Positions 1 through 64,000 of a stretch of DNA of 64,000 nucleotides are shown here, one piece after another. The number at the start of each line of letters is the position of its first letter. The stretch's first letter is position 1. A program made the translations under genes and the position numbers. A model generated the notes under the pieces. That model had not been told where the DNA came from. It did not search any database and was given only the letters and a program-made list of their open reading frames with translations. Source of the DNA: Rhizobium sp. BK196 (lineage in GTDB: Bacteria > Pseudomonadota > Alphaproteobacteria > Rhizobiales > Rhizobiaceae); NCBI RefSeq assembly GCF_014193255.1, contig NZ_JACHZB010000001.1:590018-654017 (forward strand). The letters run 5' to 3'.

Positions 1-339
1 AAGACCGCACCGCGCCCCTATGTGGCGGAGACGGACCGGGTGACGATCGAAAGGCTGTCCGAGCGCTTCATCAAGATCCAGCTCCTGTTCGGCTTCATGG
101 AAGATCAGGACGTTTCCAAAGCCCTGCCGCTCTGCCGCAAGGCAGGCTTCGATTTCGAGATCATGTCGACCTCGTTCTACGTCGGCAGGCGCAAGCTCGT
201 CGGCGATCCGAACACCGGCCTTCCTGCCTGGCAGGACCGGCTCTTCATTGCCATGGCCGGCTTCGCCATCGACCCCTCGGACTATTTTCAGCTTCCCAGC
301 AACCGCGTGGTGGAGCTTGGCGAACAGATGGTGATCTGA
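1..339 (+). CDS. kup: Kup-type potassium uptake permease, C-terminal end (partial)
   Basis: The gene enters from outside the window; the frame is open from base 1 and about 112 C-terminal residues are visible. They match the cytoplasmic tail of Kup/HAK/KT potassium-proton symporters: the stretch around FYVGRRKL, the [10 protein letters not shown] block and the closing [13 protein letters not shown] segment are typical of this family. The transport core (12 membrane helices) lies upstream and cannot be checked. An internal GTG at 22 is not the real start because the homologous sequence continues upstream. It would import K+ across the inner membrane. No terminator is obvious just after the stop. 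Confidence 0.85.
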
Positions 340-549
340 TGGGGCTGCGTGGGCCGTTCACGCTCGTCCATCCATGATACGTCGCAGAACAGGCTCGAAG
401 CGCTGCCAAAGCAGCCCGGAGGCATGATACACGCGCCCTCACCTTTCAATTTCTCTGAACCTAAGGCCCAGTTCATTTCATTTGTTTGAACCAGCTTCGA
501 TACCTATATTGTAGTTGTAACGATGAGGCTTAAGAAAAGGAGGCCGATC

Positions 550-717
550 ATGTTGCAGACAGTAGGCTTCAATATCCTCCAGGCTTTCTTTGCTTTTCGC
601 GCCCGCATGTTTCGGGTGGCGGCACGTGAGCATATCAGGCAGGAAATGAAGCATTATCCGCCGCATCTTGCGGCCGATATCGGCGCCCTGCCCGCTCTCG
701 ATGAGCAGCAGCGATAG
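550..717 (+). CDS. DUF1127-like small protein
   Basis: A 55-residue basic protein. The ATG at 550 is chosen over an upstream ATG at 523 because a very strong ribosome site (AAGGAGG at 537-543) sits just before it. The second half (REHIRQEMKHYPPHLAADIG) resembles DUF1127/YjiS proteins: an arginine-rich helix, then a leucine and a DIG motif near the C-terminus. DUF1127 proteins are very short, RNA-linked regulators of metabolism in related bacteria; that role is only inferred here. A second protein of the same type follows at 834. No membrane segment or signal peptide. Confidence 0.6.
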   Translation: MLQTVGFNILQAFFAFRARMFRVAAREHIRQEMKHYPPHLAADIGALPALDEQQR

Positions 718-833
718 TTCAAAATCGCTTATGGTACCCATGAAATCTATTCGTTTGAATGATGAGTACCGCAAGCGCATATTTCACTTCAAGGATACGG
801 CGATTCCGTATCTAGCAATGAAAGGAAACGGCA

Positions 834-1037
834 ATGACCTCGATGACTTACAGAGATGGCGGCAAGGGCCTGTCGTCCTATCACGGACATTCCTCGCTCG
901 GTTCCTATGCCGGCAAGCTTGTGCGCGCATGGCGCAGATGGCAGACGGAACGCCAGATCGAATCCATGCCTCTCGACATCCGCAAGGATATTGGCTGGCC
1001 GAGCGCCGATGAGACCGGCAAGGATAGAGCTCATTAA
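834..1037 (+). CDS. DUF1127-like small protein
   Basis: A 67-residue protein with an AAAGGAAA ribosome site at 821-828. It carries the DUF1127 hallmarks: the basic stretch VRAWRRWQTERQIESM, then a conserved leucine and a DIGW motif (about residues 50-56). It lies 116 bases after another DUF1127-like gene and is followed by a strong intrinsic terminator at 1093-1130, so the two may form one small transcript. Members of this family are usually stress or nutrient responsive in rhizobia and Agrobacterium; the specific role is unknown. GC and codon use resemble neighbours. Confidence 0.7.
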   Translation: MTSMTYRDGGKGLSSYHGHSSLGSYAGKLVRAWRRWQTERQIESMPLDIRKDIGWPSADETGKDRAH

Positions 1038-1092
1038 AGATAGGGCTCATGGATGCAATACAATGCAATGAATGCGACATACCTCCCGAGCT

Positions 1093-1130
1093 AAAAGGCG
1101 GTGCCTGTCCCAAGCAGCACCGCCTTTTTT
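1093..1130 (+). terminator. Intrinsic terminator after the DUF1127 genes
   Basis: Perfect stem AAGGCGGTGC / GCACCGCCTT with a short loop, followed by a run of T. Reads as a rho-independent terminator on the plus strand, 55 bases after the second DUF1127-like gene. Confidence 0.9.
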
Positions 1131-1210
1131 ATATCCGCCGCTTGGCCTTTCCCCCGGAAATTTCATAGGACTACAGTGCTGCAGCGACGCCTTTTGCTTC
1201 GCTTGCGCCG

Positions 1211-1237
1211 CAAATCACCTGTGATGTCGCAGATTTG
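1211..1237. promoter_or_regulatory. Inverted repeat upstream of the GlxA-type regulator
   Basis: CAAATC (1211-1216) and GATTTG (1232-1237) flank a smaller palindrome ATCAC-CT-GTGAT (1214-1225). It lies about 90-120 bases upstream of the regulator start at 1329. It could be an operator for that regulator; no other support. Confidence 0.35.
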
Positions 1238-1328
1238 CTCTTCCTAGCCGCATTTATCCATGCCAGTGTCGCTTTTGAAACATCGGAACGACGCATTCCA
1301 CGCGACCAATAGGCAGTCGCCCTCGAGC

Positions 1329-2363
1329 ATGGATTTTCTAATGAACAAGATGCAGCTCAAGAAACGTTCCGTAGTCTTCTTCATGGTCCCGCAATTCACC
1401 ATGCTGCCCTTCGCGGCGGCGGTGGATACCCTGCGAATTGCAAACCGCATGCTCGGCTATCAGGCCTATACGTGGCGCCTGAGCTCGGTCGACGGCGAAA
1501 AGGTCTACTCCTCCTGCGGCATCGGCGTGGAGGCCAATTCCTCGCTTGCCGAAGAACGCCGCCATCTCGGCGGCGAAAACCGGCCGGGCATGGTGCTCGT
1601 CTGTTCCGGCATCGATGTCGAGACCTTCAACAATAAATCCGTCAATGCCTGGCTGCGCGAATCCTATAATCGCGGCGTCGCCGTCGGTTCTCTCTGTACG
1701 GGCGCGCATCTGCTTGCCCAGGCAGGTCTCCTGAACGGCAAGCGCTGCGCGATCCACTGGGAAAACCTGCCGGGTTTCTCCGAAGCCTTCCCGCAGGCCG
1801 AGGTCTATGCCGACCTCTACGAAATCGACAACAACCTTTACACCTGCGCGGGCGGCACCGCCTCGCTCGACATGATGCTGAATCTCGTCGGCGAGGATTT
1901 CGGCGAAAGCCTCGTCAACCGCATCTGTGAGCAGCACCTGACCGACCGCGTGCGCAATCCGCACGACCGCCAGCGCCTGCCGCTGCGCGCCCGCCTCGGT
2001 GTTCAGAACGCCAAGGTGCTGTCGATCATCGAACTGATGGAAGGCAATCTCGCCGAGCCGCTGTCGCTCCTGGAGATCGCCGAAGGCGCCGGCCTGTCGC
2101 GCCGCCAGATCGAACGCCTCTTCCGCCAGGAAATGGGCCGGTCGCCAGCCCGCTACTATTTGGAAATCCGCCTCGACCGCGCCCGCCACCTGCTGGTGCA
2201 GTCCTCAATGCCGGTCGTCGAAGTCGCCGTCGCCTGCGGCTTCGTCTCCGCCTCGCACTTCTCCAAGTGTTATCGTGAACTCTACCAGCGCTCGCCGCAG
2301 CAGGAGCGCGCCGATCGCAAGATGACCATGGCGACGGCCCGCCAGCAGGCGGTTGCGGCTTGA
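1329..2363 (+). CDS. GlxA-family AraC transcriptional regulator (DJ-1/PfpI + HTH)
   Basis: 344 residues from the ATG at 1329; the frame also allows 1260 or 1341, and no strong ribosome site settles this. Residues 10-190 form a DJ-1/PfpI-like domain with the elbow GSLCTGA (Cys123); residues 228-325 form the AraC double helix-turn-helix (GLSRRQIERLFRQEMG and the second helix pair up to HFSKCYREL). GlxA/GbdR-type regulators often control catabolism of glycine betaine, choline, arginine or carnitine. A DMGDH-like oxidase lies about 3 kb downstream on the opposite strand, so a methylated-amine role is possible but only inferred. The gene ends in a palindromic repeat that may end the transcript. 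Confidence 0.85.
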   Translation: MDFLMNKMQLKKRSVVFFMVPQFTMLPFAAAVDTLRIANRMLGYQAYTWRLSSVDGEKVYSSCGIGVEANSSLAEERRHLGGENRPGMVLVCSGIDVETFNNKSVNAWLRESYNRGVAVGSLCTGAHLLAQAGLLNGKRCAIHWENLPGFSEAFPQAEVYADLYEIDNNLYTCAGGTASLDMMLNLVGEDFGESLVNRICEQHLTDRVRNPHDRQRLPLRARLGVQNAKVLSIIELMEGNLAEPLSLLEIAEGAGLSRRQIERLFRQEMGRSPARYYLEIRLDRARHLLVQSSMPVVEVAVACGFVSASHFSKCYRELYQRSPQQERADRKMTMATARQQAVAA

Positions 2364-2374
2364 GCCCTCACTTT

Positions 2375-2460
2375 CGTCATGCTCGGGCTTGTTCCGAGCA
2401 TCTGCCGCCGGTCGTGTTTCGACACGTGATTAGATTCTCGCGACAAGCCCGGGATGACGA
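2375..2460. repeat. Palindromic intergenic repeat, copy A
   Basis: The left edge CGTCATGCTCGGGCTTGT and right edge ACAAGCCCGGGATGACG are near-complementary; the centre has diverged. The same edge sequence, including the preceding ACTTT, recurs in the much more perfect element at 34621-34688. It sits between two convergent genes (ends at 2363 and 2472), where it may also act as a transcription stop. Resembles dispersed palindromes known from rhizobial genomes. Confidence 0.7.
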
Positions 2461-2471
2461 CCGGAGACCTC

Positions 2472-3803
2472 TTACTGCGCCGCCTCTTCCGTCATCTTGG
2501 CATCGGAATAGACCAAATTCCGCCCCTTGTGCTTGGCCATATAGAGGAACTGGTCTGCCGCATTCAGATGGTTCTCGAATGTCTCGTAACCGGCGATCTC
2601 GGCAACGCCGATCGATACCGTCACCGACAGTTCCTCATCGTCGGCGGTCACTTTGAGGCGGGAAATATCCGAGCGGATTTCGTCGCAGAGCTTGGTGGCG
2701 GCCAGCGAATCCATCTGCGGGAAGAGGATTGCGAATTCTTCGCCGCCGAGGCGTGAGAGAAGATTGTCGCTGCCTTCGAAAATCGTCTGCAGCCTGTCCG
2801 CGACAGCCTTCAGCACCTTGTCGCCGATTTCATGGCCATAGGTGTCGTTGAGGCGCTTGAAATGGTCGATATCGAGAATGGCCACCGCGCTCGACATTTT
2901 CAGTCGCAGGCACTCGTTCACCAGCTTCGGGCCGTTATCGTAGAAATAGCGGCGATTATAGAGTCCGGTCAGGTAATCGCAGGCAGCCGCTGCGCGCAGC
3001 TGCTTCATCTGTGTCAGCGTCTCGACATTGTTGGCGATGCGGCACTGCAGCTCTTCGGCCACGAATGGCCGATAGACGAAATCGCTGGCGCCTGCCTTCA
3101 GGAAACTTGCCGACAGCATGCGGTCGTTCGAGGAGGAAACGCCGATGACGCGCATCTTGTCCGAACCGAAACGGTGGCGGATGCGCCGCGTCAGTTCATA
3201 GCCGCTCATGTCGGGCATGTGATGGTCTGTGACGACCAGTTCGATATCGCTATAGGCTTCCAGCGCCGCAAGCGCCTCGAGGCCGGAATTCGCTTCCACC
3301 ACCAGATATTGCTGAGCTCGCAGGAGATCGACCAGCACCTGGCGGGCAGACGACACGTCGTCGACGACAAGCACCCGCGTCTTGCGGTTCATGATCGCCC
3401 GCCGCACGGTCGCGACCAGATTGTCGAGCGCGAATTCGTTATCCTTCAGCACATAATCGATGACATTGCGCTCGAGGATGCGGGCGCGCGTATTGAGATC
3501 GAAGGTCGCGGTGAAGACGATGGTCGGAATATTGTGCTCGATCGTGCAGTCGAGCGCCTCGCCATAGGGCGAATCCGGCAGGTTCAGGTCAACGACAGCC
3601 ATGCTGCAGCCGTGGCCGTCCTGCGAGAGCGCTTCGCGCAATGCCTTCAGTGAGGAACAGCAGACAACGCTGAGGTTGAGTTCTGTCTGGAACCGATGGC
3701 AGAGCACAGCGGAAAACATCCGAGAATCCTCAACCAGAAGTATGCGAATTCCTCCGAACCGAGGACCTGCATTCTCTTGCTGAAAATCCCCCTGGAATGT
3801 CAC
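2472..3803 (-). CDS. pleD: PleD-like response regulator with diguanylate cyclase domain
   Basis: 443 residues: receiver 1 (about 18-135, acidic VEDS, phospho-acceptor Asp72, Lys120), receiver 2 (about 142-260, VVDD, Asp193, but Arg245 where Lys is usual), then a GGDEF domain (about 275-435) with an intact GGEEF active site at 353-357. This is the REC-REC-GGDEF order of PleD, which makes cyclic di-GMP on phosphorylation. The RxxD inhibitory site expected just before GGEEF is missing (the place reads GSDN), so product inhibition may be lost. The gene lies about 200 bases downstream of a paralog with the same two receivers but no cyclase. Symbol is by architecture; orthology with Caulobacter PleD is not proven. 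Confidence 0.85.
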   Translation of the reverse strand: MTFQGDFQQENAGPRFGGIRILLVEDSRMFSAVLCHRFQTELNLSVVCCSSLKALREALSQDGHGCSMAVVDLNLPDSPYGEALDCTIEHNIPTIVFTATFDLNTRARILERNVIDYVLKDNEFALDNLVATVRRAIMNRKTRVLVVDDVSSARQVLVDLLRAQQYLVVEANSGLEALAALEAYSDIELVVTDHHMPDMSGYELTRRIRHRFGSDKMRVIGVSSSNDRMLSASFLKAGASDFVYRPFVAEELQCRIANNVETLTQMKQLRAAAACDYLTGLYNRRYFYDNGPKLVNECLRLKMSSAVAILDIDHFKRLNDTYGHEIGDKVLKAVADRLQTIFEGSDNLLSRLGGEEFAILFPQMDSLAATKLCDEIRSDISRLKVTADDEELSVTVSIGVAEIAGYETFENHLNAADQFLYMAKHKGRNLVYSDAKMTEEAAQ

Positions 3804-4004
3804 AGCTGCCTACCCCTCCGCACGCGCGAGGGGGTCGACTCGCCCCCTCTTGCCGTGCCGGACGATAGCCGAGGCCTCCCCTTCCGTGAAGAGGCAAATG
3901 ACGGCAGCAACACCTGCGATTGCAAAAATATGAACTTCCGTCATGTCTTTCAGGTGTGGGCCGCTCACTGAACCGTTTCCCTGCACCCGATCTTTGCGGC
4001 AGGG

Positions 4005-4835
4005 TCAGGCAACAGCCCGTTCCTTGCGCATGGACTGGATCTGCAAAAGCGTATCCAGGTTCTGGTTGACGCGGCAGTAGAACTCTTCGTCGATGAACGG
4101 GCGCAGCATGAAATCGTTGCCGCCGGCCTTCAGGAATCGCGCCGAAAGCAATCGGTTGGAAGAGGAAGAAACGCCGATGATGCGCAGCTCATGCGAGCCG
4201 ATCGTGGCGCGGATGCGGCGCGTCAGCTCGAAACCGTCAATGTCGGGCATGTTGTAGTCGGTAATCATAAGCCCGATATCGCGGTTGGCCTTGAGGATCT
4301 CCAGCGCCTTGGCGCCGCTCTCGGCGGTGCTGACGCGGAAATTATAGCGCTTCAGGCGGCTGGACAGCAACGCGCGGGCCGTGGCGCTGTCGTCGACGAT
4401 CAGCACGTGATGACGATGGTTGGTCAGGAACCGGCAGATCGATTCCGCCAGGAGATCAACGGCAAAGACATTGTCCTTGAGAATGTAATCGACAATGTCC
4501 TTGGCGAGTAGCTTATCGCGCATGCCTTCCTGGAAGGTGCCGGTAAAGACGATCGTCGGGATCGACAGATCGACCAGATATTCCAGAGCCTCGCCGTTTT
4601 CGGCGCCCGGCAGGTTGATATTGGAAATCGCCAGCGTGATCGGATCGGAAGACTTGTCGTAGGAAAGCTGCAGATCTTCGAAGGTGCGGCAAATCTCGAC
4701 CTCAATATCGAAGAGCTCCTTGAGGCGCTTTCCGATCATTGAGGTGAAGACGTTTGAATCTTCAGCAAGGATAATCCGTGCACCGGCAAACATTTCTCCG
4801 GAATATTGCATCCCCGAAATACCTAGAAACGCCAT
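4005..4835 (-). CDS. Double-receiver protein without output domain
   Basis: 276 residues that align position for position with the two receivers of the PleD-like protein next to it. Receiver 1 keeps the acidic pocket (AEDS) and Lys120 but has Asn72 in place of the phospho-acceptor Asp (ISNINLPG); receiver 2 has VVD-type acidic residues (IVDDS), Asp193 (MITDYNMPD) and Arg245 in place of Lys. The protein stops after receiver 2 with a short basic tail. It looks like a duplicated PleD that lost its GGDEF domain and could serve as a phosphate sink, adaptor or heterodimer partner. Same direction as pleD, 200-base spacer. Confidence 0.8.
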   Translation of the reverse strand: MAFLGISGMQYSGEMFAGARIILAEDSNVFTSMIGKRLKELFDIEVEICRTFEDLQLSYDKSSDPITLAISNINLPGAENGEALEYLVDLSIPTIVFTGTFQEGMRDKLLAKDIVDYILKDNVFAVDLLAESICRFLTNHRHHVLIVDDSATARALLSSRLKRYNFRVSTAESGAKALEILKANRDIGLMITDYNMPDIDGFELTRRIRATIGSHELRIIGVSSSSNRLLSARFLKAGGNDFMLRPFIDEEFYCRVNQNLDTLLQIQSMRKERAVA

Positions 4836-4927
4836 GGCAAACCTTTAAATGGAATTCTGTCCCCGAACGAAACGGTTACATGAATTCATTTGAACAATTA
4901 TTAATCGAGCTGCCACAGCCGGCTACG

Positions 4928-4960
4928 AAAAAGGCGGCCGACGATGCGGCCGCCCTTTTC
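4928..4960 (-). terminator. Intrinsic terminator for the DMGDH-like gene
   Basis: Stem GGCGGCCG / CGGCCGCC with a 6-base loop. On the minus strand it is followed by TTTTT, and it lies 40-70 bases after the stop of the minus-strand oxidase gene. A-rich flanks make it partly bidirectional. Confidence 0.85.
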
Positions 4961-4999
4961 TTATTCATATGCTTAAGAAACTAAAACAGATAACGACGC

Positions 5000-7513
5000 T
5001 CAGGCACGGAGCGAGGCATTCTCCGTGTCGAACGGGCTCTCGCCAACGACGGTTGCATTATAGGTGGTGCCGAGGATCTTGATCTTCAGCTTCGTGCCTT
5101 CCTTGGCATAATCGGGCCGCAGCATGGCAAGCGCCAGCGAACGGTTGATGCGGAAACCGAATGTGCCGTTGGTGGCGCGGCCGACGAGCTCGCCCGCCTC
5201 GTTGTAGATCGCCTCGGAGCCGCGCGCATCGACATCGTTGCCGGTCTCAACGACGAGCGTGGCGAAGTTCCACTTCAGGCCCTTTTCCTTGTAGGAAAGC
5301 AGGCCCTCGCGGCCGAGGAATTCCTTCTCCGGCTTGATGAAGCGGTCGAGGCCGGATTCGTAGGCGTTATACTCGATCGACATTTCGCGCGGAATCAGTC
5401 GGTAGGACTTTTCGACCGACATGGAGAGCATGGCGCGGATGCCGAACGGCTTGATACCGAATTCGGCGCCGGCTTCCATCAGCTTGTCGAAGATGTAGTT
5501 CTGCATCTCGATCGGATGATGCAGCTCCCAGCCGAGCTCGCCGACGAAATTGACGCGCAGCGCATGGGCGTTGGCAGCACCGACCGAGATCTCCTTGCCC
5601 GAAAGCCACGGGAAATCCTTGTTGTCGAGGCTGGTATGCGTCAGCTTCTTCAGGACATCGCGCGACCTCGGACCTGCAAGCACCAGCACGCCATAGGCCT
5701 GGGTGATCGGTGTGAACTTTACGCTGCCGTCTGACGGCAGGAGCTTGCGCATATAGTCGTGGTCATGCGCCTCGTAAGCGCCGGCCGAGACGAGGTAGAA
5801 CGTGCCGGGCGCGCTTTCATAGACGGTGAATTCCGAGCGCACGCCGCCTTCCTTGGTCAGCATGTGGCAGAGAGCGATGCGCCCGCGCTTCTTCGGGATC
5901 GCATTGGCAAAGATCGATTCCAGCCATTCCCGCGCGCCGGGGCCGGTCACAAGTGCCTTGGCGAAGGCCGACATATCCAGCACGCCGACGTTCTTGTGAA
6001 CGTTCATGACCTCATTGCCGACATGCTCGAAATAGTTCGAGCGGCGGAACGACCATCTCTCCAGAATGCGGCCGTCTTCGGTCGGATCCGAATGATTGTG
6101 GTTGGTCAGCACGTCCGCGCCGACGCCGATTTGGTCCTTCGGCAGATCGTAACCTTCGGGCGCAAACCAGTTGGCGCGCTCCCAGCCGTAGACGGAGCCG
6201 AAGACGGCGCCGAGCTTCTTCAGGCGGTCATAGACAGGCGTCGTCTTCAGCGGGCGGGCGGCAGCGCGCTCCTCGTCCGGATAGTGCATGGTGAAGACGT
6301 TGGCATAGGCCTCCTCGTTCTTGGCGATGAGGTAGCCTTCCTTGGCATAGGGGCCGAAGCGGCGCGGATCGACACCCATCATGTCGACGGTCGGCTCGCC
6401 GTCGACGATCCATTCGGCAAGCTGCCAGCCGGCGCCGCCGGCGGCCGTGATGCCGAAGGAATGGCCTTCGTTCAGCCAGAAATTCTTGAGGCCCGGTGCG
6501 GGGCCGACGATCGGGTTGCCGTCGGGCGTATAGGCGATGGCGCCGTTGTAAACTTTCTTGATGCCGACTTCGCCGAAGGCCGGCACGCGGGCGATCGCCG
6601 TTTCGATATGCGGCATCAACCGGTCGAGCTCTTCCTGGAACAGCTCGTACTCGCTGTCGTCGGAGGGACCGTTGACGTAACAGACCGGCGCGCCCTGCTC
6701 ATAGGGGCCAAGCAGCAGCCCGCCATTTTCCTCGCGCATGTACCAGGCGCTGTCGGCTTCACGCAGCACGCCCATTTCCGGCAGGCCCTGTGCCTTGCGG
6801 GCCAGGATATCGGGATGCGGCTCAGTGACGATATACTGATGCTCGACCGGAATGACCGGGATATTGATGCCGACCATCTCGCCGGTCTTGCGGGCGAAGT
6901 TGCCGGTGCAGGAGATCACGTGCTCGGCGGTGATCTCGCCCTTGTCGGTCGTCACCTTCCAAAGCCCGTCCGCCTGCTGCTCGATGGCCGTGACCGTGGT
7001 GTTACGGTAGATCGTGGCGCCGTTATCGCGGGCACCCTTGGCAAGCGCCTGCGTGAGATCAGCCGGCTGGATATAGCCGTCATCAGGATGCTGGATGGCG
7101 CCGAGCAGCCCGTCGGTTTCACAGAGCGGCCAGATCTCCTTCACCTGCTCCGGGGTGAGGATATTGACCTTCACGCCGATCGTCTCGGCGATGCCGGCAT
7201 AGTACATGAATTCGTCCCAGCGATCCCTGGTGCGGGCGAGACGGATGTTGGAGACCTGGCTGAAACCGACATTCATGCCGGTTTCCTTTTGCAGTTCCTG
7301 GTAGAAGCGGACGGAGTATTTGTGGATCTGGCCGACCGAGTAGCTCATGTTGAAGAGCGGCAGCAGGCCCGCCGCGTGCCAGGTCGAACCCGACGTCAGC
7401 TCCTTGCGCTCGATGAGCACACTGTCGCCCCATCCCTTTTTCGCAAGGTGATAGAGCGTCGAAACACCGACCACGCCGCCGCCGATAACCACTGCCCGCG
7501 CATGTGACTTCAT
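5000..7513 (-). CDS. Dimethylglycine/sarcosine dehydrogenase-like flavoenzyme (DAO + GcvT)
   Basis: 837 residues, the usual length for DMGDH/sarcosine dehydrogenase. The N-terminus has the FAD dinucleotide motif VVIGGGVVG (about 8-16), and STWHAAG (His46) at the place where these enzymes bind FAD covalently. Residues up to about 390 form a DAO fold, followed by an FAO_M linker and, from about 440, GcvT aminomethyltransferase and GcvT_C domains that bind tetrahydrofolate. Such enzymes oxidatively demethylate dimethylglycine, sarcosine or related N-methyl compounds and pass the one-carbon unit to folate. The exact substrate cannot be read from sequence. It is a single gene with its own terminator, and the GlxA-type regulator nearby is a possible controller. 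Confidence 0.85.
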   Translation of the reverse strand: MKSHARAVVIGGGVVGVSTLYHLAKKGWGDSVLIERKELTSGSTWHAAGLLPLFNMSYSVGQIHKYSVRFYQELQKETGMNVGFSQVSNIRLARTRDRWDEFMYYAGIAETIGVKVNILTPEQVKEIWPLCETDGLLGAIQHPDDGYIQPADLTQALAKGARDNGATIYRNTTVTAIEQQADGLWKVTTDKGEITAEHVISCTGNFARKTGEMVGINIPVIPVEHQYIVTEPHPDILARKAQGLPEMGVLREADSAWYMREENGGLLLGPYEQGAPVCYVNGPSDDSEYELFQEELDRLMPHIETAIARVPAFGEVGIKKVYNGAIAYTPDGNPIVGPAPGLKNFWLNEGHSFGITAAGGAGWQLAEWIVDGEPTVDMMGVDPRRFGPYAKEGYLIAKNEEAYANVFTMHYPDEERAAARPLKTTPVYDRLKKLGAVFGSVYGWERANWFAPEGYDLPKDQIGVGADVLTNHNHSDPTEDGRILERWSFRRSNYFEHVGNEVMNVHKNVGVLDMSAFAKALVTGPGAREWLESIFANAIPKKRGRIALCHMLTKEGGVRSEFTVYESAPGTFYLVSAGAYEAHDHDYMRKLLPSDGSVKFTPITQAYGVLVLAGPRSRDVLKKLTHTSLDNKDFPWLSGKEISVGAANAHALRVNFVGELGWELHHPIEMQNYIFDKLMEAGAEFGIKPFGIRAMLSMSVEKSYRLIPREMSIEYNAYESGLDRFIKPEKEFLGREGLLSYKEKGLKWNFATLVVETGNDVDARGSEAIYNEAGELVGRATNGTFGFRINRSLALAMLRPDYAKEGTKLKIKILGTTYNATVVGESPFDTENASLRA

Positions 7514-7536
7514 GGAGAAATACCCTCTTTATCTGA

Positions 7537-7559
7537 CATCCGGCAGTCCCTACCGGATG
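7537..7559. promoter_or_regulatory. Inverted repeat in the 5' leader of the DMGDH-like gene
   Basis: CATCCGG (7537-7543) and CCGGATG (7553-7559), 25-45 bases before the start codon on the minus strand. A second CCGG hairpin (TCCGGC / GCCGGA) lies about 10 bases further upstream. Could be an operator or leader hairpin; no riboswitch was recognised. Confidence 0.35.
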
Positions 7560-7747
7560 AACTCCCAATATCCGGCGGCTCAAGCCGGACGAACCATTGT
7601 CGCGAACTATGCAGCGACGCCTGCGTCATGAGAGGCCTGTTTACGACATGGGAAAAGCTTGCCGCGACGGGGCGCAAATAGACAAGCGTCAAAACCGCCA
7701 GGCTCAAAAATTCATAAAAATCTGGAGTGGCCGGGCCGAAGCCGCCG

Positions 7748-8023
7748 TCACTTGACGACGGCGGAACCCTTGACGATCTCGATCGTCTCGTCGCCGGAAA
7801 GCCCTATATGGTCGCCATCAGGCGTCGTCATGAAGCAGCCGGAAGGGCAGACGCGTTCGGATGCGCCGGCATCGACAACGACCTCCACGCGGTTGCCGCC
7901 TTCGGTGACAGTCAGCACCACGGCTGCGTCATCCTTATTGGTGACGGAGGCGGCCAGCGCCAGAGGTGCCGCGGAAAGGAGAAGAAGAAATGCGACTGCG
8001 GATCGTGTCACGGTATGCGACAT
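7748..8023 (-). CDS. Small secreted protein of unknown function
   Basis: 91 residues. The first 25 form a clear Sec signal peptide (hydrophobic AFLLLLSAAPLALA, cleavage expected near residue 25). The mature part is about 66 residues, predicted mostly beta, with a CPSGC pair (Cys59, Cys63) that could form a disulfide or bind metal in the periplasm. Not recognised as a named family. Lies 100 bases downstream of the mechanosensitive channel gene in the same direction, so it could share its transcript. Confidence 0.7.
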   Translation of the reverse strand: MSHTVTRSAVAFLLLLSAAPLALAASVTNKDDAAVVLTVTEGGNRVEVVVDAGASERVCPSGCFMTTPDGDHIGLSGDETIEIVKGSAVVK

Positions 8024-8123
8024 GGACTGTACGCCCTCCCCTGGAGCGCTCGTCGCGGCACCAGCCGCGATCGATTGCAGAGGTTATAGCGCAAGACCCG
8101 TGAATGAGCGCTGAATGACCCGT

Positions 8124-10742
8124 TCAGCCTTTGAGCTTGCCGTCTGCCGTCTTGCCGCGCAATTGGCGCACCGGCCGCTCGTCTTCAACCGCTTCTATTT
8201 CCTTGCCCTCGTCTTCGGCCGTCGCCTCCTCGGGCTCATCAGGCTTTTGGACAAGCACCTTCTCCGCATCCGCATTCGCCTGCCGGTGAATGGTCAGATC
8301 GCTCTGCGGCAGCGGGATCTCGATGCCCTCCGCCTTGAAGCGCCTGAGGATCTCGATCCTCAGATTGTTGCGCACTGTCAGGCCGTCGCCCATGTCGGCC
8401 AGGAAGAAGCGCAGTTCGAAATCGAGCGAGTAAGGCCCGAAGCGCAGGAACTCGACATGCGGTTCCGGATTGCGCAGGATGAGCGGCACGGCCGCCGTCA
8501 GCTCCAGCAGAATATCCATCACCTTGCGCGGATCGGCCTCATAGCTGACAGAGACCGGAATTTCCGAACGTCCGAGCTTGTTGCGATGTGTCCAGTTGCC
8601 GACGAGCCCGTTGATAAGCTCCGAATTCGGCACGATGATCGACTGCTTGCGGAAGGTCTCGATCTCGGTCGCGCGCACCGAGATGCGCTTGACGATGCCT
8701 TCGGCCGTTCCCGAAACGACATGGTCGCCCACCTTGAAGGGGCGTTCGACGAGCAGGATCAGGCCGGAGACGAAATTCGACACGATGTTCTGCAGGCCGA
8801 AACCGATACCGACCGACAGCGCCGAGGCGACGAGCGCAAGGTTGGAAAGATCAATGCCCGCCGCCGAGATGCCGAAGATGGCGGCCACGCCGACGCCGAG
8901 ATAACCGATGCCCGTCTTGACCGAATTGCGCACGCCGAGATCGACATGGCTGCGCGCCATGACATTGCTGTCCAGCCACTTCTGAACCCAGCGCGTCGCG
9001 AGATAGCCGCCGGCAAAGAGCAGGATGCCGGTGAAGATACCGAGCAGCGAAATGTTGATGCCGCCGAGCCGCACCTCGGTGAACAGCCGGTAGGCAAGCA
9101 ACTGCAGGTCCTGCACATGGAAGCCCCAGAGCAGCAGGATCAGCGGAATACCGGTCAACAGTGCCACCGCATAGATCAGCAGGCCGACCACCAGCCCCAC
9201 CTGATCGATCGCGACAGGCCCGAGTTTGAAACGGGTTTCCAGGAAACGCCCGAGGAATGTATCGGCGAAATTGTCCTGCCGCGACACCGCCTTGCCGAGC
9301 AGCAGGCCGATATAAGTGGTCACCACGATGGCACTGGTGATGATGAGCTGGGTGGCGACGAAGCGCGCCAGGCCCACGTAACCCGAGAGTGCCGCAAGGA
9401 TGAGGCCCGCACCGAAGACCCGCAGCAGGATCGCCATGCCGCGCGGCCAGTGACGGCCCGGCGCATCGGGATCGCCATTCTTCGCCAGCATCGGCTTTCC
9501 GAATGACACGGCAATCAGGATGATACCGATGATCAGCGCCGCAAGCAGGCTGCGCACGACGGTCAGGACCAGCGGCGATCCCATTGCCTCGCCGATGGCG
9601 CCGAAGAGATAGTCGAGCGCGTTGACGACGGCCATGGCGATCAGGCAGTAGCCGACCGAGCGTGCGCCGAGATTGGAAAGGCGCACCAGCCGCCAGGACG
9701 GATCATTCGGGGCAAAGACCGCGTTGACGAAGCGGCCGACGAAATAAACCAGGCCGATAGAGCCGAAGAGCGCGCCGATGACAGGCGTGATATCGCTCCG
9801 CAACACGTTGAAGCCATCGAGGAAGATCAGCGACGTCACCAGCAGCGCATCGAGCGAAGCCGTGCGGATCAGCGTCGACCAGAAGGCGAAGGAAAGGCGG
9901 CTGATATAGGACGGTTCTTCGATATTGACGTTGCGCCGCAGATACTGGCCGAAAAGCCGGTAGCCGCCGGAAAGCAGGATCAGGGCCGTCGCGAGCGACA
10001 GGAAGATTGCCGCAAAGAGCGACAGGCTCTTGAACTTCCAGACGAAGGTGATCCAGCTCGAAAACGTCTGGGAAAACTCACTCGCTTCCCGAACGAAGGC
10101 GCTGCTCGCATCGTCGAAAACGGAGAGGGAGATTTCGGTGCGCCGGAACAGCGTCGCAGTGAAGAGCTGGCGGCGCGTCGCCGTGATCACGTTGGAAAGC
10201 TTGGTGATTGCGATCGACAGGTTCTCCGCGTCACCCGTCACGGCATTGATCTGCGAGCGCTCCGATGTCAGTGCATTGCGCTCTTCGGTAACGATCTGCG
10301 CTTCCGGCGGCTGCCCGTCCTTCGGCGGTTCGCCGAGTTCGGCAAGGCGGCTCTTGATCTGGTCGAAACGTGGGCGCAGGCTGACGGAGGTGGCGATAAC
10401 GCCGCGGCCGAGTTCATCCGCTTGGCCGGCAAGCTCGACCAGAGCGTCATCATTATCGGCATTCTGCTTGACGCGATCCTGCAGCGAGGCAAGCTGGCTC
10501 TTGGCCTTGTCGATATCCTTCAGCGCCTGATCGAGCGCGCTGTTTGCAAGCGGCGGCTCGGCCGGCGTCGTTTGCGCCGGGACTGGCTGAGTTTGAGAAG
10601 GTTGAGAAGGCGCCGCCTGCGTCTGGGCCCCGGCCGGAGTCTGCGGGGCCTGTGCGACGGCCGCCTCTCCATCGAGATGCAGGCCGGCAACAGCCAGCGA
10701 CAGCAGGAGAACGGTGCGAAGCAGCCAGTGTGTCAAGCGCAA
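8124..10742 (-). CDS. Large MscS-family mechanosensitive channel (DUF3772 type)
   Basis: 872 residues. A signal peptide is followed by a Pro/Gln/Ala-rich linker, a periplasmic coiled-coil-rich region (DUF3772-like, about 60-200), then around ten membrane helices and the MscS core near residues 630-810. The pore-lining helix is visible in the glycine/alanine pattern SVGIGFGLQNIVSNF, followed by the beta domain beginning VERPFKVGDHVV. The C-terminus is a charged tail (EEATAEDEGKEIEAVEDE). It would open under membrane tension at hypo-osmotic shock. The start is TTG at 10742 with GGGGA five bases upstream; no ATG is available before the signal peptide. Confidence 0.85.
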   Translation of the reverse strand: MRLTHWLLRTVLLLSLAVAGLHLDGEAAVAQAPQTPAGAQTQAAPSQPSQTQPVPAQTTPAEPPLANSALDQALKDIDKAKSQLASLQDRVKQNADNDDALVELAGQADELGRGVIATSVSLRPRFDQIKSRLAELGEPPKDGQPPEAQIVTEERNALTSERSQINAVTGDAENLSIAITKLSNVITATRRQLFTATLFRRTEISLSVFDDASSAFVREASEFSQTFSSWITFVWKFKSLSLFAAIFLSLATALILLSGGYRLFGQYLRRNVNIEEPSYISRLSFAFWSTLIRTASLDALLVTSLIFLDGFNVLRSDITPVIGALFGSIGLVYFVGRFVNAVFAPNDPSWRLVRLSNLGARSVGYCLIAMAVVNALDYLFGAIGEAMGSPLVLTVVRSLLAALIIGIILIAVSFGKPMLAKNGDPDAPGRHWPRGMAILLRVFGAGLILAALSGYVGLARFVATQLIITSAIVVTTYIGLLLGKAVSRQDNFADTFLGRFLETRFKLGPVAIDQVGLVVGLLIYAVALLTGIPLILLLWGFHVQDLQLLAYRLFTEVRLGGINISLLGIFTGILLFAGGYLATRWVQKWLDSNVMARSHVDLGVRNSVKTGIGYLGVGVAAIFGISAAGIDLSNLALVASALSVGIGFGLQNIVSNFVSGLILLVERPFKVGDHVVSGTAEGIVKRISVRATEIETFRKQSIIVPNSELINGLVGNWTHRNKLGRSEIPVSVSYEADPRKVMDILLELTAAVPLILRNPEPHVEFLRFGPYSLDFELRFFLADMGDGLTVRNNLRIEILRRFKAEGIEIPLPQSDLTIHRQANADAEKVLVQKPDEPEEATAEDEGKEIEAVEDERPVRQLRGKTADGKLKG

Positions 10743-10832
10743 GATGTCCCCGCGTGGATTCGTCTCATCAGGTGTTGACTGCTTCTTATAGGAAAGAAAG
10801 GCGACAGAAAGGCGGAATTTTCAGGTAACAGT

Positions 10833-11390
10833 TCAGAAACCGGAGCCTGGAAGCGCCAGATACGCCAGTTCGGCGTCGCTCGACTGCCGCCCGACAATGG
10901 CGTTGCGGTGCGGAAAACGCCCATAGGTCGCGATCACATCGCGGTGCCGAACCGCATAGTCACGGAACTCCTCGTCGCCGAGCGCGGTAAAAAGCACCAC
11001 CGAGCGATCCTGCTCGACGAGATCTTCCGCATGCTCGAACGGCATGTAAAAGAACGCCCGCCGGATACTCTCGACGGCCTGGTCGGCGCCGGCGGCGAGC
11101 GCCATCTTCGCCTCGCGCAGGGCCAGTCCGTCGGTCGAAAAGGCAAGCGGTGTCCCCCGATAAATGTTGCGCGGAAACTGGTCGAGCACGATCACGGCGG
11201 CAAGCATATTCTCGGGGCTGGAGCGCCACTCCTCGGTGACGCTGCGGGCAAGCGACAGGTGGGTTGCGCGAAACCGCGCCCGGATTTCCTCGTCCAGTTC
11301 GGCGGTCGAATTGAACCATTGCTCGCGGCTGCAGCGGACGAACCAGAAATCATAGACTTCGCCGGGTGCGCAGATGATATCCGTGTTCAT
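10833..11390 (-). CDS. DUF924 family protein
   Basis: 185 residues with the DUF924 signatures: an N-terminal DFWF motif, the block LDQFPRNIYRGTPLAFSTD (about 68-86) and the C-terminal RFPHRNAIVGR motif. The family is alpha-helical with tetratricopeptide-like packing and unknown biochemical role. The ATG at 11390 has a good GGAGGG site. It follows the hybrid kinase gene by 18 bases in the same direction, so co-transcription is likely. Confidence 0.85.
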   Translation of the reverse strand: MNTDIICAPGEVYDFWFVRCSREQWFNSTAELDEEIRARFRATHLSLARSVTEEWRSSPENMLAAVIVLDQFPRNIYRGTPLAFSTDGLALREAKMALAAGADQAVESIRRAFFYMPFEHAEDLVEQDRSVVLFTALGDEEFRDYAVRHRDVIATYGRFPHRNAIVGRQSSDAELAYLALPGSGF

Positions 11391-11408
11391 GATCCCTCCC
11401 CGGCCGCC

Positions 11409-12464
11409 TCAGTTGACGGCAAAAGCGAGTATGGCCCGCGTGCCGCTGTGCTGCCGGTCGTAGACGAGCTCGGCTTTCAGACTGCCGGCCATGGCGTTCA
11501 ATATCTTCGTGCCGAGACCCGTTCCCTTCGCCGGACCCGAGGGATCAAAACCCTGGCCGGCATCTTCCACGGTGACCCTCAGCCGGTCGGTGTCCTGCTC
11601 GACGATAACATTGATTTCGCCGGGGCTGCCGTCCTGATAGGCATATTTGAAGGCGTTGGTGACGAGTTCGCTGACGATCAGGCCGAGCGTGATCACCTTG
11701 TCGGTCGCCAGATTGACCGGCTGGGAAGTCAGCACCACGCGATGCGGCCGTTTCTCGTCGCGCATCGAGGCTTCGAGCTCGGTCAGAAGGCTGCTCAGAT
11801 ACTCATCCACCTGCACCGTGCCGACCTGTCGGTTGGTGTAGAGGCGACGGTGGACGCTGGCGATCGCATTGATGCGCATCTGCGTTTCCTGCAGCGCATC
11901 GATCGCCACCTGATCGCTGGTCATGGACGATTGCATCCGGATCAGCGCACCGACAAGGCCGAGGCTGTTGGCGATGCGGTGATTGACTTCGGCAAGCAGC
12001 ATTTCCGCATGATCGCGTTGCTGGCGGATCACCTCCTGTGCCTGCGCCGTATCGCGGCGGAAGCGCGCCCGCTCCAGCCCCTGTTCGAGGGCAGCGGCCA
12101 GAAGATCGAAATAATCGGGCGAAACGCCCTTTAGAACATAATCGTCTGCGCCGGCCTTCAGGGCTGCGACCGCAATGCTCGTATCGCCGGAACCGGTGGC
12201 GTAGATAACGGGCGGATGATCGGGAATCGCCACGATGCGCGGCAGGATATCGAGCCCGGTTTCGGCCTTCAGGAAATGATCCAGAACAACCGCATCGATA
12301 CCGCCCTCGGCAAGCAGCGCAAGGCCGGTCGCTCCGTCACTTGCCCATTCGAGCGTAAAACCGCGACGGCCTAGGTTCTTCTGCATCAGCAGCGCAAGTT
12401 CTTCGTCGTCATCGATATAGAGGATACGGATTGCTTCACCCGTATCGCCGCTGGACTCGCTCAT
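11409..12464 (-). CDS. Response regulator / HisKA_2 histidine kinase hybrid
   Basis: 351 residues from the ATG at 12464, chosen because GGAGGCGGA precedes it; an upstream in-frame start at 12566 would add a Cys/Arg-rich stretch unlike the family. Receiver domain at 12-130 (acidic IDDD, Asp62, Lys112), coiled linker, then a HisKA_2-type phospho-acceptor EVNHRIANSLG (His162) and an ATPase domain (N-box VTNAFKYAY, DAGQGFDP, GTGLGTKI). The receiver-first order with a HisKA_2 kinase resembles PhyR/HWE-type signalling kinases of alphaproteobacteria. No transmembrane segment: cytoplasmic. Signal and partner are unknown. Confidence 0.85.
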   Translation of the reverse strand: MSESSGDTGEAIRILYIDDDEELALLMQKNLGRRGFTLEWASDGATGLALLAEGGIDAVVLDHFLKAETGLDILPRIVAIPDHPPVIYATGSGDTSIAVAALKAGADDYVLKGVSPDYFDLLAAALEQGLERARFRRDTAQAQEVIRQQRDHAEMLLAEVNHRIANSLGLVGALIRMQSSMTSDQVAIDALQETQMRINAIASVHRRLYTNRQVGTVQVDEYLSSLLTELEASMRDEKRPHRVVLTSQPVNLATDKVITLGLIVSELVTNAFKYAYQDGSPGEINVIVEQDTDRLRVTVEDAGQGFDPSGPAKGTGLGTKILNAMAGSLKAELVYDRQHSGTRAILAFAVN

Positions 12465-12735
12465 TCCGCCTCCGGGCATTTTCCCGCAGCAATACCGGCT
12501 GTGAGGCCGCCGAGTCTTTCTGCACGAGACTGTGGTATTGCATCGGCAGGCGTGCGTAAACAGCACCTGTCCTTTGGTATGATGTGACGCCTGATGCCTG
12601 GCGGATCGAAGGAGAATGCCATCGAGAATGTCGACCTCTGCCGGCTGCGGCCGGAAGCCCCTCTAAAAATTGCGAACACAGATACTGAAAACCAGCCGCT
12701 TAACGCAGGGGAAGGCAAATAGTTCCGACGATAAT

Positions 12736-14181
12736 TCAGCTTTTTTGAAAGCGGCGGTGGTGGGAAACTTCAGCACCCGCATCGGCTGAAAGCCGCAGGA
12801 AGCGCAGGCAGGACAAAAATCCGATCATGCCGACCACGAAGAAAGCCCAGCGGAAGTCACCAAGAGCAGGGTCCGCAGCCCCCCGAAAGCCCGCGGAAAT
12901 GTTGAGCACGGCGGCCGCAACAGCAACACCAAGCAGCATGGAAATCTGCTGCAGCATGCTCGACAGCGTCGAGGCCGAACTTCTCTGCGCCGGGCCGATA
13001 TCGGCAAAGGACAGCGTGTTGAGGGCCGTAAATTCCATCGAGCGGGAAAGCCCGGCAATGAGGAGCAGCGCCGAGATGACGACCTCGGGGGTATCAGGTG
13101 TCAGGAAGCCGCAGGCGACGATCGAGCCGGCAGCGATGACGCCGTTGAAGAAGAGCACGTTGCGGAAGCCGAAGAACCGCAGCAGCGGCGTCGTCACCAC
13201 CTTCATGCCGAGATTGCCGAGGAAATAAATCAGGAGATAGGTGCCGGCGGCAATCGAGCTCAGGCCGAAGCCGAGCTGAAAGAGCAGCGGCAGCAGGAAG
13301 GGCGTCGCATTGATCGCCACACGGCAGGCCGTGCCCGCCGAAAGGGTCGTCATCGAGAAGGTCTGCACCTTGAAGGCGGAAAGATCGAGCAGCGGATTGG
13401 TAACCCGCAGGAAGTGCCGCGTCGCCATGACGGAAAGCACGATGCCGGCCGCAAGCAGCACGACGAGGGGTACAAAGCCGCTCTGTGCTTTGACTGACAG
13501 TTCAAGTGCCGCAAGCAGCAGGGTCAGCCCCGCCGCACTGAGGAAAAAACCCTTGATATCGAGCGGCCCGACCCTTTCCTCGCGCTGTTCCGGCACGAAG
13601 CGCAGCACCAGCGCGATGCCGATCAGGCCGATCGGGATATTGATCAGAAAGTTCCAGTGCCAGCTGGCAAAGGTAGTGATGAAGCTGCCAAGCACCGGGC
13701 CCACTACGGGTGCGGTCAGCGCCGGCCAGGTAATCAGCGCAATCGCCCGCACCAGTTCGGACTTGCGGGCGTTCTTGAGCACGATGATGCGCCCGACCGG
13801 CGTCATCAGCGCGCTGCCCGCACCCTGTACCGCACGGGCAATGACGAATTCGGTGAGGCTTCCCGACAGGCCGCAGAACAGCGATGCCACAGTGAAGACC
13901 GCAATCGACACGAGAAAGACGCGCCGCGCCCCAAACCGGTCGCCGAGCCAGCCGGAAAGCGGAATGAAGGCCGACATCGTCAGCATATAGACGGTGATGC
14001 CGATGCTCATGGCGACCGGCTGCACACCGAAGCTCGTCGCCATCTGCGGCAGCGAGGTGGTCACGATCGTCCCATCGAGGATCTGCATGAAGAAGGAAAC
14101 GGCAACGACGAGCGCTACGATCTTCGCCTGGCGGAAACTTGCCGCCGCATCTGTGTTCTCACGCGTCTGAACTGCAGTCAT
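12736..14181 (-). CDS. MFS multidrug exporter, DHA2 (EmrB/QacA) type
   Basis: 481 residues, 14 predicted membrane helices. TM1 carries the DHA2 pattern MQILDGTIV; the loop after TM2 has the MFS motif GWLGDRFGARRVF; motif C-like GPVLGSF follows in TM5. Such transporters expel lipophilic drugs with proton antiport. No EmrA-like adaptor lies beside it. About 270 bases with no recognised feature separate its stop from the hybrid kinase gene downstream. Confidence 0.85.
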   Translation of the reverse strand: MTAVQTRENTDAAASFRQAKIVALVVAVSFFMQILDGTIVTTSLPQMATSFGVQPVAMSIGITVYMLTMSAFIPLSGWLGDRFGARRVFLVSIAVFTVASLFCGLSGSLTEFVIARAVQGAGSALMTPVGRIIVLKNARKSELVRAIALITWPALTAPVVGPVLGSFITTFASWHWNFLINIPIGLIGIALVLRFVPEQREERVGPLDIKGFFLSAAGLTLLLAALELSVKAQSGFVPLVVLLAAGIVLSVMATRHFLRVTNPLLDLSAFKVQTFSMTTLSAGTACRVAINATPFLLPLLFQLGFGLSSIAAGTYLLIYFLGNLGMKVVTTPLLRFFGFRNVLFFNGVIAAGSIVACGFLTPDTPEVVISALLLIAGLSRSMEFTALNTLSFADIGPAQRSSASTLSSMLQQISMLLGVAVAAAVLNISAGFRGAADPALGDFRWAFFVVGMIGFLSCLRFLRLSADAGAEVSHHRRFQKS

Positions 14182-14537
14182 CGATCTGCCAATGCGAATT
14201 TCGGGTGCGCGGGAAAAGACGGAAGACCGACAGCCATGTCGCGCGGAGGAATATCCAGCCTGGATACGCTCCTTATCCCCGATCGGAAAGGTCAGATGCC
14301 GCCAAGGCCGAAATTTCTGTCACATGTTCCGCAACAATCGATGTCAGCGGCCAACAGCCGTCTCGATTCCCCGCAAGGAAGCATGACCAATCGCCTGAAG
14401 GCACACAAGGCAGAGCACCCTGCCCGAAGATCGAAACCTGTGCCGATGATGATGGTTTGATATCATGTGTCTGCTTTGCAGATTCTAAAGGCAAAGCCGC
14501 AGAGCGGATTGCGGGAGCACGCCCACGGGGAGACGTC
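14182..14537. other. Divergent intergenic region, nothing definite
   Basis: 356 bases between the divergent MFS exporter and a membrane methyltransferase. Must hold both promoters. No convincing palindrome, RNA gene or coding frame was found; short frames here lack ribosome sites and family resemblance. Confidence 0.5.
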
Positions 14538-15227
14538 ATGGAAAATGGAGCACCCGATCTCGGCCGCAGGGCCGTTGAAGCCAACGCCAAGTTTCTGGTG
14601 GCCCTCGCCGTCATGGTTTTCCTGACGAAGGGCACACTCGCCTATTGGCAGGGCTGGCTGTTCCTTGCCAATTTCGCCGCCTGGTCGGCCGGCTCATCGG
14701 CCTATTTCTATTATCGAGACCCGGCACTTCTGGAAAAGCGCATGCGCGCCGGCCCGGCCGCAGAAACGGAACCCGTTCAAAAGCGCATCCAGCTCTTCAC
14801 CGGCGCTGTGATGATCGCCCTCATCGTGGTTTCAGCACTCGATTACCGCTTCGGCTGGTCGACCGTTCCAGTATGGGCAATCATTTTCGGCAATCTGCTG
14901 ATCTCGACAGGATTCCTGTTCGTCGTCTTCGTCCTCAGGGAAAATACCTTCGCCTCGGCCACCATCCAGGTGTCCGAGGACCAGAAAGTCATCTCCACAG
15001 GCCCCTACGCCCTCGTGCGGCACCCCATGTATGCCGCCGTCCTGCCGCTGGCATCAGGCATCCCACTTGCCCTCAATTCTTGGTGGGGCCTCGTCATCGT
15101 GCCGCTGATTTTCATCGGCCTAATCCTGCGCCTGCTCGACGAGGAGCACCATCTGCGCCAGGACCTACCCGGCTACGAGGATTACTGCCGCAACGTGCAA
15201 TACCGGCTGTTTCCCGGCATTTGGTGA
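14538..15227 (+). CDS. Isoprenylcysteine/phospholipid-type membrane methyltransferase
   Basis: 229 residues with five or so membrane helices. The start at 14538 has a GGGGAGA site. The C-terminal part carries the PEMT/ICMT signature: GPYALVRHPMY (SAM-binding loop), a Pro-rich helix, then EEHHLRQDLPGYEDYCRNV, the conserved E-E-x-L and Y-x-x-Y pattern of the isoprenylcysteine carboxyl methyltransferase fold. Bacterial members methylate lipids or small amines; the substrate here is unknown. Converges with the O-methyltransferase gene 13 bases on. Confidence 0.8.
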   Translation: MENGAPDLGRRAVEANAKFLVALAVMVFLTKGTLAYWQGWLFLANFAAWSAGSSAYFYYRDPALLEKRMRAGPAAETEPVQKRIQLFTGAVMIALIVVSALDYRFGWSTVPVWAIIFGNLLISTGFLFVVFVLRENTFASATIQVSEDQKVISTGPYALVRHPMYAAVLPLASGIPLALNSWWGLVIVPLIFIGLILRLLDEEHHLRQDLPGYEDYCRNVQYRLFPGIW

Positions 15228-15240
15228 ATCCCCTTGAGAT

Positions 15241-15897
15241 TCAAACCGGCTCGTACCGGCTTACCTCCAGCCCCGATCCGATCGGCAGCAGCACGCTCGT
15301 GATCCCCGGCTTAGCGCGGATGGCCCCCGCATAGACCTTCACGTCTTCAGTCACAGGATAAATCATGTTGTCGGCAACGATGATCGCGCCCGCATTGAGC
15401 TTCGGATAGAAGGCATCGAGGCATGGCAGGTAAAGATCCTTCCAGAGATCGACGAGCACGAAATCCACTTTGCCCCGCAATTCGCGGATCATCGCGACCG
15501 CGTCGCCCACCCGGAAATCGATATGTTCAGCAAGACCGGCCCTCTCGGCCATCGTCTGTGCATGGGCGGATTTATAGCCATGCACTTCCATGGTGATCAG
15601 CCGCCCGCCGGTCGCACGTGCAGCTTCAGCGAGCCAGATGCCGGAATAGCCGAAGGAGGTGCCAAGCTCGAGAATGGTCGGCGCCGTCAGACTTCTGACA
15701 AGAATATTGAGAAATCGCCCCGTCTCCGGGCCAACCGCCCGCATCCGCTGATCCTGCCCGCCATCGCGGCCTCCCGGCGCCTCCTGGCGTGGTGCTCCGC
15801 GCTCCTCCTCGATCCGCTGGTGATAGGCACCGAGCACGGTGAGCACCTTCTGATCCAGCCGATATTCGCCGATATTGTTCTGTTTGTCATCGCTCAT
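15241..15897 (-). CDS. SAM-dependent O-methyltransferase (catechol/caffeoyl-CoA type)
   Basis: 218 residues from the ATG at 15897, preferred because GGAGGA lies six bases before it; an ATG six bases upstream touches the same site. The Rossmann motif ILELGTSFGYSGIWLA and the acidic VEVHG-type ribose contact are clear, as is the VDFVLVDLWKDLY motif with metal-binding Asp, followed by ADNMIYP. This is the class I, family 3 O-methyltransferase fold using a divalent metal. Substrate unknown. The central Gly/Gln/Arg-rich insert (about 36-52) is a flexible lid region. Confidence 0.8.
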   Translation of the reverse strand: MSDDKQNNIGEYRLDQKVLTVLGAYHQRIEEERGAPRQEAPGGRDGGQDQRMRAVGPETGRFLNILVRSLTAPTILELGTSFGYSGIWLAEAARATGGRLITMEVHGYKSAHAQTMAERAGLAEHIDFRVGDAVAMIRELRGKVDFVLVDLWKDLYLPCLDAFYPKLNAGAIIVADNMIYPVTEDVKVYAGAIRAKPGITSVLLPIGSGLEVSRYEPV

Positions 15898-16069
15898 TGC
15901 CATTCCTCCAGGGATAGGCTTGCGACGGTAGATGCCGCAGCAAGGACTTCGCTCCAGCGAGTTAAATACCGGGGGCGTCTTCGGGCAAGTGCAGAATGTT
16001 TGGAAGGTGGAAAGCGCTGATTCCCGCAAATGGAGGCGGCGGAATCAAAAAAGCAGAAAAAGCCAGCAA

Positions 16070-16087
16070 GCCTTTGATATCAAAGGC
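16070..16087. terminator. 18-base perfect palindrome after tRNA-Lys
   Basis: GCCTTTGATATCAAAGGC is a perfect palindrome 36 bases downstream of the tRNA on the minus strand, followed there by T-rich sequence. Plausible terminator hairpin for the tRNA, although the T run is not immediate. Confidence 0.5.
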
Positions 16088-16122
16088 CTTACTCTGGATT
16101 TCGTTCTCTTCAAAGGAGAATT

Positions 16123-16198
<76 letters not shown>

Positions 16199-16230
16199 GT
16201 ACCGTGCTTGGCTGCGCGGCGTGACGGGGC

Positions 16231-16258
16231 ATATAAATAGGATCGTCCGGCTTGTCTA
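16231..16258 (-). promoter_or_regulatory. Candidate promoter for tRNA-Lys
   Basis: On the minus strand TAGACA, a 16-base spacer and TTATAT lie about 35-60 bases before the tRNA 5' end. Close to the sigma-70 consensus and in the right place. Confidence 0.55.
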
Positions 16259-16325
16259 GCGCCCTGCCGAAAATTCTTTGGTTAATTACGAAGTTTTTTT
16301 GTCAGGTACTGGAAATCCAATGAAA

Positions 16326-17237
16326 TCAAAGGTCGAGCGTGCCGGTCGCAATCCGCACCGCCTGACCGCCGATCCGGGCATTCGAGATGGCTCCGCCTTC
16401 GATATCCATATGCAGGTGGATGAAGGACGGGCGGCCCATTTCCACGCCCTGCTCGATGAGGATCGGGTAGTGCCCATCCGTCAGCCGGTCGAAATGGTTG
16501 ATCGCGCCCGAGAGGGCGGCGGCTGCCGAGCCGGTGGCCGGGTCTTCTGAAATGCCCATGCCGCTTGCAAACATGCGGGCATGGAACTTGGCGACATGGT
16601 TTACGCCGCCGCGACAGTAGATATAGGCCGAAGCAAGCGCGCCATCCACGAAGGGCACCGTCTTTTCCCAGAGCTGCGGGTCGAACTCCAGACGCTCTGC
16701 CGCGCCGACGTCGTGGACCGGCACCATCAGGAAGGGAACGCCGGCGCTCCAGATCGACGGCACGTGATTCTCGAAGCCGATCTCTGTGGTCTTCAGCGAT
16801 AGCGCGTCGGCAATGCCAAGCTTGTCGAGCGGCAGCGATATCTGTTGGGATTTGCGTGGCAGGTCGAATTCGGCAAAGCTCGCCTCGCCTTCGCGCAGCC
16901 GGACGGCACAACGCACCGGCCCGACATTTTCTTCGAGGACCGAAACGAGATCGAGCCTTGCAGACCCGTGCGCCTTCTCCGCCAGCGCAATCGCCGTACC
17001 GACCGTCGGATGGCCTGCAAAGGGGAGTTCACGGCCGGGTGTGAAGATGCGGATACGCGCGGTATAGGCGGGGTTGGCAGCGGGCTGCACGAAAACCGTC
17101 TCGGAGAGGTTGGTTTCGCGGGCAATCGCCTGCATCGCCTCGTCATCGAGCCCATCGCCGTCAAAGATCACGGCCAGCGGATTGCCGGCAAGCTTGGTGT
17201 CGGTGAACACGTCATAGATGCTGTAGCTCAACGCCAC
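16326..17237 (-). CDS. PhzF-family isomerase/epimerase
   Basis: 303 residues, two-lobed PhzF fold. N-lobe features: FTDTKLAGNPLAV and the catalytic Glu46 in NLSETVF; FAGHPTVGTA (about 73-82) is the classic PhzF signature. The C-lobe has DPATGSAAAAL, the second family signature. PhzF isomerises trans-2,3-dihydro-3-hydroxyanthranilate in phenazine makers, but most bacterial members, with no phenazine genes nearby as here, have unknown substrates. Monocistronic by appearance. Confidence 0.85.
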   Translation of the reverse strand: MALSYSIYDVFTDTKLAGNPLAVIFDGDGLDDEAMQAIARETNLSETVFVQPAANPAYTARIRIFTPGRELPFAGHPTVGTAIALAEKAHGSARLDLVSVLEENVGPVRCAVRLREGEASFAEFDLPRKSQQISLPLDKLGIADALSLKTTEIGFENHVPSIWSAGVPFLMVPVHDVGAAERLEFDPQLWEKTVPFVDGALASAYIYCRGGVNHVAKFHARMFASGMGISEDPATGSAAAALSGAINHFDRLTDGHYPILIEQGVEMGRPSFIHLHMDIEGGAISNARIGGQAVRIATGTLDL

Positions 17238-17300
17238 ATCGGCCTCCCTGAATCGGTCATCGAGCCGCCAACCTGCCCGACAGAAAAGCCAAGTGCAAGC

Positions 17301-18047
17301 TTACCTGCTAAAATACCAGTCGATGATCGCCAGCATGGCGACGTTGTAAGGCTGCGCGGCCGGATCGGCAGAGCGAATGGCAACCGCCCCGGCAATTTCC
17401 TTGTCGTCGGCCACCAGCATGTGGGCGCCGATGAAATCGACCATTTCATCGGCCGTCATATCGAAGCGGAACAACTTGAAGAGCGACACCGAACCGCGCA
17501 CGTGGCCGGCATGAAGACCCTCGCCCGCAATGGCGTCAGCAAGATCCAGCCCCGTTTCCTCCATCACCTCGCGACGCATGTTGCTGTCGATATCGCAGCG
17601 CCCGCCTACCACATCTTCCGGCTCGAGCGAACCGGCTGCGAAATAGACCTGACCGGGATTGGCCGTGTGCGCCCCCATGCGAATCGCGACCAGCGCACCA
17701 TCCGAGGATTCCAGCACCGGATAGGCAAAGAGATGAATGGCGCCCTTCCGCTCCGGCTGCCTGCGCCACCACATGAAAGCCGAGAAAGGAACGATATAGG
17801 CTTCGCCTGCAATCCCCGCCTCGGAGAGCCTCAGCCGGTGTTGCAGCACCATGCGACCATCGAAAAGCGCAGGGTTGGCGGCAATTTCGCGCTCCCAGTT
17901 CTCGCGGATCACCGATCGGTTGGCGACAAGGAAGGGATGATCGCCGTCCAGCACGCGCAAGTCGGTTCCTGCAATCGAAAATACCGTCCGCTCCGGGGGA
18001 AAAGCTGAAAGATCTTCTGAAAATTCCGTTGAAAAGCTCGCGGTCAT
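17301..18047 (-). CDS. Nudix hydrolase
   Basis: 248 residues from the ATG at 18047, whose bases overlap the stop of the upstream gene (ATGA), so translation is probably coupled; the longer frame to 18251 lies inside that gene. A Nudix box is present in modified form: a glycine before the block, then REVMEETGL (about 164-172) with the catalytic REXXEE core. N-terminal residues 20-130 form a separate beta-rich domain of about the size seen in NudC-like enzymes. Nudix enzymes cleave nucleoside-diphosphate linkages. The pairing with an EEP-fold gene suggests a joint nucleotide clean-up role, which is inference. Confidence 0.8.
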   Translation of the reverse strand: MTASFSTEFSEDLSAFPPERTVFSIAGTDLRVLDGDHPFLVANRSVIRENWEREIAANPALFDGRMVLQHRLRLSEAGIAGEAYIVPFSAFMWWRRQPERKGAIHLFAYPVLESSDGALVAIRMGAHTANPGQVYFAAGSLEPEDVVGGRCDIDSNMRREVMEETGLDLADAIAGEGLHAGHVRGSVSLFKLFRFDMTADEMVDFIGAHMLVADDKEIAGAVAIRSADPAAQPYNVAMLAIIDWYFSR

Positions 18048-19153
18048 AAAAGATCCAAGGTCATGACGACTGGGCAGTGGTCGGATGCCTTCGGCCTGTC
18101 CCAGCCGGTGCGCGGGTAACGCTCCACCTCTTGCCCCGGCGGGAAGACGGTGCGATAGGGTTGTCCGTGGCGGATGATTTCGGGGATGCGCTTGGCATTG
18201 GCGGCAGCAAGTGCGGGTGACAGCCAGAGATAGTCGAGCTGGCAGAGCCACTGCTCCTCCGGCCCGCGCGCATGATAGAGCGTCCAGCGGTCGAGCGGCT
18301 CGCGGCGGCGCACGACATTTTCGGCAAATCCGTCCTGGCTGAAGACATCGAGCGCGCTCTCTGCTTCGTCCTGATGCTCGAACCGGTAGCCGGTGCCTCG
18401 ACGGCCGATAACATCGACCCGCTCCTGATAGTCGTTCATGTCGCCGCAGATGACGAAGTTCTTTTTCGCCGTATGCCCGGCGCCGAATCGGTTTTCGATG
18501 ATGCGGCGAACGGCGCGCGCCTCCGCCCGGCGGATCGGCAGGGTCGATTGCCGCCCGTCCAGCCCGTCGCGCGGGTTGCCCATCGACTTGAAATGCACGA
18601 CGTAGAGCGTCAGCGGCACCCCGCCGATCCTCAAATCCAGTTCCAGGCAGTCGCGCTTGAAGATCTTGTCGTCGAGCCGGTTGGTCTTGCCGATCTCCTC
18701 GTCGAAGAGAGCGAAATCGCGATAGGTCACCATCGCATGGCTCTTGATGTCCTTCAGTTCGATCTTTTGGCCGTCGCGCGTTTCCTCGCGCATCAACACG
18801 GCGACATCGATGCCGCGGCTGTCATTGCCTTCGACCAGGTATTTCTGCCGGTAGCCGTTGCCGACCATGCGGTAGAGATAGCCATATTCGAAGGCCTGAA
18901 GGGCGGCCATACTGTCGATTTCCTGCAGGCAGAGAATATCGGCATCCGCATCTGCAATGGCGAGCGCCGTCATCTGTCTGGTATCATCGGTCGAGGCGAT
19001 CACCCGTGCCTGCTCGAGCTGCTGGTAGACGCCCTCGTTATTGACCTCGAAGAGCTTGATGACGCGGTCCTGCCGAAGCTGGTTGCGATAGCCCGTGAAA
19101 TCGAAACGGGTCAGCAGGTTCTCGACATTGAACGTGGCAAGGCGAAGCGACAT
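18044..19153 (-). CDS. Endonuclease/exonuclease/phosphatase (EEP) family protein
   Basis: 369 residues with the full EEP set: TFNVENL at the N-terminus (Asn), CLQEID with the metal Glu around residue 78, VVHFKSM (catalytic His), CGDMND (Asp-Asn pair), and the C-terminal SDHCPV (catalytic Asp-His). This Mg-dependent fold covers nucleases, phosphodiesterases and inositol phosphatases; substrate is not resolved. No signal peptide, so cytoplasmic. It overlaps the Nudix gene by ATGA. The ABC transporter operon lies upstream in the same direction, across a 129-base gap. Confidence 0.8.
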   Translation of the reverse strand: MSLRLATFNVENLLTRFDFTGYRNQLRQDRVIKLFEVNNEGVYQQLEQARVIASTDDTRQMTALAIADADADILCLQEIDSMAALQAFEYGYLYRMVGNGYRQKYLVEGNDSRGIDVAVLMREETRDGQKIELKDIKSHAMVTYRDFALFDEEIGKTNRLDDKIFKRDCLELDLRIGGVPLTLYVVHFKSMGNPRDGLDGRQSTLPIRRAEARAVRRIIENRFGAGHTAKKNFVICGDMNDYQERVDVIGRRGTGYRFEHQDEAESALDVFSQDGFAENVVRRREPLDRWTLYHARGPEEQWLCQLDYLWLSPALAAANAKRIPEIIRHGQPYRTVFPPGQEVERYPRTGWDRPKASDHCPVVMTLDLL

Positions 19154-19182
19154 CAGGCATTCCCGGTTGGATCGATGCCAAT

Positions 19183-19262
19183 TACTAGAGCAATTTCAGC
19201 AAAAGTATGCAGCGGTTTTTGCGTCCGGAATCGCTTGAAAACAGTTAAAGTCGAATACGCGC
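19183..19262. repeat. Candidate dispersed rhizobial intergenic repeat
   Basis: The spacer before the EEP gene reads AGAGCAATTTCAGCAAAAG, then GCGGTTTTTGCGTCCGGAAT and GAAAACAG. I recall very similar wording from many intergenic spacers of Rhizobiaceae. No second copy lies in this window, so the call rests on memory. Confidence 0.35.
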
Positions 19263-19282
19263 TTCGAAAAGCCGTTTGTCCG

Positions 19283-20302
19283 TCAGAGCCGCCAGCCGGC
19301 GCGTATGACGACATGCACTGCCTCATTAGGGACAACAGCCACGCGGCTGTAGGCGCGCAACGCCTGGCCGTTGCCGAGCATTAACTTCACGGCATAACGC
19401 TCACCCTCGAAGAGCACGGATTCGACGGTTGCCGGCGCGCCCTCGCCGCCGATGATCACATCTTCCGGCCGCACCAGAATATCGGCGCCGTCGATATTGG
19501 CGGCATATAGCGCGCCCTCCAGCTCGTCCCATTCAAGCTGGCGCTCACTCCCCATGACAGGCAGCGTGACGATCGCGCCGCGGCCGATCAGCCCGCCGAC
19601 CATGCGTCCTTCCGGCCGCGCATAGATCTCCGCCGGCGGTGCCACCTGCAGCAGCCGTCCTTCGGACATGACGGCGATGTCGGTCGCCAGTGCCATCGCC
19701 TCGCTCTGGTCATGCGTCACATAGATCATCGTGGCGCCCGAGCGCTGGTGAAATTCGCGGAACGTCTCCTCCATCTCCTGCTTGAGATGCCGGTCGAGGT
19801 TGGCGAGCGGCTCGTCGAGCAGCACGACATCGGGCGATGTCACCAGGCAGCGGGCCAGCGCCACGCGCTGCCGCTGGCCGCCCGAGAGATCGGCCGGCCG
19901 CCGCTCGGCATAATCGACGAGGCGCACGGTCGATAGCGCCTCGCGTACTTTCGCCTTGTAGGTCTCACCGGAGATGCCGCGTACCTTCAGCGGATATCCG
20001 ACATTATCGGCGACACTCATATGTGGCCAGAGCGCGTATGACTGGAAGACCATCGCCATATTGCGCTTTTCCGGCGGCAGTGATTGCGAGGCGTCGGCGA
20101 GGAGCCGCTCGCCGAGGTGGATGGAACCGTCGCTCGGCGTCTCGAAGCCGGCAATCATCCGCAGCACCGTGGTCTTGCCGCAGCCGGAGGGGCCGAGCAG
20201 AGCCAGAAAACCGCCCTCGCGAACATCCAGCGAAAAGCCGCTGACGGCTGCCCTGCCGGTGCCGAAATCCTTGGCCACCTGATTGAGGATCAGCTTCGCC
20301 AC
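19283..20302 (-). CDS. ABC transporter ATP-binding protein (FbpC/PotA-like)
   Basis: 339 residues. Walker A GPSGCGKTT (37-45), Q-loop VFQSYALWPHM, signature LSGGQRQRVALAR (139-151), Walker B VVLLDEP (159-165) and the H-loop VTHDQ are intact. The C-terminal 100 residues form a TOBE-type regulatory domain. The start is GTG at 20302 with AGGGAGTG upstream, overlapping the permease gene by 13 bases. Energises the fused permease upstream; with the periplasmic protein it forms an importer of the ferric-iron / phosphorylated-compound / polyamine class. Confidence 0.85.
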   Translation of the reverse strand: MAKLILNQVAKDFGTGRAAVSGFSLDVREGGFLALLGPSGCGKTTVLRMIAGFETPSDGSIHLGERLLADASQSLPPEKRNMAMVFQSYALWPHMSVADNVGYPLKVRGISGETYKAKVREALSTVRLVDYAERRPADLSGGQRQRVALARCLVTSPDVVLLDEPLANLDRHLKQEMEETFREFHQRSGATMIYVTHDQSEAMALATDIAVMSEGRLLQVAPPAEIYARPEGRMVGGLIGRGAIVTLPVMGSERQLEWDELEGALYAANIDGADILVRPEDVIIGGEGAPATVESVLFEGERYAVKLMLGNGQALRAYSRVAVVPNEAVHVVIRAGWRL

Positions 20303-21984
20303 GGCACCACTCCCTTGGGCAGATGTTTCGCCAGAAGCTCCAGAAGCAGCATCATGGCGACGACCATGAAGACGACGAGCACGGAGAGAGCCGAAGCAAG
20401 ATCCGAACTGCCGCTGTCATCGAGATTGTAGATGGCAACGCCGAGCGTCTGCGTGCCCGCCGACCAGAGCAGCGCCGAAATCGTCAACTCGTTGCAGGCA
20501 ATCAGGAAGACGAGGATGACCGAGGCACCGGCCGCCGGCGCAATCAGCGGCACGATGATATCTTTCAGCCGCCGGAGGAAGCCGGCGCCGGACAGCCTTG
20601 CTGCCTCCTCCAGCGCCGGGTCAAGCTGGTGAAAAGCACTGACCACGGGCTTTAGGCTGACGGCGAAGAAGGAGGAGAAATAAGCGATGAGAATGATCCA
20701 AACCGTGCCATAGAGCGTCACGTTCAGCACCGGAATCGGTGCGGCGAAGACGAGAATGAAGCACACCGCCATGACGATCCCCGGCAGCGAATAGGGAATT
20801 TCGACAAGGCTGGAGACAATGCGGGACAGCGTATCCTTCCGCCGCGTCAGCGCATAAGCCGCAAGCACCGTCACGAAGAGCAGGCCGACCGCCGCTCCGC
20901 TTGCGAGCGACAGCGAATTGACGAAGGCCGTGCGTGTCACCGCCTGCCGGAAGAGGATTTCCTCGAAGGCATGGAACGTCATCGTCTTGAAGGTGAGTGG
21001 CACGCCATAGGCCGGCACCAGAGCCCCCGCGACCAGCGCGAAGAAGGGCGCGGCCAGCATGAAGAACAGCACGATCCAGAGCAGCGGTGCGAACACGAGC
21101 TTCCATGTGCCAAGCTCGAAGGCGGCCGTGGCACCCGAAAGCCCGATGACGCGATAGTCGCGCCCGCGCAGCGCCCGGTCCTGGATCGCCAGACCCGCGA
21201 CCGAAATCAGCGCGATGATGGCCGACAGCAGCGCCACATCGCCGAAAGTGCGGCCGGTAAAGGCGGTGAATTTCGAGAAGATCAGCGTCGGCAGCGTGAA
21301 GATCGAGGCCGGAATGCCGAGAATGGCCGGAATGCCGAAATTGCCGGTGCAGGAAACGAAGGAGATCGCCGCCCCCGCAACGACGCCCGGCAGCGACAGC
21401 GGCAGGATGATATCGCGGAAGACACGCAGGCTCGAAGCCCCCGAGAGCCGCGCCGCCTCAACCCCGTCGCGCGGAAGGGTCATCAGCCCTGCCCTCAGCG
21501 CCAGATAGACGAGCGGCGCATGCTGCACACCATAGAGCAGCGCAATGCCGCCGACTGAATAGAGCGGCTGCGGCGATCCCATCGGCGGGGCGATATGCAG
21601 CGCCTTCAGAAGCGGGCTGGACGGCCCCGACATCTGCACCCAGGCAAGGGCGGTGACTTGCGGCGGGATCATCATCGGCAGCACGAAGAAGAAACTGAGA
21701 GGCCCCTTGGCCGGAATATCCGTCAGCGTCAGCAGATAGGCGAAGGCGCAGCCGATGGCGAGCGAGATGAGCGTGCCGAGAACGGCCGTGACAATGGTGT
21801 AATAGACCGCCGACCAGACCATCGGGTCCGACAGAACCACCATGACGCCGCCGTTGGCAAAGGCGGAAATGCCGACGATCGCGAGTCGCGCCAGGGGCAG
21901 CACGCTGAGGAAGAGAACCACCGAAATAATAAAAGGAAACAGCCAGACGGGCTGGCTGCTCCCTGCACGTACATAACCCTGCAT
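20290..21984 (-). CDS. ABC transporter permease, two fused permease halves (FbpB type)
   Basis: 564 residues with about 12 membrane helices in two homologous halves, each with the inner-membrane EAA loop that contacts the ATPase (VEAARLSGASSLRVFRDIILP about 180-200, and LEEAARLSGAGFLRRLKDII near 460). This tandem layout is typical of FbpB/AfuB/PhnU-type importers for Fe3+ or phosphorylated ligands. Seven bases separate it from the binding-protein gene. Confidence 0.85.
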   Translation of the reverse strand: MQGYVRAGSSQPVWLFPFIISVVLFLSVLPLARLAIVGISAFANGGVMVVLSDPMVWSAVYYTIVTAVLGTLISLAIGCAFAYLLTLTDIPAKGPLSFFFVLPMMIPPQVTALAWVQMSGPSSPLLKALHIAPPMGSPQPLYSVGGIALLYGVQHAPLVYLALRAGLMTLPRDGVEAARLSGASSLRVFRDIILPLSLPGVVAGAAISFVSCTGNFGIPAILGIPASIFTLPTLIFSKFTAFTGRTFGDVALLSAIIALISVAGLAIQDRALRGRDYRVIGLSGATAAFELGTWKLVFAPLLWIVLFFMLAAPFFALVAGALVPAYGVPLTFKTMTFHAFEEILFRQAVTRTAFVNSLSLASGAAVGLLFVTVLAAYALTRRKDTLSRIVSSLVEIPYSLPGIVMAVCFILVFAAPIPVLNVTLYGTVWIILIAYFSSFFAVSLKPVVSAFHQLDPALEEAARLSGAGFLRRLKDIIVPLIAPAAGASVILVFLIACNELTISALLWSAGTQTLGVAIYNLDDSGSSDLASALSVLVVFMVVAMMLLLELLAKHLPKGVVPWRS

Positions 21985-21991
21985 GGGTCTA

Positions 21992-22969
21992 TTATTTCGA
22001 ACCGAAGAGATCCGTAAAGGTCTTCAGGTCCTTGTCGGTATTCTTCAGCGCTTCGGCGGCCTTGATGGGCAGAACCTTAATCGTATCGCGTGCCGGGAAG
22101 CCTGCGGGCAGCTTCATGCCGTTACGAGCCGGGATATAGCCGAGCTTGAGGAAACCTTCCTGGCCCTTTTCCGAGAGAACGTAATCGACGAACTTCTTGG
22201 CGGCATCGGCATTCTTGGCACTGGCGAGAATGCCGACCGGCTCGGTCACCGCCGAAACGCCTTCGCTCGGGAAGACGAACTCGACCGGAGCACCCTTGGC
22301 CTTTTCGCGGATCGGCAGGTAATCGACGACCACCCCGTAAGCCTTTTCGCCCGAGGCGACGGACTTCAGCACGACGCCATTGCCGCCGGAGGCAACCGCC
22401 CCATTATCGGCGAGCGACTTGTAGAAATCCCAACCGAGGCCGGGAACGGCAGCCAGCGTCTGTGCGTGGATCAGCGCAGCACCTGAAGCGAGCGGGCTCG
22501 GCATGGTGACGAGGCCCTTGGCTTCCGCCTTCGTCAGATCCTTCCAGCTCGTCGGCTTCATGGCAGCCGACGTGTTGTACATGATGCCGGTGGTGATCAG
22601 CTTGGTGGAATAGTAGTAGCCATCGGCGTCGTAGAGCGCGGCGTCGTATTGGGCTGCTTCCGGTGACTTGTAGGCGAGCAGCTTGCCGTCTTCCTTCAGG
22701 CGCTCGAGCGTCACGACATCGGCGATCAGGAGAACGTCGGCAACCGGGTTGCCGGCCTGGATCTCAGCCTGCAGCTTCGCCATGATCTTCGGCGTGCCGT
22801 CCCGCACCCAGTCGACCTTGATATCGGGGTTCGCAGCCATGAAGCCGTCGACGGTCGCCTGCGCATCTTCGTTCGGCTGGCTGGTGTAGAGAACGAGATT
22901 GGCAGCGGAAGCCGGGATAGCGAAAAGGCCCGCGGCCAGAAGTGCGGCGACAGAAACAAGAGCTTTCAT
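21992..22969 (-). CDS. ABC transporter periplasmic binding protein
   Basis: 325 residues. A signal peptide (LVSVAALLAAGLFAIPASA) is cleaved near residue 23, followed by the SBP start ANLVLYTSQPNEDAQ, the opening of FbpA/AfuA-like proteins. Binding proteins of this cluster carry Fe3+, hexose phosphates, thiamine or 2-aminoethylphosphonate. The consecutive tyrosines that clamp iron in FbpA are not evident near the C-terminal third, so an organic or phosphorylated ligand may fit better. First gene of the transporter operon; expression is probably controlled from the 227-base spacer to the divergent reductase. Confidence 0.8.
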   Translation of the reverse strand: MKALVSVAALLAAGLFAIPASAANLVLYTSQPNEDAQATVDGFMAANPDIKVDWVRDGTPKIMAKLQAEIQAGNPVADVLLIADVVTLERLKEDGKLLAYKSPEAAQYDAALYDADGYYYSTKLITTGIMYNTSAAMKPTSWKDLTKAEAKGLVTMPSPLASGAALIHAQTLAAVPGLGWDFYKSLADNGAVASGGNGVVLKSVASGEKAYGVVVDYLPIREKAKGAPVEFVFPSEGVSAVTEPVGILASAKNADAAKKFVDYVLSEKGQEGFLKLGYIPARNGMKLPAGFPARDTIKVLPIKAAEALKNTDKDLKTFTDLFGSK

Positions 22970-23110
22970 GGAAGGTATCCTCGATGGTGATGCCCCTCCT
23001 TATTGGGGGTCTTTTACAGCGATGTGACAGGGCGTCGCAATGCCGGCATGGCTCCTTTGCCGAAATTGGTCGGCTGATTATCCTCGCGCGGTAGCGAACG
23101 AAGGCGTAAA

Positions 23111-23126
23111 TTCACGCAGGCGTGAA
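23111..23126. promoter_or_regulatory. Operator-like palindrome between ABC operon and aldo-keto reductase
   Basis: TTCACGC-AG-GCGTGAA, perfect 7-base arms, 70 bases before the reductase start and about 140 bases before the ABC operon. Looks like a regulator binding site for one or both divergent units; the regulator is unknown. Confidence 0.5.
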
Positions 23127-23196
23127 CGTTCTGCCGTTTGACGGCGAGATTTGCTGCGGTACGTCAATCAGGCCATTTTCAGGAGGAGGAATTTCA

Positions 23197-24255
23197 ATGG
23201 AATATCGTTTGCTCGGCCGTTCCGGCCTTAAAGTTTCCACCGTGACCATGGGCACGATGACCTTCGGCGGCGTCGGCTGGGCAAAGATGGTCGGCGATCT
23301 CGGCGTCCAGGAGGCCCGCCGCATGGTCGATATCTGCCTCGATGCCGGCGTCAACCTGATCGATACGGCCAACGTCTATTCTTCCGGCGAATCCGAGCAC
23401 ATCATCGGCGAAGTGCTCGGCGGCAAGCGCCCTGATGGAGTGCTGCTCGCCACCAAGGCCCGCTTCGGCATGGGCAACGGCCCGAACGACAGCGGCCTGT
23501 CGCGCTACCACCTGATCCGCGAATGCGAGGCGAGCCTCAAGCGCATGAAGACCGACGTTATCGACCTCTATCAGGTCCATGAATGGGATGGCCAGACGCC
23601 GCTCGAAGAGACGATGGAAGCGCTGGACACTCTGATCAGGCAGGGCAAGGTGCGTTATATCGGCTGCTCGAACTATTCCGGCTGGCACATCATGAAGGCG
23701 CTCGGCATCGCCAACGAGCACAAGTACCAGCGCTTCGTCAGCCAGCAGATCCACTACACGCTGGAAGCCCGCGACGCCGAATACGAACTGCTGCCGATCT
23801 CGATCGATCAGGGCCTCGGCGTGCTCGTCTGGAGCCCGCTCGCCGGCGGCCTTCTCTCCGGCAAGCATCGCCGCAATGCCGCCGCGCCGGAGGGCACCCG
23901 GCAGTTCGCCGGCTGGACCGAACCGCCGATCCGCGACGAAAACCGCCTCTGGAACATCGTCGAGACGCTCGTGGCGATCGGTCAGGAACGCGGTGTTTCG
24001 GCTGCTCAGGTGGCACTCGCCTGGCTAATCGGCCGCAAGGCGGTCACCTCTGTCATCATCGGTGGCCGTACCGAGGCCCAATTCAAGGACAACCTCGCCG
24101 CCGCAGACCTGAAGCTCTCAAATGAGGAGCGCAAGCGCCTCGACGACGTCAGCGTGCCGCCGGTCATCTACCCCTACTGGCATCAGCTGAATACGGCAAA
24201 CGACAGGCTCAGCGAAGCCGACATGGAACTCTTCGCCCCGCATGTGAAGAAGTAA
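23197..24255 (+). CDS. Aldo/keto reductase
   Basis: 352 residues from the ATG at 23197, which follows an exceptionally strong AGGAGGAGGA site. (beta/alpha)8 NADPH-dependent reductase: catalytic residues visible as Asp/Tyr in DTANVYSSG (about 53-61), Lys in ATKARFG and His in YQVHEWD. The C-terminal NADP-binding segment is VTSVIIGGRT. Resembles YakC/YajO-type aldo-keto reductases that reduce sugar or aldehyde substrates. Substrate unknown. Confidence 0.85.
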   Translation: MEYRLLGRSGLKVSTVTMGTMTFGGVGWAKMVGDLGVQEARRMVDICLDAGVNLIDTANVYSSGESEHIIGEVLGGKRPDGVLLATKARFGMGNGPNDSGLSRYHLIRECEASLKRMKTDVIDLYQVHEWDGQTPLEETMEALDTLIRQGKVRYIGCSNYSGWHIMKALGIANEHKYQRFVSQQIHYTLEARDAEYELLPISIDQGLGVLVWSPLAGGLLSGKHRRNAAAPEGTRQFAGWTEPPIRDENRLWNIVETLVAIGQERGVSAAQVALAWLIGRKAVTSVIIGGRTEAQFKDNLAAADLKLSNEERKRLDDVSVPPVIYPYWHQLNTANDRLSEADMELFAPHVKK

Positions 24256-24269
24256 GATTCCAAAGCGTT

Positions 24270-24314
24270 GCATGGCGGAAAATCAGCGTCACAAAAGATG
24301 CATTTCCGCCATGC
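24270..24314. terminator. Long inverted repeat after the aldo-keto reductase
   Basis: GCATGGCGGAAA (24270-24281) and TTTCCGCCATGC (24303-24314) are exact complements, 15 bases after the reductase stop and 33 bases before the next start. No T run, so it could be a mild terminator, an mRNA stabiliser or an operator. Confidence 0.45.
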
Positions 24315-24346
24315 TATCGTGAACCCTGCCCACCACGAGGTTCGCC

Positions 24347-25390
24347 ATGCTCCGGAATTACAAGGTGCTGAAGGGTACGGCTTCGGCGCTCGCCCTTGAC
24401 GACGACAACGATCCGCATATCGAAATCCGCATCGAGGCCGGTGGCGTCAGCTACCGCATCGCCATGAACGTGCGCTCGAAGGAATCGCCGCACGACTTGC
24501 TTTACGCCAATGTCATGAATTTCCAACATGCGGAGCTGACGGCTGAACTTGCCGCCCTGCCGATGGGCCTGACGGATATCCGCGGCGAGCGAAAGGACCT
24601 GGCGATCGACTACGTCCGCGGCGGCATGATCGAGCGTGAGGACATGGATGTCGCCCCCTTCCAGATCGACGGACCGAAGAACGACCTGCGCGATTTCATT
24701 GAACCCATCGTGCAGGAAGGCATTGCCGACAAGAGCATCCATTTCTACGCCTTCGGCGAAGCCTGGGGGCCGGAGAACAACAAGCCGGACGAATATTTCG
24801 GGTTCGAGCCCGGCAACGGCATCCACGATATCCATATGAACCAGGGCGACAGCGGCAGCTTCCGCGCCACCAACGCGCCCAATCAGGATGGCGCACTGCT
24901 CATTCATTTCTCGGATGAAGACCACTGGGCGGCGATCTTCCTCGGCTTTCAGTCGCAAAACTGGAATACCGACGCCAACACCGGCCATCCGGTCGGCGAC
25001 AACAGAGGCGGCCAGGGCCGCGGCGAAGGCACCCGCCGCCCGCAGCCGATCGTCGCCTCGTCACTGCGCATCGTCGCCGCCATGATCAATCCGATGAACC
25101 GCCCTGACGGCACCGAGGACGAGACGGTGACACTCATCAATCGCTCGGATGTTGCAATGTCGATCGAAGGCTGGTCGCTGGAAGACGGCGAAGGCCGGCG
25201 GCAGAAATTGACGGGCTCGCTCGCCTCGGGCGAATTCCGCACCATCACGCTCGATCCTGAGAATGGCGGCCCGCAGCTTGCCAACAAGGGCGGCGATATC
25301 ATCCTCATCGATGCCGATGGGGCAATTGCTGATCGGGTCGGTTACGGCAAGAGCGAAACCGCCAACGAAGGCTGGACGACGATCTTCTGA
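24347..25390 (+). CDS. DUF2278 (YukJ-like) protein with C-terminal lamin-tail domain
   Basis: 347 residues. The N-terminal 220 residues match DUF2278/YukJ: opening NYKVLKG, mid-region PIVQEGIADKSIHFYAFGEAWGPE, and the GIHDIHMNQG block. The C-terminal 100 residues resemble a lamin-tail (LTD) beta-sandwich: VTLINRSDVAMSIEGWSLED, the pattern typical of bacterial LTD domains, ending in ILIDADGAIADRVGYG. No signal peptide. Biochemical function of DUF2278 is unknown; LTD is an adhesion-like module often found on nucleases and surface proteins. Convergent with the aminotransferase gene. Confidence 0.8.
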   Translation: MLRNYKVLKGTASALALDDDNDPHIEIRIEAGGVSYRIAMNVRSKESPHDLLYANVMNFQHAELTAELAALPMGLTDIRGERKDLAIDYVRGGMIEREDMDVAPFQIDGPKNDLRDFIEPIVQEGIADKSIHFYAFGEAWGPENNKPDEYFGFEPGNGIHDIHMNQGDSGSFRATNAPNQDGALLIHFSDEDHWAAIFLGFQSQNWNTDANTGHPVGDNRGGQGRGEGTRRPQPIVASSLRIVAAMINPMNRPDGTEDETVTLINRSDVAMSIEGWSLEDGEGRRQKLTGSLASGEFRTITLDPENGGPQLANKGGDIILIDADGAIADRVGYGKSETANEGWTTIF

Positions 25391-25415
25391 TCGCCGCTCA
25401 GACCAATAGTCAGTA

Positions 25416-26633
25416 TCAGCCAATCTCGCTGGCGATGAGCTTGCCGAGACGGCTGATGCCCTCTTCGATCATCTGCTCGTTGGCGCAGGAGAAGCTGACA
25501 CGGAACGTGTTGGCGCCCGAACCATCGGCAAAGAAGGCCTTGCCCGGAACGAAGGCGACCTTGGCGCTTTCGAGAGACTTGGCGAGCAGCTCGGCACCAT
25601 CCATGCCCTTGGGCAGTGTGACCCAGATGAACATGCCGCCTTCCGGCTTCGTCCAGCTCGTGCCCGCAGGCATATACTTTTCAAGGGCGGCCAGCATGCA
25701 GTTGCGGCGATGGCTGTAGGCCGCCCTGATCTTGGCGACCTGCGCATCGAAACCGCGCTCGGCAACTTCCGAAATCGCCATCTGGTTGATGCTCGAAGAA
25801 TGCAGGTCGGCCGCCTGCTTCATCAGCACCAGCTTGCGGATAACGGGCGCATTGGCGACGATGAAGCCGACACGAAGGCCCGGTGCAAGCGTCTTGGAGA
25901 AGCTGCCGCAATAGATGGTGCGCGTATCGTTGATATGGCCCTTCCGCGCAATTTCCAGCGCCAGGATCGGCGGGATTGGATCCCCATCATACCGCAGCGA
26001 CTGATAGGCGGCATCTTCGATGACGGCGATGTCGAGCTCTTCGGCAAGATCGAGAACTTTCTCGCGGCCATCGCGGTCGACGGTCTCGCCGGTCGGGTTG
26101 GAAAAATCGGCCGAGAGATAGGCGAATTTCACCTTGCCGCCCTTCTGCGTCGCAGCTTCGCGATAGGAATCCGGCGTGCGGTTGCCGCCCGGCGTCAGTT
26201 GATCGTAGGAGGGCTCATAGGCATTGAAGGCCTGCAGCGCGCCGAGATAGGTCGGCCAGGTGACGAGCGCCGTATCGTTTGGCGAAAGAAACAGCTTGCC
26301 GAGATAATCGAGGCCCTGCTGCGAACCGGAAACGATGAAGACATTGTCGAGCCCGCAGGGAATGCCGAGACCCGCCATCTGTTTGACCAGCCATTCGCGC
26401 AGCGGCTTGTAGCCTTCGGAAACGGAATATTGCAGCGCTGAATTAACGGCCGCGCTGTCAAAAATATCCGCGTAGGCCTGCTTGAATTCCTTGTCTGGAA
26501 ACAGCGCCGGGTCGGGAATGCCACCGGCAAAGGAGATAATATCCGGCCGGTCGAGAAGTTTCAGAAGCTCGCGGATTTCCGAAGCGCGCATCCTCGTGGA
26601 GCGCGTCGCAAACATATTGTCCCAGTTCAGCAT
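25416..26633 (-). CDS. PLP-dependent aminotransferase, class I (2-aminoadipate type)
   Basis: 405 residues. Fold-type I features: substrate loop SFAGGIPDPALFP near residue 35, cofactor contacts GSQQGLD and DFSNPTGE, and the Schiff-base lysine in GSFSKTLAPGLRVGF (about 242-256). The SKTLAPGLRVG motif and the absence of an N-terminal HTH place it with LysN/AadAT/MocR-catalytic-domain aminotransferases that act on 2-aminoadipate, leucine or aromatic acids. Divergent from ilvE over a 309-base spacer, so a role in branched-chain or lysine metabolism is possible but unproven. Confidence 0.85.
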   Translation of the reverse strand: MLNWDNMFATRSTRMRASEIRELLKLLDRPDIISFAGGIPDPALFPDKEFKQAYADIFDSAAVNSALQYSVSEGYKPLREWLVKQMAGLGIPCGLDNVFIVSGSQQGLDYLGKLFLSPNDTALVTWPTYLGALQAFNAYEPSYDQLTPGGNRTPDSYREAATQKGGKVKFAYLSADFSNPTGETVDRDGREKVLDLAEELDIAVIEDAAYQSLRYDGDPIPPILALEIARKGHINDTRTIYCGSFSKTLAPGLRVGFIVANAPVIRKLVLMKQAADLHSSSINQMAISEVAERGFDAQVAKIRAAYSHRRNCMLAALEKYMPAGTSWTKPEGGMFIWVTLPKGMDGAELLAKSLESAKVAFVPGKAFFADGSGANTFRVSFSCANEQMIEEGISRLGKLIASEIG

Positions 26634-26709
26634 GGGGTTTCCTCATATTTTTATAATATCAGCAGCTCACCATGCAGTGGAATTTATGTCAATAATGCTG
26701 ACCTATTTT

Positions 26710-26726
26710 CTTGTCACTGTGACAAG
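26710..26726. promoter_or_regulatory. 17-base perfect palindrome upstream of the aminotransferase
   Basis: CTTGTCAC-T-GTGACAAG lies 77-93 bases before the minus-strand aminotransferase. Perfect eight-base arms suggest a dimeric regulator site. The remainder of the 309-base spacer to ilvE holds no other clear element except the short frame at 26829. Confidence 0.5.
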
Positions 26727-26828
26727 TTTGGAGATGTTCCATTCCAAGCCTTCGTACCGATTGGGCTGCCATTCGAGATTCCACGCAATCGAATCGAATG
26801 GCCCGCCTCGTGCGTGAACCTTCGCCCC

Positions 26829-26903
26829 ATGACGATTATTCCTTTGATCAAAAGCAGAAACCGGCCGATTCAGACCTTTCCAAAACCGGCCCGGCGGCAT
26901 TAG
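26829..26903 (+). CDS. Possible leader peptide before ilvE
   Basis: A 24-codon frame beginning MTIIPLIK, with three Ile and one Leu in the first seven residues, ends 40 bases before ilvE. GC-rich complementary runs (CCGGCC/GGCCGG) follow. This resembles an amino acid attenuator, but there is no clear ribosome site, promoter or terminator T run, so it may be chance. Confidence 0.25.
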   Translation: MTIIPLIKSRNRPIQTFPKPARRH

Positions 26904-26942
26904 TGTGCCGGCCATTATTCAATGGACTATCAAGGTGCCAGC

Positions 26943-28040
26943 ATGACCGCGACGTCGACCTCTCCTGAAATCACAATCGAATTCCACAAATCTCCCGTCT
27001 CCGACGCCGATCGCATCAAGGCACTGGAAATACCCGGCTTCGGCAAGATCTTCACGGATCACATGGTCCTGGCACGATGGACCGCCGACAAGGGCTGGCA
27101 CGATGCGAAGGTGACGCCGCGCCGCCCGCTGGAACTCGATCCTGCTAGTGCCGTGTTGCACTACGCCCAGGAAATCTTCGAAGGCATGAAAGCCTACAAG
27201 GCGGACGATGGCCGCATCCTGCTCTTCCGGCCCGAAGAAAACGCCCGCCGTTTCGCGCAGTCGGCGGCCCGCATGGCAATGCCGGCCGTGCCGGAAGAAC
27301 TTTTCCTGAAGGCGGTCGAAGAACTCGTCCGCGTCGACAAGAACTGGATCCCCTCCGGCGACGCCAGCCTCTACCTTCGCCCCTTCATGTTCGCCAACGA
27401 GGCCTTCCTCGGCGTTCGCCCCGCGCAGGAGTATATCTTCTGCATCATCGCCTCCCCTGTTGGAGCCTATTTCAAGGGCGGCGCGAAGGCCGTCTCGCTC
27501 TGGGTCGAAACCACCTATACCCGCGCAGCAGCCGGCGGCACGGGTGCTGCAAAATGCGGCGGCAATTATGCGGCCAGCCTCGTGGCGCAAGCAGAAGCTG
27601 CGAAGAAGGAATGCGATCAGGTCGTCTTCCTTGACGCCGCAGAGCATCGCTGGGTCGAAGAACTCGGCGGCATGAACGTCTTCTTCGTGATGAATGACGG
27701 ATCGGTCGTCACCCCGCCGCTCGGCGGCACGATCCTGCCCGGCATCACCCGCGCCTCGGTCATCGTGCTCGCCAAGGAAAAGGGCCTGCGCGTCGAAGAA
27801 CGCCCCTACTCCTTCGAGGAATGGCAGGCGGATGCGGCGAGCGGCAAGCTTGTCGAAGCCTTCGCCTGCGGCACCGCCGCGGTGCTCGCCGGCATCGGCC
27901 TCGTTCGCCACGCCGGCGGCGAGTTCAAGGTCGGCGACGGCCAGACCGGCAAGCTCACCACAGACCTGCGCCAGCAGCTCGTCAGCCTGCAGAAGGGCGT
28001 CACCAACGACGAGCGCGGCTGGACGCGCCGCGTTCTGTGA
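26943..28040 (+). CDS. ilvE: Branched-chain amino acid aminotransferase
   Basis: 365 residues from the ATG at 26943 (AAGG eight bases upstream); an ATG at 26922 has no site. This is the longer, eukaryote-like BCAT type: N-terminal FGKIFTDHM, GLEIFEGMKAY-like YAQEIFEGMKAY, LYLRPFMFA, the catalytic lysine in AAKCGGNYAASL, and the EELGGMNVFFV and GTAAVLAGIG phosphate-binding loops. It transfers amino groups between Val/Leu/Ile and 2-oxoglutarate, the last step of their synthesis. ilvC and ilvIH elsewhere in the window supply its substrates. Confidence 0.93.
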   Translation: MTATSTSPEITIEFHKSPVSDADRIKALEIPGFGKIFTDHMVLARWTADKGWHDAKVTPRRPLELDPASAVLHYAQEIFEGMKAYKADDGRILLFRPEENARRFAQSAARMAMPAVPEELFLKAVEELVRVDKNWIPSGDASLYLRPFMFANEAFLGVRPAQEYIFCIIASPVGAYFKGGAKAVSLWVETTYTRAAAGGTGAAKCGGNYAASLVAQAEAAKKECDQVVFLDAAEHRWVEELGGMNVFFVMNDGSVVTPPLGGTILPGITRASVIVLAKEKGLRVEERPYSFEEWQADAASGKLVEAFACGTAAVLAGIGLVRHAGGEFKVGDGQTGKLTTDLRQQLVSLQKGVTNDERGWTRRVL

Positions 28041-28115
28041 TCTGAACTCCGAGTGTCGGGACCGCCTTGGCAGTCCTGACAGGCACGTTTTACACAGGGC
28101 AAAGCGACAAATTCG

Positions 28116-28145
28116 AAACCGGGCATCACGCCCGGTTTTTTTGTA
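28116..28145 (+). terminator. Intrinsic terminator of ilvE
   Basis: ACCGGGC-ATCAC-GCCCGGT followed by seven T, about 80 bases after the ilvE stop. Textbook rho-independent terminator that separates ilvE from the toxin-antitoxin operon. Confidence 0.92.
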
Positions 28146-28182
28146 TCTGAATACGGTTCGTCATTGACTGCCGCCAGTTGAA

Positions 28183-28220
28183 TTCTTACCTTTTGCAGAT
28201 CGATAGAGGAAAGGTAAGAA
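28183..28220. promoter_or_regulatory. Inverted repeat operator overlapping the vapB start
   Basis: TTCTTACCTT (28183-28192) and AAGGTAAGAA (28211-28220) are exact complements spaced by 18 bases. The right arm covers the ribosome site and the first base of the antitoxin start codon. Position and symmetry fit an autoregulatory operator for an AbrB-fold antitoxin, and the RNA hairpin could also hide the ribosome site. Confidence 0.65.
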
Positions 28221-28429
28221 TGGCAACCGCGACCCTCTCCGCAAAGTTCCAGATCTCCATTCCCAAGGAAGTGCGCGAACAGCAGCACTGGTCCGCAGGT
28301 CAGGAGTTCATCTTCATCCCGAAGGGCAAAGGCGTCCTTCTGATCCCTGTCCCTGAACTCGCCGATCTCAGGGGCATGGCCAAAGGTGCGGACCCCAGCA
28401 ATTACCGCGACAGGAAAGACCGCCTCTGA
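28220..28429 (+). CDS. vapB: AbrB/MazE-fold antitoxin (VapB type)
   Basis: 69 residues from the ATG at 28220, which has GAGGAAAGG upstream; a 28178 start would add a leader with no site. The N-terminal swapped-hairpin DNA-binding fold is clear: ATLSAKFQISIPKEVRE, then GQEFIFIPKGKGVLLIPV. The C-terminal tail (MAKGADPSNYRDRKDRL) would cap the toxin. Stop and toxin start overlap by one base (TGATG), the usual coupled arrangement. Expected to bind the inverted repeat at its own start. Confidence 0.85.
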   Translation: MATATLSAKFQISIPKEVREQQHWSAGQEFIFIPKGKGVLLIPVPELADLRGMAKGADPSNYRDRKDRL

Positions 28430-28806
28430 TGCGCGTCGTCGACAGTTCGGCTTGGATCGAATGGCTGACCCAAGGTCCTGCCGCAGATCGCCTGCAAGGC
28501 GAAATGCCTGCGCGGTCAGAATGCATCGTCCCCACCATCGTCCAGCTCGAGCTCGCCAAATGGCTCGAGCGCGAACGTGGTGAGGATGCCGCCGATTCCT
28601 TCTTCGCCTATACCGGTACCTGCATCATAGCACCCCTCGACACGGCACTAGCCCGCCGCGCCGCGGAAGTCTCGGCGAAGCGGAAGCTCGCCCTTGCCGA
28701 TGCCATAATCTACGCCACCGCCGAACTGCACGATGCCGACGTTCTAACCCTCGACGCCCATTTCAAGGACTTGGACCGCGTCGTTTATATCGAGAAGAAG
28801 TCATGA
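28429..28806 (+). CDS. vapC: PIN-domain ribonuclease toxin (VapC type)
   Basis: 125 residues, a normal PIN length. The four acidic metal-site residues are all present: Asp5 (RVVDSSAWI), Glu41 (VQLELAKW), Asp91 (LALADAIIYATA) and Asp109 (VLTLDAHF). VapC toxins cut tRNA or rRNA when the labile antitoxin is lost. It overlaps the antitoxin by one base upstream and the methyltransferase by four bases (ATGA) downstream, so all three genes are one coupled unit. Confidence 0.88.
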   Translation: MRVVDSSAWIEWLTQGPAADRLQGEMPARSECIVPTIVQLELAKWLERERGEDAADSFFAYTGTCIIAPLDTALARRAAEVSAKRKLALADAIIYATAELHDADVLTLDAHFKDLDRVVYIEKKS

Positions 28807-29378
28807 CAACCTCTTTCTACGACAACAACGCCGAGACCTACGCCACCCGCGATCGCAAACCACCGACGACAAGGCTCGATGCATTCCTAGCCGCCCTCCC
28901 CAAACAGGCACGCATCCTCGAACTCGGCTGCGGTGGCGGGCAGGACTGCGCCTACATGCTCGCAAGAGGCTTCGACGTGTTGCCCACAGATGGCTCAGCA
29001 GAGCTTGCCCGACAGGCCGAGAAACTGATCGGCAGCCCGGTGAAGGTCATGCGCTTCGAGGAGCTTGCTGCCCGCGAGGAATTCGACGGCGTCTGGGCCG
29101 AGGCGAGCCTTCTGCATGTGCCCCGTGCCGATCTCCCCAGCATCCTTACCCTTATCCGCAACGCCTTGAAGGAAAACGGTGTCTTCCATGCGAGCTTCAA
29201 GGCCGGCAGCGCCGAAGGCCATGATGGCTTCGGGCGCTACTACAATTACCCATCGAAGGAATGGCTTCGGGAATTGCTTGTTGCCGGCGGCTGGAAAGGG
29301 GTCGTGATCAACGAAGCGGATGGCGGCGGTTATGATAACAAACCGACGAGCTGGCTGTACCTCAGCACTCTCAAGTGA
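28803..29378 (+). CDS. Class I SAM-dependent methyltransferase
   Basis: 191 residues. SAM motif I is ILELGCGGGQD (about 38-48), the acidic motif II is VLPTDGS, and FDGVWAEASLLHVPRADL is the post-I/IV region of small-molecule methyltransferases in the UbiE/tellurite group. Target unknown. Its start overlaps the vapC stop (ATGA), an uncommon third gene for a vapBC operon. Its stop is six bases from the convergent PIN pseudogene. Confidence 0.82.
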   Translation: MTTSFYDNNAETYATRDRKPPTTRLDAFLAALPKQARILELGCGGGQDCAYMLARGFDVLPTDGSAELARQAEKLIGSPVKVMRFEELAAREEFDGVWAEASLLHVPRADLPSILTLIRNALKENGVFHASFKAGSAEGHDGFGRYYNYPSKEWLRELLVAGGWKGVVINEADGGGYDNKPTSWLYLSTLK

Positions 29379-29384
29379 AGAGAC

Positions 29385-29800
29385 CTAGCTGCCGAACTTG
29401 TATTCGAACGGATTGAAGACCGGAACACCGAACTGCTGAAAATCACCAATATTGCGGGTCACGACAGTCATATTTTTCTGAAGCGCGGTTGCTGCGATCA
29501 GAGCGTCGACAAGCAGGTTCGTGCCGATGCGATGGGCCAATGTTCCCCATCGCTTAAAAATTTCCGCGTCAATGCTGTCGCATTGCGCCGTATCGATAAT
29601 CTGCTGCAGCCAAACGGAAAGTTCCCTGGCCTTCGCGGGATCGGTTCCCGCCGTCCGCTCGATGCCGAGCTGGATTTCTCCGATGACAACGGCCGGAACA
29701 TACATGCTGTCGCTCGAGACGGACTCGATCCACGCAACCACGCCCCATGCGGACGCGGTCGCCTTAATTCCGAAAGAACATTGGTGTCCAGGAGATACAT
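29385..29800 (-). pseudogene. Frameshifted PIN-domain toxin (FitB/VapC type)
   Basis: The N-terminus (MYLLDTNVLSELRRPRPHG, with the first PIN aspartate) is in one frame from 29800. The rest (VVAWIESVSSDSMYVPAVVIGEIQLG, then LLVDALIAATAL and VVTRNIGDF, with the remaining acidic residues) is in a second frame reaching 29385. The switch lies near 29738-29748, where one missing base would restore a normal FitB-like protein of about 139 residues. Antitoxin gene immediately upstream is intact. Either a true inactivating mutation or a sequencing error in a run of C's. Confidence 0.8.
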
Positions 29801-29802
29801 CG

Positions 29803-30060
29803 CTATTCAAAGTCCGGTATATCTCTGGTCTTCCATCGGCCACGTTCGGGAATATCGAGCTCGGCGCGCGCTTCGGGTGCCAAAAGTATATCCTTCAGGC
29901 TTGGCTTCGTCCGTTTTTGCAACCTTTCCCATTCGTCAACCGAGATCAGCACAGCCTTCGGCTCGCCGCGCCTGGAAACGAGCTGCGGTCCCTCTTCGAG
30001 CGAGGCATCCAGCATTTCGCTGAAACGCGCCTTCGCATCCTGCACTTGCCATTGACGCAT
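29803..30060 (-). CDS. Phd/YefM-family antitoxin
   Basis: 85 residues with the Phd/YefM pattern: WQVQDAKARFSEMLDASLEEGPQLVSRRG, then the strand KAVLISVDEWERL. The C-terminal tail (ELDIPERGRWKTRDIPDF) is the toxin-neutralising part. Two bases separate its stop from the start of the broken PIN toxin. A perfect palindrome lies ten bases before its start codon. An antitoxin kept without an active toxin could protect against related toxins. Confidence 0.85.
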   Translation of the reverse strand: MRQWQVQDAKARFSEMLDASLEEGPQLVSRRGEPKAVLISVDEWERLQKRTKPSLKDILLAPEARAELDIPERGRWKTRDIPDFE

Positions 30061-30070
30061 CGGCTTTCTC

Positions 30071-30092
30071 CTGACTAGTCAGAAACCTAGTC
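30071..30092. promoter_or_regulatory. Operator palindrome of the phd antitoxin
   Basis: CTGACTAGTCAG (30071-30082) is a perfect 12-base palindrome 10 bases upstream of the antitoxin start; a further CTAGTC half-site follows at 30087-30092. Phd-family antitoxins repress their own operons through such repeats. Confidence 0.6.
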
Positions 30093-30110
30093 TTTTAGCG
30101 ACCCAATAAC

Positions 30111-30135
30111 AAGGCCGGAGCTTTTGCCCCGGCCT
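30111..30135 (-). terminator. Hairpin after ilvC
   Basis: AAGGCCGGAGC / GCCCCGGCCT form a strong GC-rich stem with a short loop, 25-50 bases after the ilvC stop on the minus strand. The T tract is short (CCTTGTT). Confidence 0.7.
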
Positions 30136-30160
30136 CTCATAATCACAGTCTCAGAACAGC

Positions 30161-31877
<1,717 letters not shown>

Positions 31878-31896
31878 GGTTTCTGCTCCCCATTTA

Positions 31897-31912
31897 CGTA
31901 CCGTACGGTACG
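31897..31912. promoter_or_regulatory. Perfect 16-base operator of the TetR regulator
   Basis: CGTACCGTACGGTACG is fully self-complementary and begins 20 bases upstream of the GTG start. The ACCGTACGGT core is a common TetR-family operator type. Confidence 0.75.
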
Positions 31913-32049
31913 GTTCGCGGTGTTTATGCGCCGGATCGCATGCTCCCGTCAAGAAGCATCAGGAGATTTTTTCGTATCATATGAAACAACGGAATTCGGC
32001 TGTTCGAAGGCAGGCAAATAGGTGAGCATCCGCGCCAGGGAGAATCGCC

Positions 32050-32406
32050 ATGAAGACAATAGCTTTCGCCGCCTCTCTATCTTTAGTCCTCGCCGTTCCG
32101 GCTCTTGCTGCGGAGACGCGCTGCGGCTGGGTCCAGAACCCGACGCCCGCCAACTGGTGGCTGGACGATGCGGAAAACACTTGGACGATCATGACACAGG
32201 GAAGCGGCGACGAGCCCGAAGGCATGGACCTGATCCCCGACATTTCCGAGCATGACTATGTGAAGACGAACGGCAATTATGGCTATGCCTGCGCCTGCAT
32301 GAGCGTCGAGACCGACGGCAAGGAGCACATCACGCGCATCCTCTCCTTCCGCCAGCTGAAGCTGGCCAAGTGCCAGAACGACAAGGCGCTGAAACTTCCG
32401 GGCTGA
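32050..32406 (+). CDS. Secreted DUF4087-like protein
   Basis: 118 residues. Signal peptide FAASLSLVLAVPALA cleaved near residue 21. The mature protein opens RCGWVQNPTPANWWLDDAE, a pattern I associate with DUF4087, and contains four or so cysteines (RCGW, CACM, KCQN) suggesting disulfides in the periplasm. AGGGAGAA precedes the start. Function unknown. Convergent with the AraC-type regulator by four bases. Confidence 0.65.
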   Translation: MKTIAFAASLSLVLAVPALAAETRCGWVQNPTPANWWLDDAENTWTIMTQGSGDEPEGMDLIPDISEHDYVKTNGNYGYACACMSVETDGKEHITRILSFRQLKLAKCQNDKALKLPG

Positions 32407-32409
32407 GCC

Positions 32410-33318
32410 TTATTCCGCTGCGACAGCATCCCTGGCGCCGTCGACATCGCGGGCCGGTGACGCGCCATAGAGGCGGCTGTATTCGCGGCTGAACTGCGAC
32501 GGGCTCTGATAGCCGACCCGATGACCGGCCGTGCCGGCATCGAGCCGCTCCACCAGCATCAGCCGGCGTGCCTCGTGCAGGCGAAGCTGCTTCTGATACT
32601 GCATCGGCGTCATCGCCGTTACCGATTTGAAGTGATGGTGGAACGAAGACGCGCTCATGTTGACGTGGTCGGCGAGGTCCTCGATGCGCAGCGGCCGGGC
32701 GAAATTCTCCTTCAGCCAGGCGACGGCCCGCGCGATCCTGTTGCTGTGGCTGTCGGCAGTGGCGATGTTGATCAACCGCTCGCCATTTGGCCCGGTCAGT
32801 ATCCGGTAAAGGATTTCCTGCTCGATCAGTGGCGCCATCGCCGGAATGTCGTCTGGACGATCGAGCAAGCGCAGCAGGCGCACGGCAGCGTCAAGAAGCT
32901 CCGGCGGGGCGACATTGACTGTCATGCCGCGCTGGCCGTCGGTGTGAGCGGCAGGGCGCGGAATATCGATGCGGCTTAAGAGCTCGAGCAGCTTTTCCGA
33001 ATCGATCGCAAGACCCAGACAAAGATGCGGCACCTCGGGACTGGCCTCGGTGACGCGCCAGGCGACCGGCAGGTCGAGCGAGGTCAGCAGATAATCCCCG
33101 GTCCCATAGCTGATAAATTCATTGCCGAGACGAAGGCTCTTGGCGCCCTGCAGCACGAAGGCAAAACACGGCTTGTAGCTGCTATGCAGCGGATCGCTGG
33201 GTTTAGAGCGGCGACTGATATGAAGATTGCCAATCGAGGTCCGGAACTCGCCATCGCCGGGCGCAAAGCGCATCGCGATATCGGCGATTTCCCGATAGGG
33301 ATTGAAAGGCAATGTCAT
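32410..33318 (-). CDS. AraC-family regulator (AraC_N, YqhC-like)
   Basis: 302 residues. The N-terminal AraC_N cupin (CFAFVLQGAKSLRLG, then YGTGDYLLTSLDLPV) and C-terminal double HTH (about 195-290: EDLADHVNMSASSFHHHFK, then VGYQSPSQFSREYSRLYG) are clear. It is divergent from a zinc alcohol dehydrogenase, the same pairing as YqhC/YqhD in E. coli, where the regulator senses aldehydes and activates the dehydrogenase. By analogy it probably controls that gene from the TTTTGCA repeat in the spacer. Confidence 0.87.
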   Translation of the reverse strand: MTLPFNPYREIADIAMRFAPGDGEFRTSIGNLHISRRSKPSDPLHSSYKPCFAFVLQGAKSLRLGNEFISYGTGDYLLTSLDLPVAWRVTEASPEVPHLCLGLAIDSEKLLELLSRIDIPRPAAHTDGQRGMTVNVAPPELLDAAVRLLRLLDRPDDIPAMAPLIEQEILYRILTGPNGERLINIATADSHSNRIARAVAWLKENFARPLRIEDLADHVNMSASSFHHHFKSVTAMTPMQYQKQLRLHEARRLMLVERLDAGTAGHRVGYQSPSQFSREYSRLYGASPARDVDGARDAVAAE

Positions 33319-33402
33319 GCGGCAACTCTTTCTGTCTCACGCCTGCGATATGACCTTAATCTAAGGTGGCCTTTCCGTTTCTCAAACAGGTGCCCGGCTC
33401 AC

Positions 33403-33422
33403 TTTTGCAGGATCGTGCAAAA
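33403..33422. promoter_or_regulatory. Inverted repeat between AraC regulator and alcohol dehydrogenase
   Basis: TTTTGCA-N6-TGCAAAA, perfect seven-base arms, 93 bases before the dehydrogenase start. A smaller palindrome CCTTA-ATC-TAAGG lies at about 33355-33367. Good candidate for the AraC regulator's site. Confidence 0.55.
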
Positions 33423-33514
33423 AGCTGAGAGTATCGCTCTAACGCTGCTGCGTGCTTCCTGGCAATAGTTCGTCATCCTCTCTCCCACCCCTCTGAATCG
33501 AAAGGAAGGTTCCC

Positions 33515-34561
33515 ATGCCTATTGCAAGAGGCTACGCCGCGACCGACGCTTCCAAGCCGCTGACCCCCTTCACCTTCGAACGCCGCAATCCGAACCCGGA
33601 TGATGTCGTCATCGCGATCAAGTTCGCCGGCATCTGCCATTCGGACATCCATACCGTCCGCAACGAATGGAAGAATGCCGTCTACCCGATCGTGCCTGGC
33701 CACGAGATCGCCGGTATCGTGACGGCTGTCGGTTCTGAAGTGACCAAATTCAAGGTCGGCGACCGCGTCGGCGTCGGCTGCTTCGTCGATTCCTGCGTCG
33801 GCTGCGCCACCCGCGACGTCGACCGCGAACAGTATATGCCGGGCCTCGTCGGCACCTACAACGAGTTCGAAGCCGACGGCAAGACCCGCACTCAGGGCGG
33901 CTATTCCGACTCGATCGTCGTCAAGGAAGGCTATGTCATGTCCATTCCGGACAACCTTCCGCTCGATGCATCCGCACCGCTGCTCTGCGCCGGCATCACG
34001 CTCTATTCGCCGCTGCGCCACTGGAAGGCCGGCCCCGGCAAGAAGGTCGCGATCGTTGGCATGGGCGGCCTCGGCCATATGGGCGTCAAGCTCGGTGCGG
34101 CCATGGGCGCTGATATCACCGTGCTCTCCCAGACGCTCTCCAAGAAGGAAGACGGCCTGAAGCTCGGCGCCAAGCAATATTATGCCACCAACGACCCGGA
34201 GACCTTTACGAAGCTCCGCGGCGCGTTCGACCTCGTCATCTGCACCGTCAGTGCCGAGATTGACTGGAACGCCTATCTCGGTCTGGTCAAGGTCGACGGC
34301 GCCTTCGTCGTGGTCGGCGCGCCCGAGAATCCGATCCCGGTTCATGCCTTCTCGATCATCCCAGGCCGCAAGAGCATTTCCGGCTCGATGATCGGCTCGA
34401 TCAAGGAGACCCAGGAAATGCTCGACTTCTGCGGCGAGCACAACATCGTTTCCGAAATCGAGAAGATCAACATCCAGCAGGTCAACGAAGCCTATGAGCG
34501 CGTGCTGAAGAGCGACGTCCGCTACCGCTTCGTCATCGACATCGCCTCGCTGGCAGCCTGA
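33515..34561 (+). CDS. NAD(P)-dependent zinc alcohol dehydrogenase (YahK/CAD type)
   Basis: 348 residues, AAGGAAGG site upstream. Catalytic zinc ligands Cys41 (GICHSD) and His63-Glu64 (PGHEIAG) are present, with the distal Cys near 158 ([11 protein letters not shown]); the nucleotide motif is [17 protein letters not shown]. The structural zinc lobe is altered: of the usual four cysteines only Cys94 and Cys97 remain, with Arg100 and Met108 at the other two places. Family members reduce aldehydes with NADPH. Divergent AraC regulator suggests aldehyde-responsive control. Confidence 0.88.
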
Positions 34562-34620
34562 TTAAACGGAAAGGGCGGCTCCCGAGCCGCCCTGAGATTG
34601 CGGGGCCTGCACCGAACTTT

Positions 34621-34688
34621 CGTCATCCTCGGGCTTGTCCCGGGCATCTGCAACGTAGCAGATCCTCGGGACAAGCCCGAGGATGACG
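34621..34688. repeat. Palindromic intergenic repeat, copy B
   Basis: Two 31-base arms (34621-34651 and 34658-34688) match as an inverted repeat at 29 of 31 positions around a six-base loop. The outer edge CGTCATCCTCGGGCTTGT is shared with the repeat at 2375-2460. Sits between two convergent genes. The RNA would fold into a very stable hairpin on either strand. Confidence 0.85.
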
Positions 34689-34721
34689 CCAGGTAAGCAG
34701 CGCACGCTCGTCAATGAAGCC

Positions 34722-34749
34722 AAGGGCAGCGTCAAAAGCTGCCCTTTTT
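34722..34749 (+). terminator. Intrinsic terminator after the alcohol dehydrogenase
   Basis: GGGCAGC / GCTGCCC stem followed by TTTTT on the plus strand; also serves the convergent NDH-2 gene weakly in reverse. A further GGGCGGCT / AGCCGCCC hairpin at 34572-34591 directly follows the dehydrogenase stop. Confidence 0.8.
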
Positions 34750-34790
34750 CTCGCCGTCATCCTCAGTGACGTGAAGGCAAAGACGCCTCT

Positions 34791-36071
34791 CTACCCGTCG
34801 TCGCGCATCGTCTCGCGCTGGGTAATCAGTCGGGCGCTGTGCTGGCCGCTCATATAGATCCAGAACCAGTTCCAGGCGACGGTGAAGCGTGAGCGCGTGC
34901 CGATCAGGAAATAGATGTGGGCAAGGCCCCAGATCCACCAGGCAAGCCAGCCCTTGAGCTTGAAGCGGCCAAAATCGATGATTGCCGCACTCTTGCCGAT
35001 CGTCGCCAAGCTTCCCTGATGAAAATATTTGAATGGCCCCGGCGCAGGTTTGCCGGAGAGACGGGCGCGGATCACTTTCGCCACGTAGCCGCCTTGCTGC
35101 TTGGCCGCCGGCGCGATGCCCGGCACCGGCTTTCCATCCTCACGCATTACAGATGCCGTATCGCCGATCACGAAGACATCTGGCAGGCCCGGCGCCGTTA
35201 GGTCCTTCTCGACGATGGTGCGCCCCGCCCGGTCGGCCGGCACGCCAAGCCAGCGCGCCGCATGCGAGGCTTGAACGCCCGCCGCCCAGACGATGGTGCG
35301 GCTCGGAATGAAGTTTTCGCCGACGGTCACCCCGTCGGCCGTGCATTGCGTCACCGGCGTTCCCGTCAGCACCTCCACGCCGAGCTTCTCCAGTGCCTTT
35401 TGCGCATAGGCCGAAAGCTCCTCGGCGAAGGCCGGGAGCACACGCGGCCCGGCCTCGATCAGCACGACGCGGGTTCTGCGTGTATCAATGTTGCGGAATT
35501 CCTTGGGCAGCGTGAAATGCGCCAGTTCGGCGATAATGCCGGCAAGTTCGCAGCCCGTCGGGCCGGCCCCGACGATGGAGAAGGTCAAAAACGCGTCGCG
35601 CGCCGCCGGATCGCTTTCCACTTCCGCCCGCTCGAAGGCGAGCAGCACACGGCGACGGATCGTCGTCGCGTCCTCCAGCGTCTTCAGGCCCGGCGCTACC
35701 GGCTCCCATTCGTCATGACCGAAATAAGCGTGCGTAGCACCAGTCGCCAGCACCAGAGTATCGTAGTTCAGCATCATGCCGCTGCGTAAGGAAACGGTCT
35801 TTGCCTTGACATCGACGCCATTGACCTCGCCGAGCAGCGTGGTCACCTCCGGCCGGTCGGCATAGAGATGGCGGATCGGCCAGGCGATCTCGGAGGTGGA
35901 CAGGATGGTCGTTGCCACCTGATAAAGGAGCGGCTGGAAGAGATGGTGGTTGCGCCGGTCTATGAGCGTGATCTTCACGCCCCCTCCCATTGATCCCAGG
36001 CCTTTCAATCCATTGACAAGCTGTAGCCCGCCGAAACCGCCGCCGACAACGACGACGTGATGTTCGCTCAT
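34791..36071 (-). CDS. ndh: Type II NADH:quinone oxidoreductase (NDH-2)
   Basis: 426 residues. FAD motif VVVVGGGFGGLQ (about 5-16), NAD motif SIVGAGPTGCELAG (about 165-178) and the FAD-binding VFVIGDTAS near 305 are intact. Quinone-site AAKQQGGYVAK follows, and the C-terminal helices (KLKGWLAWWIWGLAHIYFL) give membrane attachment. Transfers electrons from NADH to quinone without proton pumping. Single gene; AGGTAGGG precedes the start. Confidence 0.9.
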   Translation of the reverse strand: MSEHHVVVVGGGFGGLQLVNGLKGLGSMGGGVKITLIDRRNHHLFQPLLYQVATTILSTSEIAWPIRHLYADRPEVTTLLGEVNGVDVKAKTVSLRSGMMLNYDTLVLATGATHAYFGHDEWEPVAPGLKTLEDATTIRRRVLLAFERAEVESDPAARDAFLTFSIVGAGPTGCELAGIIAELAHFTLPKEFRNIDTRRTRVVLIEAGPRVLPAFAEELSAYAQKALEKLGVEVLTGTPVTQCTADGVTVGENFIPSRTIVWAAGVQASHAARWLGVPADRAGRTIVEKDLTAPGLPDVFVIGDTASVMREDGKPVPGIAPAAKQQGGYVAKVIRARLSGKPAPGPFKYFHQGSLATIGKSAAIIDFGRFKLKGWLAWWIWGLAHIYFLIGTRSRFTVAWNWFWIYMSGQHSARLITQRETMRDDG

Positions 36072-36158
36072 GATCCCTACCTTTCGTCACCCTGCTTCAG
36101 CAATGTCGCCCATCGCACGAAGGATTCAACTGCCGTTTCGGCATATCTCCCCGCAATT

Positions 36159-36620
36159 TCAGGCATAGGAGACAGGTATGGACGTACCATGTTTCAGGAG
36201 TTCCATGGAAATCGATGCCGAAACGTCGAAAAGTTCGATCCGCCGTACGATCCGCTTGTAGATGACGTCGTAATGCTCGACGCGCGGCAGCACGATCTTG
36301 AGGATGTAATCGTAGTTGCCGGTCAGCCGGTGCGCCTCGACGATCTCAGGGATATCGCTGATCGCGCGGCGAAAACTCTCGGTCCACTCGTCGGAATGAT
36401 GTGCGGTCTTCACGAGCGCGAAGACGGTCGTCGGCACGCCCATCTTCTCCCGATCGAGCACGACGATGCGCCGTGCGATATGGCCGGTCTCCTCCAGCCG
36501 CTGGATGCGCCGCGAACAGGCGGACACCGAAAGCGCCACCTGTTCGGCAAGCTCGGTCACCGAGATGCCCGCATTCTCTTGCAGGATATCGAGAATCCGC
36601 CTGTCGCGATCGTCGATCAT
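36159..36620 (-). CDS. Lrp/AsnC-family transcriptional regulator
   Basis: 153 residues from the ATG at 36620, the family's normal length; the longer frame to 36752 adds a Cys/Phe-rich stretch with no counterpart. Winged helix at 1-60 (MIDDRDRRILDILQENAG, then ELAEQVALSVSACSRRIQRLE) and RAM ligand domain at 70-145. Divergent from an amino acid racemase gene, so it probably senses that racemase's substrate or product. The spacer holds several TGCAAAA/TTTTGCA half-sites. Confidence 0.87.
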   Translation of the reverse strand: MIDDRDRRILDILQENAGISVTELAEQVALSVSACSRRIQRLEETGHIARRIVVLDREKMGVPTTVFALVKTAHHSDEWTESFRRAISDIPEIVEAHRLTGNYDYILKIVLPRVEHYDVIYKRIVRRIELFDVSASISMELLKHGTSIPVSYA

Positions 36621-36638
36621 GAAAAGTCCACGCTGAAA

Positions 36639-36692
36639 TTTTGCATAGAAATCGAATATGGTGCAAAAGCATAGCACAGAACGATGCAAAAG
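36639..36692. promoter_or_regulatory. TTTTGCAT/ATGCAAAA half-sites between Lrp gene and racemase
   Basis: TTTTGCAT (36639-36646), GTGCAAAAG (about 36661-36669) and ATGCAAAAG (36684-36692) recur in the 150-base divergent spacer. Multiple spaced half-sites fit cooperative binding by an Lrp-type octamer. Confidence 0.45.
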
Positions 36693-36770
36693 AACAAACA
36701 ACGCAAACACATCGCGCCCGATCTGCAGCATCATCAGGACATCAGAAAACACTCAAGGGAGCGAGCATTC

Positions 36771-37493
36771 ATGAAAACAATCGGCCTCATCGGCGGCATG
36801 AGCTTTGAAAGTTCGGCAGTTTACTATCGTCTTATCAACGAAATGGTGCGGGAGCGCCTGGGCGGTCTCGCCTCTGCCGAACTGACAATGCATTCGGTGA
36901 ATTTCGAGGAAATCGTTGCCCTGCAGAAGGCCGGCGCCTGGGATAAGGCTGCCTCGCGCCTTGGCGATGTTGCGCTGCGCCTGCAGACCGCCGGTGCCGA
37001 TTGCGTGCTGATTTGCACCAATACCATGCACCTGATTGCGCCCGAGGTTGCTACACATATTTCCGTGCCGCTGATCCACATCATCGACGAGACCGCGAAG
37101 ACGATCCACGCAGCAGGCTCCAGGCGTCCGCTGCTGCTCGCCACGCGTTACACGATGGAACACGGCTTCTATACCGACCGCATGAAGAGCCTCGGCCTCG
37201 ACATCGTCGTGCCTGATGCCGCCGACCGCACCACCGTCCATGACATCATTTTCAACGAACTCTGCGCGGGCAAGGTGCTCGACAGCTCGCGTGAAAAACT
37301 GATGGCCGTGATCGAACGTGCCCATGCCAAGGGCGCCGACAGCATCATCCTCGGCTGCACCGAGATCTGCCTGATCCTCGATCCCGATCATCTGCCCCTG
37401 CCCGGTTTCGACACGACAGCAATCCATGCCCGCGCCGCTGTCGATTTCGCGTTCGAGGGAGAACTCGCAAACGAAGAAGAAGACGCGGCCTAA
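36771..37493 (+). CDS. Aspartate/glutamate racemase family protein (YgeA/RacX-like)
   Basis: 240 residues from the ATG at 36771 with AAGGGAGCGAG upstream. Both catalytic cysteines of cofactor-independent racemases are visible: ICTNTMH (about 79-85) and GCTEICLIL (about 199-207). N-terminal IGLIGGMSFESSAVYYR is characteristic of the YgeA/broad-specificity racemase branch. Interconverts L- and D-amino acids; exact substrate unknown. Probably controlled by the divergent Lrp-type regulator. Confidence 0.87.
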   Translation: MKTIGLIGGMSFESSAVYYRLINEMVRERLGGLASAELTMHSVNFEEIVALQKAGAWDKAASRLGDVALRLQTAGADCVLICTNTMHLIAPEVATHISVPLIHIIDETAKTIHAAGSRRPLLLATRYTMEHGFYTDRMKSLGLDIVVPDAADRTTVHDIIFNELCAGKVLDSSREKLMAVIERAHAKGADSIILGCTEICLILDPDHLPLPGFDTTAIHARAAVDFAFEGELANEEEDAA

Positions 37494-37503
37494 ATCAATT
37501 TAA

Positions 37504-37516
37504 TTGACTCAGTCAA
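37504..37516. promoter_or_regulatory. TTGACT-C-AGTCAA palindrome upstream of MarR-GNAT gene
   Basis: Perfect six-base arms, 37 bases before the start codon of a MarR-type gene. Typical size and symmetry of a MarR operator; the left arm also resembles a -35 box. Confidence 0.6.
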
Positions 37517-37552
37517 ATAAAAGCAGCAGGGTTTCTGTCAGGAGACCCTGCT

Positions 37553-38470
37553 ATGACCGATATCGCCCTCATTGAATCCGCCCGCGAATTCAATCGCTTC
37601 TACACGAACTTCCTCGGACTGCTGAACAAGGCCTATCTCGATACCCCCTTCACGCTGACGGATGCGCGCGTGCTCTTCGAGATCGGCACGCACAATGGGG
37701 TCAATGCCGGCGCCCTCGCCCGCGACCTGCAGCTCGATCCCGCCTATCTCAGCCGCATCCTCAAGCGCTTCCGTGAAGAGAACCTCATCGAGGCAACGCC
37801 CGATCCTACCGATCAGCGCAGCCAGATCCTCACTGTCACCGGCAAGGGACGTACCCAGTTCGAAGAGCTTGGCCGCCGCTCCAACGCCCAGATCGCCGCC
37901 CGCTTCGACACGCTCGCCGATGGCGAGCCGCAGGCAGCCGTTGCCGCTATGCATACGATCCGCGCGATCCTCGAACCGCAGGCAAGACCGGCTGCCGCCG
38001 TCATCCGCCCGCATCGTGCCGGCGATATCGGCTGGATCGTCCAGAGCCAGGGGCGTTTCTATGCCGAGGAATATGGCTGGGACCTGCGCTTCGAGGGACT
38101 GGTGGCCGACGTCGCCGGCAAGTTCCTCGCCAATTTCGACCCCGAGATGGAATATTGCTGGATCGCCGAGCGCGGCGGCATCAATCTCGGCTCGGTGCTG
38201 ATCACCAACGGCGGCGACGGCATTGCCAAGCTCCGCCTGCTCTATGTCGACAAGGCCGCCCGCGGTCTCGGCCTTGGCAGGCAACTGGTCGACGAGTGCA
38301 TCGCCTTCTCCCGCCGCAAGGGGTACCGGCAGATTTCGCTCTGGACCAACGACTTCCTCCACGCCGCCCGTGCCATCTATCAGAAGGCCGGCTTCCAGCT
38401 TGTCTCCGAAGAGAGACACCGCATGTTCGGCCCGGAGGCCAACGGTCAGACCTGGGTGCTCGACCTCTGA
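37553..38470 (+). CDS. MarR regulator fused to GNAT acetyltransferase
   Basis: 305 residues, AGGAGA upstream. Residues 1-140 form a MarR winged helix (LTDARVLFEIGTHNGVNAGALARDL, recognition DPAYLSRILKRFREENLIE, wing DPTDQRSQ). Residues 150-305 form a GNAT domain with acetyl-CoA loop AARGLGLGRQLVDECI and the C-terminal AIYQKAGFQ. MarR-GNAT fusions are widespread in bacteria; substrates are mostly unknown. The palindrome just upstream suggests self-control. Confidence 0.87.
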   Translation: MTDIALIESAREFNRFYTNFLGLLNKAYLDTPFTLTDARVLFEIGTHNGVNAGALARDLQLDPAYLSRILKRFREENLIEATPDPTDQRSQILTVTGKGRTQFEELGRRSNAQIAARFDTLADGEPQAAVAAMHTIRAILEPQARPAAAVIRPHRAGDIGWIVQSQGRFYAEEYGWDLRFEGLVADVAGKFLANFDPEMEYCWIAERGGINLGSVLITNGGDGIAKLRLLYVDKAARGLGLGRQLVDECIAFSRRKGYRQISLWTNDFLHAARAIYQKAGFQLVSEERHRMFGPEANGQTWVLDL

Positions 38471-38500
38471 TTTTGCTGCCTTGCAGAAATTTTACTTGAT

Positions 38501-38519
38501 TTGGAAACGGTCATTCCCT
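38501..38519. promoter_or_regulatory. Operator-like element before the TetR gene
   Basis: TGGAAACGGTCATTCCC, an imperfect dyad (GGAA...TTCC), ends about 12 bases before the TetR start codon. Likely autoregulatory site. Confidence 0.45.
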
Positions 38520-38530
38520 AATTAGGCGCC

Positions 38531-39154
38531 ATGACCGTTGACACCCTCACACCTGACCCGAAAACCCGCAGCCGCGGCCGCCCGCGCGAATTCGACATGG
38601 ACTCGGCACTCGATGCGGCTTTGCGCGTGTTCTCCGAACGCGGCTACCATGCCGCCTCCATCAGCGAATTGACCGAAGCCATGGGCCTTGCCTCCGGCAG
38701 CGTCTACAAGGCCTTCAAGGATAAACGCGGCATCTTTCTTGCCGCCTTCAGGCGCTATCGCCAGCTCGGCCGCGGCCGGCTGGAGGCGAAGATCGCATCC
38801 GTAAAGACGGGCCGCGAAAAGGTCTTCCAGATGGTCCTGTATTATGCCGAGCTTTCCCACGGCGAAGCGGGCCTCAAGGGCTGCCTCGTCGTCGGTGGCG
38901 CAAACGACATTTCGCTTCTCGACGAGGAGACTGCGGAACATGTGGCCGCCGCCTTTTCCGCTGACGAAAAGCTGATGGCCGATCTCATCCGCATCGGCCA
39001 GACCGATGGCACGATTCCATCGAACGTGGATGCCGATGCCACGGCCCTCACATTTCTCTGCCTGACGAAGGGCTTTCGCGTCATCGGGAGGACGGGACGC
39101 GGCGAGAAAGAGATGATGGCTGCGGCCGAGGCCGCAATGCGTCTCGTAACTTGA
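38531..39154 (+). CDS. TetR-family transcriptional regulator
   Basis: 207 residues. Arg-rich N-terminus (RSRGRPREF), HTH at 24-70 (ERGYHAASISELTEAMGLASGSVYKAFKDKRG, split by the family's usual turn) and a TetR_C-like ligand domain with one cysteine (LKGCLVVGGAND). This GRPREFD-type branch often represses a nearby exporter or reductase. The MFS exporter 94 bases downstream is the obvious target. Confidence 0.87.
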   Translation: MTVDTLTPDPKTRSRGRPREFDMDSALDAALRVFSERGYHAASISELTEAMGLASGSVYKAFKDKRGIFLAAFRRYRQLGRGRLEAKIASVKTGREKVFQMVLYYAELSHGEAGLKGCLVVGGANDISLLDEETAEHVAAAFSADEKLMADLIRIGQTDGTIPSNVDADATALTFLCLTKGFRVIGRTGRGEKEMMAAAEAAMRLVT

Positions 39155-39247
39155 TGACAGAAATACCGTCATCCGGTCAGGGATCGGGTGGCGACAGACG
39201 AAAAAATTGCATTCAATCCTCCCAATCATTGCCTATTGGAGTTTCTG

Positions 39248-40456
39248 ATGAGCGTTTCAGCCACCACGCAGGATGCGGCCATGCCCCGCGCCCTATCCCC
39301 CTGGCTAACCTTCCTTTTTGCAGCCTCCTGCGGCTTCGTCGCCGCCAACCTCTATTACGGTCAGCCACTGGCAGGCCTGATCAGCGCCGATCTCGGTTTC
39401 TCGCCTGCCGCAACTGGCCTCATCGTCACGCTCACGCAGATAGGCTATGGTCTCGGCCTTCTGCTCCTGGTGCCGCTTGCCGACCTTTTTGAAAACCGCC
39501 GCCTCATCCTGACGCTGACTGTCGGTTCCGCACTTGCCCTCATCGGCGCGGCCTTCTCCTCCACGCCGGGCATGTTCCTGACGGCTTCGCTCTGTATCGG
39601 CCTCGCCTCGGTCGCAGCGCAGGTCCTCGTTCCCTTCGCCGCCAGTATGGCGCCGGACGCGACGCGCGGCCAGGTGGTCGGCAATGTCATGAGCGGGCTG
39701 CTCTGCGGCATCATGCTTGCCCGCCCCTTCGCGAGCCTCGTCGCCGAAGCATCCTCCTGGCATATGGTCTATTATGTCACCGCCGCCGTCATGATCGCAC
39801 TCGGCATCGTACTGCGCGCCAACCTGCCGGTCCGCGTTCCCCACACGAAGCTGCGTTATGGTGAACTGCTGACCTCCATGGGCCATCTGGCACTGAATTC
39901 GCGGGTGCTGCAGCGCCGCGCCCTTTATCAAGCCGGCATGTTCGGCGCTTTCAGCCTGTTCTGGACGACCGCACCGCTGCTGCTCGCAAGCCCCGCTTTC
40001 GGCATATCGCAGAGCGGCATCGCCCTCTTCGCGCTCGCTGGTGCTGCCGGCGCCATCGCCTCGCCCATCGCCGGTCGCCTGGCCGACCGAGGCATGACGA
40101 AGATCGCCTCCACGCTCGCCATGCTGCTCGGCATGGGTTCCTTCCTCATCAGTCAGTTCGCCGCCGACGGCTCGCTGACGGCGCTCATCCTGCTGACGGC
40201 TGCCGCGATCCTCTTGGATTTCGGCGTGACGACCAATCTCGTCTGCGGCCAGCGCGCCATCTACGGCCTGAGCCCGGAACATCGCGGCCGCCTGAACGGC
40301 CTGTTCATGGCGACCTTCTTTACCGGCGGCGCGATCGGTTCGGCACTCGGCGGCTGGGCCTATGCAACCGGTGGATGGACGCTGGCGGCCTGGATCGGCT
40401 TCTGCTTCCCGGCACTCGCCTTCCTGTTCTTCCTGACGGAAGGCCGCGGGAAGTAA
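39248..40456 (+). CDS. MFS transporter
   Basis: 402 residues from the ATG at 39248 with GGAG seven bases upstream. Twelve predicted helices; the first carries the pattern ASCGFVAANLYYGQPLAG, and the loop after TM2 has LLLVPLADLFENRRLIL, a variant MFS motif A. Members of this branch (YgaY/YnfM-like) export arabinose-like sugars or drugs. Probably repressed by the upstream TetR regulator. Confidence 0.85.
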   Translation: MSVSATTQDAAMPRALSPWLTFLFAASCGFVAANLYYGQPLAGLISADLGFSPAATGLIVTLTQIGYGLGLLLLVPLADLFENRRLILTLTVGSALALIGAAFSSTPGMFLTASLCIGLASVAAQVLVPFAASMAPDATRGQVVGNVMSGLLCGIMLARPFASLVAEASSWHMVYYVTAAVMIALGIVLRANLPVRVPHTKLRYGELLTSMGHLALNSRVLQRRALYQAGMFGAFSLFWTTAPLLLASPAFGISQSGIALFALAGAAGAIASPIAGRLADRGMTKIASTLAMLLGMGSFLISQFAADGSLTALILLTAAAILLDFGVTTNLVCGQRAIYGLSPEHRGRLNGLFMATFFTGGAIGSALGGWAYATGGWTLAAWIGFCFPALAFLFFLTEGRGK

Positions 40457-40491
40457 TCATGTCCGGGTCAGGCGGCTCGACCGCCTGCCCC

Positions 40492-40923
40492 CTACCCCTG
40501 CTCGGTATCGAATTGGAGGCGTGCCGCGCGAACCTGGTCATGGTTCGCCTCAGCCCAGTTCAACAACTGTGACAGCGCCGTATAGAGCGATCGCCCAAGT
40601 TCCGTCATCCGGTATTCCACACTCGGCGGCTTTGTTGGAAAAACCTCCCGCTCGATATAGCCGTCCCGCTGCAGGTCACGCAGCGACTGGGTCAGCATGC
40701 GCTGGGAAATATCGGGGATCATCCGGCGCAACTCGCCGAAACGATAGGGCTGCTTGGCAAGCGCTTCGAGAATCAGCGTCGACCATTTGCCACCGATCTG
40801 CTGTAACACATCACGAACCGGGCAATTGGTGAAATCCAGGCTCGCGAGGTCGATCTCGCGCCGTCCACCCAGCCCTTCGGCTTGGTCTGTTCTCGCTTTC
40901 AGATTGACGACTGTTCCGGCCAT
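40492..40923 (-). CDS. HxlR-family transcriptional regulator
   Basis: 143 residues. Conserved N-terminal cysteine in [21 protein letters not shown] (Cys34), followed by the winged helix ([19 protein letters not shown], then [12 protein letters not shown]). HxlR proteins sense quinones, aldehydes or disulfide stress through that cysteine. It is divergent from a QorB-like quinone reductase, the same partnership as in E. coli YtfH/YtfG, so repression of that gene under non-stress conditions is likely. Confidence 0.9.
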
Positions 40924-41042
40924 GAGCTGGTTCCCTTTTGGTAACGAACTCCCGAAAAACTGCCTTCTTTACAGTCTCGGGTCAATTCCTATTCTAGTGT
41001 TACTCTCTTTTTGAGACTACCTGTCAACCACTAGAGGATACC

Positions 41043-41924
41043 ATGAGCGAAACCATTCTCGTCACCGGCGCTGCAGGCCAGCTCGGCCAGCGTGTCATTC
41101 ATCACCTGATCGAAAGCTACAAGGTCGCCCCGGCAAACATCGTCGCCGCAACCCGCAGTCCGGAGAAGCTCGCCACCCTCGCCGCCCAGGGTGTGATCAC
41201 CCGCAAGGCAGATTTCGATGATGCTGCCAGCCTCGAAGCTGCCTTCGCCGGTATCGACCGCCTGCTGATCATCAGCACTGACGCGCTTGACAAACCCGGC
41301 AAGCGCCTGACCCAGCACAAGGCAGCCGTCGCTGCTGCCGTCAAGGCCGGCGTGAAGCACATCACCTACACTTCCATGCCGTCTCCGGACGATTCGCTCG
41401 TCACCTTCGCGCCCGACCATCTCGGCACGGAAAATGCCATCAAGGAAAGCGGCATCCCTTACGCGATCGTCCGCGACGCCTGGTATCACGACAACTACCT
41501 GCACGGCATGCCGCACAATCTGCAGACCGGAAAGTGGTTCACCTCGGCAGGTGACGGCAAAATCTCGACAATCTCGCGTGACGACTGCGCGCTCGCCATC
41601 GCTTCCGTCCTCGCCGCCGGTACCACCGGCACTTATACGCTAACCGGAAAGCAGTCACTGACCTCAAAGGAAATCGCCACAATTGTCACCGAGGCCACCG
41701 GCAAGCCGTTGGAAGTCGTACCGGTCAGCGACGAGCAACTCGGCCAGGGCATCCGTGGCGCCGGCCTGCCGGGCTTTGTCGCCGACATGCTGGTTTCCGC
41801 CGATGCCAATATACGCGCTGGCAAATTCGATATCGTCACCGACGATTTCAGCAAGCTGACGGGAAAGCAGCCGCAGTCGCTGAAGGACTACTTCGTCGCC
41901 AATAAGGCCGCGCTCACTGCCTGA
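41043..41924 (+). CDS. qorB: NmrA-type NAD(P)H:quinone reductase (QorB-like)
   Basis: 293 residues, GAGGA site. N-terminal dinucleotide motif ILVTGAAGQLGQ (about 5-16), then TRSPEKLATLAAQGV and the KAGVKHITYTSM block, which match E. coli QorB/YtfG. It reduces quinones with NADPH and lacks the SDR Tyr-Lys pair. Paired with a divergent HxlR regulator over a 119-base spacer containing GTAAC/GTTAC and CTAGTG/CACTAG half-sites. Confidence 0.85.
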   Translation: MSETILVTGAAGQLGQRVIHHLIESYKVAPANIVAATRSPEKLATLAAQGVITRKADFDDAASLEAAFAGIDRLLIISTDALDKPGKRLTQHKAAVAAAVKAGVKHITYTSMPSPDDSLVTFAPDHLGTENAIKESGIPYAIVRDAWYHDNYLHGMPHNLQTGKWFTSAGDGKISTISRDDCALAIASVLAAGTTGTYTLTGKQSLTSKEIATIVTEATGKPLEVVPVSDEQLGQGIRGAGLPGFVADMLVSADANIRAGKFDIVTDDFSKLTGKQPQSLKDYFVANKAALTA

Positions 41925-41969
41925 GTCTGCCTCGGGCCTGCCCTCGTGTCGTCAGAGGGCGGGCCGTTT

Positions 41970-42722
41970 TCAGATCTTCTGGCCGCAGGCCCGGCAGAAG
42001 CGGCGCACCGTCTCCGCCATGCCATATTCCAACGCATCCGCCGTCAGCCCGTGGCCGATCGAGACTTCGGCGAGATCGGGAATACGCTTGATCAGCGCAG
42101 GCAGATTTGCCACCGTCAGGTCATGGCCGCCATTGACAGCAAGGCCCAGCGCAAGTGCGGCATCCGCCGTCTTGCCGAGCCCTTCGAGGATCGGTCCCAC
42201 ACGTTCAGGCGCATCGTAGCAGCCGCCATAGGGGCCGGTGTAAAGCTCTATACGGTCGGCACCCGTCGCCTTCGCGGCCTTCACCGCCTCCGCGTCGCCA
42301 TCGCCGTCGGCAAATAGCGAAACACGGCATCCCATTTTCTTCAGCCGCGCCACGACATCCGTCAGCAACGCCTGATGCTTGCGGAAATCCCAGCCGTGAT
42401 CGGAGGTCGCCTGCGAGGGATCGTCAGGCACCAGTGTCACCTGCTCCGGCTGTGCCCCAGCGCAAAGCTCCAGGAATTCCTCCGTCGGATAGCCCTCGAT
42501 ATTGAATTCGGCTTCCGGAAACTCGTCATCGATCAGATTGCGGATCACGGGCAGATCGGAAAAGCGGATATGCCGCTGGTCCGGCCGCGGATGCACGGTC
42601 AGCCCCGAAGCGCCGGCGGCAAGCGCGACACGCCCAAGCCCTTCCACGCTTGGCCAGGGCAGATCGCGCCGGTTGCGCAGCATGGCGATTGCATTGAGGT
42701 TCACGGAGAGTTTGGCGGGCAT
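41970..42722 (-). CDS. pdxJ: Pyridoxine 5'-phosphate synthase
   Basis: 250 residues from the ATG at 42722 (family start [17 protein letters not shown]); the frame extends to 42806 without homologous sequence. TIM barrel with the phosphate and catalytic segments [27 protein letters not shown] (Glu), [23 protein letters not shown] and the C-terminal [11 protein letters not shown]. Condenses deoxyxylulose phosphate with 3-amino-1-hydroxyacetone phosphate to make vitamin B6. Serves PLP enzymes such as the aminotransferases in this window. Confidence 0.93.
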
Positions 42723-43167
42723 GGCGATATCCGTCGGGGTGGAGACTGGCTCTGCTTTTAAGGCAAGCCGCCCGCCAACGCCAATGAGATTCGCGCATGC
42801 ATTCATGCCTGCCCTTGATGGTCGCGCGCGCCACCGCGGTCGACATCATGGGCGTACCGAGAATAGTAACTCCCGTTCCGTCAAAAGATCACTCATCAGC
42901 GACGGCGGACCGTGTGGTTCTATTTTACCACACACCAAGCAAGAGGCGGATTGAGATGCCGCAACATTGCTATCCCATTTGAAAACGGTTATTTTTAGCA
43001 CTTACAAAAGAAACCGTCCGCGCATATTGTGGGCACTGCGTAACGAGTAAGTACGCCGAGTACTGCTTCTTCCAACGATAAGAACGCTAGAGGAAACCCC
43101 GCTCGCCGCGCTCCGGAAGCAACTGGCAAAGCCGCATGAGGTGCAACTATCTGCCCCAGGAGGGTTC
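42723..43167. other. Long divergent spacer between pdxJ and the MerR-LuxR regulator
   Basis: About 445 bases with no supported gene. Contains an inverted repeat GTGTGGT / ACCACAC (42912-42918, 42927-42933) and an AT-rich stretch near 42975-43010 that may hold a promoter, plus AGTACGCCGAGTACT near 43050. A leader or small RNA is possible but nothing identifies one. Confidence 0.4.
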
Positions 43168-43860
43168 ATGCCAGACGGTTCCAAACGTATGTTTGCTGCC
43201 GCCGGTATAGCTTCGGAGGCCCGGTCGAAATACCGGTTCCTGCCTTCGGCTGCTTTGCCGCCGGATATTCCGCAAGGTCCCATTCCCATCGCCGACATGG
43301 CAAATGCTTTCGGCGTCACGCACAGGACGCTGCATTTCTACGAAGAGAAGGGCCTGATTTCCGCCAACCGCATCGGCCTGATGCGCGTTTACGATCAGGA
43401 TGATGTGATGCGCATGGCGGTCATCACCGTCTGCCGCGAAACCGGCATGCCGATTGCCGTCATCCAGGAATTGATGGACGTCTTGCGCAGCGCAGCCTCA
43501 CAGGAAGAGGCCGAGTCGATCTTCCACGAGGCCCTCTCCCAGCGCAAGCGCGAACTGACGGCCGAAATGTCGACTTTGCACCGGCAGTTGCAGCAGGTGA
43601 GCGATCTTCTCGATTATGACAGCAGCCTCGATCTACCGCCGATTAATGACAACAGGGATCCTGCGAGCCTGACCGATCAGGAGCGCCAATGCCTGGAGCT
43701 GATGGCCGAGGGATATTCGACGCAGCGCATCGCCCGCGCCCTCGACCTCAGGCATGAGGAAGCGCGCGCGCTCGAAGCCGACATTATCATGAAATTCCAT
43801 GCCAATAACCGCTTCCAGGCCATCGCCAAGGCGGTTCTCCTCGGCATCGTGCAGGCCTGA
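43168..43860 (+). CDS. MerR-type regulator with C-terminal LuxR-type HTH
   Basis: 230 residues from the ATG at 43168, which has AGGAGGG upstream. Residues 45-120 form a MerR winged helix (VTHRTLHFYEEKGLISANR, then VYDQDDVMRMAVI). A coiled stretch follows (about 122-155), then residues 170-225 form a GerE/LuxR-like HTH (SLTDQERQCLELMAEGYSTQR, then RALDLRHEEARALEADIIMKF). Two different DNA-binding modules in one small protein are unusual; no cysteine cluster for metals. Target unknown. Confidence 0.75.
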   Translation: MPDGSKRMFAAAGIASEARSKYRFLPSAALPPDIPQGPIPIADMANAFGVTHRTLHFYEEKGLISANRIGLMRVYDQDDVMRMAVITVCRETGMPIAVIQELMDVLRSAASQEEAESIFHEALSQRKRELTAEMSTLHRQLQQVSDLLDYDSSLDLPPINDNRDPASLTDQERQCLELMAEGYSTQRIARALDLRHEEARALEADIIMKFHANNRFQAIAKAVLLGIVQA

Positions 43861-43917
43861 TTCTGCCCACGCCGGCTGCGGCCGCCACCGCATCTGCACG
43901 GCAGTGAACGCCAATCT

Positions 43918-45045
43918 TCAGCGGACAATCGTCAGCGTTTCTGCTGCCCGTGTAATCGCGGTGTAAAGCCAGCGCTCGCGCGTATCGCGGAAAGCCCAGC
44001 TTTCGTCGAACAGCACGACATTGTTCCACTGCGAACCTTGCGCCTTGTGCACGGTCAGCGCATAGCCGTAGTCGAACTCGTCATAGCGCTTGCGCGTGTT
44101 CCAGGGAATCTCGCCTTCCACATTCTCGAAGGCTTGCTTCAGGAGCTTGATCTTCGCAGCCCCCCGATCCATGTCGTCATCTTCGGGGCGGACCAGCAGA
44201 TTGATGCCCGGCTTCGTCGTTTCCTTGGATGAGGTCATGACCTGCCAGAGCGAGCCGTTGAGCAGGCCCTTTGCCGGATCGTTGCGCAGGCAGACCAGCT
44301 TGTCGCCGGTCTGCGGATGTTCGGTCGTAAAACCCTTGAGTTCCCGCAGGCGCTGATTATAGCGCCGCCGCGTCTTGTTTGTGCCAACAAGTACCTGATC
44401 GGCATCCATGACGAGCGGTTGCGTCACCTCGTTCTTCGAGATCACCTGCGCCTTGCCGTAGTCGCCATACATGATCTCGTTGCCCTCGCGCACCTGCATG
44501 GCAAGCTGGATGATCGGATTGTCGCGCGCCTGCCGGTGGATATCTGTCAACAGATAATCCGGCTCCTGATTGGTGAAATAGCCACCGCCCGACACCGGCG
44601 GCAGCTGGCCGGGATCACCGAGCACGAGGATCGGCGTGCCGAAACTCATCAGGTCCTTGCCGAGCGCCTCGTCCACCATCGAGCATTCGTCGACGATGAT
44701 CAGCGCCGCCTTGGCGACCGGGCTCTGGCGGTTGATGGAAAACATCGGCGCGATCGAAGTCTTGCCGGTTTCCTCATCCTCCACCTCTTCCTCGCCGCGC
44801 GGCCGGTAGATCAGCGAATGGATGGTCTTGGCATTCGATGCCCCCCGCGAGCGCAGCACTTGCGCCGCCTTGCCGGTGAAGGCCGCAAACAGCACGTCGC
44901 CATCCACATGTTCGGCAAAATGCTTGGCAAGCGTCGTCTTGCCCGTTCCGGCATAGCCGAACAGACGGAAGAGCGGCGACCTGCCCTCCTTCAGCCAATT
45001 GGAAACGGCCTTCAGGGCTTCATCCTGTTGAGGGGCGAATTGCAT
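43918..45045 (-). CDS. RecD-like ATP-dependent DNA helicase
   Basis: 375 residues from the ATG at 45045; the frame continues to 45303 but without helicase sequence. Superfamily 1 motifs in order: Walker A GYAGTGKTT (30-38), Walker B LIIVDECSMVDE, motif III LGDPGQLPPV, motif V ALTVHKAQGSQW and motif VI YTAITRA. It lacks the N-terminal domains of RecD/RecD2, so it is a compact member. Roles in recombination or phage-like DNA processing are unproven. The gene stands alone. Confidence 0.85.
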   Translation of the reverse strand: MQFAPQQDEALKAVSNWLKEGRSPLFRLFGYAGTGKTTLAKHFAEHVDGDVLFAAFTGKAAQVLRSRGASNAKTIHSLIYRPRGEEEVEDEETGKTSIAPMFSINRQSPVAKAALIIVDECSMVDEALGKDLMSFGTPILVLGDPGQLPPVSGGGYFTNQEPDYLLTDIHRQARDNPIIQLAMQVREGNEIMYGDYGKAQVISKNEVTQPLVMDADQVLVGTNKTRRRYNQRLRELKGFTTEHPQTGDKLVCLRNDPAKGLLNGSLWQVMTSSKETTKPGINLLVRPEDDDMDRGAAKIKLLKQAFENVEGEIPWNTRKRYDEFDYGYALTVHKAQGSQWNNVVLFDESWAFRDTRERWLYTAITRAAETLTIVR

Positions 45046-45179
45046 GGAAGCGACTTGGCAGGATTCGCCCGGCATAGGCAAGGCGAAATTCCCTTGATGA
45101 TGCGTGGATGCGTGCCGGGCCGACGATCCCCGGCCCGCATCGTTTGAAGCTGGCGCCTGCGAGCGAGCTGCGTCGCAGG

Positions 45180-45959
45180 CTACTTGCTCGTAGCTGCCTC
45201 TTCGATCAACTTCGCGACTTTGTCGGGATGAGAGACCATGACGACGTGGGATGCGCCATGCACCACGACCGTATCCTTCGACTTCGCGCGGTCGGCCATC
45301 CACTGCAGGGCCTTTGCGGGAATGTTCTTATCCGCATCGCCATAGACGAAATAAGCCGGGATCGTCTTCCACGCTGCCTTGTCGGTAGCTTCATTCAGCG
45401 CCGCGTCGGTGATCGGTCGCTGCGTTGCCGCCATCAGGCGAGCTTCGTCTTTCGGCACGTCGGCTGCGAACTGATCATGGAATTTGGCCTGGTCAATGTA
45501 GAGGTCCTTCACGCCTCCGTCCAAGGCGACGGGTTCGGCAAGGGCAGATGCCAAAGTGCCGCCCGGAAATTTTCCGGACAGGGCTGCAGCGGTTTCACCA
45601 TTGTCGGGTGCAAATGCCGCGACATAGACAAGCGATTTCACATTGGTTGCGGATGAGGCAGCGTCGGTGATCACTGAGCCACCGTAGGAATGCCCGACCA
45701 GGACGACAGGGGTCTTCACGCCCGCAACAACACGCCTGACATAGTCACCATCGGATTTGACGCCGCGAAGCGGATTGGCGACAGCGACCACCGGGTAGCC
45801 ATCTTTTTCGAGCTTTTTGATGACGCCGTTCCAGCTCGACGCATCGGCGAAAGCGCCATGCACCAGGACCACCGTCGGCTTCGCATCTGCCGAAAACGAG
45901 GGAGAAGCCATCGCGGCAATCGCACCGGCAACCAGAGAAATCCTCAGAAAATTAAGCAT
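45180..45959 (-). CDS. Secreted alpha/beta hydrolase
   Basis: 259 residues from the ATG at 45959 with AAAGGAA upstream. Signal peptide ISLVAGAIAAMASPSFSA; mature sequence opens KPTVVLVHGAFADASSW with the oxyanion HG. Nucleophile elbow GHSYGG (Ser about 104), acid in the VYGDADKNIP segment, and catalytic His in GASHVVMVSHP. Resembles salicylate-esterase/HNL-like hydrolases exported to the periplasm. Substrate unknown. Confidence 0.87.
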   Translation of the reverse strand: MLNFLRISLVAGAIAAMASPSFSADAKPTVVLVHGAFADASSWNGVIKKLEKDGYPVVAVANPLRGVKSDGDYVRRVVAGVKTPVVLVGHSYGGSVITDAASSATNVKSLVYVAAFAPDNGETAAALSGKFPGGTLASALAEPVALDGGVKDLYIDQAKFHDQFAADVPKDEARLMAATQRPITDAALNEATDKAAWKTIPAYFVYGDADKNIPAKALQWMADRAKSKDTVVVHGASHVVMVSHPDKVAKLIEEAATSK

Positions 45960-46106
45960 GTTGTGTTCCTTTCGAGTGCCAACAACAAGACTGATACCGC
46001 ACAATTTGATTGCGCGCAATACAATTAAGGTTTCACTCTTCCGTGAGACGAAATTTGCAGATCTTAAGCGACTGAAAATGATGGCAATCCCGCCGATTTC
46101 GCGGCG

Positions 46107-47408
46107 CTAGCCCTTTACGGCTTCGCGGGTGATGCTCTCGCGCAGCAGCCCGACGAGATAAAGCGATCCCGTCACGAGCACCCACGCGCTGGCTGCAGAA
46201 GCTCTCGCGAGCGCCGCCTCATAAGCTTTCTGCGGATCCTCGATCATCTCGCTCGCAAGACCGATCTTGTCGGCAAGTTGCCGCATTTCAACAGCGGACC
46301 GAAAACGATCCGAAACTGAGGTGAAGATCGGCGAGACACCGTAACGCCCCATCACCTCCAGAAGCCCCGTGGCATCCTTGTCCGCCGCAATCGCAACGAC
46401 TGCGATGCCCGGCCCGGAAAATCCCTCCATACCCGAGAGATCGTCGAGCACCGCTTCGAGATTGAAGGGCACATGCGCTCCGTCGAGCGCGACAGAAACG
46501 CCCCTGCTCCCGGCTGGCACGACGAAGCGCTCCATCCGCCCCGGCAGTTGCGATTCCTGCTCGGCCTCGGCGTCAATCAGCCATCCGCCGACCGCTTTGC
46601 CTTCGCGCGCCTTGATGCCGAGTTTGCCGAGCACATCGAGCGCAGCACCTGCGACTGCAATATTGCGCCCGGCAATCGTCGACGCTCCGGAAAAATCCGG
46701 ACGGATCAGACGTGCATCGATCTCTGCTGCCCGCCTTGCGATTACGGCACCCGCCTCGTCATCTGCTTCAAGCGGTGTCACGACGGTTGTGCGCGGCTTG
46801 ATGATACCGGCCTTTTCGAAGGCAATGGCTGCCCGCGTCTTGCCCAATATCTCCGTATGTTCGAGGCCGATATTGGTGATGATGGAAACATCGCTGTCGA
46901 CGATATTGGTCGAATCCAACCGTCCGCCCAGGCCTGTCTCAACTACTGCCCATTCGATGCCGGCATCGCGGAAGATCAGAAAACCCGCGGCCGTCAGCAT
47001 GTCAAACCATGTCGCGGCTTCCGCAGCAGTTCCTTCCGACCTCGCCGCCCGCAAGGCATCGAGCGCCAGGAAAAGCGCCTCGGCCAGCACCGCTTCCTCA
47101 ACCGGACGGCCGTTCACGCTGACGCGCTCGGAAATATGCTCGACATGCGGAGAAGCATAACGCCCGACGGAAATGCCAGCATGGCGCAAGCCGGCTTCCA
47201 GCAACGCCGAGGTCGAACTCTTGCCCTTGGTGCCCGCAACATGGATAGAACGGAATGCGCGGTGGGGATTACCGAGACGGGCCGAGAGATCGAGGATCGG
47301 CTCCAGCCCGACACGCATCTCGCCGCGCGGACGCTGCTCCCAGTTTGTAAGCTGATCAAGTTGCGAAAGGGCTTCGATGAGGCGGGGATTCTGGTTCTGC
47401 ATGGGCAT
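46107..47408 (-). CDS. folC: FolC-family folylpolyglutamate/dihydrofolate synthase-like ligase
   Basis: About 433 residues; starts at 47408 or 47402 are both possible and the frame runs on to 47498. Mur-ligase fold: ATP loop HVAGTKGKSSTSA (about 58-70), SPHVEHISERVSV, VVETGLGGRLDSTN, SIITNIGLEHTEILG, EKAGIIKP and the C-terminal DGAHVPFNLEA. The loop has TKGKSS where bacterial FolC usually has TNGKGS. FolC adds glutamate to dihydropteroate or folates. It is not next to accD as folC often is in rhizobia, so it could be a second copy with another acceptor. Confidence 0.8.
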   Translation of the reverse strand: MPMQNQNPRLIEALSQLDQLTNWEQRPRGEMRVGLEPILDLSARLGNPHRAFRSIHVAGTKGKSSTSALLEAGLRHAGISVGRYASPHVEHISERVSVNGRPVEEAVLAEALFLALDALRAARSEGTAAEAATWFDMLTAAGFLIFRDAGIEWAVVETGLGGRLDSTNIVDSDVSIITNIGLEHTEILGKTRAAIAFEKAGIIKPRTTVVTPLEADDEAGAVIARRAAEIDARLIRPDFSGASTIAGRNIAVAGAALDVLGKLGIKAREGKAVGGWLIDAEAEQESQLPGRMERFVVPAGSRGVSVALDGAHVPFNLEAVLDDLSGMEGFSGPGIAVVAIAADKDATGLLEVMGRYGVSPIFTSVSDRFRSAVEMRQLADKIGLASEMIEDPQKAYEAALARASAASAWVLVTGSLYLVGLLRESITREAVKG

Positions 47409-47680
47409 GGCACACGTTACAGGATTTATTTTGGTGCCCAGGCGAGCGGCGTCGGAGACCTGCGCTTCCGATGGTTCTCCATCTGTCTCGCCAGTCACGC
47501 AGGCGGGCGGACACTAGAACCTTTCAGTTGCCTTGCCTAGCCTCGCAAGCGTCATCGGCAGCACTCCGCCGCGACGCCGCCCGCGGCAACTGCCAGTTAA
47601 CGCTGGCGAATTTTAGCCCTTGCGGAGATTTTCAGTAGGGCCATTTCTATTCATTGTCTTTGATAGAGGTGGAGATTCGA

Positions 47681-48712
47681 ATGGGGCAGACTGTCCGGAT
47701 TCCAGTCAATGAACCGCAGAGGTTGCTTGCCGTGCGGTCGCTGAGCGCCATCAGCAGCAGCCCGACGCCGGAGCTTGCGGCCCTTGCCGAGCTCGCCAAG
47801 GATGCGTTCGCGATGCCCTATGCCGCCGTTAACATCGTCGACGAGGACTGGCTGCGCATCGCTGGCGAAGCGGGCATGCAGCTTTCGGAATGCCCGCGCG
47901 ACCTTTCCTTCTGCACTCGTGTCGTCTTCACAAACGACATGGTCGTCGTTCCCGATCTGGAACAGGATGCGGAACTCAATGCCGCGCCCTATGTGACGGG
48001 CCCACCGCATTTCCGGTTTTATGCCGGCGCACCGCTGGAACTGGAAAACGAGCTGGTAATCGGCGCCTTCTGCATCCTCGACCAGAAGCCGCGCCTCTTC
48101 ACCGAAAAAGAGGCAGCCAATCTCCGCCGTTTCGCCCGTGTCGCGAGCGCGCTTCTGCGCCTGCAAAAAGCGAATTTCGTCATGGGCCTTGCCGAAAGCA
48201 GCCTGCGCACTGCGGCCATGACCGATCCGCTGACCGGCTTCCTTAACCGATCGGCGCTCGATGCCATCGTCGACCGCGCGCTGGAATCAGCCCTCGCCTC
48301 CGGCCAGACATTTGGCGCCCTCTATCTCGACATGGACGGCTTCAAGTCGATCAACGATACGCTCGGCCACCATATCGGCGACGAGGTGCTGCGGGAGGCG
48401 GCAAATCGGATCCGTTCGGTCATCCGCTCCAGCGACATCGTCGTGCGCATGGGCGGTGACGAGTTTGCGGTCTTCGTACCGAACCCGCCGAACACCGAAG
48501 CGTTGGTCTCCGTCTCCGAACGCCTGCTCTCGGCGTTCCGCAGCCCCTTCACTATCGAGGGAAATATTATCCGGGCCCGCCTGAGTATCGGTGCAGCCCT
48601 TGCCCCGCAAGGCGGTGGCCGCCGCAGAGACCTGCTGCGCAACGTTGATGGTGCCCTCTACAACGCCAAGGCTGCCGGACGGGACTGCTATGTGGTTTTC
48701 AATCCGAACTGA
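47681..48712 (+). CDS. GAF-GGDEF diguanylate cyclase
   Basis: 343 residues from the ATG at 47681, which follows GGTGGAG; an upstream TTG start is less likely. Residues 30-165 form a GAF sensor (ELAKDAFAMPYAAVNIVDEDW, split; GAFCILDQKPR). Residues 180-340 form a GGDEF domain: TDPLTGFLNR, LYLDMDGFKSIND, active site MGGDEF, and a canonical inhibitory RSSD six residues before it. It should make cyclic di-GMP with product inhibition, unlike the PleD-like protein at 2472. No membrane segment. Confidence 0.88.
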   Translation: MGQTVRIPVNEPQRLLAVRSLSAISSSPTPELAALAELAKDAFAMPYAAVNIVDEDWLRIAGEAGMQLSECPRDLSFCTRVVFTNDMVVVPDLEQDAELNAAPYVTGPPHFRFYAGAPLELENELVIGAFCILDQKPRLFTEKEAANLRRFARVASALLRLQKANFVMGLAESSLRTAAMTDPLTGFLNRSALDAIVDRALESALASGQTFGALYLDMDGFKSINDTLGHHIGDEVLREAANRIRSVIRSSDIVVRMGGDEFAVFVPNPPNTEALVSVSERLLSAFRSPFTIEGNIIRARLSIGAALAPQGGGRRRDLLRNVDGALYNAKAAGRDCYVVFNPN

Positions 48713-48726
48713 CACTTGAAAGAAAC

Positions 48727-48752
48727 GGAATAAAACGGACGCTTGCCGTGTC
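48727..48752 (+). promoter_or_regulatory. Candidate ECF-type promoter for the sigma factor operon
   Basis: GGAAT, a 16-base gap and GTGTC lie about 50-75 bases before the first gene of the operon. The GGAA-type -35 and GTC-like -10 fit ECF promoters in general and would allow self-activation by the sigma factor downstream. Confidence 0.35.
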
Positions 48753-48800
48753 TCATGTCAGGTATCGCAAACATGCGTGCCTAACCCGAGGAGAGAAACC

Positions 48801-49181
48801 ATGAAGTCCGTGAAATTCCTGTCCGTGCTTGCGCTCGTCGCTGCCACCGCCACTGCAGCCTTTGCAGCCCCGGCCGTCACCACCGTCGAAACGGCCAAGG
48901 GCAAGGTTTTGGCCGGCGAAAAGGGCATGACGCTCTATACCTACAAGAAAGACGAAAAGGGCATGACGAACTGCTACGACAAGTGCGCCACCAACTGGCC
49001 GCCCTTCCTCGCCGCTAGCGGTGCCAAGGCCGAAGGCGCATACTCGCTCGTCGAACGCAAGGATGGAAAGAAGCAGTGGGCAAAGGACGGCATGCCGCTC
49101 TATTACTTTGTGAAGGACACCAAGTCCGGCGATGCCACCGGCGACGGCGTCGGCGGTGTCTGGGATGTCGCCAAGCCCTGA
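48801..49181 (+). CDS. Secreted COG4315-type repeat protein
   Basis: 126 residues from the ATG at 48801 with GAGGAGAG upstream. Signal peptide (LSVLALVAATATAAFA), then two copies of the secreted-lipoprotein repeat: MTLYTYKKDEKGMTNCYDKC with NWPPF, and MPLYYFVKDTKSGDATGDG with GGVWDV. Two cysteines may form a disulfide. These short periplasmic proteins often sit beside ECF sigma/anti-sigma pairs, as here (10 bases to the next gene), and are probable members of that stress regulon. Biochemical role unknown. Confidence 0.85.
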   Translation: MKSVKFLSVLALVAATATAAFAAPAVTTVETAKGKVLAGEKGMTLYTYKKDEKGMTNCYDKCATNWPPFLAASGAKAEGAYSLVERKDGKKQWAKDGMPLYYFVKDTKSGDATGDGVGGVWDVAKP

Positions 49182-49191
49182 TGAGGCTAGC

Positions 49192-49707
49192 GTGAAGAAG
49201 CCTCCACCCGATACGTTCGAGGGCCAGATCCTGGCCCTCCTTCCTTCGCTCCGCCGCTATTCCCGCAGTCTCACCCGCTCGGATGCCGAAGGCGAGGATC
49301 TGCTTCAGGATTGCGTGGAAAAGGTTCTGGCCCGGCGCGGCCAGTGGCGCGGCCTCAATTTGCGCGGCTGGGTCCTGACGACGATGACCAACCTCTACCG
49401 CAATACCCGCCGTGCAAGCCCCCGCGAGAGGCTGGTCGAACTCGATGCCGCCGAAGAGATAGCCAGCCCGGATGCTCAAGCTGACCCGCTGGAACGCCTG
49501 CGGCTCGAACAGGCGCTCGACAGCCTGTCCGAAGAACACCGCTCTGTGCTGATGCTCGTCGTCATCGAAGGCTACAGCTACGGCGAAGTCGCAACCATGC
49601 TGGATATCCCGATCGGCACCGTCATGTCGCGCCTGTCGCGCGCCCGCCACCGCATGAGCGACCATATGAAAGCCGATAATGTGATTACGCTTCGGAGACC
49701 GAAATGA
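49192..49707 (+). CDS. ECF RNA polymerase sigma factor
   Basis: 171 residues starting at GTG 49192 with GAGG upstream, just after the secreted protein gene. Region 2 (about 14-75): SLRRYSRSLTRSDAEGEDLL and GWVLTTMTNLYRN; region 4 (about 108-160): LDSLSEEHRSVLMLVVIEG and SYGEVATMLDIPIGTVMSRL. It overlaps the anti-sigma gene by ATGA, so the pair is translationally coupled. Extracytoplasmic stress response is inferred from context. Confidence 0.9.
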   Translation: MKKPPPDTFEGQILALLPSLRRYSRSLTRSDAEGEDLLQDCVEKVLARRGQWRGLNLRGWVLTTMTNLYRNTRRASPRERLVELDAAEEIASPDAQADPLERLRLEQALDSLSEEHRSVLMLVVIEGYSYGEVATMLDIPIGTVMSRLSRARHRMSDHMKADNVITLRRPK

Positions 49708-50486
49708 ACGAGACCAACCTCACCGTGACCGAAGCGGATCTGCACGCTTACGCCGATGAGCAATTGCCGGAGGCAGCTCGCGCCCGCGTTGAAGCCTATC
49801 TCGCGGAGAACCCCGGGGAGGCTGCCACCGTGGCCGGCTGGCAGACGCAGAATGCCGGCATCAAATCCCTGTTTGCAGGCTATGAGAAGAGCCGCGACAC
49901 CGATCTCCAGCTGGTGACACCAGCAGAGCCCGCCTCCCCCTGGAAGATGCACTCCGCATTTGCCGCTGCCGCCGTCGCGCTCTTTGCACTTGGCGCCGTC
50001 AGCGATCGCTTTATCCTGCCGCTCTTCGAACGCCCGCCGCTGCAGTTCGCCGAATCCGAAACCCTACCGAAACAGGCCGAAACCGCCTTCCTTGTCTATG
50101 CCAGCGAAGTGCGCCACCCGGTCGAAGTCTTCGCCAATGAGGAGGCCCATCTTGCCACCTGGCTCGGCAAGCGCCTGGCGATCCCCGACCTCAAGGTGCC
50201 GGACCTCAAATCCCTCGGCTTTCACCTGGTCGGCGGCCGCCTCCTGCCAGTCGATGGCAAGCCAGGCGCGATGTTTATGTACGCGGATCAGGCCGGAGAA
50301 CGCCTGACCGTCATCGTCGGCCGCAACAAGGAAAACAAAACGACGAGCTTCCGCTTCGCCTCCGCCAAGGATGTCGAGACCTTCTACTGGATCGACGGTG
50401 AACTCGGCTATGCGGTAACGGGCGAAATCTCTCGCGACATGCTGCGCAAGGTGGCGGAAGAATGTTATCGGCAGTTCCCGTCCTGA
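49704..50486 (+). CDS. Membrane-bound anti-sigma factor
   Basis: 260 residues. The N-terminal cytoplasmic domain (DLHAYADEQLPEAARARVEAY) is the opening of alphaproteobacterial anti-sigma factors. A single membrane helix lies at about 85-105 (FAAAAVALFALGAVS), and a periplasmic domain of 150 residues follows. It has no HxxxCxxC zinc motif, so release of sigma is probably by proteolysis rather than redox. Coupled to the sigma gene (ATGA). Confidence 0.85.
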   Translation: MNETNLTVTEADLHAYADEQLPEAARARVEAYLAENPGEAATVAGWQTQNAGIKSLFAGYEKSRDTDLQLVTPAEPASPWKMHSAFAAAAVALFALGAVSDRFILPLFERPPLQFAESETLPKQAETAFLVYASEVRHPVEVFANEEAHLATWLGKRLAIPDLKVPDLKSLGFHLVGGRLLPVDGKPGAMFMYADQAGERLTVIVGRNKENKTTSFRFASAKDVETFYWIDGELGYAVTGEISRDMLRKVAEECYRQFPS

Positions 50487-50506
50487 AGCGGGAACTGCGG
50501 CAGAGC

Positions 50507-50896
50507 TCAGCGCATCGGATCGTTGACAAGCTCGATCGGCTTGCCATGCGGCGTCGCCTCTGCCGCCCGCTGCCAGCTCTTTTGCAGGTCGAGGATCGCA
50601 TCGGCATCCGCCACGCCACGCCGGACGATCAGATTGGAAAGTGCTGCCACCCAGCAGTCGAAATAATCGCTGCCATCTTCCGCTCTGCCGTGCCTGAGCA
50701 ATTCACACGACAAAGTTTCCGCCCATTCGCTCCAGGTAAACAGCCCCCTCTCATGCAGATGCACGGTCATGGCGAAGGCTTCCGCTGCCCAGGGCTCGGG
50801 AAAGACCGGATCACCTTCAGGTGACTTCGGCAAGCCCGGTGATTGCGCCAGCTCGGATTGTACCTCACACGCGCTCAAGATAGCTCTCCCAGGCAT
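50507..50896 (-). CDS. Nitrile hydratase accessory/activator protein
   Basis: 129 residues; ATG at 50896 overlaps the beta-subunit gene by 32 bases, with a TTG at 50878 as alternative. Family marks: FPEPWAAEAFAMTVHLHERGLFTW-type N-terminal block (residues about 32-55), then SEWAETLSCEL and the YFDCWVAALSNLI stretch. Such proteins resemble the beta-subunit N-terminus and deliver cobalt or exchange an alpha subunit to mature the enzyme. Third gene of the nitrile hydratase operon. Confidence 0.88.
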   Translation of the reverse strand: MPGRAILSACEVQSELAQSPGLPKSPEGDPVFPEPWAAEAFAMTVHLHERGLFTWSEWAETLSCELLRHGRAEDGSDYFDCWVAALSNLIVRRGVADADAILDLQKSWQRAAEATPHGKPIELVNDPMR

Positions 50897-51524
50897 CGAT
50901 CGAGATCGTCAGCGATGGGTCTGCCCCCTCGCCCCAGATCTCGCCGCCATCGAAGACAACGGTATAGAGCCATTGCGGATTCTCCCCCTTGCCATGCGCA
51001 TTGTCGTCAGGGAAGACGAAGGAGCCCTGCACCGCTTCGACGACACCGGTCTTGGCCCGCGCATATCGCGGCAGCCGCGTATGGGTGACCGGATTGAAAT
51101 TCTTCGTCTTGACGGTTTCGCCGACGACGAAGAGCGGCGCCGTCTCGACCGGCCGGTCGCAGGGACCGCCCTTGGCAAGCACGGCCGGCACCATCTCCGC
51201 CTTCAGCACCCGCTTCGGCACAGCCCCATCCTGCAGTTTATGGCCGGAGAGCAGCTCTTCGCGCGTCGCAAAACCATGGCGCTCCAGCAGCGTGTCGATG
51301 CCGCGGATCCAGATTTCGTAATAGCTCGCCGCAAGGTAATCGGCCGGCAGGATGTTCTCCCGCGCATGACGGCTTTCATCGATCGTCCAGGCGCCGAACG
51401 CACCGCAGGAAAGCGTGATGCCGAGCGCCCGCTTTTCCCATTCGTCATGAAAATAGGGTTCGTTCTTTTCGGGCGCAACCAGGCCGAAGCCCATCTGCCC
51501 GCCGAGATCGTGCGGACCGTTCAC
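50865..51524 (-). CDS. nthB: Nitrile hydratase beta subunit
   Basis: 219 residues. N-terminal [14 protein letters not shown] is the invariant beta-subunit opening; conserved arginine-containing segments ESRHARENI and the SH3-like C-terminal domain ([21 protein letters not shown], split; [11 protein letters not shown]) follow. With the alpha subunit it hydrates nitriles to amides, for example indole-acetonitrile to indole-acetamide in plant-associated bacteria. Overlaps nthA by ATGA. Confidence 0.93.
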
Positions 51525-52195
51525 GCCGGCACCCCCAGGCTGCCGGCAGCAGATGCCTCCGGACTATGGGCAATCGCCGTGCCGATCATCGCGTCACGAC
51601 TGACGAGATCGGCAAGCGCTTCCTGGTCCATGCCTTCGGTATCGTCCGGCCGCTCGGGAATGACGAGATAACGCAGCTCCGCCGTCGAATCCCATACACG
51701 GATCTTCTTGCTTTCCGGCAGCGTCAGCCCGAATTCAGCAAGAACACCGCGCGGATCGATGACCGCGCGCGAGCGATAGGCCGGCGCCTTGTACCAGACC
51801 GGCGGCAGGCCGAGCACCGACCACGGATAGCAGGAGCAGAGCGTGCAGACGATGAGATTATGCGTGTCGGCCGTGTTGAAGACCGCACGCATATGCTCAC
51901 CCTGCCGGCCGCTATAGCCAAGGCTGGCAATCGCCGCCGTCGCGTCTCGCTTCAGCCATTCGGCGAAGTCCGGATCGCTCCAAGCCTTCGCAACGACACG
52001 CGCACCATTGCGCGGCCCGACCTTCGTCTCATAAGTCTCGACAATCGCATCGATCGCCGCCTGATCGATCAGCCCCTTCTCCGTCAGCAGCGTCTCCAGC
52101 GCTTTCACGCGCGCCTGCATGTCGGAATAGTGGTTGTCGTGGTGATGATCGTGGCTATGGCCATGATCGTGGTGATGATCGTCGTGGTCGTGCAA
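51521..52195 (-). CDS. nthA: Cobalt-type nitrile hydratase alpha subunit with His-rich N-terminus
   Basis: 224 residues if it starts at the TTG at 52195, which has AGGAGG eight bases upstream; an ATG at 52261 would add 22 residues with no site. The metal claw [10 protein letters not shown] (Cys117, 120, 122) has Thr and Tyr at the places typical of cobalt enzymes. The first 22 residues are nearly all His and Asp ([17 protein letters not shown]), a probable metal-storage tail. The rest aligns with alpha subunits ([22 protein letters not shown]). No amidase is adjacent. Confidence 0.9.
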
Positions 52196-52351
52196 GCTAA
52201 TGTCCTCCTCCCCTTCTCCCCGGCGAGGGGTCCGAAGGACGGGCTGAGACCTGTGGTTCAACCCGGCTAGTGGCCCGAAGCGTCAGCAACAGTTTTAAAC
52301 ATATGTCACAAAGCCGCCAAGCCCTTAAGCTTTCTGCGCTAGGCTCACCCC

Positions 52352-53632
52352 ATGAACATCCTGATTCTTGGCGCTACAGGCTTTATCGGTTCCGTCATCG
52401 CGGCACGCCTTGCCGACGAAGGCCATGTCGTAACGGGGCTCGGTCGCACTCCCGCCCGCGCTGCCCGGAAGCAACCGACAATTCAGTGGCGCCGCGCCGA
52501 TCTGTCCCGGATGACGCAACCCGATGACTGGCGCGATATCCTCAAAGCGCAGCATGTCGTCGTCAACTGCGCCGGCGCGCTTCAAGACGGCCTCTCAGAC
52601 GATCTCGCGGCAACGCAGACTGAGGCCATGCTCGGCCTCTATGCCGCAGCAAAACCCTCCTCGATACTCATCGTCCAGATTTCCGCGCAAACGGACCGCG
52701 CCGGCGGCAATCTGCCCTTCCTCGCCACCAAACGCGCCGCCGATACCGCCCTTGCATCGTCAGGCTTACCCTATGTGATCCTGCGCCCCTCTCTCGTCCT
52801 CGGCCGCAATGCCCATGGCGGCACGGCGCTGTTGCGCGCACTCTCAGCCTTCCCCTTCGTTCTGCCGCTCATTCACGCCGACAGCGCCGTCGAGACCGTC
52901 GCTGTTGACGATGTCGCCGCTGCCGTCTCGGCCGCAATCTCAGGCTCACTCCCCTCCGGCAGCGATATCGAACTGGCGGCCGAGGAACGGCACACACTCG
53001 CGAGCCTCGTCAAACTGCATCGCGCCTGGCTCGGCCTACCGGATGCTCCGGTCTTGTCCATTCCGCCTCTCCTCGCAAGGCCGGTGACATGGCTTGCCGA
53101 TATGGCCGGTTATCTCGGCTGGCGTTCGCCGCTCCGCTCCACCGCCATGACCGTCATGTCCGAGGGTGTCAGCATGAACAGCCCGACGCCATCAGGCCAC
53201 CCAACCTTGTCGGCCGCCCAAACACTTGCCGCCAATCCCTCCGGCGTGCAGGACCTGTGGTTCGCCCGCCTCTATCTCTTAAAGGCGCCCGTCATAATAG
53301 GCCTGTCGCTGTTCTGGCTTCTGTCAGGCCTGATCCCGCTTCTGGCGCCGGAACAGGCAGCCGCCCACTTCCTGCCTTTCATGCCCGCCGATGCGGCCAT
53401 GGTGCTGACGATTCTCACCTGCCTGATCGATATGGCCCTCGGCGCGGCCGTGCTCTTCCGCCCCTTCGCTCACCGCGCCCTTCTCGGCATGATCGCCGTC
53501 TCGCTTGCCTATCTCGCCGGCGGTACGGTACTGGAGCCCACGCTCTGGCTCGATCCGCTCGGGCCGCTTGTCAAGATACTGCCGTCGCTGCTCCTGACGC
53601 TTACCGCCCTTGCCATTCTGGATGAACGCTGA
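52352..53632 (+). CDS. NAD-epimerase-like SDR fused to DoxX-like membrane domain
   Basis: 426 residues. Residues 1-290: Rossmann reductase with ILILGATGFIGSVIA, atypical SDR of the complex-I-NDUFA9/NmrA kind (VVNCAGALQDG, VILRPSLVLGRN). Residues 305-425: four membrane helices resembling DoxX-like domains (LLKAPVIIGLSLFWLLSGLI). The fusion is known from alphaproteobacteria; substrate unknown. Stop and next start overlap (TGATG), coupling it to the DUF2269 gene. Confidence 0.82.
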   Translation: MNILILGATGFIGSVIAARLADEGHVVTGLGRTPARAARKQPTIQWRRADLSRMTQPDDWRDILKAQHVVVNCAGALQDGLSDDLAATQTEAMLGLYAAAKPSSILIVQISAQTDRAGGNLPFLATKRAADTALASSGLPYVILRPSLVLGRNAHGGTALLRALSAFPFVLPLIHADSAVETVAVDDVAAAVSAAISGSLPSGSDIELAAEERHTLASLVKLHRAWLGLPDAPVLSIPPLLARPVTWLADMAGYLGWRSPLRSTAMTVMSEGVSMNSPTPSGHPTLSAAQTLAANPSGVQDLWFARLYLLKAPVIIGLSLFWLLSGLIPLLAPEQAAAHFLPFMPADAAMVLTILTCLIDMALGAAVLFRPFAHRALLGMIAVSLAYLAGGTVLEPTLWLDPLGPLVKILPSLLLTLTALAILDER

Positions 53633-54102
53633 TGCTTGCAGAACTCCTGCTTCTTGCCCATGTGGTCGGCGCAACCGTGCTCTTCGGCACCGGCGCCGGC
53701 ATCGCCTTCTTCATGGTGATGGCCCACCGCACCCGCGAACCCGCGCTGATCGCCCACGTCGCCGGCACTGTCGTCATCGCCGATACGATCTTCACGGCCA
53801 CAGCCGCCATTCTCCAGCCGGTGACAGGCTATCTGCTCGCCCGCATCATCGGCTGGGACCTGACCGAAAGCTGGATTGCGCTGTCGCTGTTGCTTTATGT
53901 CGTGACCGGCATCTTCTGGCTGCCGGTCGTCTGGATCCAGATCCGGCTACGCGATCTGGCGCGCACCGCCACCGCCGCGGGCACGGCCCTGCCGCCGGCC
54001 TATTTCAGCCTCTACCGCATCTGGTTCGCCTTCGGCTTCCCGGCCTTCTTCGCGGTAACAGGCATTCTCTTGTTGATGCTGACCAAGCCGACGCTATTTT
54101 AG
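53632..54102 (+). CDS. DUF2269 integral membrane protein
   Basis: 156 residues, four predicted membrane helices; DUF2269 features include the N-terminal LLLAHVVGATVLFGTGAG and the ARIIGWDLTESWI loop. Role unknown; coupling to the SDR-DoxX gene suggests the two act together at the membrane. Its 3' end overlaps the convergent LysE gene by nine bases. Confidence 0.78.
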   Translation: MLAELLLLAHVVGATVLFGTGAGIAFFMVMAHRTREPALIAHVAGTVVIADTIFTATAAILQPVTGYLLARIIGWDLTESWIALSLLLYVVTGIFWLPVVWIQIRLRDLARTATAAGTALPPAYFSLYRIWFAFGFPAFFAVTGILLLMLTKPTLF

Positions 54103-54687
54103 CATCGGCCAGAGGCTGAGCACGAGCAGCACCGCCATCGTGATATTGAACCATTTGAGCCTTGCCGGATCGGACAGCCACTCACGCAACGCCGAACCGA
54201 AGCCCGCCCACGTGGAAACGGAGGGAACATTGACCGCCGCAAAGGCGAGGCCGACGAGCAGCACGCTGATCATATAGAGCTGCGGGTTGGTGTAGGTCGC
54301 CATGGCCGTCACCGCCATGACCCAGGCCTTCGGATTGACCCACTGGAAAGCTGCAGCGCCGAGAAAGGACATGGGCTTCACCCCGCTCTTGCCTTCGCTG
54401 AGGGAACGCGACGTTGCGATCTTCCAGGCGATCCAGACGAGATAGGCCCCGCCGGTAAATTTCAGCGCGATATAGACCGCCGGTACCGTATGCAGCATCG
54501 CGCCGAGCCCCAGCCCCACGCCGAGCAGCAGCGACAGGAAACCCGCCCCGATGCCGAGCATATGCGGGATCGTGCGGCGGAAGCCGAAGTTCACACCCGA
54601 GGCGAAGAGCATCATGTTGTTCGGCCCCGGCGTGATCGAGGTCGTAAAGGCAAAAAGCAGCAGTGCCAGAAACGTATCCAGCGGCAT
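54094..54687 (-). CDS. LysE/RhtB-family amino acid exporter
   Basis: 197 residues from the ATG at 54687, which has GGGGAGG upstream. Six helices; the family motif ITPGPNNMMLFASGVNFG (about 17-34) near the first helix, and NPKAWVMAVTA mid-protein. Exports amino acids or metabolites such as homoserine lactones. The gene is divergent from an aldo-keto reductase across a 151-base spacer with two palindromes. Confidence 0.88.
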   Translation of the reverse strand: MPLDTFLALLLFAFTTSITPGPNNMMLFASGVNFGFRRTIPHMLGIGAGFLSLLLGVGLGLGAMLHTVPAVYIALKFTGGAYLVWIAWKIATSRSLSEGKSGVKPMSFLGAAAFQWVNPKAWVMAVTAMATYTNPQLYMISVLLVGLAFAAVNVPSVSTWAGFGSALREWLSDPARLKWFNITMAVLLVLSLWPMLK

Positions 54688-54770
54688 GAAACCTCCCCAC
54701 ACCGCGCTTGTCGATTATGCGGCGGCCTATTGGATTTAGGTCAGCATAACTGCCCTAAACAACAGCCACC

Positions 54771-54793
54771 ACAACATTGTTGTCATGGTGACA
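54771..54793. promoter_or_regulatory. Two adjoining palindromes between LysE and aldo-keto reductase genes
   Basis: ACAACA-T-TGTTGT (54771-54783) abuts TGTCA-TGG-TGACA (54781-54793). Lies 46-68 bases before the reductase start and about 85-105 before lysE. Likely regulator site; the regulator is not adjacent. Confidence 0.45.
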
Positions 54794-54838
54794 GGATTGC
54801 CTGATAGTCTGCTGAACACTTGTAGGACCAGAACTGCC

Positions 54839-55684
54839 ATGGGCGACCAGATCCCCACCATCACCTTCCCCGACGGCACCGAAGTCCCCGCACTCGGCCA
54901 GGGCACCTGGGGCATGGGCGAGGATGCCGGCCATGCGAAAGAAGAGATCGCAAGCCTCCAGGCCGGCCTCGATCTTGGCATGACGATGATCGATACCGCC
55001 GAAATGTACGGTGATGGCGGCGCCGAAGAAATCGTCGGACAGGCAATCAGAGGCCGCCGTGACGAAACCTTCATCATCAGCAAGGTCTATCCCTGGAATG
55101 CGAGTCGCACCGGCACGATCACCGCCTGCGAAGGCAGCCTCGAGCGCCTCGGCACCGACCGCATCGACCTTTATCTCCTGCACTGGCGCGGCAACTATCC
55201 GCTCACCGAGACTGTCGAAGCCTTCGAGACGCTGAAAGCCGCCGGCAAGATCCGCGCCTGGGGCGTCTCCAATTTCGATACCGACGATATGCAGGAACTG
55301 CTTTCCGTGCCCGGCGGGCAGAATGTCGCCGCCAATCAGGTTCTCTACAATCTCGCCCGCCGCGGCATAGAATATGACCTCCTGCCCTGGTGCCAGAGCC
55401 GCAACATCCCGATCATGGCCTATTCGCCGATCGAGCAGGGCCGCATCCTGCACCATCCCGACCTGATCCATATCGCCAAGGCCTATCAGGCGACCCCGGC
55501 GCAACTGGCGCTCGCTTTCCTGCTGGAACGCGACGGCGTCTTCGTGATCCCCAAGACCTCCAACATCGAGCGCGCCCGCGAGAACCGCGGCTGTGTCTCC
55601 CTCGACATTACCGACGAGGACTGGGAAGCCCTCGACGAGGTCTTCCCGCCCCCGGCAAAGAAAACGCCGCTGGAGATGCTCTGA
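54839..55684 (+). CDS. Aldo/keto reductase
   Basis: 281 residues from the ATG at 54839; only a distant AGGA precedes it and the frame opens at 54785. Catalytic tetrad visible: Asp/Tyr in [12 protein letters not shown] (about 48-59), Lys in IISKVYPWN, His in [12 protein letters not shown] site [16 protein letters not shown] near 240. Closest in look to YeaE/2,5-diketogluconate-reductase relatives. Substrate unknown. Confidence 0.87.
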
Positions 55685-55748
55685 CCTCAGCGGCGTCAGC
55701 CGTATTCTCGCAATGGGAGTATTGGATCACATGCCCGGGCTGTAGTTC

Positions 55749-56321
55749 CTACATGCCCTGCGCGCCGCGGTTCATCGCGGCAATGCCGGTGCGGCAAACT
55801 TCGATGAGGCCGAGCGGCTTCATGATCGCGATGAACTGGTCGATCTTCGAGGACTTGCCGGTGATCTCCAGAATGAAGTGGTCGACCGTCGCATCCACCA
55901 CCTTGGCGTGAAAGGCATCGGCCAGGCGCAGCGTTTCGGCACGCGTCTCGCCGTTGCCGATCACCTTGAGCAGTGCCACTTCTCGCTCGATCGGCCGGTC
56001 CTGGCCGAGTTCGCGGGCACGCACCGTCAGGTCCACGACGCGATGGACGGGCACGATGCGTTCGAGCTGCGCCTTGATCTGCTCCAGCACCTGCGGCGTG
56101 CCGCGGGTAACGACGGTAATGCGCGACAGGTGCGCCGCATGCTCCGTCTCCGAAACCGTGAGGCTTTCGATATTGTAGCCGCGGCCGGAAAACAGGCCGA
56201 TGACGCGGGCGAGCACGCCCGGCTCGTTATCGACGAGCACCGAGAGCGTATGGCTCTCGACGGCTGCCGTTTCCGGCGAGATGAAGTAGGCGGAGCCGGT
56301 CGGTTGAAGGTGTGCGTTCAT
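55749..56321 (-). CDS. ilvH: Acetolactate synthase small (regulatory) subunit
   Basis: 190 residues, normal length. ACT domain at about 24-95 (SHTLSVLVDNEPGVLARVIGLFSGRGYNIESL, read in parts), where valine binds for feedback inhibition, then the C-terminal ALS_ss_C domain. Activates the catalytic subunit encoded 24 bases upstream. Cotranscribed with ilvI and thus under the same leader attenuator. Confidence 0.95.
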   Translation of the reverse strand: MNAHLQPTGSAYFISPETAAVESHTLSVLVDNEPGVLARVIGLFSGRGYNIESLTVSETEHAAHLSRITVVTRGTPQVLEQIKAQLERIVPVHRVVDLTVRARELGQDRPIEREVALLKVIGNGETRAETLRLADAFHAKVVDATVDHFILEITGKSSKIDQFIAIMKPLGLIEVCRTGIAAMNRGAQGM

Positions 56322-56345
56322 GATCCTGGGTTTCCTACCTGATTG

Positions 56346-58139
56346 TTATACTAGCTGACGGCCCTTGGCGTCGATCGCGTTGGCGACCGCTTCGTCCGTG
56401 GCTTCGTCCGGCAGCAGCATTTCGTTATGGGCCTTGCCCGAGGGGATCATCGGGAAGCAGTTGGCGAGATTGGCGACGCGGCAATCGAAGATGACTGGCT
56501 TCTTGACGTCGATCATCTCCTGGATGGTTGCGTCGAGATCGTCGGGCTTCTCGCAGCGCAGGCCGACCGCACCATAGGCTTCGGCCAGCTTCACGAAATC
56601 GGGCATCGCCTCCGTATAGGAGTTGGACAGGCGGTTGCCGTGCAGGAGCTGCTGCCACTGGCGCACCATGCCCATGTACTGGTTGTTCATGATGAAGATC
56701 TTGATCGGCGCATTGTGCTGGATCGCCGCCGACATTTCCTGGATGCACATCTGGATCGAGGCATCGCCGGCAATATCGATGACGAGGCTTTCCGGATGGG
56801 CGATCTGTACGCCGAGCGCTGCCGGCAGGCCGTAACCCATCGTTCCCAGGCCGCCCGAAGTCATCCAGCGGTTCGGCTGTTCGAAGCCGAAGAATTGCGC
56901 CGCCCACATCTGGTGCTGGCCGACTTCCGTCGTGATGTAGGTGTCGCGATCCTTTGTCAGGGCGAAGAGACGCTCCAGCGCATATTGCGGCATGATCACG
57001 TCGTTGCTCTTCGTGTAGGCGAAGGAATTGCGCGCGCGCCAGCGGGCGATATCGCCCCACCATGCATCGAGACGGCTCTTTTCCGGCTTCTTCGGCAGCG
57101 CTCGCCACAGGCGAATCATATCTTCCAGGATATGGCCGACATCGCCGCGGATGCCGAGATCGACGCGAACGTTCTTGTTGATCGAGGACGGGTCGATATC
57201 GATATGGATCTTCTTGGAATTCGGCGAGAAGGCGTTGAGGCGGCCCGTGATGCGGTCGTCGAAGCGGGCGCCGATGCAGACCATGACGTCGCAATCATGC
57301 ATCGCCATGTTGGCCTCGTAGGAGCCGTGCATGCCGAGCATCTTCAGCCAGTTCTTGCCGGATGCCGGATAGGCGCCGAGACCCATCAGCGTCGAGGTGA
57401 TCGGGAAATCTGTCAGTTCGACCAGCTCGCGCAACATGCGGGAAGCTTCCGGACCGGAATTGATGACGCCACCACCCGTATAGAAGATCGGCCGGCGGGC
57501 ATTCGCCATCATTTCGATTGCCGCATGGATCTGGTTCAGGTCGCCCTGGATCTTCGGCTGGTAGCTCTTCTGGATCGCGTGATCGGCCGGCGGCGTGTAG
57601 GTGCCGGTGGCGAACTGAACGTCCTTCGGAATATCGACGACGACGGGGCCAGGACGGCCGGACTGCGCAATCCGGAAGGCTTCATGGATGACGGCGGCGA
57701 GCTCGTTGACATCCTTGACCAGCCAGTTGTGCTTGGTGCAGGGGCGCGTGATACCGACGGTGTCGCATTCCTGGAAGGCGTCGGAACCGATGAGCGAGGT
57801 CGGAACCTGGCCCGTCAGGCAGACGAGCGGAATGGAATCCATCAGCGCATCCTGCAGCGGCGTGACCGCATTGGTGGCACCGGGACCAGAGGTCACCAGC
57901 ATGACGCCGACCTTGCCGGTCGAGCGGGCATAACCTTCGGCCGCATGGCCGGCCCCCTGCTCATGGCGAACGAGGATGTGCTTGACGTCTTCCTGCTGGA
58001 AGATCTCGTCATAGATCGGCAGAACAGCGCCGCCGGGATAGCCGAAGATGTGCTCGACGCCATTATCCTTCAGAGCACGCAGAACGATTTCCGCTCCCGT
58101 CATCCGATTGCTGTCCGTTTGATTGTCCGTGCTCGCCAT
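56346..58139 (-). CDS. ilvI: Acetolactate synthase large (catalytic) subunit
   Basis: 597 residues. N-terminal TPP-binding domain with the catalytic Glu in VRHEQGAGHAAEGYAR, the FAD-binding middle domain, and C-terminal TPP motif GDASIQMCIQEMSAA ending at NN (PIKIFIMNN). Condenses two pyruvates, or pyruvate with 2-oxobutyrate, in the first committed step of Val/Leu/Ile synthesis. First structural gene after the attenuator; may equally be named ilvB. Confidence 0.96.
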   Translation of the reverse strand: MASTDNQTDSNRMTGAEIVLRALKDNGVEHIFGYPGGAVLPIYDEIFQQEDVKHILVRHEQGAGHAAEGYARSTGKVGVMLVTSGPGATNAVTPLQDALMDSIPLVCLTGQVPTSLIGSDAFQECDTVGITRPCTKHNWLVKDVNELAAVIHEAFRIAQSGRPGPVVVDIPKDVQFATGTYTPPADHAIQKSYQPKIQGDLNQIHAAIEMMANARRPIFYTGGGVINSGPEASRMLRELVELTDFPITSTLMGLGAYPASGKNWLKMLGMHGSYEANMAMHDCDVMVCIGARFDDRITGRLNAFSPNSKKIHIDIDPSSINKNVRVDLGIRGDVGHILEDMIRLWRALPKKPEKSRLDAWWGDIARWRARNSFAYTKSNDVIMPQYALERLFALTKDRDTYITTEVGQHQMWAAQFFGFEQPNRWMTSGGLGTMGYGLPAALGVQIAHPESLVIDIAGDASIQMCIQEMSAAIQHNAPIKIFIMNNQYMGMVRQWQQLLHGNRLSNSYTEAMPDFVKLAEAYGAVGLRCEKPDDLDATIQEMIDVKKPVIFDCRVANLANCFPMIPSGKAHNEMLLPDEATDEAVANAIDAKGRQLV

Positions 58140-58201
58140 GTGTCTGTTCCGTTTGATGCTGGGGATTTGAGTTTGTGGCCGGAAGCCCTGATTTCGGGCA
58201 T

Positions 58202-58225
58202 AAAAAAAGGCCCCTGAGGAGCCTT
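58202..58225 (-). terminator. Attenuator terminator of ilvIH
   Basis: Minus strand: AAGGCTCC-TCA-GGGGCCTT followed by seven T, 63 bases upstream of the ilvI start codon and 33 bases after the leader peptide stop. An intrinsic terminator placed before the first gene fits transcription attenuation. Confidence 0.85.
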
Positions 58226-58230
58226 CGTCT

Positions 58231-58280
58231 AGCGCATGGGTGGCTATCGCCGGATGGTTACACCATCCTGCCCATGCGCT
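58231..58280 (-). promoter_or_regulatory. Attenuator pause/antiterminator hairpin region
   Basis: AGCGCATGGG (58271-58280 strand-complemented) and CCCATGCGCT pair perfectly over 10 bases, enclosing a nested GGATGGT / ACCATCC stem. The outer arm lies inside the leader peptide codons, so a ribosome stalled on the Val/Leu/Ile codons would change the pairing. The exact antiterminator pairing was not resolved. Confidence 0.7.
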
Positions 58281-58314
58281 TTCCCACCACGATAAGAACG
58301 TTCGAAATTGTCAT
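58258..58314 (-). CDS. ilvIH leader peptide
   Basis: 18 codons: MTISNVLIVVGKRMGRMV then TAA. Seven of the eighteen residues are Val, Leu or Ile, with five of them in a row (VLIVV). No Shine-Dalgarno sequence precedes the ATG; the predicted -10 box ends only eight bases upstream, so the transcript probably begins at or next to the ATG. Too short for standard gene callers. Functions as a charge sensor for branched-chain tRNAs. Confidence 0.8.
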   Translation of the reverse strand: MTISNVLIVVGKRMGRMV

Positions 58315-58322
58315 GGGCGGAA

Positions 58323-58351
58323 GTGATAGACAGAAAATTTCGCAGCGTCAA
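58323..58351 (-). promoter_or_regulatory. Promoter of the ilvIH operon
   Basis: Minus strand TTGACG (58346-58351), a 17-base spacer and TATCAC (58323-58328). Predicted transcription start falls at or within two bases of the leader peptide ATG at 58314. Confidence 0.7.
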
Positions 58352-58470
58352 CGCATTCCGCAATAAAAATTCCAACGGCTCAGGCAACATGCCGCACCGT
58401 CCAAATCTGGGGCTGAAGGATTTGTTAAAGGATCAGTCATATCCTGCACTTTAATGCAGGGAGTAACCCT

Positions 58471-60501
58471 TTGCTCGATAGCGACATGGGAACGTCCAGC
58501 CGGGCGGGCGAACAGGATCGTCGTGACACTCTGACCCCGGGAAACCGCTTTCTCGGGCGTGTCGTTGCATGCAGCGGATCGCGCGCAACCATTGCAGCCG
58601 TGGCAGAAGCCGGCGGCACCGATCTCACGGAATTGTGGTCCGTCGGCCGGCTGATTTCCATCAGCGTCGGCAGGAACCGCGTCGTCGCCCTCGTCTTCTC
58701 CATGAATACCGGCAACCAGGGCTGGGGCGAAGGTCAGGACAATATCTTCCGCATCGAGACCGAACTGCTTGGCGAGGTCCGCGTCGATGAAGACGGCCGC
58801 GAGGAATTCTCCACCGGCATTTCGCGCTATCCTTATCTCGGCGCCATCGCCCATCGCATCCGCGCCGCCGACCTGATGCGCATCTATGATGCCGGCAAGG
58901 GCGCCACCGCCGTCATCGGCAGCCTGACGCAGGATGAAAGCATCGACGCGGCGATCCACGTCCCCTCGATGCTGTCGAAGCATTTCGCTGTGGTCGGCTC
59001 CACCGGCGTCGGTAAATCGACCGCCGTCTCGCTGCTCTTGCATAAGGCGATCGAGGCCGATCCGAAGCTGCGCGTGCTGATCCTCGATCCGCACAATGAA
59101 TTTGCCGCCGCCTTCCCGCAACACGCTGTCACCATCGATACGGATACGCTCGATCTGCCCTTCTGGCTGATGCGGCTCGAAGAATTCGCCGAGGTCGTCT
59201 TCCGCGGCCGCCCGCCGGTGCCGGAAGAGCTCGACATGCTGCGCGATATCCTGCCGGAGGCCAAGCGCGCCTTCCGCGGCAGCGACAGTTCGCTGGTGCG
59301 CCGCCAGACGGAAAAGAGCTCGATAACGGCGGATACGCCGGTACCTTACCGCATCGCCGATCTGCTCGCCCTCATCGACGAGCGCATCGGCAGGCTGGAG
59401 GGCCGCGCCGAAAAACCGTTCCTGCGCTCCTTGAAGATGCGCATCATCGCCGCGATCAATGACCCGCGCTATCACTTCATGTTCTCCAGCAATACGATCA
59501 GCGACACGATCACGGATACCATCGCGCAGATCTTCCGCATCCCCGGCGACAACAAGCCGATCTGCACGTTCCAGCTTGCCGGCATACCCTCGGAGGTCGT
59601 CAATTCCGTCGCCTCGGTGCTCTGCCGCATGGCCTTCGAAATCGCGCTGTGGAGCGAAGGCGCCATCCATATGCTGGTCGTCTGCGAGGAAGCGCACCGC
59701 TACATACCCTCAGACCCGACCTTAGGCTTCGTGCCGACGCGGCAGGCGATCGCCCGTATCGCCAAGGAAGGCCGCAAATACGGCGTTTCGCTCGGCATCA
59801 TCACGCAGCGCCCTGGTGAACTCGACCAGACGATCCTCTCACAGTGCTCGACGCTCTTTGCGATGCGCCTTGCCAATGACCGCGACCAGGAAATCATCCG
59901 CTCGGCCATTCCCAATTCCTCGATCTCGACGACGAGCTTCATCTCCTCGATCGGCAATGGAGAAGCGATCGCCTTCGGCGAAGCGATCCGCGTACCGATG
60001 CGCATGCGCTTCCTGCGCGTCGATGAAAGCCTGCTGCCGAAGGCCCACAGCGCCACCAGCAAACATGCCGAGGAAGATCCCGATACGGTCGACCTGCGCC
60101 GCATCGTTACCCGCATGCGGGCGATCACAGCAGGCCCCGATATCTCCACCTTCCAGCAGAGCTACAGTGCAGCGATGGCAGACAGTTACGAGCCGGAAGA
60201 CGACTTCGCCGATGAAGCCGCCGATCAACCCTATGCCGCTCCATCGGCAGAGGCGCCGCTCGAACCCTATCGCCCCGCCCTGCTGCCGCAGAGCCGCGCG
60301 CCGCATCCTGAGCCCCCGCCGCTCTCGCCGCAGACCTCCATCGACGCGCGCCTGGAAGCACTGCGCCGCGAAATGCGCCGCGACGAGCAGCCAAAGCCGG
60401 CCTTCGGCGAACAGACGTCCCCGCCACGCCGCGAGGGCGGCATGTCGCTGCGCGATAGCATCCTGAAGAAGCCGCTGAGCAGCCTCTACAATAAGGACTG
60501 A
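58471..60501 (+). CDS. herA: HerA-type ATP-binding helicase (DUF87)
   Basis: 676 residues starting at TTG 58471 with GGGAG upstream; ATG 58486 is the alternative. HAS-barrel-like N-terminus (LTPGNRFLGRVVACSGSRATI, split), Walker A GSTGVGKST (about 176-184), Walker B MLVVCEEAHRY (about 402), arginine-finger region IARIAKEGRKYGVSLGII. The C-terminal 120 residues are Pro-rich and probably unstructured. HerA hexamers translocate DNA and usually pair with the NurA nuclease in end resection; no nurA is nearby here. DNA repair or plasmid/phage defence are both possible roles. Confidence 0.85.
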   Translation: MLDSDMGTSSRAGEQDRRDTLTPGNRFLGRVVACSGSRATIAAVAEAGGTDLTELWSVGRLISISVGRNRVVALVFSMNTGNQGWGEGQDNIFRIETELLGEVRVDEDGREEFSTGISRYPYLGAIAHRIRAADLMRIYDAGKGATAVIGSLTQDESIDAAIHVPSMLSKHFAVVGSTGVGKSTAVSLLLHKAIEADPKLRVLILDPHNEFAAAFPQHAVTIDTDTLDLPFWLMRLEEFAEVVFRGRPPVPEELDMLRDILPEAKRAFRGSDSSLVRRQTEKSSITADTPVPYRIADLLALIDERIGRLEGRAEKPFLRSLKMRIIAAINDPRYHFMFSSNTISDTITDTIAQIFRIPGDNKPICTFQLAGIPSEVVNSVASVLCRMAFEIALWSEGAIHMLVVCEEAHRYIPSDPTLGFVPTRQAIARIAKEGRKYGVSLGIITQRPGELDQTILSQCSTLFAMRLANDRDQEIIRSAIPNSSISTTSFISSIGNGEAIAFGEAIRVPMRMRFLRVDESLLPKAHSATSKHAEEDPDTVDLRRIVTRMRAITAGPDISTFQQSYSAAMADSYEPEDDFADEAADQPYAAPSAEAPLEPYRPALLPQSRAPHPEPPPLSPQTSIDARLEALRREMRRDEQPKPAFGEQTSPPRREGGMSLRDSILKKPLSSLYNKD

Positions 60502-60508
60502 GTGCGCC

Positions 60509-60766
60509 TTACGAACGCGGCTGGCGCGTCGCCGCTGCGATTTCGGAGAGATGCCGCTCGATCAGGGCCAGAAAGGCGATGGTGCCGCAGATCAGCGCCG
60601 CAACCACGATGCCGCCGATGGCGCCCAAAATTGCTCCGACGATGAACATGCCCGATCCGCCCTGCGCCGCAGCAGCGGTCGCACCCGAAAGCGTGGAAAA
60701 GGCGAGGATGACGATGGCGATCAAGGCGTTGATCGAAGAAAGCGTCTTTGCGAGAAAATTGTTCAT
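60509..60766 (-). CDS. Small membrane protein of unknown function
   Basis: 85 residues from the ATG at 60766 (60784 also possible). Two membrane helices: INALIAIVILAFSTLSG (about 12-28) and FIVGAILGAIGGIVVAALI (about 42-60), then a short charged tail (LIERHLSEIAAATRQ). Not recognised as a named family. Convergent with herA, seven bases apart. Confidence 0.7.
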   Translation of the reverse strand: MNNFLAKTLSSINALIAIVILAFSTLSGATAAAAQGGSGMFIVGAILGAIGGIVVAALICGTIAFLALIERHLSEIAAATRQPRS

Positions 60767-60845
60767 GCCGGCCCATAGCTCCATTGGTCATGATTCGAAG
60801 ATCATTCTAGCTGTTTGCGGGCGCAAAGCATGAGTCGCTTTGGCG

Positions 60846-61739
60846 CTAAGGCGAAAGCCGCTCCCAGCTTTCATCCATCTGATTGCGAAACCAGGTCATC
60901 TGCCGCTTGGCATATTGCCGCGTGGCCGCCGCCCCGCGCTCGATCACCTCGGCGCGGTTCATCTCGCCGCGCAGCATCGCCGCAATCTGCGACACGCCGA
61001 TTGCCTTCACAACAGGCATTTCCGGGGGAAGATCAAGCGCGAGTAGCGCCCTCACCTCGTCTTCTGCCCCCTGCTCCAGCATTTTCTCGAAACGTCCGTT
61101 GATCCGCTGATGCAGCACGGCGCGATCCGGCAGCACGACGATCTTGCGTGCCGTGTGCGGATCGACGACGACAGGCCCCGCCTGCCCCTGGAATTCCGCG
61201 ATCGACTGGCCCGTCGCCTCGAAAACCTCAAGCGCCCGCACGATCCTCTGCCCGTCCTGTACGTTCAGGCTCTCGGCCATGGCGGGATCAACCTTCGCAA
61301 GTTCCGCATACAGGCCCTCCGATCCCTCCTCCAGAAGCCGGGCGCGCAGCCGCTGCCTTATCTTCTCGGGAATGACGGGCATTTCCGATAACCCGCCCGT
61401 CAGCGCCTTGAAATAAAGCCCAGTGCCGCCGACGAAGACCGGCAGCTTTCCCTCTGCACGGATGCTCGGCAAGAGCGCTGCCACATCCCGCAGCCACGCG
61501 CCGGTCGAATAAGTCGCCCCCGCCGGCACATGGCCGTAAAGGTGATGCGGTACGCCTCCCATATCCTCCTCGGACGGTCGCGCCGTCAGCACCCGCAGCG
61601 TGTCATAGACCTGCATGCTGTCGGCATTGATCACCACGCCGCCATGCTGTTTGGCCAGTTCCACGGCCAGTGCGGACTTGCCGCTGGCAGTCGGCCCGGT
61701 TATCAGGATCGCGTTCACAGAGCTCAGAAGGTTTTCCAT
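60846..61739 (-). CDS. miaA: tRNA dimethylallyltransferase
   Basis: 297 residues. P-loop LITGPTASGKSALA (about 10-23), INADSMQVYDTLRVLTARPS (catalytic Asp and substrate contacts), DVAALLPSIRAEGKLPVFVGGTGLY (split) and the C-terminal TRQYAKRQMTWFRNQ zinc/tRNA-contact helix. Adds a dimethylallyl group to A37 of tRNAs reading UNN codons. Start at 61739 chosen for spacing to GAGGG; 61742 also fits. One base away from the divergent serB start. Confidence 0.95.
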   Translation of the reverse strand: MENLLSSVNAILITGPTASGKSALAVELAKQHGGVVINADSMQVYDTLRVLTARPSEEDMGGVPHHLYGHVPAGATYSTGAWLRDVAALLPSIRAEGKLPVFVGGTGLYFKALTGGLSEMPVIPEKIRQRLRARLLEEGSEGLYAELAKVDPAMAESLNVQDGQRIVRALEVFEATGQSIAEFQGQAGPVVVDPHTARKIVVLPDRAVLHQRINGRFEKMLEQGAEDEVRALLALDLPPEMPVVKAIGVSQIAAMLRGEMNRAEVIERGAAATRQYAKRQMTWFRNQMDESWERLSP

Positions 61740-61740
61740 C

Positions 61741-62631
61741 ATGGCCCTCGTTGCCACGCTTGTTGCCAATCCGTCAAACCCCGTTCTTTCGCCTGCCATA
61801 GCCGAACGTGCGGCCGAGGCCGTCAAGGCATCCGGGCTCTACTGGCTGGCCGACGGTATTGCCTGCGATATCGTGCTCGCCGACGGTGCGGACGGCGAAG
61901 CGGCCAAGGCCAATCTGCTCGCCGTCATCGCCAGCGCCCCGATCGATCTCGTCATCCAGGAACAGGAAACCCGCCGCAAGAAGCTGCTGATCGCCGATAT
62001 GGATTCGACCATGATTGGCCAGGAATGCATCGACGAACTCGCCGCCGAAGTCGGCCTCAAGGAAAAGGTTGCCGCCATCACCGCCCGCGCCATGAACGGC
62101 GAGATCGCCTTCGAGCCGGCGCTGCGGGAACGCGTCGCCCTCCTGAAAGGTCTGCCGATCTCGGTCGTCGACGACGTGATCGCCAAGCGGATCACCCTGA
62201 CACCCGGCGGCCCCGAACTCATCGCCACCATGAAGTCGAAAGGCTACTATACCGCCCTCGTCTCCGGCGGCTTCACGGTCTTCACGAGCCGCATCGCTGC
62301 CGTCATCGGCTTCGACGAAAACCGCGCCAATATCCTGCTTGAGGAAGGCGGCCTCCTCTCCGGTCACGTCGCTGAACCCATTCTCGGCAAGCAGGCCAAG
62401 GTCGACGCCCTCAACGACATCGCCGCCCGCCTCGGCATTTCCCCCGAAGACGCCATCGCCGTCGGCGACGGCGCCAACGACCTCGGCATGCTGCACCTCG
62501 CCGGCTCCGGCGTCGCCCTGCACGCCAAACCCGCGGTCGCTGCCGAAGCTGCCATGCAGATCAACCACGGCGACCTGACGGCGCTGCTTTATATTCAGGG
62601 CTACAGGAAGACGGATTTTGTGACTGCCTGA
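61741..62631 (+). CDS. serB: Phosphoserine phosphatase
   Basis: 296 residues from ATG 61741 (AGAAGG site inside miaA). Short N-terminal ACT-like domain to about 75, then the HAD phosphatase: nucleophile in LLIADMDSTMIGQE (about 81-94), motif II VSGGFTVFTSRIA, Lys in ILGKQAKVDALN and motif IV AVGDGANDLGML. Final step of serine synthesis from 3-phosphoglycerate. Confidence 0.95.
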   Translation: MALVATLVANPSNPVLSPAIAERAAEAVKASGLYWLADGIACDIVLADGADGEAAKANLLAVIASAPIDLVIQEQETRRKKLLIADMDSTMIGQECIDELAAEVGLKEKVAAITARAMNGEIAFEPALRERVALLKGLPISVVDDVIAKRITLTPGGPELIATMKSKGYYTALVSGGFTVFTSRIAAVIGFDENRANILLEEGGLLSGHVAEPILGKQAKVDALNDIAARLGISPEDAIAVGDGANDLGMLHLAGSGVALHAKPAVAAEAAMQINHGDLTALLYIQGYRKTDFVTA

Positions 62632-62651
62632 GCGCGGTATCAATACGACAT

Positions 62652-62807
62652 ATGGGCAAACGACCTTTGACCGACGAACAGCTCGCCGAACTCCGTGCGC
62701 TGGACGCGCTCGCGGATAAGGACATTGATACAAGCGACATTCCGGAAATCCGGAATGATCAATGGCGGCTGGCGCGAAAAGGTAATCCGCACAAACCGGT
62801 CAGGTAG
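62652..62807 (+). CDS. Small antitoxin-like protein (orphan)
   Basis: 51 residues; begins MGKRPLTDEQLAELRALDA and contains DIDTSDIPEIRNDQW followed by RKGNPHKPVR. The IDTSDIPE...W pattern recurs in short type II antitoxins of the BrnA/CopG neighbourhood. No ribosome site is clear and no toxin gene follows. Twenty bases after serB. Confidence 0.5.
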   Translation: MGKRPLTDEQLAELRALDALADKDIDTSDIPEIRNDQWRLARKGNPHKPVR

Positions 62808-62867
62808 ATAGTAATCTCCGGACAGTTTTACCCGCCGCTCAGTATCAAAAGGTAGAGCGACTTACCC

Positions 62868-63038
62868 TCCCCACCTCATTCCTGTGCCTGTCACAGGAAT
62901 CCGGCCACCGCGCGTCCGCGCGGTGAGTGACTCACCGGCCTGACAAGAGATGAAAGTCTTTCAGGCCCAAGGACTTGGGCCTGCTGGATCCCTATGACAT
63001 CCCTTGTCTTGCAAAAGGCACAGGGATGAAGGAGAACT
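62868..63038. repeat. Mosaic palindromic element (RIME-like)
   Basis: Several hairpins in a row: CCTGTG-CCTGT-CACAGG, ACCGCGCG-TC-CGCGCGGT, GTGAGT-G-ACTCAC, AGGCCCAAG-GA-CTTGGGCCT and CATCCCT...AGGGATG. The two ends (CTCATTCCTGTGCC and GGCACAGGGATGAAGG) are themselves imperfect inverted copies. Composition and layout resemble rhizobial intergenic mosaic elements. No gene is in this stretch, which lies between the orphan antitoxin-like gene and degP. Confidence 0.65.
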
Positions 63039-63097
63039 CGGCTTTCGCCGCGGCTAGTCAGTCACAGCCATCGTGCTCTCTTGGCGTCCGACAGCCC

Positions 63098-64000
63098 TCA
63101 CTCCATCGGCACGGCAACAAACCGCAGGTCACCATTCGCCGCGGCAACCATCAGCTGCGCATTGCGCCGGCCTTCCTGCTTCAGCGTCTGCACCTTGGTG
63201 GCAACGGCATCCGGCGACTTCATGAATTCCTGCGCCACTTCGACGATCACGTCGCCGGCCTTCAACCCTTTTTCAGCAGCGGCTGAACCCGGGGCAACTT
63301 CAGTCACGACGACACCGTCGACGCTTTCGGCAATGCCGAAGGCCTTGCGGGTTTCCGGGCTGAGCAGCGAGAGCGAGAGGCCGAGCACATGCTTTGGCGC
63401 AACCTGGCCAGGCGTTGCCTGCCCTTGCTGATCCTGTCCGTTCTGATCTTGCCCTTGACCCTGCTGTTGCGGGTCCTGACCATCAGGCGCGGCCTGCCCC
63501 TGATCGCCGTCCTGATCCGGCTCGTCCATATCGCTGTTCTCGCCGGGATCGGGATTGATGACGCCGTCATCACTTGAATTGTCACCGGCAGCCGCTTGGT
63601 CGCTATCCTCGAGACGGCCGAGCGTCACCTTGACGGTCTGCTCCTTGCCATCGCGCAGCACGACCACATCGACCTGCTTGCCGACGGAGCTTTCGGCCAC
63701 CACCCGCGGCAGGTCGCGCATCTCGCTGACGGTTTTGCCGTCGAATTTCAGGATGACATCGCCGGCCTTGATCGAGCCGTCATCGACAGGTCCGCCCTTG
63801 ATGACCCCGGCAACCAGCGCGCCCTTGGCGCTGTCGAGACCGAGGCTGTCGGCAACCTCATCGGTCACGGGCTGGATGCGCACGCCGAGCCAGCCGCGGC
63901 GCGTCTCGCCATATTCGCGAAGCTGATCGACAACGCCGGAGGCGAGCTCCGACGGCACCGCGAAGCCGATGCCGATCGAGCCGCCCGACGGTGAGATGAT
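63098..64000 (-). CDS. degP: DegP/DegQ-like serine protease, C-terminal part (partial)
   Basis: 300 residues visible; the 5' part lies beyond the window edge. The first residues (SPSGGSIGIGFAVPSELA) are the substrate-pocket loop after the catalytic serine in Do-family proteases. PDZ1 (about 30-120: GWLGVRIQPVTDEVADSLGL, split) and PDZ2 (about 205-300) follow. Between them is an 80-residue Gln/Asp/Gly/Pro-rich linker, longer than in E. coli DegP. A periplasmic protease and chaperone for misfolded proteins. Confidence 0.9.
   Translation of the reverse strand: MISPSGGSIGIGFAVPSELASGVVDQLREYGETRRGWLGVRIQPVTDEVADSLGLDSAKGALVAGVIKGGPVDDGSIKAGDVILKFDGKTVSEMRDLPRVVAESSVGKQVDVVVLRDGKEQTVKVTLGRLEDSDQAAAGDNSSDDGVINPDPGENSDMDEPDQDGDQGQAAPDGQDPQQQGQGQDQNGQDQQGQATPGQVAPKHVLGLSLSLLSPETRKAFGIAESVDGVVVTEVAPGSAAAEKGLKAGDVIVEVAQEFMKSPDAVATKVQTLKQEGRRNAQLMVAAANGDLRFVAVPME

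Follow-up and report, generated by a model that had tools for sequence, protein, structure and literature searches.

The ilvIH genes of Caulobacter, an alphaproteobacterium, are described in an excerpt of PMC4117421 as attenuated through a leader coding sequence (ilvL). For Sinorhizobium meliloti, an 'ilvIH cis regulatory' element is listed in Table 3 of Valverde 2008 (PMC2573895), where it is credited to Vitreschak 2004. Within the same order a leaderless leader peptide is described for the rhizobial trpL leader (rnTrpL), and according to the consulted part of that article the trpL RNA of S. meliloti starts at its ATG (PMC7298713). Leaderless leaders of branched-chain genes are described in excerpts of PMC11857589 and PMC8079986 for another phylum: the 5′ end of the ilvBNC RNA of Corynebacterium glutamicum lies one nucleotide away from the leader AUG, and ilvL of Streptomyces lividans is described as transcribed leaderless. 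As a separate observation, the peptides of Streptomyces ilvL, as given in an excerpt of PMC8079986, and of the f1/g18 leaders such as L180, MRTRILVLGKRVG and MKTALILVGKRVGKAV, look similar across phyla.

Here we analyze the leader of the ilvIH genes of Rhizobium sp. BK196 in a stretch of DNA of 64,000 nt, referred to below as the window. The leader lies in the same place before the same gene as the attenuator predicted in S. meliloti (excerpt of PMC2573895), and its RNA is the same as Atu_C8 (Rfam RF02502), a Rhizobiales sRNA. Two differences in reading should be stated at the outset. The S. meliloti entry, in the part of the paper that contains it, does not discuss the start mode, unlike the leaderless reading given here; and Rfam places Atu_C8 among the sRNA genes, whereas we read it as the terminated ilvIH leader carrying a leaderless peptide. 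The listing of Valverde 2008 together with the description in Caulobacter means that attenuation at this place was already predicted, and the RNA was already a listed sRNA family. The claim of an ilvIH attenuator in the original prediction is supported by our data and had, in the consulted part of PMC2573895, already been printed as a prediction. The leaderless form of an ilv leader, which had been put forward as the point of interest, loses some of its novelty because leaderless ilv leaders have already been described in actinobacteria.

Results

Organization of the ilvIH leader

Direct reading of the minus strand showed that the predicted order of promoter, ATG, peptide, hairpin and terminator was accurate (Table 1). 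A short ORF with a run of codons for end products precedes the biosynthetic operon ilvIH, and an intrinsic terminator is located between this ORF and ilvI; both are features of an attenuator.

Table 1. Features of the ilvIH leader region; coordinates are positions within the 64,000-nt window.
Feature	Position	Strand	Details
-35 element TTGACG	58346..58351	(-)	read from sequence
-10 element TATCAC	58323..58328	(-)	17-nt spacer; 8 nt 5′ of ATG
Leader ORF, 18 codons, MTISNVLIVVGKRMGRMV + stop	58258..58314	(-)	ATG = 58314-58312
Control codons Val-Leu-Ile-Val-Val (GTT CTT ATC GTG GTG)	58285..58299	(-)	five branched-chain codons, unbroken run
Hairpin P1, 5′ arm AGCGCATGGG	58271..58280	(-)	fold
Inner hairpin GGATGGTGTAACCATCC	58252..58268	(-)	leader stop TAA in and beside loop; fold and alignment
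Hairpin P1, 3′ arm CCCATGCGCT	58231..58240	(-)	fold and alignment
Intrinsic terminator, 7 T	58202..58226	(-)	fold, terminator scan, covariation
Rfam RF02502 Atu_C8 match	58192..58312	(-)	terminated attenuator RNA
ilvI, acetolactate (acetohydroxyacid) synthase large subunit	56346..58139	(-)	NF006581, 1230.1 bits, cut-off 974
ilvH, acetolactate synthase small subunit	55749..56321	(-)	NF008864, 221.6 bits, cut-off 119

Folding of the RNA from 58314 to 58202 gave -48.8 kcal/mol (z = -4.18), and none of 200 dinucleotide shuffles was that low. The fold contained the predicted 10-bp hairpin, P1, whose helix overlaps the end of the peptide, and, just ahead of the U run of the 7-T terminator, a terminator helix of 9 bp; the terminator scan picked the same site. 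The match to Atu_C8 spans the whole model and scored 122.1 bits against a gathering score of 50 (E 1.4e-26). The suggestion that a small RNA may be released from the leader agrees with this match of the terminated RNA to an sRNA family.

Elsewhere on the minus strand of the window there are a ZMP/ZTP riboswitch at 47429-47508 (54.9 bits), which overlaps the start listed for an ORF of 463 aa named folC-like by eye, and a tRNA gene at 16126-16198, detected in the Rfam scan.

Control codons and conserved structure

A covariance model, R1, was built in this analysis for searches across the order and the class. Within the order at least 193 of 297 genomes had a match. Of 240 genomes sampled from the class it matched 4, among them the window genome and a further member of the order; in the excerpt cited above, the Caulobacter ilvIH leader is described as an attenuator as well. 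Among the R1 matches listed, 89 loci were chosen to cover families. For a start codon to be accepted, residues 3-13 of its ORF had to include three or more V, L or I; preference was given to ATG and to the start lying farthest upstream, and all 89 loci passed. One leader, L244, was re-read by hand with an inner ATG, which changed its distance from TTGAC from 39 to 63 nt.

The register of the codons was counted in the 78 of these 89 leaders that were present in alignment A2, the other 11 being absent from it. Counted from the first G-C pair of P1, the longest Val/Leu/Ile run stops 5 nt short of P1 in 68 leaders, 2 nt short in nine and 14 nt short in one. In 78/78 leaders the two codons that end 8 and 5 nt ahead of P1 encode V, L or I, and the frame of the ORF relative to P1 is identical in all 78 across the order. 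The hairpin is thus in register with the control codons, another feature of an attenuator, and the peptide has kept the branched-chain codons whose loss in related genomes had been named as evidence against the prediction.

The structure itself is also conserved. Nine pairs of P1 were counted in 96 distinct sequences; six of them have both sides changed, and 99.1% of cells are paired. In the terminator both sides have changed in 6 of 8 pairs. For the whole structure 352 both-side-changed cells were found in the 96 sequences versus 116 in shuffles, with 0/500 shuffles that high, in an alignment that was fitted to the tested structure and is hence biased in its favour.

Promoter and probable leaderless start in close copies

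Close copies of the leader were collected among the matches listed: 26 loci and 118 copies from an exact DNA pattern scan (144 in total, some genomes being represented in both collections). The pattern took in the final codons of the peptide and some of P1 but not the promoter, the start ATG or the Val/Leu/Ile run. An ATG was found 51, 54 or 57 nt 5′ of the stop in every copy. The comparison of this spacer in relatives, which the original prediction had proposed, placed TTGAC 35-37 nt from the ATG in 143/144 copies (35 nt in one, 36 in 23 and 37 in 119), and the one copy outside this range is a locus that was cut short. When only distinct upstream sequences were considered, TTGAC was located 36-38 nt before the ATG in 116/117. 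A -10-like hexamer following a 17-nt spacer leaves a gap to the ATG of 8 nt in 117/143 close copies and of 7 nt in 22. The ATG is preceded by C at -1 in 97% and at -2 in 89% of the 117 distinct sequences, and C at -1 would make the A of the ATG the natural first base of the RNA.

The window leader has an AUG start without a Shine-Dalgarno sequence, as a leaderless message does. Across 143 close copies, the best anti-Shine-Dalgarno duplex that can form 5′ of the leader ATG has a median energy of 0.6 kcal/mol, in agreement with the predicted lack of such a site. The trpE leader of the same genome, MKKSLNIAVWWWAR (L170), reads TTGCGC-17-TAACAA-8-ATG: its spacer and its gap are identical to those of the ilvIH leader, and the two share CGCCC directly before the ATG. 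The Rfam model of Atu_C8 begins at the G of the ATG which, if taken literally, would place the 5′ end of the RNA two bases inside the ATG codon. Overall, a leaderless start of the ilvIH leader peptide, as originally predicted, is well supported by the comparison of sequences across relatives.

Two probable start modes across the order

A TTGAC within 75 nt of the start was present in 78 of the 89 order-wide leaders, and the 11 leaders without it were left unclassed. The distances form two groups, a short one of 36-38 nt (23 leaders) and a long one of 53-74 nt (55 leaders), and no leader falls in the interval that separates them. Such an empty stretch is what two separate start mechanisms predict. 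The median anti-Shine-Dalgarno energy was 0.0 kcal/mol in the short-distance and -5.8 kcal/mol in the long-distance group (Mann-Whitney p = 9.6e-12 for 23 versus 54 leaders, with relatedness uncorrected), and energies of -3 or lower were found in 1/23 and 49/54 leaders, respectively. All 23 short-distance leaders start with ATG; GTG is used in 9/55 long-distance leaders.

These observations bear on the reading of the promoter. A simple sigma-70 scan of 58150-58500 detected no promoter because TATCAC lacks the T at position 6 which the scan demands, so that the promoter call rests on conservation instead. The negative scan would also fit an attenuator with a normal, longer 5′ leader, transcribed from an unrecognised promoter upstream and bound by ribosomes without a strong Shine-Dalgarno sequence. 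However, the -35/-10 pair is nearly fixed relative to the ATG in 143/144 close copies, the CC before the ATG is conserved at the frequencies given above, no distance between 38 and 53 nt occurs in the 78 classed leaders, and relatives with longer distances mostly do have sequences resembling a Shine-Dalgarno site. A longer 5′ leader of this kind is consequently improbable, and we retain the leaderless start.

Families f1, to which the window belongs, f23 and f28 had short-distance leaders only, and f16 had both. Family f6 has long-distance leaders, with an IlvI match downstream in the five checked of seven, and also two short-distance leaders, both of which precede MFS genes. An IlvI tree of 64 rows was midpoint-rooted, with 5/64 rows lacking an assigned start mode; four of 68 candidate loci (L057, L178, L186 and L260) were left out of it owing to a short or missing IlvI match. 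On this tree the leaderless state needs five changes, at least three of which are forced by well supported branches, and one single change of start mode was rejected on that basis. Relatives appear, as judged from sequence comparison, to have switched repeatedly between a leaderless and a Shine-Dalgarno start.

Folding tests for an antiterminator

The trpL leader differs from the ilv leader in having Trp codons and a predicted antiterminator, and it served as a control. Transcripts ending before the 3′ arm of the terminator were folded with the stretch occupied by the ribosome masked, and the results were compared with a shuffled control. For the trp leader L170, upstream pairing of the terminator 5′ arm was 1.00 with the ribosome stalled at Trp1 or Trp2 (shuffled 0.55 and 0.54), 0.69 at Trp3 (shuffled 0.56) and 0.06 at the stop (shuffled 0.40). 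A classical antiterminator is thus predicted for this leader by the folding model. The same test applied to the window ilv leader found no antiterminator: upstream pairing was 0.31 and 0.38 in the stalled states versus 0.55 and 0.52 in the shuffled control, and 0.23 versus 0.45 with the ribosome at the stop.

Masked folding covered the leader RNA of the window, 116 distinct close copies and 97 diverse sequences. In the 97 diverse ilv sequences the mean upstream pairing was 0.55 versus 0.59 for shuffled sequences, and 44% of them exceeded their own control. An apparent antiterminator was seen in this set when pairing rose from 0.12 with the mask extending to the start of P1 to 0.57 with the mask extending 9 nt into P1. 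This candidate was rejected because pairing was 0.36 without any mask and because the shuffled value was 0.59 against the 0.55 observed. In equilibrium folds of the full-length RNA the terminator probability of the ilv leaders averaged 0.85-0.88 in all masked states. It was 0.98 in every state of the trp control, and since the control is flat too, the flat ilv values are no evidence.

The covariation scan of the close copies revealed only options of 4 bp or fewer between the P1 region and the terminator, besides one covarying pair at alignment columns 75-97 and another at 75-108, both isolated. In the diverse set, no alternative helix between P1 and the terminator stood out. This leaves two options, an ilv exchange helix that is kinetic or pseudoknotted, or a different mode of action of P1. 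The influence of P1 on the terminator is the weakest step of the attenuation model.

These results raise a non-classical variant of the same ribosome-gated explanation, in which P1 and the inner hairpin would act directly on the polymerase or the terminator and no antiterminator helix would compete: a ribosome finishing the peptide would melt P1 because the stop codon lies inside it, and one stalled on the Val/Leu/Ile run would leave the upper part of P1 intact. The truncated-transcript test, which shows an antiterminator for trp and none for ilv, points in this direction, as do the average over the 97 aligned sequences and the lack of an alternative P1-terminator helix longer than 4 bp in the close copies or of one standing out in the diverse set. 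The flat full-length fold of ilv cannot be added to this list, being equally flat for the trp control (0.98). We consider direct action of P1 a possible form of the attenuator, to be held tentatively.

Copies of the leader before other genes

An IlvI homologue follows 130/144 close copies. In the 14 copies without an IlvI match, a similar MFS frame, recognised by eye, was present in 11, one case was unclear and two loci were cut short. The window genome carries a second copy of the leader (G000:C1:463004-463126, minus strand; L002, L301). The gene after L002 encodes a 622-aa homologue of the acetolactate synthase large subunit (72% identity across 476 residues). Inspection by eye showed no recognisable gene for a small subunit next to it, and the homologue is apparently an orphan.

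Nineteen second copies were fetched from relatives in the genus; 13 precede an MFS transporter gene and six a synthase homologue. In each of the 19 the distance from TTGAC to an ATG is 36-38 nt; one of these second copies, L157, offers two candidate ATGs, at 31 and 37 nt. Copies preceding MFS genes are L150, L151, L152, L154-L158, L164-L168, L178, L186 and L260. The last three, whose downstream genes were assigned to MFS by sequence likeness, come from f6 and from one genome of another order, and each has the ATG at 36 nt. One of the attenuated transporters scored 151 bits with MFS_1 and 173 bits with the Bcr/CflA efflux model, the latter below its cut-off of 201. The attenuator thus seems to have been copied ahead of a second synthase gene and of a putative efflux-type MFS gene.

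The presence of copies before genes other than ilv is also what might be expected if Atu_C8 were chiefly an independent sRNA acting in trans, with an incidental ORF and with ilvIH driven from elsewhere. The filing of Atu_C8 as an sRNA in Rfam and the failure of the folding tests to find an antiterminator are compatible with such a role. Against it stand the conservation, in 78/78 leaders, of both the reading frame of the ORF and the Val/Leu/Ile codons ahead of P1, and the IlvI homologue downstream of 130/144 close copies. We regard this alternative as very improbable.

Discussion

We consider it highly probable that the RNA upstream of ilvIH is a ribosome-sensing transcription attenuator whose peptide has a leaderless start. 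Transcription would most likely begin at the A of the leader ATG and, if so, the ribosome must initiate on a leaderless AUG. It would then translate the 18-codon peptide, in which the Val/Leu/Ile run is seen to end 5 nt before P1. With this geometry a ribosome halted on the run should occupy no more of P1 than its base; a ribosome that has reached the stop codon should open P1. When charged tRNA is ample, the ribosome would reach the stop inside P1, transcription would terminate and the Atu_C8 RNA would be released. When Val, Leu or Ile tRNAs are short, the ribosome would halt on the run, a step proposed from the geometry and from known attenuators; P1 would then be in a different state and the polymerase would enter ilvIH.

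A broader reading is that the element is a portable, leaderless branched-chain switch which works without an antiterminator helix, with P1 acting directly on termination, which has undergone at least three switches of start mode and which has been copied before other genes. P1 would in that case be melted by a ribosome reaching the stop and largely spared by one stalled before it. Taken as a whole this combination is unlikely. These other genes would be that of a second, apparently orphan acetohydroxyacid synthase, as a reserve target enzyme, and that of a Bcr/CflA-like efflux transporter. Their pairing would suggest, as a speculation, that the copies sense when natural inhibitors block branched-chain synthesis.

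What looks new, as compared with published work, is that the start mode seems to have changed back or forth more than once. In the consulted parts of open PubMed Central texts we found no report of start-mode switching, of the lack of a detectable antiterminator or of copies before other genes. No paper related to Atu_C8 and none on an MFS gene under such an attenuator was found in open PubMed Central. Words starting with 'ilv' are absent from the main texts of PMC10117765, PMC3738593, PMC10469942, PMC3616915, PMC7143759, PMC7298713, PMC3927594 and PMC2881028.

Overall, the comparison of sequences describes a real and conserved attenuator that was known in outline, and it provides good comparative evidence for a leaderless start. 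A single conserved RNA switch occurring with two start modes constitutes a natural series, in which the effect of start mode on attenuation could be compared with much else equal. The sRNA Atu_C8 is tied to a likely function in cis, and the question is raised whether every amino-acid attenuator must have an antiterminator. The switch located before an efflux-type transporter gene would, in addition, link the sensing of amino acids to export.
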